The position numbers were made by a program, and so were the translations under genes. Under the pieces are notes generated by a model. It ran no database searches, had not been told where the DNA came from, and saw only the letters and a program-made list of their open reading frames with translations. 38,547 nucleotides of DNA from an uncultured Bacteroidales bacterium. GTDB taxonomy: Bacteria; Bacteroidota; Bacteroidia; Bacteroidales; UBA932. Of this stretch, positions 1 through 38,547 are shown piece after piece; within the stretch, counting starts at the first letter, position 1, and the number at the start of each line of letters is the position of its first letter. Location of the stretch: the NCBI GenBank assembly GCA_900320545.1, contig ONSU01000022.1, positions 1 through 38,547 on the forward strand. Direction: 5' to 3'.

Positions 1-1779
1 ATAGTCTATGCTGCAAGGAAGGTCCTTCAGGCGTTCGGAGAAGGTGTTGAAATGCTGGAGGGCAAGGCTGGTTGTAGGCACCAGCACTGCGGTCTGCTTG
101 CCGTCCACCGCTGCCTTGAATGCAGCACGGATAGCTATTTCCGTCTTTCCGAATCCCACGTCGCCGCACACCAGGCGGTCCATAGGGCAGTCACCTTCCA
201 TATCCCGCTTGACGGCGCGGGATGCAAGTTCCTGATCCGGAGTGTCTTCGTACATAAACGAAGATTCGAGTTCTTCCTGCAGATAGGTATCGGGAGAGAA
301 CGCATAAGCCTTAGAAGCCTTGCGCTTGGCATACAGCTGGATAAGGTCTTTTGCAATGTCCTTGACCTTGGATTTTGCGTTATTCTTCAGCGTTATCCAG
401 GTCTTGGAGCCGAGCTTGTTGATTTTAGGCACCTCGCCGTCCTTGGAGCGGAAACGGGATATTTTATGCAGCGCGTGCACAGACACGAACACCACGTCCC
501 CGTCGCGGTAGGTCAGTTTCACCACCTCCTTCATCCGTCCGAAATCGTCCCGCAGGCGGACCAGTCCTCCGAACACTCCCACGCCGTGGTCTATATGCAC
601 CACGTAGTCGCCTATGTTGAAAGAGTTGAGGTCGTTGATGGTCAGCTGCTCAGACTTCTCCACCGTCCTGCGCAGGCGCACCCTGTGGAAACGGTCGAAT
701 ATTTCGTGGTCGGTGTAGCAGCAGATGCGGTCCTGCTTGTCTATGAAGCCGTTGTGGATGTTTTTACCCGCCAGGAACTTGGGTATCAGGCCTCCGTTCT
801 GCGAAAGAATCGAAAGGATACGGTCCAGCTGGGTCTGTTTCTCGCCGAATATGCAGACTTCGTAGCCGCTCTCCATTTTCTCACGTATGTCGGCCGAAAG
901 CAGTTCGAAATTCTTGTTGAACACAGGCTGGGGAGCTATGTCGAATTCGACGGCATCCTCTTGCTGTTTCGAAAGCGGAGTATCGATAAACACCCTCCTG
1001 TAGCGCTCAGTCAGGAAAAAGAATTCCTTTTCCTTATACATATCAGACGAATCCAGCCAGATGGTAGTGGAATCCGGCAGGATTTCAAGTATATTTTGTC
1101 CGCTTTCGGCTCCTTCCGATATAAGATCGGAAATGATTTCAGCGCTTTCCAGGGCTTCGACGGAGAGTTGGGTATTACAGTCAAAAAGGTTTATCTTTTC
1201 CACTTCATCTCCCCAGAATGATATTCTGTAGGGGTGGTTGCGGGAATATGAGAATATATCTACTATAGAGCCGCGGATGGCAAACTGCCCGGGGGCTGAG
1301 ACGAAATCCACCCTCTCGAAACCTCCCCCCGCGAGTTTAGCTACTATTTCATCCTGAGATATAGAGTCAGAAATCTTCAGTTCGAAGAAAGCTTCTTCTA
1401 TCTTGTTCTTCGAGGGGATGAGTTCTTCTATTGCCTCAGGATAAGTAACCACAAGCAGGCGGGAGCCGTCATAGTTTATTATCTTCTCGACGGCCGAGGT
1501 GCGCTGTACCCCGAGGGAAGATTTATAATTGCTCCTTTCTATATTCTTTCCTGAAGAGGGAAGGAAGAATACACAGTCTCCTTCCACGAGGCTATAAAGG
1601 TCGGAAGAACAATACTCAGCCGCTTCAAGGGATGGAAGAATAATGAAATGAAGCCCTTCCAGGGCTGTTTCGCCAAGCACAAACCACCTTGCGGACAAAT
1701 ATAATCCCCGACAGAAAACATCCTTTCCGGAATGTAATCTGTCTTTAAGGAGCGAAGTTGACTTTTTGTTTATTAACAT
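1..1779 (-). CDS. mfd: Transcription-repair coupling factor Mfd, N-terminal part (3' end outside window)
   Basis: Mfd is the ATP-driven translocase that removes RNA polymerase stalled at DNA lesions and recruits UvrA. The window holds the first 593 codons and runs off the left edge. I see the UvrB-like N-terminal region, then the RNA-polymerase-interacting CarD-like domain (GDYVVHIDHGVGVFGG), then the start of the RecG-like motor with Walker A GDVGFGKTE preceded by MDRLVC. The ATG at 1777-1779 was chosen because the reading frame is open from there and gives an Mfd-like beginning (MLINKKSTSLLKDR). An ATG at 1719-1721 is in another frame. The gene is divergent from ruvB across a 252-bp AT-rich intergenic region. 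Codon use near the start is more AT-rich than in the motor region. Confidence 0.93.
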   Translation of the reverse strand, partial: MLINKKSTSLLKDRLHSGKDVFCRGLYLSARWFVLGETALEGLHFIILPSLEAAEYCSSDLYSLVEGDCVFFLPSSGKNIERSNYKSSLGVQRTSAVEKIINYDGSRLLVVTYPEAIEELIPSKNKIEEAFFELKISDSISQDEIVAKLAGGGFERVDFVSAPGQFAIRGSIVDIFSYSRNHPYRISFWGDEVEKINLFDCNTQLSVEALESAEIISDLISEGAESGQNILEILPDSTTIWLDSSDMYKEKEFFFLTERYRRVFIDTPLSKQQEDAVEFDIAPQPVFNKNFELLSADIREKMESGYEVCIFGEKQTQLDRILSILSQNGGLIPKFLAGKNIHNGFIDKQDRICCYTDHEIFDRFHRVRLRRTVEKSEQLTINDLNSFNIGDYVVHIDHGVGVFGGLVRLRDDFGRMKEVVKLTYRDGDVVFVSVHALHKISRFRSKDGEVPKINKLGSKTWITLKNNAKSKVKDIAKDLIQLYAKRKASKAYAFSPDTYLQEELESSFMYEDTPDQELASRAVKRDMEGDCPMDRLVCGDVGFGKTEIAIRAAFKAAVDGKQTAVLVPTTSLALQHFNTFSERLKDLPCSIDY

Positions 1780-2031
1780 CAATTTCTATTTTGTTAAAAA
1801 CGCGGTTGAAAACCCTGTTAAAAAATCCGGATTATAATGTTGAAATCCGGGGTGGGGAAGTTTTCCACATATTCAGGTAAGGGCTCATAACAAAGTTTTC
1901 AACATTTCTTTTAATTATAAATATTTGATATTAAACCTCTTAGAAATTTTTAAACAAATTCACAAAAGTATAATAATCATCAAATAATAAATTAAAAGAA
2001 CTATATTTGTAATTATAAAGGACGAAACGAA
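1780..2031. other. AT-rich divergent mfd/ruvB intergenic region with DnaA-box-like 9-mers
   Basis: There is no gene here. The left half has three copies of a GTTTTC(A/C)AC word: inverted at 1805-1813, direct at 1860-1868 (extending to TTTTCCACA, one mismatch from the DnaA box TTATCCACA) and direct at 1895-1903. A fourth imperfect copy is at 1839-1846. A palindrome AATCCGGATT is at about 1825-1834. The right half (about 1905-2010) is almost pure A/T and ends in the ruvB promoter. It certainly serves as a divergent promoter region. An origin-like role is only an inference. Confidence 0.5.
2002..2009 (+). promoter_or_regulatory. -7 promoter element of ruvB
   Basis: TATATTTG matches the Bacteroidota -7 consensus TAnnTTTG and ends 22 nt before the ruvB ATG. 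No convincing -33 TTTG is seen. Confidence 0.6.
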
Positions 2032-3072
2032 ATGTCGGATTTCAACCCCCACAACACAAACGAGGGCAAAGATAAGGATTTAGACGGAATAATCCGGCCC
2101 CAGGAACTGGAAGATTTTACCGGACAATCTGAAATTGTCTCGAATCTCAAGGTTTTCATAAAGGCGGCAAAAATGCGTGGCGAGCCTCTCGACCACACCC
2201 TTTTCCACGGTCCTCCCGGTCTGGGAAAGACTACCCTTGCCCATATCATAGCCAACGAGATGGGAGTGAATATGAAGATTACTTCCGGCCCGGTGCTTGA
2301 CCGCCCCGGCGATCTTGCAGGTCTCCTGACTTCTCTTGAGAGCGGGGATGTGCTTTTCATTGATGAAATCCACCGTCTCTCCCCGGAAGTGGAAGAGTAT
2401 CTTTACTCCGCAATGGAGGATTATGTCATCGACATTATGATAGACAAGGGCCCTGGAGCCCGTTCGGTGCGTATTTCCCTCAATCCTTTTACGCTCGTGG
2501 GAGCTACGACTCGCTCCGGCCTTCTGACAGCTCCGCTGCGTGCCCGTTTCGGCATCAACGCCGGCCTTGAATACTACGACACGCCCCAGCTTGTAAAGAT
2601 AGTGAAACGCAGCGCCGACATTCTCAATATAGGTATAGACGATGACGCAGCGAGCGAAGTTGCCCTTCGCAGCCGCGGTACTCCCCGTATCGCCAACGGC
2701 CTGCTGAGGCGGGTGCGTGATTTCGCGCAGGTGGTCGGCGACGGGCATATCAATCTCGAGATAGCCCGCTATGCCCTTGACAAACTGAACATTGACACCC
2801 GCGGCCTTGATGCCATCGACAACAAGATACTCCGCACCATCATCCAGACCTTCAAGGGCGGTCCCGTGGGAGCCAACACCATAGCCACCGCAATAGGCGA
2901 GGACCAAGGCACCTTCGAGGAAGTGTACGAGCCTTTCCTCATAAAAGAAGGATTCATAGTCCGCACCCAGCGCGGCCGCATCGCCACAGAACTTTCTTAC
3001 AAGCACCTCGGCCTCATCAAAGAACCTGAAGAAGGCACTTTATGGGGAAGCGGCATCCCGTCCGACAGTTAG
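2032..3072 (+). CDS. ruvB: Holliday junction branch migration ATPase RuvB
   Basis: RuvB is the hexameric AAA+ motor that drives Holliday-junction branch migration with RuvA. The 346-residue length is normal. Walker A GPPGLGKT is at residues 60-67. Walker B is LFIDEIHRL. The sensor region has [18 protein letters not shown], and the C-terminal winged helix ends in the usual [14 protein letters not shown]. The ATG follows a Bacteroidota -7 element by 22 nt. Its partner ruvA is in the same window but 11 kb away and on the other strand, so the two are not an operon here. Confidence 0.97.
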
Positions 3073-3084
3073 ACAGCCTCCAGT

Positions 3085-3168
3085 TCTGGCCCGGAAAATC
3101 TGATTTTGGGCCCGCAAGCACTCGCAAACCGCCGTCCGGGCCCCGGAACGCCTAATCCGGGCCGGAAT
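3085..3168. repeat. Cluster of GGCCCGG-type imperfect palindromes downstream of ruvB
   Basis: Four related GC-rich words occur in 84 bp: TCTGGCCCGGAA (3085-3096), TTTTGGGCCCG (3104-3114), TCCGGGCCCCGGAA (3135-3148) and ATCCGGGCCGGAAT (3155-3168). The last two are near-perfect inverted repeats. They resemble small REP-like units. There is no T-tract, so a simple intrinsic terminator is not evident. The segment is the GC-rich left margin of the low-GC island that follows. Confidence 0.4.
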
Positions 3169-3256
3169 GACGGTGACTTAAAGTAATTTACTACAATTTC
3201 AACTGTTTAATTTAACCTCTGGCATCTAATGGTGTCTTACGAAAATAAAAACCTCA

Positions 3257-4294
3257 ATGAAACAATTTACACTTCTTATCGTTACACTTTTTTGTATCGG
3301 CATTGCATGTTCAAACTCAACAGATTCAGACAATACAAACAGCACCGAGCAACAACAACCTCCGCAAAACAACGACAATAACGACACACCAACCACTCTA
3401 CCCAACAATTCGTTTGTGCATATTACAACCAACGGCAAATACACCTATATTGCCGACTCATACAACAGTATCGGAGATGGCGAAACAGTAGAGATAAGCA
3501 AAGAGTATTGGATTTGCAAATTTGCTGTCACCAATGCCGAATGGAGGGCATATATAGATGCTTGTGGAGAGTCTGCACCAATATATTGGAACAATGGCGA
3601 AATACCTGCCGGTCGAGAAAAACACCCCGTATTGTGGGTATCGTACAATGCAGCAGAGGATTATTGCAGATGGCTCTCCTCCTCAAACAAAGAGTGGTTA
3701 TTTCGCCTACCTACACAAGCCGAATGGGAGTATGCAGCCAGCAACAATGGCAGTATATATCCTTGGGGCGACAGCGCAGATGTTTCATACGAAGATGGTA
3801 TATTGACAAGTCGCTTCAACTACAACGGTGTAATTGCTGCCAAGGTCTTGAATAACCCCGACCAAGTGGCGACCTACAACAACGAAAGGTCGGAGCGTTA
3901 CGGCGAACAGGAGCGCATAGGGGATATAATAAGCATTAATAGCAACGGAGGTGTTAGCGGCTGGGTAAAGCATAGCAACTACACAGGTTTTATCTATACC
4001 GACATCTTCTCTGAGATAAACAGTGCAGGCGGAAACACCTGTGCCGTAGATGCCTATGCCGATGGCATCAGTTGGTGTGGTTGTTACAATATGTCGGGAA
4101 ACTGCTGGGAGTGGACATCGACAGTTGAAGTTGCACAAAACGGAGCCGAGAAGGGCGATGAGGTAAATATCATTCGTGGAGGCTCGTGGTATGCCACATC
4201 ATCGAGTTGCAAAGTGTCGTTCCGTGGCGAGGGCAGACGCCCATCGGGCGCATATAACACCGTTGGCATACGCATTGTCGCTGAACGAAAATAA
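3257..4294 (+). CDS. SUMF1/FGE-sulfatase-domain lipoprotein (likely non-catalytic)
   Basis: This 345-residue protein has a lipoprotein-type signal (lipobox-like GIAC, Cys18) and a low-complexity Ser/Thr/Asn/Gln/Pro linker. A formylglycine-generating-enzyme-like domain follows (about residues 70-345). Typical family words are VTNAEWRAY, LPTQAEWEYAA, YPWG, MSGNCWEWT and IIRGGSW. In true FGE two cysteines near the C-terminus bind copper: GGSFMCHRSYC in the human enzyme. Here the aligned stretch reads GGSWYATSSSC, so the first cysteine is replaced and only the second remains. A catalytic sulfatase-activating role is therefore unlikely. A surface binding or structural role is inference. The gene is clearly lower in GC than its neighbours and rich in AAC/ACA codons, which suggests horizontal acquisition. 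Confidence 0.8.
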   Translation: MKQFTLLIVTLFCIGIACSNSTDSDNTNSTEQQQPPQNNDNNDTPTTLPNNSFVHITTNGKYTYIADSYNSIGDGETVEISKEYWICKFAVTNAEWRAYIDACGESAPIYWNNGEIPAGREKHPVLWVSYNAAEDYCRWLSSSNKEWLFRLPTQAEWEYAASNNGSIYPWGDSADVSYEDGILTSRFNYNGVIAAKVLNNPDQVATYNNERSERYGEQERIGDIISINSNGGVSGWVKHSNYTGFIYTDIFSEINSAGGNTCAVDAYADGISWCGCYNMSGNCWEWTSTVEVAQNGAEKGDEVNIIRGGSWYATSSSCKVSFRGEGRRPSGAYNTVGIRIVAERK

Positions 4295-4330
4295 GTATTT
4301 ACCCATACACTATTTTTAGTTAATATATCA

Positions 4331-4603
4331 CACCTCCCTTTCCGGGGTCGGGAGAAAGAAAGAACCTGGCTAAATTGGTTGAGGATAGTGACACACCCCC
4401 GTTTTGCTTCAGTTCTGGCCCGGCAAGGACTGACGGCGCAAGAAATCGGTGTTTGTGCTCTGTACATTACAGACTATCGCCCGAAAGAGCTCCCGGACAT
4501 ACTCGGGCAGCGCAGTATCTACCAAAGAAATACGGAAATCCGCGAAAAACTGGCGGACCTGGTCAAGGACACAACCCTTCCCGTATGGCTCAGGAACATA
4601 TAA
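4331..4603 (+). pseudogene. 3' remnant of a Bacteroidota HTH regulator (C-terminal domain only)
   Basis: From about 4331 to the stop at 4601-4603 one frame encodes a coherent C-terminal LuxR/GerE-like HTH segment. It contains EKERTWLNWLR, GLTAQEIGVCALYIT, KELPDILGQRSIYQRN and EIREKL. Such segments normally end 350-600-residue TPR/membrane/HTH regulators. The N-terminal part is absent: upstream in the same frame is low-GC DNA and then the stop codon of the SUMF1-domain gene. No good ATG exists; only a TTG at 4379 could start it. I infer that the low-GC insertion or a deletion removed the 5' part. Translation as a stand-alone 75-residue HTH protein from the TTG is possible but less likely. The intact relative in this window is at 10016-11128. 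Confidence 0.55.
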
Positions 4604-4655
4604 CGACAAATGGAATCCAGGTGATATCTTGTTTTTAGATGTCATTTTTTAGTTG

Positions 4656-4663
4656 TATCTTTG
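4656..4663 (+). promoter_or_regulatory. -7 promoter element of the sdhA/frdA operon
   Basis: TATCTTTG matches TAnnTTTG and lies 34 nt before the ATG at 4698. The TTG at 4653 that would extend the protein overlaps this promoter, so the extension is rejected. Confidence 0.6.
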
Positions 4664-4697
4664 CCCTATTATAGAATACCAATTAATTTATATACAA

Positions 4698-6644
4698 ATG
4701 GCCGATAAATTTACTTCAAAGATTCCTGAGGGACCTTTAGCCCAGAAATGGACGAAGCGTAAATCAGAAATTCACCTTGTGAGTCCCAACAACAAAAGAA
4801 AACTCGAGATTATAGTGGTGGGAACCGGTCTAGGCGGTGCTTCTGCAGCTGCCTCCCTCGGTGAACTCGGCTATAACGTAAAGATTTTCTGCATCAGCGA
4901 TTCCCCCCGCAGGGCGCACTCTATTGCGGCTCAGGGCGGTATCAATGCTGCTAAGAACTACCAAAACGACAACGATTCCGTATACAGGCTCTTCTACGAC
5001 ACTATCAAAGGTGGAGATTATCGTGCCCGCGAGGCTAACGTCTATCGTCTTGCAGAGGTGAGTGCCGCCATTATCGACCAGTGCGTTGCCCAGGGTATTC
5101 CTTTCGCCCGCGAGTATGGCGGATATCTTGCCAACCGTTCTTTCGGCGGCGTGCAGGTGAGCCGTACTTTCTACGCCCGCGGACAAACCGGACAGCAGCT
5201 GCTTCTCGGTGCATACGCGTCGCTCAACAAAGAAATTGCGGCAGGTACCGTGAAGAGTTATCCCCGTCACGAGATGCTCGACCTTGTGATCATCGACGGT
5301 CAGGCAAAAGGCATTATCGCCCGTAACCTCGTTACCGGTGAACTGGAGCGCTTCGGCGCCCACGCCGTGGTGCTTGCGACCGGCGGATACGGCAACACCT
5401 ACTTCCTCTCTACCAACGCGATGAATTCCAACGGATCCGCCGCCTGGCAGTGCTACAAGAAGGGTGCGTTCTTCGCCAATCCCTGCTTCGCGCAGATCCA
5501 CCCCACCTGCATCCCCGTTCACGGCGACCAGCAGTGCAAGCTGACGCTGATGAGCGAGTCGCTCCGTAATGACGGCCGTATCTGGGTGCCCAAGAAGATG
5601 GAGGACGTGATGAAACTCCGCAAGCACGAGATCAAGCCCTCGCAGATTCCCGAAGAGGACCGCGATTACTATCTCGAGCGCCGTTATCCCGCTTTCGGCA
5701 ACCTGGTGCCGCGCGATGTGGCCTCCCGTGCCGCCAAGGAGCGTTGCGACGCCGGTTACGGTGTCAATGAGACGGGTCTTGCCGTATTCCTCGATTTTGC
5801 CGACGCCATCAAGCGGCTCGGTCACCAGAAGGTGGAAGAGCGTTACGGCAACCTCTTCCAGATGTACGAAAAAATCACGACGACTTCCCCCTGGGAAGAG
5901 CCGATGATGATCTATCCGGCTATTCACTACACGATGGGCGGTCTGTGGGTCGATTATGATCTGCAAACCACCATCCCGGGTCTGTACGCCATCGGCGAGG
6001 CCAACTTCTCCGACCACGGCGGCAACCGTCTCGGCGCTTCCGCCCTGATGCAGGGTCTTGCGGACGGCTATTTTATCCTTCCTTACACCATCGGAGACTA
6101 TCTGTCACACAAATTCAGTGAGCCGAAGACCGATACTTCCGCTCCCGAGTTCGACGAAGCCGAAAAGGCGGTCAGGGCCCGTATCGACAAACTTTTTGCG
6201 GTGAAGGGTACGGAAACGGTCGACAGTATCCACAAGAAACTCGGCCACATCATGTGGGAATATGTGGGAATGGCCCGCACCGAGGCCGGTCTCAAGAAGG
6301 CCATCGAGGAAATCGGCAAACTCCGCGACGAATTCTGGAAGACGGTCCGGGTGCCCGGCACCAATGAGGAATTCAACCAGGAACTCGAGAAAGCCCTCCG
6401 TCTGGTGGACTTCTTCGATATCGGCGAACTGATGGCCCGTGACGCGCTCAACCGCAAGGAATCCTGCGGCGGTCATTTCCGCGAGGAAATGCAGACGGAG
6501 GAAGGCGAAACCAAGCGTGACGACGAAAACTTCATGTATGTCGCCGCCTGGGAATACAAGGGTGAAGGCGTCGAGCCCGAACTCCACAAGGAGCCGCTCA
6601 AGTACGAGAATATCAAGATTGCAACCCGTAACTATAAAGACTGA
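4698..6644 (+). CDS. frdA: Succinate dehydrogenase/fumarate reductase flavoprotein subunit A
   Basis: This is the FAD subunit that interconverts succinate and fumarate at the inner membrane. In anaerobic Bacteroidota it mostly works as fumarate reductase. The protein has 648 residues from the ATG at 4698. The dinucleotide fold is [12 protein letters not shown]. The covalent-FAD region is [13 protein letters not shown] with His74. HPTCIP and the late FAD-contact [16 protein letters not shown] are present. Subunit B follows 6 nt downstream. The cytochrome b anchor gene (frdC/sdhC), which usually precedes A in this phylum, is missing: only 94 bp separate the ATG from the regulator remnant. Confidence 0.95.
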
Positions 6645-6650
6645 CGGATT

Positions 6651-7394
6651 ATGGAATACAATATCAAAGTTTGGCGTCAGAAAAACGCAAAGGCAAAGGG
6701 ACATTTCGAGACGTATCACGTTACGGATGTGGAGGAGGACGCCTCTTTTCTCGAGATGCTCGATATATTGAATGACCAGCTCATCCGTCAGGGAAAGGAG
6801 CCGGTCGCATTCGATCACGACTGCCGGGAAGGCATCTGCGGCGCCTGTTCGCTGTATGTGGACGGCCGCGCGCACGGACCGGACGACCAGGTGACCACCT
6901 GCCAGCTGTTTATGCGTCATTTCAAGCCGGGCGCCACGATTACCGTGGAGCCGTGGAGATCGGCTGCGTTTCCCGTGATCAAGGACCTGGTGGTCGACCG
7001 CGGCGCCTTCGACAAGATCCTTCAGGCCGGCGGCTTTATCACCGTCCGCGCAGGTCAGGCTCAGGATGGCAACGCGATCCTGATTCCGCACGATACGGCG
7101 GAGGACAGTATGGATGCGGCGGCCTGTGTGGGCTGCGGTGCCTGTGTGGCGACTTGTAAGAACGGTTCTGCAATGCTCTTCGTGGCAGCCCGCGTCAGTT
7201 CTCTGGCGCTGCTTCCGCAGGGTAAACCGGAAGCCGCCCGCCGCGCCAAGGCGATGGTCGCCAAGATGGACGAACTCGGCTTCGGCAACTGCACCAACAC
7301 CCGCGCCTGCGAGATGGAGTGCCCGAAGCATGTTACTATCGATCACATCGCCCGGCTCAACCGGGAGTACCTCAAGGCAAAGTTCTCGGAATAA
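6651..7394 (+). CDS. frdB: Succinate dehydrogenase/fumarate reductase iron-sulfur subunit B
   Basis: This subunit carries electrons between the flavoprotein and the membrane quinone site. The protein has 247 residues. The N-terminal ferredoxin-type domain binds [2Fe-2S] through [10 protein letters not shown] plus a downstream Cys in VTTCQLF. The C-terminal domain has [13 protein letters not shown] and [13 protein letters not shown] for the [4Fe-4S] and [3Fe-4S] centres. The ATG is 6 nt after the A-subunit stop, so the two are co-transcribed. The sequence type is that of the Bacteroidota/epsilonproteobacterial B subunits that pair with a single di-haem cytochrome b anchor. No anchor gene is present in the window. 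Confidence 0.95.
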
Positions 7395-7430
7395 AACCAT
7401 TTTTTCTATAACCTTTTAAATTTCAGTACC

Positions 7431-7670
7431 ATGAAGAAAGTTTACACCCTGATCGCCATCGCATCCCTGATGGTCTGCGCCGCCGCCTGCGGAAACAACA
7501 ACAAGAAGGCCGAAGAGGAACCCGCCGCCGAGCCTCAGAAAGAGGCCCCTGCAAAGGAAAAGAGCACGGAAGATAAGCTCAAGGAAGCTGCTGCCGACGC
7601 TGCCATCGACCTCACCAAGGCCGGCGTAGACGCCGCTACCAAGGCTGCCCAGGACGCTGCGAACAAGTAG
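7431..7670 (+). CDS. Small Ala/Lys/Glu-rich lipoprotein
   Basis: This 79-residue protein begins with a signal peptide and a lipobox-like stretch (VCAAAC, Cys20). An acidic, Pro/Ala/Lys-rich tether follows (roughly residues 24-50). It ends in an amphipathic, alanine-rich helix containing AAADAAIDLTKAG and AATKAAQDAAN. It is predicted to be a lipid-anchored periplasmic or surface peptide. It lies 36 nt after frdB and just before a strong bidirectional terminator, so it may share the frdAB transcript. No enzymatic motif is visible and I do not assign a function. Confidence 0.75.
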   Translation: MKKVYTLIAIASLMVCAAACGNNNKKAEEEPAAEPQKEAPAKEKSTEDKLKEAAADAAIDLTKAGVDAATKAAQDAANK

Positions 7671-7694
7671 TTTTCAGGCCTGATAAATTAAAAT

Positions 7695-7734
7695 AATAAA
7701 GCGGTTAATGTTTAAAAATATTAGCCGCTTTATT
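7695..7734. terminator. Bidirectional intrinsic terminator
   Basis: A 15-bp stem (7695-7709 with 7720-7734, one G-U pair) encloses a 10-nt loop. It is flanked by A-rich and T-rich arms, so it can stop transcripts from the lipoprotein gene (+) and from hflX (-). Confidence 0.85.
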
Positions 7735-7841
7735 GTATATTATTTGAGGTGAGCCGCTCTGGTCCACCAGACCATCGCGCAGACGTTCTCACAGGAGATT
7801 ACGACTTAGTTCTCCAAGTAAAGCGTTTGTAAAGGAAGTTC

Positions 7842-9032
7842 CTACCAGAGGAAATTATTGAACGGGTATCTTCCCGCGTGAATCTCCGCAACCATCTTAT
7901 AGATGTCGTTGCGGAGTTTCGGTAATCCCGTCTTGTTGAGGGCCGAGATGAAGATGCAGGGTGTTTTTTCGCGGGCGATCCAGCTGTTTTTGAGTTCGTC
8001 CAGCGTGCGGTGCTCCTTGCCTTTCGGCTCCAGGGAAAATTCGTCGTATTCTTCCGGCTGGTAAGCGTCTATCTTGTTGAATACCACATAGGTAGGCTTA
8101 TCACCGGCCCCGATTTCCCGGAGGGTTTTCTCCACCACCTCCATCTGTTCTTCGAATTCGGGATGGGAGATGTCAACTACGTGCACGAGGATATCAGCCT
8201 CGCGGACTTCGTCGAGGGTGCTCTTGAAGGCCTCGATGAGTTGCGTGGGGAGTTTGCGGATGAATCCGACGGTGTCGCTCAGGAGGAAGGGTACATTCTC
8301 GATGACGACCTTGCGGACGGTGGTGTCGAGGGTGGCGAACAACTTGTTCTCAGCGAAGACGTCACTCTTGGCCAGGAGGTTCATCAGCGTACTCTTGCCG
8401 ACGTTGGTATAGCCGACGAGGGCGAGTCTGACGAGGCTTCCGCGGTTGCTCCGCTGGGTGGCCATCTGTTTGTCGACTTTCTTGAGGTCTTCCTTGAGTT
8501 TGGCGATGCGCTGCTTGACGATCCGCCGGTCGACTTCGATCTGGGTTTCACCCATACCGCCGCGGGTGCCCATGCCGCCCCGCTGGCGCTCAAGGTGTGT
8601 CCACATACCGGCGAGTCGCGGGAGAATATATTGATTATGAGCCAGTTCTACCTGCATCTTCGCATAGGAAGTACGGGCTCGCTGGGCGAAGATCTCAAGG
8701 ATCAGGGAAGTACGGTCGATGACGTTGAGGTGCTTATTGTCGAGCAGTTTTTCAATGTTGCGCTGCTGCATTCCCGTGAGTTCGTCATCGAAAATGACAT
8801 ATTCGATGTCGTTTTCCTCGCAGTATTCCTTGATTTCCTTGAGTTTTCCCGTTCCGATGTAGGTGGATTTCTCGATCTGGTCCAGCCGCTGAACAAACTT
8901 CTTGTCGCCGATAGCGCCGGCGGTTTCGGCGAGGAATTCCAGTTCATCGAGGTATTCCATCACCTTGCGTTCGCTTCCTTTCTCCAGTATGACGCCGACA
9001 AAGACGGCCTTTTCCGTGTGTTGATTTTCCAT
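7842..9032 (-). CDS. hflX: Ribosome-associated GTPase HflX
   Basis: HflX is a GTPase that splits stalled or stressed 70S ribosomes. The protein has 396 residues from the ATG at 9030-9032. An upstream TTG at 9068 would place translation before the promoter and is rejected. The N-terminal HflX domain includes STYIGTGKLKEI and VIFDDELTGMQQRN. The glycine-rich linker LERQRGGMGTRGGMGETQ is conserved. The G domain has G1 GYTNVGKST, G3 DTVGFIRKLP and G4 NKID. The C-terminus is a short tail with ISALNKTGL. The gene lies downstream of tonB on the same strand but is separated from it by a terminator hairpin, and has its own -7 element. Confidence 0.95.
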   Translation of the reverse strand: MENQHTEKAVFVGVILEKGSERKVMEYLDELEFLAETAGAIGDKKFVQRLDQIEKSTYIGTGKLKEIKEYCEENDIEYVIFDDELTGMQQRNIEKLLDNKHLNVIDRTSLILEIFAQRARTSYAKMQVELAHNQYILPRLAGMWTHLERQRGGMGTRGGMGETQIEVDRRIVKQRIAKLKEDLKKVDKQMATQRSNRGSLVRLALVGYTNVGKSTLMNLLAKSDVFAENKLFATLDTTVRKVVIENVPFLLSDTVGFIRKLPTQLIEAFKSTLDEVREADILVHVVDISHPEFEEQMEVVEKTLREIGAGDKPTYVVFNKIDAYQPEEYDEFSLEPKGKEHRTLDELKNSWIAREKTPCIFISALNKTGLPKLRNDIYKMVAEIHAGRYPFNNFLW

Positions 9033-9040
9033 ATCGCCTG

Positions 9041-9048
9041 CAAAAATA
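9041..9048 (-). promoter_or_regulatory. -7 promoter element of hflX, nearly leaderless
   Basis: On the minus strand the sequence reads TATTTTTG, matching TAnnTTTG. Only 8 nt separate it from the hflX ATG, which predicts a leader of only a few nucleotides. Confidence 0.5.
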
Positions 9049-9053
9049 ACGAA

Positions 9054-9089
9054 AAAAATCGGTGCCAAGATATTTTGACACCGATTTTT
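9054..9089 (-). terminator. Intrinsic terminator between tonB and hflX
   Basis: AAAAATCGGTG and CACCGATTTTT form an 11-bp perfect stem with a 14-nt loop. On the minus strand a run of T follows. It ends the tonB transcript just before the hflX promoter element. Confidence 0.8.
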
Positions 9090-9107
9090 GTTTGTAGACC
9101 CCGCGTC

Positions 9108-9803
9108 TTAGCGGAGCTGGAAGATAACCGGGAAGGTGTAGGTAACCTTGACGGCGCGGTCACGCTGCTTGCCGGGTTTCCATTTCGGGGAACTCTTCAC
9201 CACGCGGACGGCCTCTTCGTCGAGGGAAGGGTCGACGCCACGAAGGACGCGGACGTTGGTCACGGAGCCGTCTTTCTCCACGGTAAAGGAGAGGGTGACA
9301 CGGCCCTGAACGCCGTTTTCCTTGGCGATCTCGGGATAAACGAGCTTGGAGTTGACCCATTTGGAGAATTCGTTGGCGTCTCCGCCGTTGAAGGACGGCT
9401 TCTCTTCCACGAGCTGGAACGGAATCGCCTCTTCTTCAACGACTTCCTCTACCACTTCCACTTCCTTGTAGTCCATGATCTCCACACCGAGATTGGCATC
9501 GTCCTCGAGGTTGATGAACAGGTCGTCGTCGAGTTTGATGTTATCGTCGATAATGTCGATCTGGTCGGAAAGGATGGGGATCTTGGGGGCCTCGGGCGGC
9601 GGCGGGGGCGTCTCGTTCTGGATGGCGATCATCTCGTCTTCGATCTGGACCTGGGTGTTGTCGGCCAGCATTGCGACGTCCGCCTCCTTGGTGGACCACT
9701 CGAAAGCTCCGTACAGGATACCGAGGGCTACGACGAGACCGATCTCGGTAAACAGGAACTTCTTGTTCTCAAGGCTCGCTTTGGGGCTTTTCTTGACTTC
9801 CAT
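9108..9803 (-). CDS. TonB family energy transducer
   Basis: TonB proteins couple the proton-motive force to outer-membrane TonB-dependent receptors. The protein has 231 residues. It has a short cytoplasmic start, one membrane anchor (about residues 19-36), a PPPPPEAP stretch and a long acidic periplasmic linker with EVEVVEEVVEEEAIPF. A C-terminal TonB domain (about 150-231) carries YPEIAKENGVQGRVTLSFTV, LRGVDPSLDEEAVRVV and the W-P-G-K-Q signature. The linker is acidic rather than the Lys/Pro-rich form of enterobacterial TonB, as is common in Bacteroidota. No exbB/exbD genes are adjacent. The -7 element lies 38 nt upstream of the ATG. Confidence 0.9.
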   Translation of the reverse strand: MEVKKSPKASLENKKFLFTEIGLVVALGILYGAFEWSTKEADVAMLADNTQVQIEDEMIAIQNETPPPPPEAPKIPILSDQIDIIDDNIKLDDDLFINLEDDANLGVEIMDYKEVEVVEEVVEEEAIPFQLVEEKPSFNGGDANEFSKWVNSKLVYPEIAKENGVQGRVTLSFTVEKDGSVTNVRVLRGVDPSLDEEAVRVVKSSPKWKPGKQRDRAVKVTYTFPVIFQLR

Positions 9804-10015
9804 AATAAAATCCTTTATAGGGTTTCACATTTTCACTGATGCAAAGTTACGAAGACTCTTTGGCGATTCCTATTTTTTTGCGAATTTTAATCTCGCAGGC
9901 GAGTTTTATAAACTACAGATTCTTAAATAGTTGTAAATAATTCTTTTTCCAAAAATCTCGCAGGACTTCATTTTGATATTGCATTTGTATAAAACGGAGG
10001 GGGCCCCCTTCGTTT
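9804..10015. other. tonB upstream region with an 11-bp direct repeat and a terminator
   Basis: There is no gene here. It contains the tonB -7 element (CAAAGTTA, 9842-9849, minus strand). AATCTCGCAGG occurs as a direct repeat at 9889-9899 and 9954-9964, and the first copy is part of a short inverted repeat CTCGCAGGCGAG. The terminator of the neighbouring regulator gene is at the right end. The repeat spacing of 65 bp is compatible with an operator upstream of tonB, for example for an iron or nutrient regulator. No known box is recognised. Confidence 0.45.
9842..9849 (-). promoter_or_regulatory. -7 promoter element of the tonB gene
   Basis: The minus strand reads TAACTTTG, a perfect TAnnTTTG match, 38 nt before the ATG. 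Confidence 0.6.
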
Positions 10016-10016
10016 T
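9991..10016 (-). terminator. Palindromic terminator of the TPR/HTH regulator gene
   Basis: A 26-bp near-perfect palindrome runs outward from a GGGGGCCCCC core to AAAACG/CGTTTT arms, with one G-U pair. It starts at the stop codon on the minus strand and is followed by T residues. Confidence 0.75.
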
Positions 10017-11128
10017 TATTGCAGAACTTCAATAAAGAACTCCTTATCCGGACAATCCGAGGCCTGGATGCGGGACTTGATGCGGTAGAGGCGGTTGTAG
10101 ACGAAGGGTTTGTCTTTTTCCAGGAGCGTGGCGATGGTGGTGCTGGAGAAGCCGGCGGCCGTGTAGGCGTAGATGTGGAAGTCCTCTTCCTTCCATTTCG
10201 GGAAAGCCGCGCGCAGGCGTGTCATCACATTATCCGAGGAGGCGTTCAGCGACTCTTCGACCTGCCGCTGGACGGCTTTGTCGTTGCGGAAACCGTCGAT
10301 GATGGAGCGGACCTCCTTGACGATGCTGCCCTGAAGTCGGTCGGAGCCCTCGTTGACATAGTACTGGGCGCATAGTCGTTCGAGCAGTTCGGTCCCGGCC
10401 GGGAATTTGCTCCCGGAAAGGCGGGTTTTGAGATCTTCGGCAATCGCCATCGAGGCCTCCGCCTCGGCGCGGGTTTCCTCCAACTGCCTCTCAATCATTG
10501 CTTTACGTGCTATGAAGTACCAGATCAGACTCGCGGTGACCGCCAGGAAGAACAAAGCCAGCGCGATGAGGCGGATGCGCTCGTTCCGTATCCGGGAGGT
10601 ATTGAATCCCTGATAGGCAAAGTAAAGATACTGCCCCTCGTCGATTTCCATCCCGGAGGCCTTGTAGCATCGGGCCATCGCCGAACAAATCTTGCGTGCG
10701 TAGTCTCCCTGCCGCTGCCAATCCAGTTGCCGCAGGGCGGCGGAGAAGCATTTCAGCGCGGTATTGTAGTCTTTTCCCGAATAGCAGATCCGGCCGAGGG
10801 CGTCCATACTGAGGGCAAGCATCGGGCGGTTGCGATGCCTGGAAAAATAGTTCCTGGCTTCCAGGACGCTTCCCTTTTCGTCCATATCGGCAAATCCGTA
10901 AAGGTCGGAGAACGCCAGCTGGTGGAGGACGGCGTATTCTGCCTCTTTGCGCTTGTCGGGGGCGCTGTCGAAAAGAGGGTTGCGGCTCTCGAGGAGAAGG
11001 AGAAGGCTGTCGGGATCGTTTCCCGGATCGGCGACGATATCGGCATAATACCGGCTTCCCTTCTGGCAGGCGCCAAGAGAAAGGAGACCCAGAAGAAGAA
11101 GGGCTATTATTTTCAGCGTTCTCGACAT
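10016..11128 (-). CDS. TPR-transmembrane-HTH lipoprotein regulator
   Basis: This 370-residue protein has a lipobox-like signal (LGAC, Cys21) and a helical, TPR-like extracytoplasmic region (about 25-180) including YNTALKCFSAAL. One membrane span follows at about 187-207, then a coiled coil (ERQLEETRAEAEASM). The cytoplasmic C-terminus has an HTH-like segment (FPKWKEEDFHIYAYTAAGFSS to YNRLYRIKSRIQ). Bacteroidota carry many such membrane-tethered one-component regulators. The signal and DNA target are unknown. A conventional lipoprotein signal combined with an internal membrane span is unusual, so the N-terminal stretch might instead be a first membrane helix. The ATG lies only 7 nt after its -7 element. 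ybeY is divergent and shares the promoter palindrome. Confidence 0.75.
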   Translation of the reverse strand: MSRTLKIIALLLLGLLSLGACQKGSRYYADIVADPGNDPDSLLLLLESRNPLFDSAPDKRKEAEYAVLHQLAFSDLYGFADMDEKGSVLEARNYFSRHRNRPMLALSMDALGRICYSGKDYNTALKCFSAALRQLDWQRQGDYARKICSAMARCYKASGMEIDEGQYLYFAYQGFNTSRIRNERIRLIALALFFLAVTASLIWYFIARKAMIERQLEETRAEAEASMAIAEDLKTRLSGSKFPAGTELLERLCAQYYVNEGSDRLQGSIVKEVRSIIDGFRNDKAVQRQVEESLNASSDNVMTRLRAAFPKWKEEDFHIYAYTAAGFSSTTIATLLEKDKPFVYNRLYRIKSRIQASDCPDKEFFIEVLQ

Positions 11129-11134
11129 ATTTCC

Positions 11135-11155
11135 GCAAATTTATCATAAATTTGC
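11135..11155. promoter_or_regulatory. Back-to-back divergent -7 elements in a perfect inverted repeat
   Basis: GCAAATTTA-TCA-TAAATTTGC is a perfect 9-bp inverted repeat. Its right arm is the plus-strand -7 element of ybeY (TAAATTTG, 11147-11154, 21 nt before the ATG). Its left arm is the minus-strand -7 element of the regulator gene (11136-11143, 7 nt before its ATG). Polymerase can hardly occupy both at once. Confidence 0.6.
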
Positions 11156-11175
11156 AAACGAAAAAAGGATAGGTT

Positions 11176-11595
11176 ATGATTTCTTATTTCTTCGAGGACA
11201 CGAAATTTGTTTTCAAGGGCCGGCAGCGCAACAACCGCTGGCTCCGGCTGGTCGCCGAGAGCGAGATCCGCAGGATGGGGGATGTTTCCATTATTTTCTG
11301 TTCGGATCCTTACATTCTGGACATTAACCTGAAGTATCTCCAGCACGATTATTTCACCGATATCATCACTTTTGACTATTGCGAGGGCGACAAGATTTCC
11401 GGCGACCTTTTCATCAGCGTCGACAGCGTCCGTGAAAATGCCGTCCAGTACGGGACGGAGTTCGAGGATGAACTCAACCGCGTGATGGTGCACGGAATCC
11501 TTCACCTTATCGGATACGACGACCATACGAAGGCCGATCAGAAGACAATGCGTGAGAAGGAGAATTATTACCTTTCGCTGCGGGAACTTGTCTAG
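11176..11595 (+). CDS. ybeY: Endoribonuclease YbeY (rRNA maturation)
   Basis: YbeY is a zinc-dependent endoribonuclease needed for 16S rRNA 3'-end maturation and ribosome quality control. The protein has 139 residues, normal for the family. The metal motif is HGILHLIGYDDHT, matching HGxLHLxGYDH with one extra Asp. Upstream, DIITFDY and GDLFIS are the usual conserved blocks. It is followed with no gap by mnmG: the TAG at 11593-11595 abuts the ATG at 11596. Both genes therefore serve translation, one on rRNA and one on tRNA. The start was chosen as the ATG just after the divergent promoter. Confidence 0.95.
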   Translation: MISYFFEDTKFVFKGRQRNNRWLRLVAESEIRRMGDVSIIFCSDPYILDINLKYLQHDYFTDIITFDYCEGDKISGDLFISVDSVRENAVQYGTEFEDELNRVMVHGILHLIGYDDHTKADQKTMREKENYYLSLRELV

Positions 11596-13458
11596 ATGGA
11601 AAAGCGGTACGATATCATCGTTGTCGGAGGAGGACACGCCGGATGCGAGGCCGCAGTGGCCGCCGCGCGGATGGGGTCGTCCGTCCTGCTGATCACGATG
11701 GATATGACGGCGTTCGCCAAGATGTCCTGCAATCCCGCCATCGGCGGAATCGCCAAGGGACAGATCGTCCGGGAGATCGATGCGCTCGGCGGATGCACCG
11801 GACTCGTGACCGACGCCTCGACGCTTCAGTTCCGGACGCTCAATCGCTCGAAAGGTCCCGCGATGTGGAGTCCTCGCGCCCAGTGCGACAAAATGCAGTT
11901 TTCGGCGCTCTGGCGAAAAACCCTCGAAAACACCTCTAACTTAAGGATTTACGCGGATTCTGCGACTTCTTTCCTCTTTGAGAATGCAAAAATTACGGGA
12001 GTCAAGACACTTACCGGGGCAATTTTTCATTCTCAGGCGGTTATTCTGACCGCCGGAACCTTCCTCGGAGGGAAACTTTTCATCGGGCGGACTTCTTTCG
12101 AAGGAGGCCGTATCGGAGAGAAATCTTCTTTCGGCCTCACCGAACAGCTCACCGGCCTCGGCATCGCGACCGCCCGGATGAAGACCGGAACTCCGCCCCG
12201 GATCGACATTTCTTCCGTCGACACCTCCCGGCTTCTTCCGCAGGAGGGCGACCCCGACCCCGACCGTTTTTCCTTCCTTCCGATTCCGTCCGCAGTGCAG
12301 GGCGGCCGTCCGCAAATGCAATGTTACATTCTCCATACGAGCGAGAAGGTGCACGACGTGCTACGCTCCGGCTTTGGAGAATCGCCGCTTTTTACCGGGA
12401 TGATCCACGGGATCGGTCCGCGGTATTGCCCGAGCATCGAGGACAAGATCCGGACTTTCGCCGACAAGGATTCCCACCAGCTTTTTCTGGAGCCGGAAGG
12501 ACGCGATACGAATGAATATTATCTGCAGGGATTCTCGTCTTCTCTTCCGCTCCGGGTCCAGATCGAGGCGATGCACCAGATCGAGGGTTTGGAGCACGTG
12601 GAGATTTACCGGCCCGCCTATGCGGTGGAATACGATTATTTCGATCCGGTCCAGTTGCAGGCCACGATGGAATCCCGCGTGGTGGAGAATCTCTATCTCG
12701 CCGGGCAGGTGAATGGCACGACGGGTTATGAAGAGGCGGCCGCGCAGGGAATTATCGCCGGAATGAACGCCCACCTGAAGATCCACGGCAAGGATCCGTT
12801 CATACTGCGCCGCGACCAGGCCTATATCGGCGTGCTGATCGATGATCTGATCACGAAAGGCGTGGACGAGCCGTATCGGATGTTTACTTCTCGGGCGGAA
12901 TATCGGATCCTTCTCCGTCAGGACAACGCGGATCTCCGGCTGACGGCCCTGTCGCACGAGGCGGGTCTTTGCTCCGAGGAGCGTTATGCGCTGACGATGA
13001 AAAAGTATGAAGATGTGGCCGCTTTGCAGTCTTTCGCCGAGTCGAAGAAGGTCCGTGCCGAGCAGATCAATGATTATTTAACTTCAGTAGGAGAGGCGCC
13101 GATTACGGATTCGAAGAAAGTCGCCGACCTGGTTTCACGTCCTTCCGTCCGTCTTGCTGATGTTCTGCAAAATGTTCCACGTGGAACACTTTATCCCAAA
13201 GAAGTGGTGGAATCCGTAGAAATCGCCATCAAATACAAGGGCTACATCGACCGGGAAAATCAGCAGGCGGAGAAAATTCTCCGGCTTGAAAATCTCAAAA
13301 TTCCCGCCGATTTCGACTTCGACACCGTCTCCGGTCTCTCCATCGAGTGCCGCCAGAAACTCAAGCGCTACCGTCCTTCTTCCATCGCCCAGGCCTCCCG
13401 CATCTCCGGCGTTTCCCCGTCGGACATTTCCGTGCTATTGGTTTATTTCGGGAGATAG
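11596..13458 (+). CDS. mnmG: tRNA uridine-5-carboxymethylaminomethyl modification enzyme MnmG
   Basis: MnmG (GidA) with MnmE installs the cmnm5 modification on U34 of several tRNAs, using FAD, NADH and methylene-THF. The protein has 620 residues. The FAD fold is VVGGGHAGCEAAVAAARMG. Conserved blocks are MSCNPAIGGIAKGQ with the first functional Cys, GPRYCPSIEDK with the second, and AGQVNGTTGYEEAAAQG. The C-terminal helical domain binds MnmE. A perfect parS palindrome at 13173-13188 lies inside the coding sequence and encodes NVPRGT. In many bacteria mnmG sits close to oriC and parAB, which fits. The mnmE, rsmG and parAB genes are not in the window. Confidence 0.97.
   Translation: MEKRYDIIVVGGGHAGCEAAVAAARMGSSVLLITMDMTAFAKMSCNPAIGGIAKGQIVREIDALGGCTGLVTDASTLQFRTLNRSKGPAMWSPRAQCDKMQFSALWRKTLENTSNLRIYADSATSFLFENAKITGVKTLTGAIFHSQAVILTAGTFLGGKLFIGRTSFEGGRIGEKSSFGLTEQLTGLGIATARMKTGTPPRIDISSVDTSRLLPQEGDPDPDRFSFLPIPSAVQGGRPQMQCYILHTSEKVHDVLRSGFGESPLFTGMIHGIGPRYCPSIEDKIRTFADKDSHQLFLEPEGRDTNEYYLQGFSSSLPLRVQIEAMHQIEGLEHVEIYRPAYAVEYDYFDPVQLQATMESRVVENLYLAGQVNGTTGYEEAAAQGIIAGMNAHLKIHGKDPFILRRDQAYIGVLIDDLITKGVDEPYRMFTSRAEYRILLRQDNADLRLTALSHEAGLCSEERYALTMKKYEDVAALQSFAESKKVRAEQINDYLTSVGEAPITDSKKVADLVSRPSVRLADVLQNVPRGTLYPKEVVESVEIAIKYKGYIDRENQQAEKILRLENLKIPADFDFDTVSGLSIECRQKLKRYRPSSIAQASRISGVSPSDISVLLVYFGR
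13173..13188. promoter_or_regulatory. parS: parS centromere site 1 (inside mnmG)
   Basis: TGTTCCACGTGGAACA is a perfect 16-bp palindrome of the near-universal ParB-binding type. It uses the codons GTT CCA CGT GGA ACA, several of them uncommon in this GC-rich gene. Confidence 0.8.
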
Positions 13459-13499
13459 ATGTTTAGAAATAATTTCTTCGCGAATTTTAGGGATGTGAT

Positions 13500-13685
13500 C
13501 TATTCCGTATAATAGTTTTCTCCCGTTAATTCCCATCCAGGAAAATAGTTCTTAAGCATTTCCCCTGCAAGATTTAGATTATAACGGTATAGTGTCATAC
13601 CCTTCTTCTTATTGCCGCCACACGCTTTTACATAGCGTCTCATTCGATCTTCGGAAAGGATTTCTTCAAAGTCACAGTATTTCAT
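13500..13685 (-). pseudogene. Truncated Abi-like protein gene (N-terminal fragment)
   Basis: The frame encodes 61 residues beginning MKYCDFEEILSEDRMRRYVK and containing ACGGNKKKGMTLYRYNLNLAGEM. This looks like the N-terminus of Abi-like (abortive-infection family, Abi_2) proteins, which are normally about 300 residues. After that block the sequence diverges (KNYFPGWELTGENYYTE) and stops at 13500, 42 bp from the mnmG stop. The remainder of an Abi protein is absent. In-frame upstream starts would add MNITKILLI, but the ATG at 13683-13685 matches the family start. The DNA is more AT-rich than its neighbours. I read it as a decayed phage-defence or toxin gene. A functional 61-residue protein cannot be excluded. 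Confidence 0.5.
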
Positions 13686-13694
13686 TACAAAAAG

Positions 13695-13726
13695 TTTGTT
13701 TAGATAAATTATTAGCAGTATCTTTG
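13695..13726 (+). promoter_or_regulatory. Complete Bacteroidota promoter (-33 and -7) with no downstream ORF
   Basis: TTTG at 13695-13698, a 20-bp spacer and TATCTTTG at 13719-13726 match the consensus TTTG-N19-21-TAnnTTTG. This is the best promoter in the window. It fires rightward into structured DNA without a reading frame. Confidence 0.65.
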
Positions 13727-13731
13727 TTATG

Positions 13732-13975
13732 TTCATTCCCGGTAACCTCTGGAGAAATCCAAGTTATCGGGTTTCGTTTTACAAAGAAGCAACCAATTAT
13801 CCGTTAGTGCAAATGACTGACGGATAATTATGAAAAGTGGCATTAGAAGCTAGTCTGACGATGTTATTTTAAATAAATAATAGTGCAACTTGCACGGGTT
13901 ATTCTTGCACAAGTTATTATTTAAACAAGTCTCTAACTATCGTCTGATATAGAATCTTATAGAAAATAAGTCTAT
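13732..13975 (+). ncRNA. Candidate structured non-coding RNA between mnmG and ruvA
   Basis: No ORF follows the promoter, but the predicted transcript has three strong foldings. Hairpin 1 pairs CCCGGTAAC (13738-13746) with GTTATCGGG (13763-13771) and is capped by TGGA-GAAA-TCCA, a GNRA tetraloop. Hairpin 2 (13795-13829) is a 14-bp stem with one G-U pair and a 7-nt loop. Structure 3 pairs GACGAT-GTTA (13857-13866) with TAAC-ATCGTC (13934-13944, one-nt bulge). Inside it AAATAATA (13875-13882) pairs with TATTATTT (13915-13922), and ACTTG (13888-13892) with CAAGT (13910-13914). The 3' end is uncertain; a weak CTTAT/ATAAG hairpin lies near 13955-13970. It is not obviously tmRNA, RNase P RNA or SRP RNA. 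A 6S-like RNA or a Bacteroidales-specific RNA is possible, as is DNA-level function next to parS. Confidence 0.45.
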
Positions 13976-13988
13976 TTATCCGAAAAAT

Positions 13989-14004
13989 TGTTCCACGTGG
14001 AACA
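13989..14004. promoter_or_regulatory. parS: parS centromere site 2 (intergenic, next to ruvA stop)
   Basis: TGTTCCACGTGGAACA is identical over 16 bp to the copy inside mnmG, 816 bp away. Because it follows the ruvA stop on the minus strand and is followed there by ATTTTT, it could also work as a weak terminator. Confidence 0.75.
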
Positions 14005-14012
14005 GAGGTGCC

Positions 14013-14600
14013 CTAGAGTTTTTTGAGGGCGGCTTTGATGAGGTCTTCGACGCGGGCGGAGGGGGTTTCCTTGAGGAGGCCGGGGATGACTTTGGCGATG
14101 GCCGCTTTGGAGAAGCCGAGCATCACGAGGGCTGTAGTGGCTTCGTCCGCGATGGCGGAATTTTCGGCCACGAAAAGGGCGCTGTTGTCGGCACCGCCGC
14201 CCTTGACGATCTTGTCTTTGAGCTCCAGGATGAGACGCTGGGCGCTCTTGAGACCGATCCCCTTGACACTTTTGATCTTGTTGACGTCCTCCCCGATGAT
14301 GGCGTTACGGATCTCGTCGGCGGTGAGCGACGAGAGCATCATCCGGGCGGAATTGACACCGATGCCGGAGACGCTGACCAGCAGGCGGAAGAGTTCCCGC
14401 TCGTCCTTGGTGGCGAAGCCATAGAAAAGTTCCTCGTCTTCACGGAGATAGTGATGGATATAAATGGTTGCGTCGCCTTTGCCCTGGAGGGCTTCGAAAG
14501 TCTGGAGAGAAACGAGGCAGCTGTATCCGATGCCGCCGCATTCGATGATGATTTCGGCGGGGGTGCACTCGGTGATGTGTCCTTTGATGTAGTCGATCAT
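14013..14600 (-). CDS. ruvA: Holliday junction branch migration protein RuvA
   Basis: RuvA is the tetramer that binds four-way junctions and loads RuvB. The protein has 195 residues from the ATG at 14598-14600 (MIDYIKGHI, the standard RuvA start). A TTG at 14609 would overlap the -7 promoter element and is rejected. Domain I is an OB fold. Domain II holds two helix-hairpin-helix motifs, LVSVSGIGVNSARMMLSSL and IKSVKGIGLKSAQRLILEL. Domain III at the C-terminus (ATTALVMLGFSKAAI to IKAALKKL) contacts RuvB. The ATG lies only 6 nt after the -7 element. Confidence 0.95.
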   Translation of the reverse strand: MIDYIKGHITECTPAEIIIECGGIGYSCLVSLQTFEALQGKGDATIYIHHYLREDEELFYGFATKDERELFRLLVSVSGIGVNSARMMLSSLTADEIRNAIIGEDVNKIKSVKGIGLKSAQRLILELKDKIVKGGGADNSALFVAENSAIADEATTALVMLGFSKAAIAKVIPGLLKETPSARVEDLIKAALKKL

Positions 14601-14760
14601 AATGTGCAAAGATAACGATAAAATTGTATTTTTGTGTTGAAATATCTAACTTTGTTCGTTTCATTCCGGATGATGGGGAGAGAAGGATGGCGGCGCCCTG
14701 GAAGGAATATATAAAATATTGATATTTAATTAGTTGTACACGAACTTAAACCATTTTAGC
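14601..14760. other. Divergent ruvA / secreted-protein promoter region
   Basis: There is no confirmed gene here. The minus-strand -7 element of ruvA is CAAAGATA at 14607-14614. The plus-strand promoter has TTG at 14624-14626, a 20-bp spacer and TAACTTTG at 14647-14654. That gives the downstream mRNA a leader of about 100 nt. The leader contains a 14-codon ORF (14670-14714, MMGREGWRRPGRNI); I have no evidence that it is translated. Confidence 0.5.
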
Positions 14761-15573
14761 ATGAGGAAAATCTTTTCAGTCATCGTCTTGTCGCTGTGCC
14801 TCTGCGCCCTTGCCAAGGCCCAGGATGTCATTACCAGAACGGATGGTACGGACATTAAGGCCAAGGTGACCGAGGTCCTTCCGGATGTGGTGAAATACAA
14901 GAAATTCACTTATCTGGACGGCCCCGTTTTCACGATCCGCAAAAGCGACATTCTGATTATCCGTTATGAGAACGGGTCCAATGAGGTGTTTGCCGGTCAG
15001 TCTCCGGCGGCGGCTTCTCAGCAGCAACCGTCTCAGTCCGCCCGGCCGGTGGCGATCCCCAATGCCAAAACGTTTTCGGAAGGATTAACGGTGGTTTCCG
15101 GCGATGTCGGTGTCCTTCGCAAGAGCGCAAAGGGTTATGCCACCTTCGATTATTCACAGACGCTTGTCGGCGGGAAGCCGCTCGCGCAGTTCCTTCGCGC
15201 CAACGGTCCCGAATACGAGCGCGACTGGCCGAAAGAGTCGGAGAGCGCCAACCAGTATTTCCCGAATTACTACAATAAAAAATTCAAAAACGGCCTGGCT
15301 ATGCAGTTTCAGGAAGCCGGAACGGATTACATCCTGACGCTGCATATTCAGGAACTGGACCTCGGCTTCACCGGCGGCAACTTCGTTCCCTTCGCCAACA
15401 AGGCCGGCGGCGCCGTCATCTCGGGCGTCCTGGAAGTCCGTGATGTGAAAACGGGCTCTACGACCCTTGTGATCGCGTTCAACAACATCAAAGGCGTCCC
15501 TGCCTATACGCAGGAGCAGCGGCTCGGCTGGGCCTATAACGAGCTGGTCAAGAAACTCGCAAAACTGAAGTAA
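14761..15573 (+). CDS. Secreted protein with a DGTDIKAKV-type N-terminal module
   Basis: This 270-residue protein has a Sec signal peptide (MRKIFSVIVLSLCLCALAKA, cleavage before QDV). Residues about 20-85 form a small beta-rich module (TRTDGTDIKAKVTEVLPD, VKYKKF, KSDILIIRYENG). A Gln/Pro/Ser linker comes next, then a C-terminal domain of about 170 residues with ERDWPKESESANQYF and YILTLHIQELDLGF that I cannot name. The next gene shares the same N-terminal module but a different C-terminus. The ATG at 14761 was chosen because it begins a good signal peptide; an upstream extension to 14734 does not. The role is unknown; periplasmic or outer-membrane-associated location is likely. Confidence 0.75.
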   Translation: MRKIFSVIVLSLCLCALAKAQDVITRTDGTDIKAKVTEVLPDVVKYKKFTYLDGPVFTIRKSDILIIRYENGSNEVFAGQSPAAASQQQPSQSARPVAIPNAKTFSEGLTVVSGDVGVLRKSAKGYATFDYSQTLVGGKPLAQFLRANGPEYERDWPKESESANQYFPNYYNKKFKNGLAMQFQEAGTDYILTLHIQELDLGFTGGNFVPFANKAGGAVISGVLEVRDVKTGSTTLVIAFNNIKGVPAYTQEQRLGWAYNELVKKLAKLK

Positions 15574-15574
15574 A

Positions 15575-16411
15575 ATGAAAAGACTCATTACCTTATTCAT
15601 AATTGCCCTCGGCGTCGCTTTCTCCGCCGCGGCTCAGGATATCGTTACGAAGAAAGACGGTACGGATATCAGGGCGAAGATTCTGGAAGTCAATCTGGAC
15701 AATATCCGCTACAAGTCCTTCTCCAACCTGGAGGGTCCGACATACACACTTCCCCTTTCGGAGATTCTGATGATCCAGTACGCCAATGGTGAAAGGGAGA
15801 TCATCAACCAGAGCGCTCCCGTCCCCCAGCAGCCCGCCGGGCAGACCTACGCGCCTGTCGAGACGCTTCCTGCGGATACGCACATCTATGCTTCCGACCC
15901 CTCCCGGATTCATCCCGATATGAAGTATTGGGATTACCGGAAACTGTATGATAAGAAAGATTACCGTTCTTTATCCAACCCGAGGTATAGTACAGGCCGT
16001 GCGGCTTTTAACCTCCTGTTCCCGGGTATCGCCCAGTTTACGATGGGAGAGCGCAAAAGGGGAATCAACTATGTCGTCCCTGCCGCCATTATGAGTGCCG
16101 TGATGTCGGCCGGTGCCGGTCTGACGTATTATTATGGAGAAGTGGAAGGTTGCGGGTATGAATTTGAAGAGAATCCCCCGATGTTCATTATGCTCGCCGG
16201 AGCCATCGGGTATTTCATTACGGAAATGTGCTCCATCTCCAACGCCGTGAAGATCGCCAAGACCAAGTCGCTGTACCTGCACGATCTGGACGCGATGGCG
16301 GGCTCGCAGCAGTATGGTGTGAAATTGGAGGTCTCGCCGTTCATTGCACCCGCTTATACGCCGAAGGGCCTGCAACCCTCGGCCGGACTTTCCCTTGCGC
16401 TTAAATTTTAA
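15575..16411 (+). CDS. Secreted/membrane protein with DGTDIRAKI-type N-terminal module and two membrane spans
   Basis: This 278-residue protein follows the previous stop by one nucleotide and is translationally linked to it. It has a signal peptide ending AAAQDI. The next 65 residues closely match the preceding protein (KKDGTDIRAKILEVNLD, RYKSF, LEGPTYTLPLSEILMIQYANG). After a Pro/Gln linker the C-terminal part has two hydrophobic segments: VPAAIMSAVMSAGAGLTYYY and MFIMLAGAIGYFITEMCSIS. It contains LLFPGIAQFTMGERKRGINY, a motif reminiscent of TM2-like or outer-membrane-associated DUF proteins of Bacteroidota. The last residues look beta-like (LSLALKF). Function unknown. Confidence 0.7.
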   Translation: MKRLITLFIIALGVAFSAAAQDIVTKKDGTDIRAKILEVNLDNIRYKSFSNLEGPTYTLPLSEILMIQYANGEREIINQSAPVPQQPAGQTYAPVETLPADTHIYASDPSRIHPDMKYWDYRKLYDKKDYRSLSNPRYSTGRAAFNLLFPGIAQFTMGERKRGINYVVPAAIMSAVMSAGAGLTYYYGEVEGCGYEFEENPPMFIMLAGAIGYFITEMCSISNAVKIAKTKSLYLHDLDAMAGSQQYGVKLEVSPFIAPAYTPKGLQPSAGLSLALKF

Positions 16412-16419
16412 CGGAAAGG

Positions 16420-17646
16420 ATGACGCAATCGGACATAAGGGCCCTTTTTCCGGCGCTTGCGCAGCAGGTGTACGGGAAGCGGTTGGTGTATCTGGACAAT
16501 GCGGCGACGGCCCAGAAACCCGCAGGCGTAATCGATAAGTATACGGAACTCAGCCGTTTCTATACGGCGAATGCGCACCGTGCCGTACATTATCTGTCCG
16601 GCAAGGCGACGGAAGCGTACGAAGGGGCGCGGGATGCCGTGGCGGCCTATATCGGCGCCGGCAGCCGGGAGGAGGTTATTTTCACATCCGGAACGACGGC
16701 TTCCATCAATCTCGTGGCGTTCTCTTTCGGGGAGGCCTTTATCCGCGAGGGGGACGAAATCATCGTCACCGAGACGGAACACCACAGCAATATCGTTCCC
16801 TGGCAGATGCTCTGCGAGCGGAAAAAAGCCGTGCTGAAGGTCTGGAAGCTCGATGAGGACGGCTTCCTTTCGATGGACAATCTGGCCCGGAAAATTACGG
16901 ATAAAACCCGCTTTGTGGCCGTGACGCACATCTCCAACGTGCTCGGAATGGTCAATCCGGTAAAGGATGTGGTGGATTTCTGCCATTCCTGGAACGTGCC
17001 CGTGCTCATCGACGGGGCGCAGGGAATTGTCCACGAACGGGTCGACGTGCAGGCGCTGGACTGCGATTTCTATGCATTTTCAGGCCATAAGATCTATGCG
17101 GCGACCGGCACCGGTGTCCTTTATGGCAAGAAAAAATGGCTCGACGCGATGCCGCCGTATATGGGTGGCGGCGAGATGATCGGGACGGTCCGTTTCAGCG
17201 GAACGACATACGCGCCGCTTCCGGGGAAATTCGAGGCGGGAACGCAGAATCTTACCGGTGTTCCGACGCTTGTTCCTGCGTTGGAATTCTTGAAGGAAGC
17301 ACTTGAGAATAAGGAAGTTGTCGAAGAACAGGCCCGCATTCGGGAATATCTCCTGGACTGGTTCGCGACCCGGAAGGATATCCATCTTTTCGGTGTTCCA
17401 CGTAGAACATCCGACAAGATCAACCTCTACAGCTTTACGGTGGAGGGCGCGCATCACGAGGACCTGGCGCTGATTCTCGACAAGATGGGCGTCGCCGTCC
17501 GGAGCGGACAGATGTGCGCGGAGCCGCTGATGGATCATTTCGGCGTCACGGGAATGCTGCGGGCGTCCTTCGCCCCCTACAACACGCTCGAGGAAGCGGA
17601 ATATTTGACGAAATGCCTCGACAAGGCGATCAATATGGTACGATAA
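16420..17646 (+). CDS. sufS: Cysteine desulfurase SufS
   Basis: SufS is a PLP enzyme that takes sulfur from cysteine, forming a persulfide that SufE carries to the Fe-S scaffold. The protein has 408 residues. Conserved blocks are YLDNAATAQKP, EVIFTSGTTASINLVA, TETEHHSNIVPWQ and the PLP lysine in FSGHKIYAATGTG (Lys224). The catalytic Cys366 lies in RSGQMCAEPLM, a group II desulfurase pattern. The sufE-SufT fusion follows after one nucleotide. sufB, sufC and sufD, often next to sufS in this phylum, are absent from the window. A near-perfect parS site at 17394-17409 lies in the coding sequence and encodes VPRRT. Confidence 0.95.
   Translation: MTQSDIRALFPALAQQVYGKRLVYLDNAATAQKPAGVIDKYTELSRFYTANAHRAVHYLSGKATEAYEGARDAVAAYIGAGSREEVIFTSGTTASINLVAFSFGEAFIREGDEIIVTETEHHSNIVPWQMLCERKKAVLKVWKLDEDGFLSMDNLARKITDKTRFVAVTHISNVLGMVNPVKDVVDFCHSWNVPVLIDGAQGIVHERVDVQALDCDFYAFSGHKIYAATGTGVLYGKKKWLDAMPPYMGGGEMIGTVRFSGTTYAPLPGKFEAGTQNLTGVPTLVPALEFLKEALENKEVVEEQARIREYLLDWFATRKDIHLFGVPRRTSDKINLYSFTVEGAHHEDLALILDKMGVAVRSGQMCAEPLMDHFGVTGMLRASFAPYNTLEEAEYLTKCLDKAINMVR
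17394..17409. promoter_or_regulatory. parS: parS-like site 3 (inside sufS, one mismatch)
   Basis: TGTTCCACGTAGAACA differs from the perfect palindrome only at 17404 (A for G). It is read in the same frame as the mnmG site (GTT CCA CGT AGA ACA) and uses an AGA codon uncommon in this gene. Confidence 0.6.
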
Positions 17647-17647
17647 C

Positions 17648-18400
17648 ATGGCAACATTGCAGGAAAAGAAAAACGCAGTCATCGAGGATTTCTCGATGTA
17701 TGACGAGTGGCTGGACAAGTATGAATATCTGATCGAACTCGGCAAGAATCTCGCCCCGTATCCGGAGGAGAAACGGACCGATGATTATTTGATAAAAGGT
17801 TGTCAATCAAGAGTTTGGCTTAACTGGAGAATGGAGGACGGCCGCCTTTGGTTCGCCGCCGACAGCGATGCGATCATCACCAAAGGCATCATTTCGCTGC
17901 TCATCGGCGTCTATTCCGGCGAAACGCCGTCCGACATCGCGGCGGACGACTTCGGCTTCATCGAGTCGATCGGCCTCAAGGAAAACCTTTCCCCGACCCG
18001 TGCCAACGGCCTCGCCTCGATGATCGCCCGCCTCAAGGAGGCCGCCCGGGAGAATATGGAGGTGCTGACTGCGGATGACGCCCGCGAGATCGCCCCGCTC
18101 TATTCCAACGTCGTCCTGGCCCTCAAGCAGGTCTACGATCCGGAAATTCCCGTGAATATCTACGATCTGGGCCTGATCTACGACCTGCAGATCGGCAAAG
18201 ACCGCGTCGCCCGCATTCGGATGACCTTCACCGCCCCCAACTGCCCGATGGCGGACGAGGTGATGATGGACGTGAAGAACAATGTCGAGGACGTGCCCGG
18301 CATCAAGGGCTGCGAGATCGAACTCGTATTCGAGCCGGCCTGGGACAAGAGCATGCTCTCGGACGCGGCGAAGATCGAACTCGGAATGGAAGACGAATGA
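17648..18400 (+). CDS. SufE sulfur acceptor fused to a SufT/MIP18 (DUF59) domain
   Basis: This 250-residue protein combines two Fe-S assembly domains that are usually separate. Residues about 1-140 are SufE, with the sulfur-accepting Cys52 in LIKGCQSRVWL and the end of the fold in SPTRANGLASMI. Residues about 150-250 are a DUF59/SufT domain with YDPEIPVNIYDLGLIYDL and TAPNCPMADEV, whose Cys is typical of the family. SufE activates SufS; SufT-like proteins help mature Fe-S proteins. The fusion directly after sufS would tie sulfur transfer to cluster delivery; this coupling is inference. The stop overlaps the folK start (ATGA at 18397-18400). Confidence 0.92.
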   Translation: MATLQEKKNAVIEDFSMYDEWLDKYEYLIELGKNLAPYPEEKRTDDYLIKGCQSRVWLNWRMEDGRLWFAADSDAIITKGIISLLIGVYSGETPSDIAADDFGFIESIGLKENLSPTRANGLASMIARLKEAARENMEVLTADDAREIAPLYSNVVLALKQVYDPEIPVNIYDLGLIYDLQIGKDRVARIRMTFTAPNCPMADEVMMDVKNNVEDVPGIKGCEIELVFEPAWDKSMLSDAAKIELGMEDE

Positions 18401-18825
18401 CGTCGCTGTATCTCTCCCTCGGCACCAATCTGGGCGACAAGCCCGCCAATCTGCATCGCGCCGTAGCGCTCCTTGAAGAGCGGTTGCAAACGCCACGCAC
18501 CGCGCTCTCCTCTTTCCTTGAAACCGCCCCCTGGGGTTATGAGAGCCCGCATTCTTTCCTCAACGCCTGCATCCGTTTCGACCTCGACCTTCCCGCAACC
18601 CGGCCCGAGGCCCGGCGCATCCTGGCCCTCTGCAAGGACATCGAAAACGAAATGGGCCGCATCCAGCGCGCCCCCGGCGAGGGATACAAAGACCGCATCA
18701 TCGACATCGACATCCTCCTCTTCGGCACCCTCCGGATGCGCACAAAAACCCTCACCATCCCCCACCCGCTGATGCGGGAGCGGGAGTTCGTGACGGTTCC
18801 GCTGAAGGAAATCTACTGCAGATAG
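18397..18825 (+). CDS. folK: 2-amino-4-hydroxy-6-hydroxymethyldihydropteridine pyrophosphokinase FolK
   Basis: FolK transfers pyrophosphate from ATP to hydroxymethyl-dihydropterin in folate synthesis. The protein has 142 residues and begins MTSLYLSLGTNLGD. Conserved words are SSFLETAPWGY, FLNACI, GRIQRAPGEGYKDR and IIDIDILLFG, followed by IPHPLMREREFV. Its ATG overlaps the preceding stop by 4 nt, so it is translated from the suf operon mRNA. Its 3' end overlaps that of the convergent esterase gene by 13 bp (18813-18825), leaving no room for an intergenic terminator. Confidence 0.94.
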   Translation: MTSLYLSLGTNLGDKPANLHRAVALLEERLQTPRTALSSFLETAPWGYESPHSFLNACIRFDLDLPATRPEARRILALCKDIENEMGRIQRAPGEGYKDRIIDIDILLFGTLRMRTKTLTIPHPLMREREFVTVPLKEIYCR

Positions 18826-20132
18826 GCGTCGATGGCCTCGGAGAGGTACTGGTCCATCTTTTTCTTGACCTGAGCGCGTTCCTCCTTGGACAGCGAGTAT
18901 TTGCCGCTGTGGCCTTTCCAGGCGCAGGGGTGCATGACTTTGGAGGAGGCGGGGCAGACGTTGTAGACGGCCCAGACGTCGGCGGGAGGACAGGTCAGGT
19001 CGATGAGGCCGACGTTGACGACGAGTTCCCCGGTATAGTGACGCATAAAGTTGGCTGCATCGTAGTAGGGCGCGACTTTCGCTTCGGGTGAATCTACGCC
19101 CGCGCGCTCCAGGGGTTTATTCCAACCGCTGAGGCGGCCGACGAGCATTCCTCCCACGTCCCACATCGCCGGGACATCCACGACCACCATGCTGACACGG
19201 GGATCCAGACCGGCCAGTGCGGCGCTCTGGGCGCCTCCCTGGCTGCCTCCCGTGACGAGCACCCGCTTCCCGTCCCATTCCTTGCGGGAGCAGAGATAAT
19301 CCAGGGCGCGGACCAGGCGGAGGAACATCCCGTTGAAGTAGAAGGATTCCCGGTCTTTGACGGGCCATCCGGAGTAGCCGTTCAGCTCTTTTCCGACAGC
19401 CTCGTAGTAGGCGTCGTCCTGCCCGTTGAGGATGCCGTGGGCGTTGATGTCCAGGGCGATGGCGCCGTTGCCGGATTTGGCGAGTTTGACGGCATCCTTA
19501 ATGGTGGCTTTGGTCCAGCGGTCCGTCATTTTGCCCGCGCTGTGGGCCTTGATGGCAATGGGAAGGCTGTGCGGAGCGGCATTCCGCGGAAGCGCGAGAT
19601 AGCCCCGGACCGGCCGCGCGGTGATGCAATTCACTTCCAGGTCATAGCAGACATAGTCCAGACTGTCCTTTCCGGGAACGGCGACGGGCGTCAGCCTGAC
19701 TTCCATTTTCTGACGCCGCATCTGCTTCAGTTGTTTCCGCCAGAATTTCCGCCAGTCCTTCGGCTCGTCGAATCCGGGCCGGAAGTCTTCCGGCGAGACG
19801 ATGGCTCCCACCGTGGTGGAATCCTTCGGGTCGGCGGGATCCGCGAGGCGGAACATCAGCGCAACGGCCTCGTCATAAGCCCCGCTGAATACCTGGCTTT
19901 TCCCGGCGGGAAGAAGGGTCTCCCGCGCTTCCTTGAAGTAGCCGTTCTGATAGATTTTGACGACGGCGGGCGTCTCTTTGCCGACTTCCGCGTAGACTTT
20001 GACGGTGTCACCTTTGGCATACACGCCTTCAAACCCCTTGTCGAGGGAGAGACGTACGTCTTCCAGAAAACTTTGCCCGTAGGCTGTCCCCAGCGCAAAA
20101 AGGGCGAGAATAAAGCAGAGGGTGCGTTTCAT
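18813..20132 (-). CDS. Secreted acetylxylan esterase-like (AXE1) alpha/beta hydrolase
   Basis: This 439-residue protein is probably a periplasmic or secreted carbohydrate or xenobiotic ester hydrolase. It has a signal peptide (MKRTLCFILALFALGTAYG). An N-terminal Ig-like region of about 100 residues precedes the AXE1 alpha/beta-hydrolase domain. The nucleophile elbow is VTGGSQGGAQSAA, the acid is in VGLIDLTCPP and the histidine is in WKGHSGKY. ARPVRGYLALP is also family-typical. The ATG at 20130-20132 is preferred over a TTG at 20141, which overlaps the -7 element. It is divergent from glyS. No xylanase or other glycoside hydrolase is nearby, so the substrate is open. Confidence 0.85.
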   Translation of the reverse strand: MKRTLCFILALFALGTAYGQSFLEDVRLSLDKGFEGVYAKGDTVKVYAEVGKETPAVVKIYQNGYFKEARETLLPAGKSQVFSGAYDEAVALMFRLADPADPKDSTTVGAIVSPEDFRPGFDEPKDWRKFWRKQLKQMRRQKMEVRLTPVAVPGKDSLDYVCYDLEVNCITARPVRGYLALPRNAAPHSLPIAIKAHSAGKMTDRWTKATIKDAVKLAKSGNGAIALDINAHGILNGQDDAYYEAVGKELNGYSGWPVKDRESFYFNGMFLRLVRALDYLCSRKEWDGKRVLVTGGSQGGAQSAALAGLDPRVSMVVVDVPAMWDVGGMLVGRLSGWNKPLERAGVDSPEAKVAPYYDAANFMRHYTGELVVNVGLIDLTCPPADVWAVYNVCPASSKVMHPCAWKGHSGKYSLSKEERAQVKKKMDQYLSEAIDAYLQ

Positions 20133-20138
20133 ATTCCG

Positions 20139-20146
20139 CAAAGATA
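20139..20146 (-). promoter_or_regulatory. -7 promoter element of the esterase gene, nearly leaderless
   Basis: The minus strand reads TATCTTTG, with only 6 nt before the ATG, as at ruvA. Confidence 0.5.
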
Positions 20147-20157
20147 GAAAAAATGGT

Positions 20158-20165
20158 TATATTTG
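20158..20165 (+). promoter_or_regulatory. -7 promoter element of the glyS operon
   Basis: TATATTTG lies 22 nt before the glyS ATG. It is 11 bp from the oppositely oriented element of the esterase gene, so the promoters are back to back. Confidence 0.6.
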
Positions 20166-20187
20166 TAGACTAAAAAGAATAGAAGAT

Positions 20188-21723
20188 ATGACACAGGATG
20201 AACTTTTCAAGATTCTCGTAGCCCATTGCAAGGAGTACGGATTCATTTTCCCTTCGAGTGAAATTTATGACGGACTCGCCGCCGTATACGACTACGGCCA
20301 GATGGGCGTCGAGCTCAAGAACAACATCAAGCGGTACTGGTGGGAGGCGATGACCCGCCTCAACGAGAATGTCGTAGGCATCGATTCCTGCGTGTTCATG
20401 CACCCCAAGACCTGGGTGGCGTCCGGCCACGTGGCGGCGTTCAACGATCCGCTCATCGACAACAAGGATTCCAAGAAAAGATACCGTGCCGACGTGCTGA
20501 TCGAGGATTATCTCTCCAAGATAGAGGAGAAGATCCAGAAGGAGGTCGACAAGGGCCGCAAGCGCTTCGGCGACGCCTTCGACGAGGCCAAATTCAAGGA
20601 GACCAACCCGAACGTCCTTCGCGAGAAGGCGCATTACGACGAGGTTCACGCGCGTTACAAGGCGGCCGAGGACGCCAATGACCTGGAAGCCTACCGCCAG
20701 ATCATCCTCGACTGCGGCATCGTCTGTCCCATCTCGGGCACCAAGAACTGGACGGAGGTCCGTCAGTTCAACCTGATGTTCTCCACGCAGGGTTCCACCA
20801 CCAATGCGGATGACAAGCTCTACCTTCGTCCCGAGACCGCCCAGGGCATCTTCGTCGAGTATCTGAATGTCCAGAAGACCGGCCGGATGAAGATTCCGTT
20901 CGGCATCGCCCAGATCGGCAAGGCCTTCCGCAACGAGATCGTCGCCCGCCAGTTCATCTTCCGGATGAAGGAATTCGAGCAGATGGAGATGGAATTCTTC
21001 GTCCGCCCCGGCACCGAGATGGAATGGTTCAGGGCCTGGAAGGAGAACCGGATGAAATGGCATGTCAACCTCGGGATGGGCGCGGAGAATTACCGTTTCC
21101 ACGACCACGAGAAACTGGCCCACTACGCCAACGCGGCCACCGATATCGAATTCCACTTCCCGTTCGGCTTCAAGGAGCTCGAAGGCATCCATTCCCGTAC
21201 CGACTTCGACCTCGGTAACCACCAGAAACTCTCCGGCAAGAAGATCCAGTACTACGATCCCGAGACAGGCGAGAGTTATGTCCCGTACTGCGTCGAGACT
21301 TCCATCGGCGTCGACCGGATGTTCCTCGCGGTGCTGAGTCATTCCTACAAGCAGGAGCAGCTCGAGAACGGCGAGACCCGCGTGGTGCTCTCCATTCCCG
21401 CGCCGCTCGCCCCGGTGAAGGTCGCCATCCTGCCGCTCGTCAAGAAAGACGGTCTGCCGGAGAAGGCCCAGGAGGTCGTTGACCTGCTCAAATACGACTT
21501 CGCCTATCAGTACGACGAGAAGGACTCCATTGGCAAGCGCTACCGCCGTCAGGATGCGGTCGGAACGCCGTTCTGCGTCACCGTCGACCACGACACCCTC
21601 GCCGACGGCACCGTCACCCTCCGCGACCGCGACACGATGGAGCAGACCCGCGTCAAGATAGAAGATCTCCCCGCCATCATCGGCGCCAAAGTCAATATGT
21701 CCAACCTTCTCCGCGGTCTGTAG
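20188..21723 (+). CDS. glyS: Glycyl-tRNA synthetase (single-chain, class II)
   Basis: The enzyme charges tRNA-Gly. The protein has 511 residues from the ATG at 20188 (MTQDELFKILVAHCKEYGF); upstream in-frame codons would cross the promoter. It is of the homodimeric class II type. The N-terminal block is FPSSEIYDGLAAVYDYGQMG. The motif 2 region has IGKAFRNEI and FRMKEFEQMEMEFF. Motif 3 is ETSIGVDRMFLAVL. The C-terminal anticodon-binding domain begins LAPVKVAILPL and includes DSIGKRYRRQDAVGTPF. It heads a long run of closely spaced genes, an unusual start for what is mainly a peptidase operon. Confidence 0.96.
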   Translation: MTQDELFKILVAHCKEYGFIFPSSEIYDGLAAVYDYGQMGVELKNNIKRYWWEAMTRLNENVVGIDSCVFMHPKTWVASGHVAAFNDPLIDNKDSKKRYRADVLIEDYLSKIEEKIQKEVDKGRKRFGDAFDEAKFKETNPNVLREKAHYDEVHARYKAAEDANDLEAYRQIILDCGIVCPISGTKNWTEVRQFNLMFSTQGSTTNADDKLYLRPETAQGIFVEYLNVQKTGRMKIPFGIAQIGKAFRNEIVARQFIFRMKEFEQMEMEFFVRPGTEMEWFRAWKENRMKWHVNLGMGAENYRFHDHEKLAHYANAATDIEFHFPFGFKELEGIHSRTDFDLGNHQKLSGKKIQYYDPETGESYVPYCVETSIGVDRMFLAVLSHSYKQEQLENGETRVVLSIPAPLAPVKVAILPLVKKDGLPEKAQEVVDLLKYDFAYQYDEKDSIGKRYRRQDAVGTPFCVTVDHDTLADGTVTLRDRDTMEQTRVKIEDLPAIIGAKVNMSNLLRGL

Positions 21724-21726
21724 GTC

Positions 21727-22122
21727 ATGGCTAAGAATATGCTCACCTCCGGGGACCTCCCGAAGTACGAAAAACACTATTCGGAGGCCGCTTTCTGGAA
21801 AAAGATCGGGCGGATCGCCAAAAAGGCCGGCATCAAGCTGGTGTACTACGCGATGGTGCTGTACTACGTGCTGATCAGTCCCGACACGCCCAAGCGCTAC
21901 AAGGCGGTCATCGCCGGCGCCCTGGGCTACCTGATCCTCCCGTTCGACTTCATCTCCGACCTCTTCCCCTTCGTGGGAATGGCCGATGACTGGGCCGCCC
22001 TGGTGGCCGCCGTCGCCTTCGTCGCCTCGGCCATCAACGACGACATCAAGACCCGCGCGAAGATCAAGGTCACCGAGTGGTTCGGTCCCGTCGAGGACTC
22101 TCAGCTGGGTGACCTGGCATAA
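21727..22122 (+). CDS. DUF1232/YkvA family membrane protein
   Basis: This 131-residue protein begins 3 nt after the glyS stop. It has a soluble N-terminal region and the DUF1232 core with YYVLISPDTPKRYKAVIAGALGYLILPFDFISDLFPFVG. The pattern of a Pro-Asp-Asp hinge between two hydrophobic segments is typical of the family. The second hydrophobic stretch is DDWAALVAAVAFVASAI. Its function is not established. It is the only non-peptidase of unknown role in this part of the operon. Confidence 0.85.
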   Translation: MAKNMLTSGDLPKYEKHYSEAAFWKKIGRIAKKAGIKLVYYAMVLYYVLISPDTPKRYKAVIAGALGYLILPFDFISDLFPFVGMADDWAALVAAVAFVASAINDDIKTRAKIKVTEWFGPVEDSQLGDLA

Positions 22123-22133
22123 AATAATTCGCC

Positions 22134-24197
22134 ATGAAGAAAATACTGCTTTCCGCCCTGGCGGCGATGGCCGCCCTGACGGCGTCGGCGGACGAAGGGA
22201 TGTGGCTGTTGCCGCTCCTGAAGTCGCTGAACGCCGATGTGATGGCGGCCGAGGGCTGCCGGCTCACATCCGAACAGATTTACAGTGTCAACCACAGCTC
22301 CCTCAAGGACGCCGTCGTGATTTTCGGCGGCGGGTGCACCGGGGAGATCATCTCCGACGAAGGCCTGCTGGTGACCAATCACCACTGTGGCTACAGCAGC
22401 ATTCAGGCGCTCAGCACGCCCGAGCACAATTATCTGATGGACGGATGGTGGGCGCGGAGCCGGGAGGAGGAGATCCCCTGTCCGGGGCTTAAGGTCGTTT
22501 TCCTCGTCAGCATGGAGGATGTGACCGACCGGGCCGCCGCCGCGCTGGCCGAAGGCGGGAAGGAGGCGCTGGAGAAGTTCAAGGAGGACCTGGAAAATTC
22601 GGCCGCGGCGTCGAATCCCGGCTGCGAGGCCGAGGTGGAATCCTTCTACAGCGGCAATGTCTTCTACCTGATCCTCTATAAGACGTACGACGATGTCCGC
22701 TTCGTCGGCGCCCCGCCGTCCGCGATCGGCAAATTCGGCGGCGACACCGACAACTGGGTCTGGCCGCGGCATACGGGCGATTTCTCGATGTTCCGCGTGT
22801 ATGACGAAAACGGCAGGCCGCTCAAGCCGAAAAAGAGCCTGGAGATCTCCCTGAAAGGGGTGAAGGAGAACGATTTCACGATGATTCTCGGCTATCCCGG
22901 CAGCACCCAGCGCTACCAGACGGCGGCCGAGCTCGAGATGATGCTCGCTTCCCAGGAGATCAGCATCGCCTGCCGGACGATCCGGCAGAATGTGCTCTGG
23001 AAATGGATGGAGGCCGATCCGGTCATCCGGCTGAAGTATGCCGACAAATATGCCGATTCGTCCAACGGATGGAAGAAATGGCAGGGGGAGAAACTCTCCT
23101 TCAAGCGACTCGGGCTGCTGGATATGAAGCGCCGGGACGAGGCCGCGTTCCAGCGGTGGGCGGATTCCGATCCGGACCGCAAGGCGAAATATGGAACGGC
23201 CCTGCAGGAGATTGCGGAAGGCGCCGCCCGGGCGCTCGATCCCCTGTGTGCGTTCCAGCTCCTTTACGAGGCACCCTACAGCATAGAACTGCAGCAGTTT
23301 GCCCTGATGTATTTCTATGCCACGATGCAGGACGAGCCGGTGGATGAGGTTCTGGCGGCGTACAAGGATTACGATGTCGCCGTCGACAAGGAAGTGGCGT
23401 CCGTGATGCTGAAGTACTATCAGCAGCACGCGCCGGCGGTAATGGCGCTCGATTCGCTCGGGACGGGCTTCGAGAAGTTCTCCGAAATCGACATCGACAA
23501 GTACGTCGATTATCTGTACCGCGAGAGCATGTTCACTTCCCGGGAGAAGCTGGAGAAGGCCACGGCCGACACCACGGGCCTGGCGCTCCGGCTGATTGAC
23601 GATCCGGCCGTGGTGCTGTCGACCCGGGTTATGGGCTATCTGTTCTCGGTGTATCCGGTCGTCACGGCGCTTGAAAAATCCGACGCTTCCCGCACCTATA
23701 CGGCCGGTCTGCTGGAATATTACGGTGACAGGCCGCTGTATCCGGACGCCAACTTCACGATGCGCCTTACCTATGGCCACGTGCTGCCCTATCTGCCGAA
23801 GGACGGTCTCAAATATGCGTATTATACCACGCTGGAAGGCGTGATGGAGAAGGAGATTCCGGGCGATATGGAATTCGATGTTCCCGCGAAATTGAAGCAA
23901 CTGTACGCCGCCCGCGACTATGGCCGCTATGCCGATAAGAAGGACGGGAAACTTCATCTCTGCTTCATCACCGACAACGACATTACCGGCGGCAACAGCG
24001 GCTCTCCGGTGCTGGATGCGGACGGCCGCCTCGTGGGCCTCGCCTTCGACGGCAGCTGGGAGTCGATGTCCTCGGATGTCCTCTTTGAGCCGGAACTCAC
24101 CCGCTGCATCTGCGTGGATATCCGTTACGTGCTGTTCTGCGTCGACAAGCTCGGCGGTGCGGGCTACCTTCTCAAAGAAATGAAAATCAAGAAATAA
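22134..24197 (+). CDS. S46 family dipeptidyl-peptidase, DPP7-like (first copy)
   Basis: S46 enzymes release dipeptides from the N-terminus of oligopeptides in the periplasm, supplying energy in asaccharolytic Bacteroidota. The protein has 687 residues with a signal peptide ending SADEGMW, the conserved mature start. The catalytic His is in TNHHCGYSSI, the Asp in PRHTGDFSMFR and Ser622 in TGGNSGSPV. The residue 18 positions after the Ser, which is Arg in Asp/Glu-specific DPP11, is Gly here (LAFDGSWE). That predicts DPP7-type preference for hydrophobic P1 residues. It is followed after one nucleotide by a paralogue. Confidence 0.93.
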   Translation: MKKILLSALAAMAALTASADEGMWLLPLLKSLNADVMAAEGCRLTSEQIYSVNHSSLKDAVVIFGGGCTGEIISDEGLLVTNHHCGYSSIQALSTPEHNYLMDGWWARSREEEIPCPGLKVVFLVSMEDVTDRAAAALAEGGKEALEKFKEDLENSAAASNPGCEAEVESFYSGNVFYLILYKTYDDVRFVGAPPSAIGKFGGDTDNWVWPRHTGDFSMFRVYDENGRPLKPKKSLEISLKGVKENDFTMILGYPGSTQRYQTAAELEMMLASQEISIACRTIRQNVLWKWMEADPVIRLKYADKYADSSNGWKKWQGEKLSFKRLGLLDMKRRDEAAFQRWADSDPDRKAKYGTALQEIAEGAARALDPLCAFQLLYEAPYSIELQQFALMYFYATMQDEPVDEVLAAYKDYDVAVDKEVASVMLKYYQQHAPAVMALDSLGTGFEKFSEIDIDKYVDYLYRESMFTSREKLEKATADTTGLALRLIDDPAVVLSTRVMGYLFSVYPVVTALEKSDASRTYTAGLLEYYGDRPLYPDANFTMRLTYGHVLPYLPKDGLKYAYYTTLEGVMEKEIPGDMEFDVPAKLKQLYAARDYGRYADKKDGKLHLCFITDNDITGGNSGSPVLDADGRLVGLAFDGSWESMSSDVLFEPELTRCICVDIRYVLFCVDKLGGAGYLLKEMKIKK

Positions 24198-24198
24198 G

Positions 24199-26229
24199 AT
24201 GAAAAAACTGGTTCTCTGGGCCCTGGCCCTCACGCTGGTCCTGCCCGCCCGGGCGGACGAAGGAATGTGGCTTCTGCCGCTCCTGGAGAAGATGAACGGC
24301 AAGGCCCTCCGGGAGGCCGGCTGCCGCCTGACTCCGCAGGAAATCTACAACATCAACGGTTCGTCCCTCAAGGATGCCATCGTGCATTTCGGAGGCGGCT
24401 GCACGGCCGAGATCATTTCGGCCGAAGGCCTGCTGGTGACCAACCATCACTGCGGCTACAGCAGCATCCAGGGGCTCTCCACGACGGAGCACAACTATCT
24501 GATGGACGGCTGGTGGGCCAAAACCCGCGATGAGGAACTCAAGGTGCCGGGTCTCACGGTCACCTTCCTCCGGAAGATGGAGGACGTGACGGATGCCTAT
24601 GACAAGGCGGAGGACAAGAGGGCCTTCGTGAAGGAGGCCGTCGACCGGGCCGAGAAGGACAATCCGGGCTGCAAGGCCTTCGTCACTTCGTTCTACAACA
24701 AGAACTACTGGTACCTTATCACGACGAGGGTGTATCGCGACATCCGCTTCGTCGGCGCCCCGCCCGCCAGCATCGGCAAATTCGGCGGAGAGACCGACAA
24801 CTGGATGTGGCCCCGCCATACGGGCGATTTCTCGATGTTCCGCGTGTATGACGACGACGGTAAGCCGCTGCGCGCCGTCCGCCATCTGAAAATCTCCCTG
24901 AAGGACCTCAAGGAAGGCGATTATACGATGATTCTCGGCTATCCGGGCCGCACCCAGCGCTTCCAGACGGCCGCCGAACTCAACCAGATGATCGCCACGA
25001 ACCGCATCCGCATCGATGCCCGCACCGTGCGGCAGCAGATTATGTGGGATGCAATGTGCGCCGATCCCGACGTGCAGCTCAAGTACGCCGACAAGTACGC
25101 CTCTTCCGCCAACGGCTGGAAGAAGTGGCAGGGCGAGGAGCTGGCGTTCGGGAAACTCGGCATCATCGCCCGCGAGGAGCGGAAGGAGGCCGATTTCGTG
25201 AAATGGTACAGCGCCAAGAAACCCCGCGCCGAGAAGTATCAGGAGGCGCTCAGCGATATCAGCACCGCGGTGGAAGGCCGGGACGAGGCGATGAAAGCGC
25301 TTACCCTGCTCTACGAAGCGCCGCTTCGGATCGAACTCCTGACGCTGGCCAACGTGCTCGGCCGGCGCGGCCCCGAGGCCCTGAAAGATTATTATAAGGA
25401 TTATGTGGAGGAGATCGACCGCAAGGAGGCCGTGGCCCTGCTGACATTCTACCGGGAAAGGGCTCGGAAGGAGGATTATCCCAAGGATCTCGGCGACGGT
25501 TCCGACTTCGCCACGATGGAGATCGGCCCATACGTGGATTATCTCTTCGACACCAGCGTGCTGACTTCTCCGGAGAAGCTGGAGAAGGCGCTCGCCGAGG
25601 AGGGTGGCCTGGAGAAGATCAAGGCCGATGACCCGGCTTTCGCCCTCCGGGATGCCCTTATGGCGGAGATGATGAAGTTGTATCCGGCCCTAGAATCCGT
25701 GAATGAGCAGTATGAAAAGGGCAGCAAGGCTTTCGCGGCCGGCCTTCTCGAATGGGAGAAAGGCAAGCCGTCCTATCCGGATGCCAATTCCACGATGCGT
25801 CTCACGTATGGCCACGTGATGCCCTATTCCCCGAAGGATGCCGTCCTGTTCCAGTATTACACGACGCTGGAGGGAGTGATGCAGAAGGAAGATCCGTCCA
25901 ACCCGGAATTCATCGTTCCCGAGAAGCTCAGACGGCTCTGGGAGGCGAAGGATTACGGCCGGTACGCCGCCGCGGACGGACGGCTCCGTACCTGCTTCCT
26001 CACCAACAATGACATCACGGGCGGCAACAGCGGCTCGCCGGTGATGGACGCCGACGGCAACCTCATCGGTCTCGCCTTCGACGGCAACTGGGAGTCGATG
26101 TCCTCGGACGTGATGTTCGAGCCCGACCTTCAGCGCTGCATCTGCGTGGACATCCATTACGTGCTGTTTCTCGTGGATAAGTTCGGCGGCGCCGGCCATC
26201 TGATCAAGGAAATGGAATTCGCGAAGTGA
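24199..26229 (+). CDS. S46 family dipeptidyl-peptidase, DPP7-like (second copy)
   Basis: This 676-residue paralogue of the preceding gene has a signal peptide (MKKLVLWALALTLVLPARA) before the conserved DEGMW. The catalytic His is in TNHHCGYSSI, the Asp in PRHTGDFSMFR and Ser611 in TGGNSGSPV. The specificity position is again Gly (LAFDGNWE), so it is DPP7-like rather than DPP11-like. The two copies share the same framework along their length but diverge in the helical domain (about residues 250-480), which shapes substrate access. A complementary rather than redundant specificity is a reasonable inference. Its stop overlaps the mrp start (TGATG). Confidence 0.93.
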   Translation: MKKLVLWALALTLVLPARADEGMWLLPLLEKMNGKALREAGCRLTPQEIYNINGSSLKDAIVHFGGGCTAEIISAEGLLVTNHHCGYSSIQGLSTTEHNYLMDGWWAKTRDEELKVPGLTVTFLRKMEDVTDAYDKAEDKRAFVKEAVDRAEKDNPGCKAFVTSFYNKNYWYLITTRVYRDIRFVGAPPASIGKFGGETDNWMWPRHTGDFSMFRVYDDDGKPLRAVRHLKISLKDLKEGDYTMILGYPGRTQRFQTAAELNQMIATNRIRIDARTVRQQIMWDAMCADPDVQLKYADKYASSANGWKKWQGEELAFGKLGIIAREERKEADFVKWYSAKKPRAEKYQEALSDISTAVEGRDEAMKALTLLYEAPLRIELLTLANVLGRRGPEALKDYYKDYVEEIDRKEAVALLTFYRERARKEDYPKDLGDGSDFATMEIGPYVDYLFDTSVLTSPEKLEKALAEEGGLEKIKADDPAFALRDALMAEMMKLYPALESVNEQYEKGSKAFAAGLLEWEKGKPSYPDANSTMRLTYGHVMPYSPKDAVLFQYYTTLEGVMQKEDPSNPEFIVPEKLRRLWEAKDYGRYAAADGRLRTCFLTNNDITGGNSGSPVMDADGNLIGLAFDGNWESMSSDVMFEPDLQRCICVDIHYVLFLVDKFGGAGHLIKEMEFAK

Positions 26230-27287
26230 TGGAGACCGGAGAGATACTGCACGCACTGGCCGAGGTGACCCATCCGGCCCGGGAAGACCGGTCGATCATC
26301 GACCTGGGAATGGTGGAGGATATCGTGCTGGAGGATGGGAAAATCATTGTTACGCTGGGATTTACGGGGCGGCAAGACCCGTTGAAGGACTATCTTGCCG
26401 GGGCGGCGAAGGCGGCGATTCTCCGCCACGACCCGTCGGCGGACGTCGAGGTCCGCACCGTGGTCAACGAGGCTCCGCAGAAGAAGCAGGATATCCGCGA
26501 CCTGACGCTGGATCAGCTCTCCGAAGTCCGCCATATCATCGGTGTGGCTTCCGGGAAGGGCGGTGTCGGCAAGTCCACCGTCGCGGTCAACCTCGCCATC
26601 GCCCTGGCGCGGCTCGGCTACCGGGTCGGACTGGCGGATGCGGACGTGTACGGCCCCTCGGTGCCGATGATGACCGGAACGGAGGGCCAGGTGCCCGCCT
26701 CCGAAGAGGCGGACGGGATGGAACTGATCGTCCCGCTGGAAAAGTACGGCGTGAAGTGGATGTCGATCGGCTATTTCGCCCGTCCGGGCCAGGCGCTGAT
26801 CTGGCGCGGCCCGATGGCCTGCAACGCCCTCAAGCAGATGATTCTCCAGGTGAAGTGGGGACCGCTCGATTTCCTGCTGGTCGATATGCCTCCGGGAACG
26901 GGAGACATCCATATTTCGCTGGTCCAGGAGGTCCCGATGGAAGGGGCGGTCATCGTCACGACGCCCCAGGCGGTCGCCCTGGCCGATGTGGAGAAAGGGA
27001 TCGATATGTTCCGCAACAAGAACATCGACCGTCCCGTTTTCGGCATCGTGGAGAACATGGCCTGGTTTACCCCGGAGGAGCACCCTTCGGAGAAGTATTA
27101 TATCTTCGGCCGGGACGGCGGCGCTGCGATGGCGGAGCGTTTTGATGTTCCGCTGCTGGGGCAGATTCCGCTGGTTCAGTCCATCCGCGAGAGCGGCGAC
27201 GCTGGAGAACCCATAGCCCTTTCCTCGCGTCCGGACGCCGAGGCCTTCCTCGCGCTGGCCGGCACGCTCGCAAAAATATTGGGATAG
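26229..27287 (+). CDS. mrp: Mrp/ApbC family Fe-S cluster carrier ATPase
   Basis: Mrp proteins bind and transfer Fe-S clusters using a MinD/ParA-like P-loop ATPase. The protein has 352 residues from the ATG at 26229, which overlaps the previous TGA by one base. The N-terminal DUF59 domain is followed by the deviant Walker A GVASGKGGVGKST, DADVYGPSVPMMTG, GPMACNALKQM and DMPPGTGDIHI. Most Mrp proteins have a CxxC after VENM; here the stretch reads VENMAWFTPEEHPSEKYY, with no cysteine. I recall this as usual in Bacteroidota. It matches the Fe-S theme of the sufS/sufE-SufT genes 8 kb upstream. Confidence 0.93.
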   Translation: METGEILHALAEVTHPAREDRSIIDLGMVEDIVLEDGKIIVTLGFTGRQDPLKDYLAGAAKAAILRHDPSADVEVRTVVNEAPQKKQDIRDLTLDQLSEVRHIIGVASGKGGVGKSTVAVNLAIALARLGYRVGLADADVYGPSVPMMTGTEGQVPASEEADGMELIVPLEKYGVKWMSIGYFARPGQALIWRGPMACNALKQMILQVKWGPLDFLLVDMPPGTGDIHISLVQEVPMEGAVIVTTPQAVALADVEKGIDMFRNKNIDRPVFGIVENMAWFTPEEHPSEKYYIFGRDGGAAMAERFDVPLLGQIPLVQSIRESGDAGEPIALSSRPDAEAFLALAGTLAKILG

Positions 27288-27288
27288 C

Positions 27289-27414
27289 ATGAAAAGACCT
27301 TACACACCCCCCTCGGTCCGCGTAGCGGGCCCGCTGTTTCAAGAGCACATCCTGACGGTCAGCCACGAAGGCCTGCCCGTCGATCCCGTTGACCCTGAAA
27401 TATTTGAAGGATGA
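27289..27414 (+). CDS. 41-residue small protein between mrp and the M64 peptidase
   Basis: A short ORF starts one nucleotide after the mrp stop and ends in a TGA that overlaps the M64 start (ATGA). It reads MKRPYTPPSVRVAG, PLFQEHILTVSHEG, then LPVDPVDPEIFEG. Both junctions have the spacing used throughout this operon, which argues that it is translated. It resembles the many short MKKYxxPxVxV-type peptides of Bacteroidota that sit beside exported peptidases and lipoproteins. It has no signal peptide. Some such peptides are RiPP precursors, but no maturase is nearby, so function is open. Confidence 0.55.
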   Translation: MKRPYTPPSVRVAGPLFQEHILTVSHEGLPVDPVDPEIFEG

Positions 27415-29492
27415 TGAAAGCGCGTACATTTATCGCGGCCCTTGCCGCCCTTGCCGCGCTTGCGGCCTGCTCGACGAAAGCGCTGACGCCGGTGCCTTCC
27501 TCGGAGCCCGTCCGTTCCTTGTCGGATATCTATTCGACGAAGAACATCATCTATCCTTTCCAGTTCTCCACCGGTATCCTGACCGTACCGGGAGAGCCCT
27601 CTTCCCTGCAGTCTTCCTATGACATCCCGACGCGCACGCATTTCGAGATGAACGCGGGCGGAACTTTTGCCTCCGTCGTCTGGAATCCCGGAGACAGTTT
27701 CCTGATGCTGGCCCTGGATTCCGCCTCCGGAAATGCGTATGCCGCCGGTTATACGACCCTTGAAGGTGGAGAGACCGCCACGTTTACCTCAATGGACGGC
27801 CTTCCGGCTTCGGACAAGTTCTACAGCATTTATTCTGATGGGATTTCGGGCTATGCTGATCTGAGTGATTACGGATATGGACTGGCTTTGCTCGTCCCCA
27901 TTCCGACCGAGCAGACGGCCGTGGCGGGCAATGTGGCGCCGGAAACCAATGTGTCCGCAGCCATTTCCGCCTCGCGGACGGAGAATCTTCACTTCCAGAA
28001 TATCGGATCCGTCCTCAAGTTCCGCCTCAGCGGAGCCCTGGTCCCGTCCATCAAGTCTGTCGTGCTGCAGGGCTCGTCCCCGCTTTCCGGTCCGGCCATG
28101 GTGTATTTCGACAGCGAAGGCAACGTGCAGTCGACCTACGAACTCGGTTATGACGGCACTTCGTCCAAAATTACCCTGAGCGGCAGCTTCGAGGCCGGGG
28201 AGGACTATTACATCGTCCTTGGCGCCGGCGACCAGAACGGACTGACGCTCTCTTTCGCGGGTGATGACGGCGTGGTCAATAAGGTTGTCAGCAAGACGGT
28301 CAGTTTCCCGCGCGGACGCATCCGCGATTTCGGGACCATTGACATCGGGGATACTTTCCCGACGTACAGCGGTCCGTCGGCGGAGCTGTATATCCGGGCG
28401 ACGGCCGGGTTGAAACCCGTTTCCATTGCGGTCGTGCCGGACGGTTTCACGGCGGCGGAACTCGACCGCTATGAGATGCTGGCCAAAAGCGGCATCGAGG
28501 CGATGTTCGCGACGGAGCCGTTCAAGTCGTACCGTTCCTATTTCAACGTCTGGCTCCTGAAGGTGGCCTCCAACGAGTCCGGGGCTAATATTACGGACGG
28601 AAACGGAAATATCACGACGCCCCGGGACTGTTATTTCGGCTCCAAATGGGGCAGCGATTCGTATGGCGACATGAGTCTGGATGAAACCACCCTGTACAAA
28701 TTTGTCAAGACATATTGCCCCGATTTGTCAGACCTTTCGCACAACGATAGAGAGGTGGCCGTCCTGGTCATCATCAACGACGACCGGTATGGCGGCATCT
28801 GCCACTCCTATTCCAATGGAAAGGCTTACTGTCAGGCTCCCGTGACGGGAGGCGGCGGCATGCTGGGATGGGGATATCCCGAAATAACGGCTGTCAGCGA
28901 GAGCGATCCCTCGCAAGGGACCCGTGCCACGACCGACGAGGAGTATGCCGCGTTGGGAATCAATTACGGCGACTGGCGCAACACCCTGGTGCACGAATTC
29001 GGCGGTCACGCCTTCTCCCGTCTGAATGATGAATACTGGTACGATTCGGCGCTGGATCCCGTTACGGAGATATCGGTTCACAACTGGCCCGTTCCTTTCG
29101 GCCTGAATATCTCGGCGACCTATGATTCGCCGCTCTGGCAGGCCGATTTACTCGACAGGAAAGCGTCCCTTGTCCAGGCCAATCCGCTCTATGAGCGCCT
29201 CGGCGTGTTTCAGGGCGGGGATTATTCATCGCTCAACCGCTGGAGATGTGAAAAGATCAGCTGCATGATCGACAACCGCTTCTACTTCTCCGTCTGGCAG
29301 CGGGAACTGATCGTCAAGCGGATCATGGACCTCGCGGGAGGAACTTTCAGTCTGGAGTCATTCCTCGCGCTGGACAATCCGACCGATCCGCTGCGGGACG
29401 TCGCCGTTTCCGGGACTCCCGGCGCGCGGGTCCGTGAAGCCGCCGTCGTGCCCATTATGCCGCCGCTTCCGCCGCCTGTTCTCCATAAATAA
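27411..29492 (+). CDS. M64 (IgA-peptidase-like) metallopeptidase lipoprotein
   Basis: This 693-residue protein has a lipobox-like signal (LAALAAC, Cys20) and is probably surface or periplasmic. Residues about 30-320 are beta-rich; residues about 325-660 are the M64 peptidase domain, beginning around ELYIRATAGLKPVSIAVVPDGF. The zinc motif is HEFGGHAFSRLNDEYW at residues 528 onward. It has one more residue between the histidines than HExxH; the Asp in LNDEY is the probable third ligand. DREVAVLVIINDDRYGG and GGGGMLGWGYP are also family-like. ATG codons at 27411 and 27414 are both possible; either overlaps the preceding stop. Human IgA as substrate is only known for one clostridial homologue and should not be assumed. 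Confidence 0.85.
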   Translation: MMKARTFIAALAALAALAACSTKALTPVPSSEPVRSLSDIYSTKNIIYPFQFSTGILTVPGEPSSLQSSYDIPTRTHFEMNAGGTFASVVWNPGDSFLMLALDSASGNAYAAGYTTLEGGETATFTSMDGLPASDKFYSIYSDGISGYADLSDYGYGLALLVPIPTEQTAVAGNVAPETNVSAAISASRTENLHFQNIGSVLKFRLSGALVPSIKSVVLQGSSPLSGPAMVYFDSEGNVQSTYELGYDGTSSKITLSGSFEAGEDYYIVLGAGDQNGLTLSFAGDDGVVNKVVSKTVSFPRGRIRDFGTIDIGDTFPTYSGPSAELYIRATAGLKPVSIAVVPDGFTAAELDRYEMLAKSGIEAMFATEPFKSYRSYFNVWLLKVASNESGANITDGNGNITTPRDCYFGSKWGSDSYGDMSLDETTLYKFVKTYCPDLSDLSHNDREVAVLVIINDDRYGGICHSYSNGKAYCQAPVTGGGGMLGWGYPEITAVSESDPSQGTRATTDEEYAALGINYGDWRNTLVHEFGGHAFSRLNDEYWYDSALDPVTEISVHNWPVPFGLNISATYDSPLWQADLLDRKASLVQANPLYERLGVFQGGDYSSLNRWRCEKISCMIDNRFYFSVWQRELIVKRIMDLAGGTFSLESFLALDNPTDPLRDVAVSGTPGARVREAAVVPIMPPLPPPVLHK

Positions 29493-29498
29493 TTCCCG

Positions 29499-30779
29499 AT
29501 GCAAGCGAAACGCTCACCCTGGACCTGGATCCCGACGCTGTATTTTGCGGAGGGACTTCCGTATATCGTCATTACGACCGTATCCCTTCTGGTGATGAGC
29601 GATATGGGCCTGAGCGACGCCAAGACGACCCTCTACACCGGGTGGCTGGGGCTTCCCTGGATCGTGAAGCCGCTCTGGAGTCCGTTTGTGGATATCATCA
29701 AGACCAAACGCTGGTGGGTGATCCTGATGCAGGCGCTGCTCGGGTCGGCGTTCGCCGGCGTGGCGTTCACGCTTCCGACCGGGCTGTGGTTCCAGAGTCT
29801 GATGTTCTTCCTGTTCCTCGCCGGATTTACCAGCGCGACGCACGACATCGCCGCCGACGGCTATTATATGATCGAACTGGACGCCCATCAGCAGTCTTTC
29901 TTCGTGGGAATCCGCAACACCGTGTACCGTCTGGCGATGATTTTCGGCAGCGGATTCCTGGTGTGGCTGGCGGGATATCTGCAGAAGGGAGGAGGAACGA
30001 CCATCCTGAGCTGGTGCATCGTGTTCTATGCGCTCGCAGGCATCTTCATCGCCATTACCCTGTATCACGCGTTCTGTCTTCCCCGTAGCGAGGGAGACGT
30101 GCCGCGTTCGGCCTCGTTCCGAGAGACCGGGCGGCTGCTGGGCGAGAGTCTCGGCTCGTTCTTTGTCAAGTTTCCGGTCAGGGAAACCGTTCTGGCCCTG
30201 CTGTTTATCCTGCTTTTCCGCCTGCCGGAAGCGATGCTCGGGAAGATCAGTCCGCTGTTCCTGACCCGGAGCGTCGCGGAGGGCGGACTGGGCCTCACCA
30301 AGGAGCAGTTCGGCCTGTTCTACAGCACGATCGGAACGATCGGCCTGGTCCTCGGCGGCATCCTCGGCGGCATCGCGGCCAGCCGGCACGGCCTCAAAAA
30401 ATGGCTCTGGCCGATGGTGGTGGCCATTACGGTCCCGGATGTCGTCTATGTATATTTCAGTTACGCCCATCCGACCAGCCTGCCGCTGATATCCTCCTTC
30501 ATCTTCGTGGAACAACTGGGATACGGCTTCGGCTTCACGGCCCTTACGCTGTATATGCTGTATTACAGTATCGGGAAGTTCAAGACTTCCCACTACTCCA
30601 TCTGCACCGGGATTACATTCCTGGGGCTGATGCTGCCCGGGATGATTTCCGGCTATCTCGCGGAAAGACTCGGCTATCAGCACTTTTTTATCCTGATCAT
30701 GGCCCTCTGCCTCGTGACCTTCCTGGTCGCGGCCCTCATCCGTATCGACCCGGACTTCGGAAAATCTAAAACTGCATAA
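29499..30779 (+). CDS. AmpG-like MFS transporter
   Basis: This 426-residue protein has about 12 hydrophobic segments and no signal peptide. The N-terminal signature FAEGLPYIVITTVSLLVMSD, WLGLPWIVKPLWSPFVD and ATHDIAADGYYMIELD are typical of AmpG/PAT-type MFS carriers. These import muropeptides or related small molecules with protons. It starts 6 nt after the M64 stop and is 3 nt before the Xaa-Pro peptidase. The operon order (exported peptidases, transporter, cytoplasmic peptidase) fits import of peptide or muropeptide fragments. The actual substrate is inference. Confidence 0.85.
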   Translation: MQAKRSPWTWIPTLYFAEGLPYIVITTVSLLVMSDMGLSDAKTTLYTGWLGLPWIVKPLWSPFVDIIKTKRWWVILMQALLGSAFAGVAFTLPTGLWFQSLMFFLFLAGFTSATHDIAADGYYMIELDAHQQSFFVGIRNTVYRLAMIFGSGFLVWLAGYLQKGGGTTILSWCIVFYALAGIFIAITLYHAFCLPRSEGDVPRSASFRETGRLLGESLGSFFVKFPVRETVLALLFILLFRLPEAMLGKISPLFLTRSVAEGGLGLTKEQFGLFYSTIGTIGLVLGGILGGIAASRHGLKKWLWPMVVAITVPDVVYVYFSYAHPTSLPLISSFIFVEQLGYGFGFTALTLYMLYYSIGKFKTSHYSICTGITFLGLMLPGMISGYLAERLGYQHFFILIMALCLVTFLVAALIRIDPDFGKSKTA

Positions 30780-30782
30780 ATC

Positions 30783-32180
30783 ATGTTTTCGAAAGAAATC
30801 TACACCACCCGCCGCCGCGCCCTCGCCGAGGGTGTCCGTGCCGCCGGAGAGACCGGTCTCCTGCTGTTTGTCGGCAATGTCGAGGCACCGGCCCAGTACA
30901 AGGACAACTGTTACAAATTCCGTCAGGACAGTTCCTGGCTCTATTTCTGGGGCCTGAACGAGCCCCGGATGGCCGCGCTCGTCGACCTGGAGAGCGGCGA
31001 GGAGAGAATATTCGCCGACGACGTCGAGATCGACGACATCATCTGGATGGGCCCGCAGCCTTCCGTCGCCTCCAAGGCGGCGAAGGTCGGCGTTTCCTTC
31101 ACGGCTCCGTACGCCGCTTTCGCCGAGTCGGTCCGCGCGGCGCTTGCCGCCGGCCGCAAGGTGCATTATCTGCCGCCGTCCAGGTATTATAATACATTAT
31201 TCCTGAGTGAGTTGCTGGGAATTCCTTCCGCCTCGCTGACCCCTTCCATCCCTTTCATCAAGGCGGTGATCGGGCTTCGGCTCATCAAAGAACCTTGCGA
31301 GATCGAAGAACTTGACAAGGCCGGCGCCCTCGGTCAGGAGATGCACTCGGTGGGCCGCGACAGCATCGTTCCCGGCATCATCGAGCAGGATATCGTCGGC
31401 AAGATGGAGGCCGTGACGCTGGCGAAGGGATGGGGCGTGTCGTTCCCGACGATTCTTACCCAGCACGGAGAGACGCTGCACAACCACCTGCACGACAAGG
31501 TCGTCGCGCCCGGCAAACTGATGGTCATCGACGCCGGCGCCGAGATCGAGAGCGGCTACGCTTCCGACTATACCCGTACCTATCCGACCGGCGGGAAGTT
31601 CACTCCGAAGCAGCGGGAAATCTATCAGATTGTGTATGATTGCAATGAATTCGCCTTCTCCATCACCCGTCCGGGCATTACCTATCGGGAAGTGCACCTC
31701 GCGACAATGCGGAAGATGCTGGAAGGCCTGAGGGCGCTCGACCTGGTCCGCGGAGACCTCGACGAGATGGTCTCGGAAGGCATCGCCGGTCTGTTCATGC
31801 CGCACGGACTCGGCCACAACATGGGCCTGGACGTGCACGATATGGAGGACCTCGGCGAGAATCTGGTGGGCTACGATCCCGACCAGACCCGGGCCCGGCA
31901 GCTCGGTCTCGGCAGTCTCCGGATGGCCCGCCGCCTGCGTCCCGGGCACGTCATCACCGACGAGCCGGGCATCTATTTCATCCCGGCGCTCATCGACAAA
32001 TGGAAGGCCGAAGGCACCGGGAAAGGATTTGTCAATTACGATAAATTACAGTCCTACTACGACTTCGGCGGCATCCGCCTGGAGGATGACGTGCTGGTCA
32101 CCGAAACCGGCGCCCGCCGCCTCGGACCGTCCCGCCTCCCCATCGCTCCCGACGACGTTGAGGCCGCGATGGCGCGCTAG
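30783..32180 (+). CDS. pepP: Xaa-Pro aminopeptidase (M24B)
   Basis: The enzyme removes an N-terminal residue before proline, using two metal ions, in the cytoplasm. The protein has 465 residues. The N-terminal creatinase-like domain begins MFSKEIYTTRRRALAE. The C-terminal pita-bread domain has the metal ligands: Asp in VIDAGAE, Asp in SDYTRTYP, His in HGLGHNMGLDVHD, Glu in DEPGIYF and Glu in RLEDDVLV. It completes dipeptide breakdown after the exported DPP7 enzymes, which leave X-Pro products. Its stop codon interlocks with that of the convergent nhaA: CTAG at 32177-32180 supplies a TAG on each strand. Confidence 0.94.
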   Translation: MFSKEIYTTRRRALAEGVRAAGETGLLLFVGNVEAPAQYKDNCYKFRQDSSWLYFWGLNEPRMAALVDLESGEERIFADDVEIDDIIWMGPQPSVASKAAKVGVSFTAPYAAFAESVRAALAAGRKVHYLPPSRYYNTLFLSELLGIPSASLTPSIPFIKAVIGLRLIKEPCEIEELDKAGALGQEMHSVGRDSIVPGIIEQDIVGKMEAVTLAKGWGVSFPTILTQHGETLHNHLHDKVVAPGKLMVIDAGAEIESGYASDYTRTYPTGGKFTPKQREIYQIVYDCNEFAFSITRPGITYREVHLATMRKMLEGLRALDLVRGDLDEMVSEGIAGLFMPHGLGHNMGLDVHDMEDLGENLVGYDPDQTRARQLGLGSLRMARRLRPGHVITDEPGIYFIPALIDKWKAEGTGKGFVNYDKLQSYYDFGGIRLEDDVLVTETGARRLGPSRLPIAPDDVEAAMAR

Positions 32181-33601
32181 CGCCGCCTCTCGAAGCGGGC
32201 GATAAGGCTGATGAACAGGCTGCCCAGCAGCCCGGCGCACAACGATCCCATCAGGACGGCGATCTTGCCGGCGTCGCGCAGATGCTGCGTGACTTCCGGG
32301 GTGATGCCTTCGCCCGCGAAGGACAGCGTATCCACGAAAATGGACATCGTGAAACCGATGCCGCCGAGGCAGGCCACGGCGAAAAGCATCGGCCAGGAGG
32401 CCTTTGCTGGCATTTCACCCACCTTGCATTTGATGGCGATGAACGAGGAGAGCGTGATGCCGACCGGCTTCCCGAGCAGCAGCCCGAGGAAAATGCCCAT
32501 TCCCACGGCGCCGTGGGGGCCGGAGGAGAACACGTTGAAATAGCCCGGGTCGGTGATCTCCACGCCCGCGTTCGCCAGGGCGAAAATCGGCATGATCAGG
32601 AAATTCACCCAGGGGGAGAGCAGGTGCTCCAGCCGGTAGGCCGGGCCGATCGAGCGTTTCGAAAGTCCGCTCAGATGACGCAGATAATGACGCTGGGGGC
32701 CGTTCGGGAAGGGTTCGTCATCCATTCCGTCCGCTTCGGCGAGCCCGCGTTCGAGGATTCCCCGGCGGCGGAGATATTTCGCCTTGTTGTAGCGCGCCTC
32801 CATCGGGATCAGGAAGGCCATTACCACACCCGACATCGTGGCGTGAATGCCCGAGTAGTAGAAGAGCGACCATACGATAATGGCGGGCACCAGATAGAAG
32901 AACACCCGTTTCTCTCCCAGCCGCTTGAGCAGGAAAACGAAACCGATCACCAGCAGGGCCACGCCCATCAGGGCGAGGTTGATGGTGCCGCCGTAGAAGA
33001 TGGCGACGACGAGGATGGCGATCAGGTCGTCCGCGATGGCGAGGGCCGTCAGGAACACCTTCAGCGAGATGGGCACCTTGTCTCCGAGGATGGAGAGAAT
33101 GCCGACCGCGAAGGCGATGTCGGTGGCCGTGGGAATGCCCCAGCCGCTGGCCGCATCCGTGCCGTGGTTGATGCAGAAGTAGATGAGGGCCGGGACCAGC
33201 ACCCCGCCGAACGCCGCGATGACCGGCATCACGGCCTTTTTGGGCGTCGAGAGCTCCCCGCAGATGACTTCCCGCTTGATCTCCAGTCCGACGGTGAAGA
33301 AGAAGACCACCATCAGGATGTCATTGATAAAGCGCTCGACGGTCATTTCCCGGGGGAATATCCAGTCGATGACACTGTGGCCCGACGCATTCGCGGGACT
33401 CTGGATGTGGATGGAGATATCCGTCGCCAGGAAGGCGTGGTAGATATCTTTCGTAAAAGGCAGGTTCGCCAGCAGCATCGCGATGACGACGCACAGCAGC
33501 AGGATGACGCCGTTGGCCCACGGCTGCTTCGAAAACTTATGCTGCGATACCCTGAAATTGTGGACTTCCTTGTTCCACCAGAAAATCGGAAACAGTCTCA
33601 T
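32177..33601 (-). CDS. nhaA: Na+/H+ antiporter NhaA
   Basis: NhaA exchanges two protons for one sodium ion across the inner membrane and controls pH and sodium. The protein has 474 residues, longer than the E. coli form. Recognisable parts are VDWIFPREMTVERFINDILM-type entry helices, FFFTVGLEIKREV, GWGIPTATDIAFAVGILSILG, FLTALAIADDLIAILVVA with the paired Asp residues, and the late helices PIFALANAGVEI and GFTMSIF. A hydrophilic loop of about 65 residues (EARYNKAKYLRR to AYRLEHLL) explains the length. The ATG shares a base with the ahcY stop (TAATG at 33599-33603), so the pair is translationally coupled. An upstream extension inside ahcY is rejected. Confidence 0.95.
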   Translation of the reverse strand: MRLFPIFWWNKEVHNFRVSQHKFSKQPWANGVILLLCVVIAMLLANLPFTKDIYHAFLATDISIHIQSPANASGHSVIDWIFPREMTVERFINDILMVVFFFTVGLEIKREVICGELSTPKKAVMPVIAAFGGVLVPALIYFCINHGTDAASGWGIPTATDIAFAVGILSILGDKVPISLKVFLTALAIADDLIAILVVAIFYGGTINLALMGVALLVIGFVFLLKRLGEKRVFFYLVPAIIVWSLFYYSGIHATMSGVVMAFLIPMEARYNKAKYLRRRGILERGLAEADGMDDEPFPNGPQRHYLRHLSGLSKRSIGPAYRLEHLLSPWVNFLIMPIFALANAGVEITDPGYFNVFSSGPHGAVGMGIFLGLLLGKPVGITLSSFIAIKCKVGEMPAKASWPMLFAVACLGGIGFTMSIFVDTLSFAGEGITPEVTQHLRDAGKIAVLMGSLCAGLLGSLFISLIARFERRR

Positions 33602-34854
33602 TACTTCCCGTACAAATACTCCTTCTGTTCCTTGGTAAGATGGTCGATGGCGATGCCCCAGTCGGCGAGTTTGAGTTCGGCGACGCGGCGGTCGGTCTCC
33701 CCGGGGACGTTGTGCAGCATTTCGCCGGGCTTGGACGACAGTTCGTCCCGGTGCTTCACCACCCATTCCGCACTCAGCGCCTGGATGGCGAACGACATAT
33801 CCATAATCTCGGCGGGATGCCCGTCGCCGGCGGCCAGATTGACCAGGCGCCCCTCGGCGATGACATAGATGACCTTGCCGTCCGCGAGGGTGTATGCCGT
33901 GATGTTATTGCGCGCAGGGGCTTCTTTGACCGCCATTCTGTGCAGGTCCGCCACGGAGACTTCCACGTCGAAATGTCCGGCGTTGCAGCAGATGGCGCCG
34001 TCTTTCATTACCTTGAAATCTTCCGTGGAAATCACCTCGTTGCAGCCCGTCACGGTGATGAAAATATCGCCCAGCGGGCTCGCCTGACGCATCGTCATCA
34101 CGCTGAATCCGTCCATCACGGCCTCCATCGCCTTGATGGGGTCGACCTCGGTCACGATGACCTTGGCGCCCTGGCCCTTGGCCCGCATCGCGACGCCCTT
34201 GCCGCACCAGCCGTAGCCGGCCACGACGACGGTCTTCCCGGCGACGATCAGGTTGGTCGTGCGGTTGATGCCGTCCCAGACACTCTGTCCGGTACCGTAA
34301 CGGTTGTCGAAGAAGTGTTTGCAGGCGGCGTCGTTGACGAGCATCATCGGGAAGCGGAGTTTGCCGGCGCGGTCCATCGCCTGGAGGCGCAGGATGCCGG
34401 TGGTGGTCTCTTCGCAGCCGCCGATGACGTTCGGGACCAGGTGCGGATACTCGTTGTGGATGGTGGTCACGAGGTCGCCGCCGTCGTCGATGATGACGTT
34501 CGGCCCGGCCTCGAGCACCTTCCGGATGCCCCGCATGTATTCCTCCTGCGTGGCGCCGTGGAGGGCGAAGACGTTGAGGCCTTCGTGCACGAGGGCCGCC
34601 GCGACATCGTCCTGTGTGGAGAGCGGGTTGCTGCCGGTGACATACATCTCTGCGCCGCCGGTGGCGAGCACTTCGCACAGGTGCGCGGTCTTGGCCTCCA
34701 GATGCACGGAGAGGGCGATTTTCAGCCCCTTGAAGGGTTGCGTCTCGGAGAATTGCTTCTGGATGGTGTCCAGCAGTGGCATATGGCGCCGGACCCACTC
34801 GATCTTGAGTTCGCCGGAAGGCCACAGGTTGATGTCACGGATTTCGCTTGCCAT
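33601..34854 (-). CDS. ahcY: Adenosylhomocysteinase (SAH hydrolase)
   Basis: The NAD-dependent enzyme splits S-adenosylhomocysteine to adenosine and homocysteine, completing the methyl cycle. The protein has 417 residues from the ATG at 34852-34854; an upstream TTG at 34878 overlaps the promoter. Landmarks are FKGLKIALSVHLEAKTA, AALVHEGLNVFALHGAT, NRYGTGQSVWDGINRTTN, the NAD fold VAGYGWCGKGVAMRAKG, and CCNAGHFDVEV. The C-terminus ends LTKEQKEYLYGK and retains the Lys-Tyr pair that closes over NAD of the neighbouring subunit. It leads the coupled ahcY-nhaA pair. A link between the two functions is not obvious. Confidence 0.96.
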   Translation of the reverse strand: MASEIRDINLWPSGELKIEWVRRHMPLLDTIQKQFSETQPFKGLKIALSVHLEAKTAHLCEVLATGGAEMYVTGSNPLSTQDDVAAALVHEGLNVFALHGATQEEYMRGIRKVLEAGPNVIIDDGGDLVTTIHNEYPHLVPNVIGGCEETTTGILRLQAMDRAGKLRFPMMLVNDAACKHFFDNRYGTGQSVWDGINRTTNLIVAGKTVVVAGYGWCGKGVAMRAKGQGAKVIVTEVDPIKAMEAVMDGFSVMTMRQASPLGDIFITVTGCNEVISTEDFKVMKDGAICCNAGHFDVEVSVADLHRMAVKEAPARNNITAYTLADGKVIYVIAEGRLVNLAAGDGHPAEIMDMSFAIQALSAEWVVKHRDELSSKPGEMLHNVPGETDRRVAELKLADWGIAIDHLTKEQKEYLYGK

Positions 34855-34875
34855 ACATTTGCATTTTTGAAGGCA

Positions 34876-34883
34876 CAAAGTTA
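34876..34883 (-). promoter_or_regulatory. -7 promoter element of ahcY-nhaA
   Basis: The minus strand reads TAACTTTG, 21 nt before the ahcY ATG. Confidence 0.6.
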
Positions 34884-34911
34884 ACCAAATTTACCTTTAT
34901 CTGCAATTTCT

Positions 34912-35003
34912 CTGTCGATAACCCTCCGGCACAACGGGTGGTTATCGACGAAAACGGCCCAAAACGTTGATACCCCTCCGACCGTCCGGAGGGTTGTCGA
35001 CAG
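34912..35003. repeat. Alternating GTCGATAACC(CTCCGG) repeats between ahcY and fabG
   Basis: Four related words alternate in orientation. CTGTCGATAACCCTCCGG is at 34912-34929. GGTTATCGAC is inverted at 34940-34949. GTTGATACCCCTCCGA is direct and imperfect at 34966-34981. CCGGAGGGTTGTCGACAG is inverted at 34986-35003. The outer pair forms an 18-bp inverted repeat with one mismatch. The embedded 9-mers TTATCGACA, TTATCGACG and TTGTCGACA resemble DnaA boxes with one to three mismatches. The array lies between the two divergent promoters. Confidence 0.6.
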
Positions 35004-35026
35004 TTGCAAGAGTTCGGAGAATTGTT

Positions 35027-35034
35027 TACCTTTG
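35027..35034 (+). promoter_or_regulatory. -7 promoter element of fabG
   Basis: TACCTTTG matches TAnnTTTG, 25 nt before the fabG ATG. Confidence 0.6.
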
Positions 35035-35059
35035 TTTCAATCATCAAAAACGACTGGAT

Positions 35060-35806
35060 ATGGGTCTTTTGGAAGGAAAAGTGGCGCTGATTACGGGCGC
35101 GGCGCGGGGCATCGGCAAGGCCGTCGCCCTGCAGTTTGCATCGGAAGGTGCCGACATTGCATTTACGGATCTTGAAATCAACGAGCTGGCGAAAGGTACG
35201 ATCGCGGAAATCGCGGCGTACGGCCATCGCGTGAAGGGGTATGCGGCCAATGCAGCGAGTTTTGCCGAGACGCAGGCGGTTGTGGCCGAAATCGTGAAGG
35301 ATTTCGGGCGGATCGACGTACTGGTCAACAACGCCGGCATCACCCGCGACGGCCTCGTGATGCGGATGAGCGAGGAGCAGTGGGACACCGTCATCGACGT
35401 CAATATGAAATCCGCTTTTAACTTTATGCACGAAGTGGTGCCCGTGATGGCCCGTCAGCGGGGAGGAAGCATCATCAATATGGCCTCCATCGCCGGTCAG
35501 ACGGGCAATCCCGGACAGGTCAACTATTCCGCCACCAAGGCGGGACTCATCGCGATGGCCAAATCGGTGGCCAAGGAAATGGGCTCCCGGGGCATCCGGG
35601 CCAATTCCATCGCGCCGGGCTACATCATCACGGAAATGACCAACGCCCTGCCGGAATCCCTCCGCGAGGAATTCGTCAGGCAGATCCCGCTCCGCCGCGG
35701 CGGCACGGTCGAGGAGGTCGCCAAGGTCGCCCTCTTCCTCGCCTCCGACCTGTCCTCCTATGTCAGCGGCCAGGTCATACCGGTCAACGGCGCGATGTAT
35801 TGTTAG
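35060..35806 (+). CDS. fabG: 3-oxoacyl-ACP reductase FabG
   Basis: FabG is a short-chain dehydrogenase that reduces 3-oxoacyl-ACP with NADPH in fatty-acid elongation. The protein has 248 residues from the ATG at 35060 (MGLLEGKVALITGAARGIG); an upstream in-frame start would lie in the repeat region. The cofactor motif is TGAARGIG, then NNAGITRDGL. The catalytic residues are Ser in NMASIAGQTGNPGQ and Tyr-Lys in VNYSATKAGLIAM. The C-terminus (SSYVSGQVIPVNGAMY) is typical. It is monocistronic and ends before a good terminator. Related SDR reductases look alike, so the substrate assignment is by closest family pattern. Confidence 0.92.
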   Translation: MGLLEGKVALITGAARGIGKAVALQFASEGADIAFTDLEINELAKGTIAEIAAYGHRVKGYAANAASFAETQAVVAEIVKDFGRIDVLVNNAGITRDGLVMRMSEEQWDTVIDVNMKSAFNFMHEVVPVMARQRGGSIINMASIAGQTGNPGQVNYSATKAGLIAMAKSVAKEMGSRGIRANSIAPGYIITEMTNALPESLREEFVRQIPLRRGGTVEEVAKVALFLASDLSSYVSGQVIPVNGAMYC

Positions 35807-35848
35807 CGCAAAGTGTATATGGCTGATATAGAGCGTGTTACGAAAAAG

Positions 35849-35872
35849 GCCTTACTTGTTTTTGAGTAAGGC
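35849..35872 (+). terminator. Intrinsic terminator of fabG
   Basis: GCCTTACT and AGTAAGGC form an 8-bp perfect stem with an 8-nt T-rich loop, followed by GTTTTAT and preceded by an A-run. Confidence 0.85.
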
Positions 35873-35915
35873 GTTTTATGTAAGTCGCTGAGAATAAAAT
35901 AATTACAGTTTACGC

Positions 35916-38547
35916 ATGAGATCCTTTCTTTTTTTGCTTTGTGCCCTGACGGCGGCCGAGACCCTGACGGCGGCCGAGACGCCGCGGTGGCTGCGGCAGA
36001 ACGCCATTTCCCCCGACGGGGAGACCGTCGCTTTCGTCTATCAGGGCGATATCTTCCTGGTGCCCGCCGGCGGCGGACAGGCCCGGCAGCTGACCACGAA
36101 CCCCGCCCACGACACGGAGCCGCTCTGGAGCCCCGACGGCAAGACGGTCGTCTTCGCCTCCTGGAGAGAGGGCCAGAAAGACATCTGGGCCGTTCCCGCG
36201 TCGGGCGGCAAGCCCAAACGCCTCACCGACTACGGCGGAGCCGAAACTCCGCTGGCCGTGTCTCCGGACGGGAAGGTGTACTATGCGGCTTATTATCAAG
36301 ATGATGCGGCATCTTCCGCCTTCCCCGGCGAGACCCGGCTGTATTCCCTGCCGCTCGCCGAGGCGCTCGCCTCCGAAGGCTTGCTCAATCCTGCGCCGGT
36401 CCTCTCCCTGGAGGTCGGCGCCGTGAGCGTAAATGCGGCCGGAACCATCCTGTACGAGGATGTCAAGGGCTATGAAGACCCCTGGCGCAAGCACCATACT
36501 TCCGCCGTCACCCGCGATATCTGGAAGGTCGAAGGCGGTGCGTTCACCAAACTCAGCGACTTCATCGGAGAGGACAGATGTCCGGTCTTCGCCCCCGACG
36601 GCCAGAGTTATTACTTCCTCAGCGAGCGCGGTGAAAAGGCGGTCGAGGTCAACGGATGGGCCGGCGACAGCAACGTCTGGAAGGCCTCCGTCGTCGGCGG
36701 CGCTCCGCAACGGGTCACCTCCTTCCGGGGCAATCCGGTCCGCTACCTGAGCATTGCCGGAGACGGAACCCTCTGCTTCTCCTGGAATGGCGACCTTTAT
36801 ACGCTTAAGGCGGGTGGCGCTCCGCAGAAAGTAGCCATCACCCTGGAGAAGGATTCCAACCTCAAGGAGCACACCTACAAGGTGACTTCGTCCGGCATTA
36901 CCGGTTTCGCGGCATCCTCCCCGGGCAAAGAGGTCGCCATCGTCTCCCGCGGTGACGTGTATGTCACAACGCTGGAAACAAGTGATACCAAGCGGATTAC
37001 GGATACACCCGGTCAGGAGCGCACCGTCGTTTTCGGCAAGGACGGCCGGACGCTCTTCTACGACAGCGAGCGCGACGGCGAATGGGCCGTTTACAAGGCC
37101 ACCATCGCCGACAAGGGCGACAAGCTCTTCACCTTCGCGGGCAAGATCAAGGAAGAGCGGATCACCCCCGAGGGCCAGATCTGCTTCCAGCCCTCCGTCT
37201 CGCCGGACGGCAAATGGGTCGGCTATCTCCGCAACCGCACGGCCATCGTCATCCAGCCCGCTTCCGGCGGCAAGGAAAAAGTCCTGCTGGAAGAGGGTGT
37301 CAACTATTCCTATAGCGACGGCGACCTTGACTTTGAATGGAGCCCCGACAGCAAATACATCCTCGCCAACTACCAGGGCGGCGGAAGGATGTACAACGAC
37401 GACGTGGCCCTGATCGAGGTGGAGAGCGGAGAACTGACCGACCTCACCGAGAGCGGCTACAGCGACGTCAACTTCAAATGGGCCCTCGGCGGCAAGGCGA
37501 TGACCTGGGAGAGCGACAAGGCCGGCTACCGGAGCCACGGCAGCTGGGGTGCGGAAGGCGACATCTATGCGATGTTCTTCGATGAGGAGGCCTACTTGAA
37601 ATTCACCCGCGGCAAGGAGATGGACAGCATCGCCAAACTCCTCGAAGACAAGCCCGCCAAGAAGGATACGGCCAAAAAAGACACTGCCGCAGCCGCAAAG
37701 CCGGAGAAAGTGAAACTCCTGCTGGACGGCCGCCGCGACCGCATCGTCCGCCTGACCCCCGTCTCGGGTCACATCGGCGACTACTGGCTCACCCCCGAAG
37801 GCGACAAGCTCTACTATACCGTGCAGCTCGAGAAGAGCCGCGACCTCGTCTGCCTCAACCGCAAGGACGGTTCGGTAAAGGTCCTGAAGAAGAAATTCGT
37901 CGGCCGCTTCATCCCTTCCCCCGACGGGAAGAGCCTCTTTATGGTGGACGGCAGCAAGGTCTCCAAGGTGGACGTGAAGGATTTCAGCACCAAGTCGGTG
38001 GAGTTCAGCGGCGAATTCGAGTATTTCCCCGACAAGGAGCGCGCCTATATCTTCGAGCATTGCTGGAGGCAGGTGAAGGAAAAATGGTACGACCCGGACA
38101 TGCACGGTGTGGACTGGGCCGCCGTCGGCGAGAATTACCGCCAGTTCCTTCCGTATATCACGGATAATTTCGCCTTCCGCGAACTGCTCTCCGAGATGCT
38201 CGGCGAACTCAACGGTTCCCATACCGGCGGCCGCTACCGCAACGGAATGGGCGGCAACGTGGGCCATCTGGGCGTCCTCTTCGACGAGACCTACGCCGGG
38301 AAGGGACTCCGCATCAGGGAACTGCTTCCGGAAAGTGTTCTGGCTCAATTCCTTCCGGGCGTGAAAGAGGGCGATCTCATTCTTGCGGTGGACGGAAAGG
38401 AGATCGAAGAGGGTACGCTCTGGTACCGTGCCCTGGCGCGGACGGCCGGGAAGCGGGTGACGCTCAAAGTGAAGACCGGCGGCAAGGAGAAAGATGTGAT
38501 CCTGAAGCCCGTCCGCTCCGACGGCGAGGCCCTCTACCAGCGCTGGG
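35916..38547 (+). CDS. Tricorn-like S41 peptidase with beta-propeller (3' end outside window)
   Basis: The window holds 877 codons of this exported protein. It begins with a signal peptide (MRSFLFLLCALTAAE). An N-terminal WD40/PD40-type propeller follows with repeated SPDGK words (AISPDGETVAFVYQGDIFLV, LWSPDGKTVVFAS, SVSPDGKWVGYL, EWSPDSKYILA) over about residues 25-600. A Lys/Asp/Ala linker (AKKDTAKKDTAAAAK) precedes a second propeller-like part. Then comes the core domain start (YDPDMHGVDWAAVGENY, MLGELNGSHTGG) and a PDZ domain (GKGLRIRELLP, GVKEGDLILAVDG). The sequence ends before the S41 catalytic serine. Tricorn-type enzymes degrade oligopeptides. An 18-bp tandem duplication lies at the end of the signal peptide. 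Confidence 0.9.
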   Translation, partial: MRSFLFLLCALTAAETLTAAETPRWLRQNAISPDGETVAFVYQGDIFLVPAGGGQARQLTTNPAHDTEPLWSPDGKTVVFASWREGQKDIWAVPASGGKPKRLTDYGGAETPLAVSPDGKVYYAAYYQDDAASSAFPGETRLYSLPLAEALASEGLLNPAPVLSLEVGAVSVNAAGTILYEDVKGYEDPWRKHHTSAVTRDIWKVEGGAFTKLSDFIGEDRCPVFAPDGQSYYFLSERGEKAVEVNGWAGDSNVWKASVVGGAPQRVTSFRGNPVRYLSIAGDGTLCFSWNGDLYTLKAGGAPQKVAITLEKDSNLKEHTYKVTSSGITGFAASSPGKEVAIVSRGDVYVTTLETSDTKRITDTPGQERTVVFGKDGRTLFYDSERDGEWAVYKATIADKGDKLFTFAGKIKEERITPEGQICFQPSVSPDGKWVGYLRNRTAIVIQPASGGKEKVLLEEGVNYSYSDGDLDFEWSPDSKYILANYQGGGRMYNDDVALIEVESGELTDLTESGYSDVNFKWALGGKAMTWESDKAGYRSHGSWGAEGDIYAMFFDEEAYLKFTRGKEMDSIAKLLEDKPAKKDTAKKDTAAAAKPEKVKLLLDGRRDRIVRLTPVSGHIGDYWLTPEGDKLYYTVQLEKSRDLVCLNRKDGSVKVLKKKFVGRFIPSPDGKSLFMVDGSKVSKVDVKDFSTKSVEFSGEFEYFPDKERAYIFEHCWRQVKEKWYDPDMHGVDWAAVGENYRQFLPYITDNFAFRELLSEMLGELNGSHTGGRYRNGMGGNVGHLGVLFDETYAGKGLRIRELLPESVLAQFLPGVKEGDLILAVDGKEIEEGTLWYRALARTAGKRVTLKVKTGGKEKDVILKPVRSDGEALYQRW
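35944..35979 (+). repeat. 18-bp perfect tandem duplication in the tricorn signal-peptide region
   Basis: CCCTGACGGCGGCCGAGA is repeated twice without a gap, adding six residues in frame (LTAAET repeated) just at the likely signal-peptidase site. Confidence 0.85.

Follow-up and report, generated by a model that had tools for sequence, protein, structure and literature searches.

The window, a 38,547-nt stretch of contig ONSU01000022.1 from an uncultured Bacteroidales bacterium, contains three copies of a 16-bp palindromic word, two within genes and one in the 554 bp that separate mnmG from ruvA (Table 1). Both perfect copies, at 13173 and 13989, read TGTTCCACGTGGAACA. The leftmost 5.3 kb of the window may be chimeric.

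Table 1. Genes, putative parS sites and candidate origin in the window
Feature	Position	Strand	Description
Candidate oriC, upstream of ruvB	1700..2031	.	AT-rich; six of the window's eight TTWTNMACA words, at 1770-1956
ybeY	11176..11595	+	Conserved neighbour; in other families of this class the ybeY-mnmG stretch carries parS
mnmG	11596..13458	+	tRNA uridine-5-carboxymethylaminomethyl synthesis enzyme; TIGR00136, E=1.2e-244, 813 bits; hosts site 1
Putative parS site 1	13173..13188	.	Perfect palindrome, in frame within mnmG; VPRGT, residues 527-531
Putative parS site 2	13989..14004	.	Perfect palindrome, between mnmG and ruvA
ruvA	14013..14600	-	TIGR00084; conserved neighbour by synteny
sufS	16420..17646	+	Cysteine desulfurase; TIGR01979, 501 bits; hosts site 3
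Putative parS site 3	17394..17409	.	One mismatch, within sufS; VPRRT, frame as in the mnmG copy

Rarity of the sites and presence of ParB

The original prediction described these words as a cluster of parS sites, two of them perfect and one with a single mismatch. All three were found where it placed them, and the two coding copies do share a reading frame, as VPRGT in mnmG and VPRRT in sufS. Its view that the word is too rare for chance also holds: at up to three mismatches the window has 3 matches, compared to a mean of 0.07 in shuffled windows (n=100), and 0/100 shuffles reach at least 3. Nor are sites scattered around the genome. At up to two mismatches, the whole assembly (2,546,607 bp in 58 contigs, 93.3% complete) has only these three matches, all inside 4.2 kb out of 2.55 Mb.

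The parB gene on which the prediction depended is present. The genome encodes one ParB (G000:C26:103200-103730, TIGR00180 E=4.3e-55), whose best solved-structure match is 6t1f (E=2.7e-50), and it is adjoined by an ORF recognised by eye as ParA-like. In this assembly, parAB and dnaA are on contigs other than the window's.

The word is widespread among relatives. At up to one mismatch it occurs in 241/298 genomes of the family, with 0 to 4 sites per genome and no site in the other 57, and TGTTYCACGTGRAACA is found in 183/247 genomes of the phylum. In other families of the window's class, 23/29 loci have mnmG or ybeY no more than 1.5 kb from parS; the remaining 6/29 have neither gene near it.

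Codon conservation of the mnmG copy

Among MnmG sequences from the same family that were fetched by protein similarity, 39/43 have VPRGT (some genomes are counted twice). The in-gene site is broken in the other four, which have VPHGT (three loci) or VPCGT (one locus). For a codon test we used 38 of 57 loci, including the window, after dropping loci with <62% identity to the window MnmG and near-duplicates (>97%); loci L005-L034, which had been fetched by motif, were left out. The sample leans towards the window's genus because the loci are the best matches to its MnmG.

The valine, proline and glycine of VPRGT are each encoded by a single codon in 38/38 of these loci. Their columns rank 2, 3 and 4 among the 211 conserved mnmG columns compared, for which the mean modal codon fraction is 0.476. 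Where the arginine is retained, in 35 loci, 32 encode it as CGT. The perfect 16-mer is kept in mnmG of 23/38 loci, and the changes fall at its outer bases and centre. The original prediction noted that the site uses CCA, a codon otherwise avoided, and this was borne out: CCA makes up 14% of proline codons elsewhere in the relatives' mnmG and 38/38 at the site once motif-fetched loci are removed. (The larger set gives 51/55, which overstates conservation because it includes L005-L034.) Selection on the DNA had also been predicted, and the invariant valine, proline and glycine codons show it for the mnmG copy, as judged by sequence comparison.

A site follows mnmG in several relatives, among them three of the four loci that lost the in-gene site (L071, L073 and L076, but not L089), where the downstream site lies 4-22 bp after the gene. 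Compensation for the lost site is only suggestive, since L071, L073 and L076 share VPHGT and may represent one event.

In-frame copies also occur at other positions. parS-like words in sufS, again in the same frame, are found in 3/11 relatives, and the sufS copy appears to be a later, patchy gain in the reading frame of the mnmG copy. At locus L142 a word lies elsewhere within mnmG and is read in that frame too, as VSRGT. Since L142 belongs to another family, in-gene parS is not confined to the window's family.

Probable position of the replication origin

Raw GC skew of sampled blocks largely follows gene orientation, and for that reason we set it aside as evidence. Instead we fit a skew model with gene-orientation and replichore terms, using grids of 20 kb for the fit, 40 kb for bootstraps and 80 kb for permutations. 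The original prediction had the sites lying near a replication origin. In two single-contig genomes of the same family, the orientation-corrected, skew-defined origin falls about 20 kb or less from the syntenic parS. For G010, 58/60 bootstraps fall at 0 kb and two at 40 kb; for G066, bootstraps range over 1.44-1.56 Mb, with parS at 1.51 Mb. Both have 0/60 permutations, a lenient control because its grid is coarser than the 20-kb fit grid. In both genomes, dnaA is 0.8-1.0 Mb from the syntenic parS block.

The predicted proximity therefore holds in these two relatives, which have the same gene order, but no local skew signal is seen in the window's own genus. Pooled flank skew from 10 same-genus genomes, out of 14 listed, showed no sign of an origin (coefficient -0.008; 95% range -0.033 to 0.017). 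On a 361-kb same-genus contig (G223:C3), the breakpoint was about 74 kb away and not significant (13/200 permutations). The two relatives suggest that the origin of the window's genome would be in this region as well. The plus-strand bias of genes right of 14.7 kb, offered previously as an origin hint, is weak evidence because ruvB, frdA, frdB, ybeY and mnmG, left of 14.7 kb, are also on the plus strand.

The region upstream of ruvB contains a candidate oriC. Our first DnaA-box consensus, TTATNCACA, had few exact matches there, on average 0.19 per 700-bp region; allowing up to one mismatch gave 3.4, versus 1.0 expected. K-mer enrichment upstream of ruvB revealed TTATCAACA/TTTTCAACA words. The DnaA-box-like consensus TTWTNMACA, to which DnaA would putatively bind, was derived from these same regions and so was picked after the data were seen; across 53 regions it averages 4.3 occurrences per 500 bp (shuffles: 0.19), and 48/53 have at least one. 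With the terminus fixed, the skew fits best at 8 kb in G010, where the box cluster is at 16.3 kb, and at 1.490 Mb in G066, where it is at 1.494 Mb. The ruvB cluster is the densest among sampled blocks in G010 and is tied with blocks at 1.380 Mb in G066 and 260.6 kb in G223. In the window, the candidate may come from another strain, given that the left end may be chimeric. The AT-rich mnmG-ruvA gap (13459-14012) was rejected as oriC: it has 0/8 of the window's TTWTNMACA words, and it shrinks to 5-6 bases in L036 and L037.

A probable centromere and its alternatives

The three words can very probably be identified as parS, the centromere to which ParB binds. We consider it highly probable that they are the parS sites of a chromosomal ParABS system in the origin region, with the mnmG copy kept by selection on DNA and the sufS copy gained later and patchily. 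ParB, encoded on another contig, would bind the three words, spread from them along the flanking DNA and, together with ParA, separate newly copied origins. Selection on the DNA of the mnmG copy would mean that the centromere dictates mnmG codons and very likely also the residues, VPRGT, in the MnmG loop.

A very unlikely explanation is that the VPRGT peptide matters to MnmG and that selection on the protein produced the palindrome incidentally. The peptide is nearly fixed among the protein-fetched family loci, and in an AlphaFold2 model it sits in a loop (527-534) between helices 520-526 and 535-546 of the MnmG C-terminal domain. However, selection of that kind leaves synonymous bases free to vary, yet three codons are invariant, and the same word also occurs between genes and in the unrelated protein SufS. 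VPRGT is absent from 14/14 outgroup MnmG (53-57% identity), yet 5/14 of these loci have a parS-like word directly after the gene.

Palindromes of such size are typical of dimeric regulators, and the mnmG-sufS region could be under the control of a different regulator that binds the word, namely a transcription factor recognising an E-box-like CACGTG. This reading is highly improbable. The intergenic copy at 13989 would suit it, but the other two copies lie deep in coding sequence, and in most class loci the sites go together with mnmG. The word also agrees at 14/16 positions with the parS consensus given in PMC10197239 and at 15/16 with a Myxococcus xanthus duplex (PMC3778016; see below). Chance clustering or a small repeat is hardly credible. 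The reversed control pattern does have one match in the assembly at up to two mismatches, but shuffled windows never reach three, and relatives hold the word at the same codon position.

A broader reading, which we favor only slightly, is that the centromere was captured by a tRNA-modification gene in this family. ParB-binding selection would fix VPRGT in MnmG and re-create it in frame elsewhere (in SufS, and as VSRGT in the mnmG of L142), and the adjacent MnmG loop would tolerate in-frame insertions of up to about 150 residues, so that a DNA element shapes protein sequence across a whole family.

The centromere reading would place the centromere, and probably the replication origin, for a large group of uncultured gut and rumen bacteria whose dnaA does not help to locate them. 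The mnmG parS and the ruvB-upstream box array could serve as a marker for origin-based growth-rate estimates from metagenomes. The locus would also offer a clear example of a tRNA-modification enzyme whose codons, and probably residues, are set by a chromosome-maintenance signal.

Bacillus subtilis has a parS inside spo0J, and thus inside coding sequence. There the host gene is parB itself, whereas here it is a tRNA-modification gene. A passage search of PMC9564211 returned nothing on parS inside spo0J, and our search of open-licence papers returned no title about either a parS located in mnmG or the origins of Cryptobacteroides. Passages of a study of OMM12 gut bacteria, a set including two Bacteroidetes, describe origins located by parS clusters and GC skew that do not always accompany dnaA; these passages do not mention mnmG, in-gene sites or the window's genus (PMC10197239). 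In Prevotella intermedia, as for the candidate oriC in the two single-contig relatives, a DnaA-box cluster lies at a skew transition far from dnaA, an arrangement called common in Bacteroidetes; passages of this paper have 0 occurrences of parS (PMC4755523).

The window resembles known chromosomal ParABS systems of the ParB/Spo0J family in its 16-bp palindrome, its few copies clustered near the probable origin and its single chromosomal ParB adjoining a ParA-like ORF. It differs in that one copy, with putative ParB binding, is widely kept mnmG coding sequence in the family, and in that parAB is on another contig of the assembly. According to passages of PMC3778016, M. xanthus ParB bound a duplex in a gel-shift assay that has 15 bases, TGTTCCACGTGGAAC, in common with the word; the consensus duplex of that assay contains TGTTCCACGTGGAACG, sharing 15/16 bases with the window's perfect copies. 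According to the same passages, 24 parS sites lie upstream of parAB in M. xanthus, with ori about 30 kb away, compared to the three spread across mnmG-sufS in the window.

parS words, ParB and dnaA in the assembly

The original prediction described a parS cluster of two perfect and one single-mismatch copy of TGTTCCACGTGGAACA, and a search of the window bears out all three positions (see table). The window holds three matches at up to 3 mismatches, compared to 0.07 in the shuffled window. The assembly spans 2,546,607 bases over 58 contigs, with a completeness of 93.3%, and includes the window as contig C23; across it, at up to 2 mismatches, these three sites are the sole matches and a reversed control pattern has one. 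The genome encodes a single ParB (C26:103200-103730), directly preceded by an ORF assigned as ParA-like by its Walker motif. Its best solved-structure match is 6t1f, a ParB (E=2.7e-50). dnaA lies on contig C8, truncated by the contig end. PMC3778016 reports that the Myxococcus xanthus ParB binds a duplex with TGTTCCACGTGGAACG. The three words are very probably real parS sites, with ParB binding predicted, and the mnmG copy is very probably an unusually clear instance of a centromere retained within a gene. Literature searches returned no title on parS in mnmG.

Features of the window around the parS words
Feature	Position	Strand	Remark
Candidate oriC	1700-2031		upstream of ruvB; AT-rich, six DnaA-box-like words in 187 bp
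ybeY	from 11176		
mnmG	11596-13458		
parS site 1	13173-13188		in mnmG; perfect
parS site 2	13989-14004		mnmG-ruvA gap; perfect
ruvA	14013-14600	minus	
Two ORFs	between ruvA and sufS		without family match
sufS	16420-17646		
parS site 3	17394-17409		in sufS; one mismatch
SufE-type ORF	17648		
folK	18397		
glyS	20122		
Dpp7-like peptidase genes	22134-26229		two, in tandem

The relatives found with MnmG in named genomes are MAGs of Bacteroidales or Bacteroidetes, and rumen or faeces is the source of many. We take the window's genus to be Cryptobacteroides, because one of these relatives is named Candidatus Cryptobacteroides faecavium.

Conservation of the in-gene sites

At up to 1 mismatch, the site occurs in 241 of 298 family genomes (0 to 4 per genome). 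In the loci read it lies mostly within mnmG at the same codons, often with another just 3' of the gene. These codons encode VPRGT; in the AlphaFold2 model (mean pLDDT 82) the residues form a loop that connects helix 520-526 to helix 535-546. We read 71 same-family MnmG sequences, 28 fetched by motif and 43 by protein, with some genomes present twice: 60 have VPRGT, five VPRET, three VPHGT, one VPCGT, one VLRRT and one none. The 43 protein-fetched loci comprise 39 VPRGT, three VPHGT and one VPCGT.

The codon test used protein-fetched loci only, keeping 38 of 57 with the window counted in. GTT, CCA and GGA are each invariant (38/38), and CGT is used in 32 of the 35 loci with arginine. The 211 conserved columns have a mean modal codon fraction of 0.476. 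Ordered by codon constancy, V, P and G take places 2-4 among them and R place 7; an unrelated serine comes first. Variation is seen at the outer bases: position one is T in 32 loci and C in six, and the last codon is ACA in 30, ACT in five and ACG in three. The perfect 16-mer occurs in 23 of the 38. This pattern reflects selection on the DNA, as originally proposed.

Four loci have lost the in-gene site by changing to VPHGT or VPCGT: L071, L073 and L076, in each of which a site lies 4-22 bp 3' of mnmG, and L089. Many family MnmG sequences (L005-L045) have in-frame insertions adjoining VPRGT, mostly after it (around residues 527-541), extending this stretch from about 15 residues to 41-169; some inserts have by eye an LPY or PW motif in common.

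VPRGT is absent from 14 outgroup MnmG sequences (53-57% identity), and five of these loci have a parS-like word 2-20 bp 3' of mnmG. Among loci read, the VPRGT position is found solely in the window's family; L142, from another family, has a word elsewhere in mnmG (2038-2053) in the same frame, encoding VSRGT. The word TGTTYCACGTGRAACA is present in 183 of 247 phylum genomes. We read 29 loci from this set, all of the window's class and 16 from one family. mnmG or ybeY lies within 1.5 kb in 23 and in the other six neither does; given the 23, the parS-mnmG link is therefore probably older than the family.

Among 12 SufS sequences, VPRRT occurs in the window and L041, VPRGT in L038 and ENVPRGT in L059, the last as a six-column insertion. 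Each overlies a parS-like word, which matches at 15/16 bases in three of them (window, L038, L059) and at 13/16 in L041; the remaining eight have no parS-like word at that place. This marks the sufS site as a patchy gain. The 3-kb locus L031 has two parS-like words (1501-1543). The cluster in that genome may have shifted toward sufS, because the locus has sufS and ruvA and no mnmG match.

Replication origin and contig integrity

We fitted four-fold-site skew, with gene orientation as a covariate, to 40 blocks of 20 kb from each of two single-contig family genomes assumed circular, G010 (800 kb of 2.66 Mb) and G066 (800 kb of 2.38 Mb). For G010 the fitted origin is 0 kb (58 of 60 bootstraps at 0, two at 40 kb), and its parS-like words are found at 68 bp and 669 bp. 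For G066 it is 1.50 Mb (bootstraps 1.44-1.56 Mb), with parS at 1.5098 Mb. No permutation reached the fit gain (0/60 in each), and a finer grid gave best points of 8 kb and 1.490 Mb; the terminus was placed less well. dnaA is 1.03 Mb (G010) and 0.79 Mb (G066) away. PMC4755523 describes oriC as commonly far from dnaA in Bacteroidetes; PMC10197239 cautions against dnaA as an origin marker and locates the origins of 12 gut bacteria, including two Bacteroidetes, from parS clusters and GC skew.

The predicted origin near parS thus gains support from skew in these relatives but not from tests in the window's genus. In a G223 contig the skew breaks at 335 kb, whereas parS is at 260.6 kb (13/200 permutations), and ten pooled genomes gave a side coefficient of -0.008, with no origin signal. 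Either skew is too weak in this genus or the origin is elsewhere; synteny favours too-weak skew. The order ruvB-frdA-frdB-hflX-like-ybeY-mnmG / ruvA-sufS-sufE-folK-glyS is common to the window, G010 and G066; in G066, mnmG and ruvA are separated by about 4.3 kb containing other genes.

The AT-richest 300 bp of the window (1751-2050, 72%) lie at the ruvB start, and six of its eight TTWTNMACA words fall at 1770-1956. In 53 upstream-of-ruvB regions (30 from the genus, 23 from other genera), this consensus, derived from such regions themselves, occurs 4.3 times per 500 bp versus 0.19 in shuffles. For TTWTYMACA, the cluster upstream of ruvB is the densest in the G010 sample (five in 400 bp) and ties for densest in that of G066. 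We infer that DnaA binds these words.

The contig may join two strains or may have recombined inside frdA, because GC3 and best-relative identity shift there (about 4.6-5.4 kb) and a second ruvB region in the assembly, on C32, ends inside frdA. Among the genes measured, GC3 ranges from 0.48 to 0.62 up to about 5.3 kb and from 0.68 to 0.81 beyond that point. The window's RuvB is 97% identical to that of G210, yet MnmG only 70%; the closest MnmG is from G270 (84%). Similarity to G270:C61 is 75% for C32 versus 69% for the window's left end, and 81% for a 680-base frdA piece just left of the step. All parS sites lie right of the step and the candidate oriC left of it. The boxes before ruvB on C32 are TTATCAACA twice and TTTTCAACA once.
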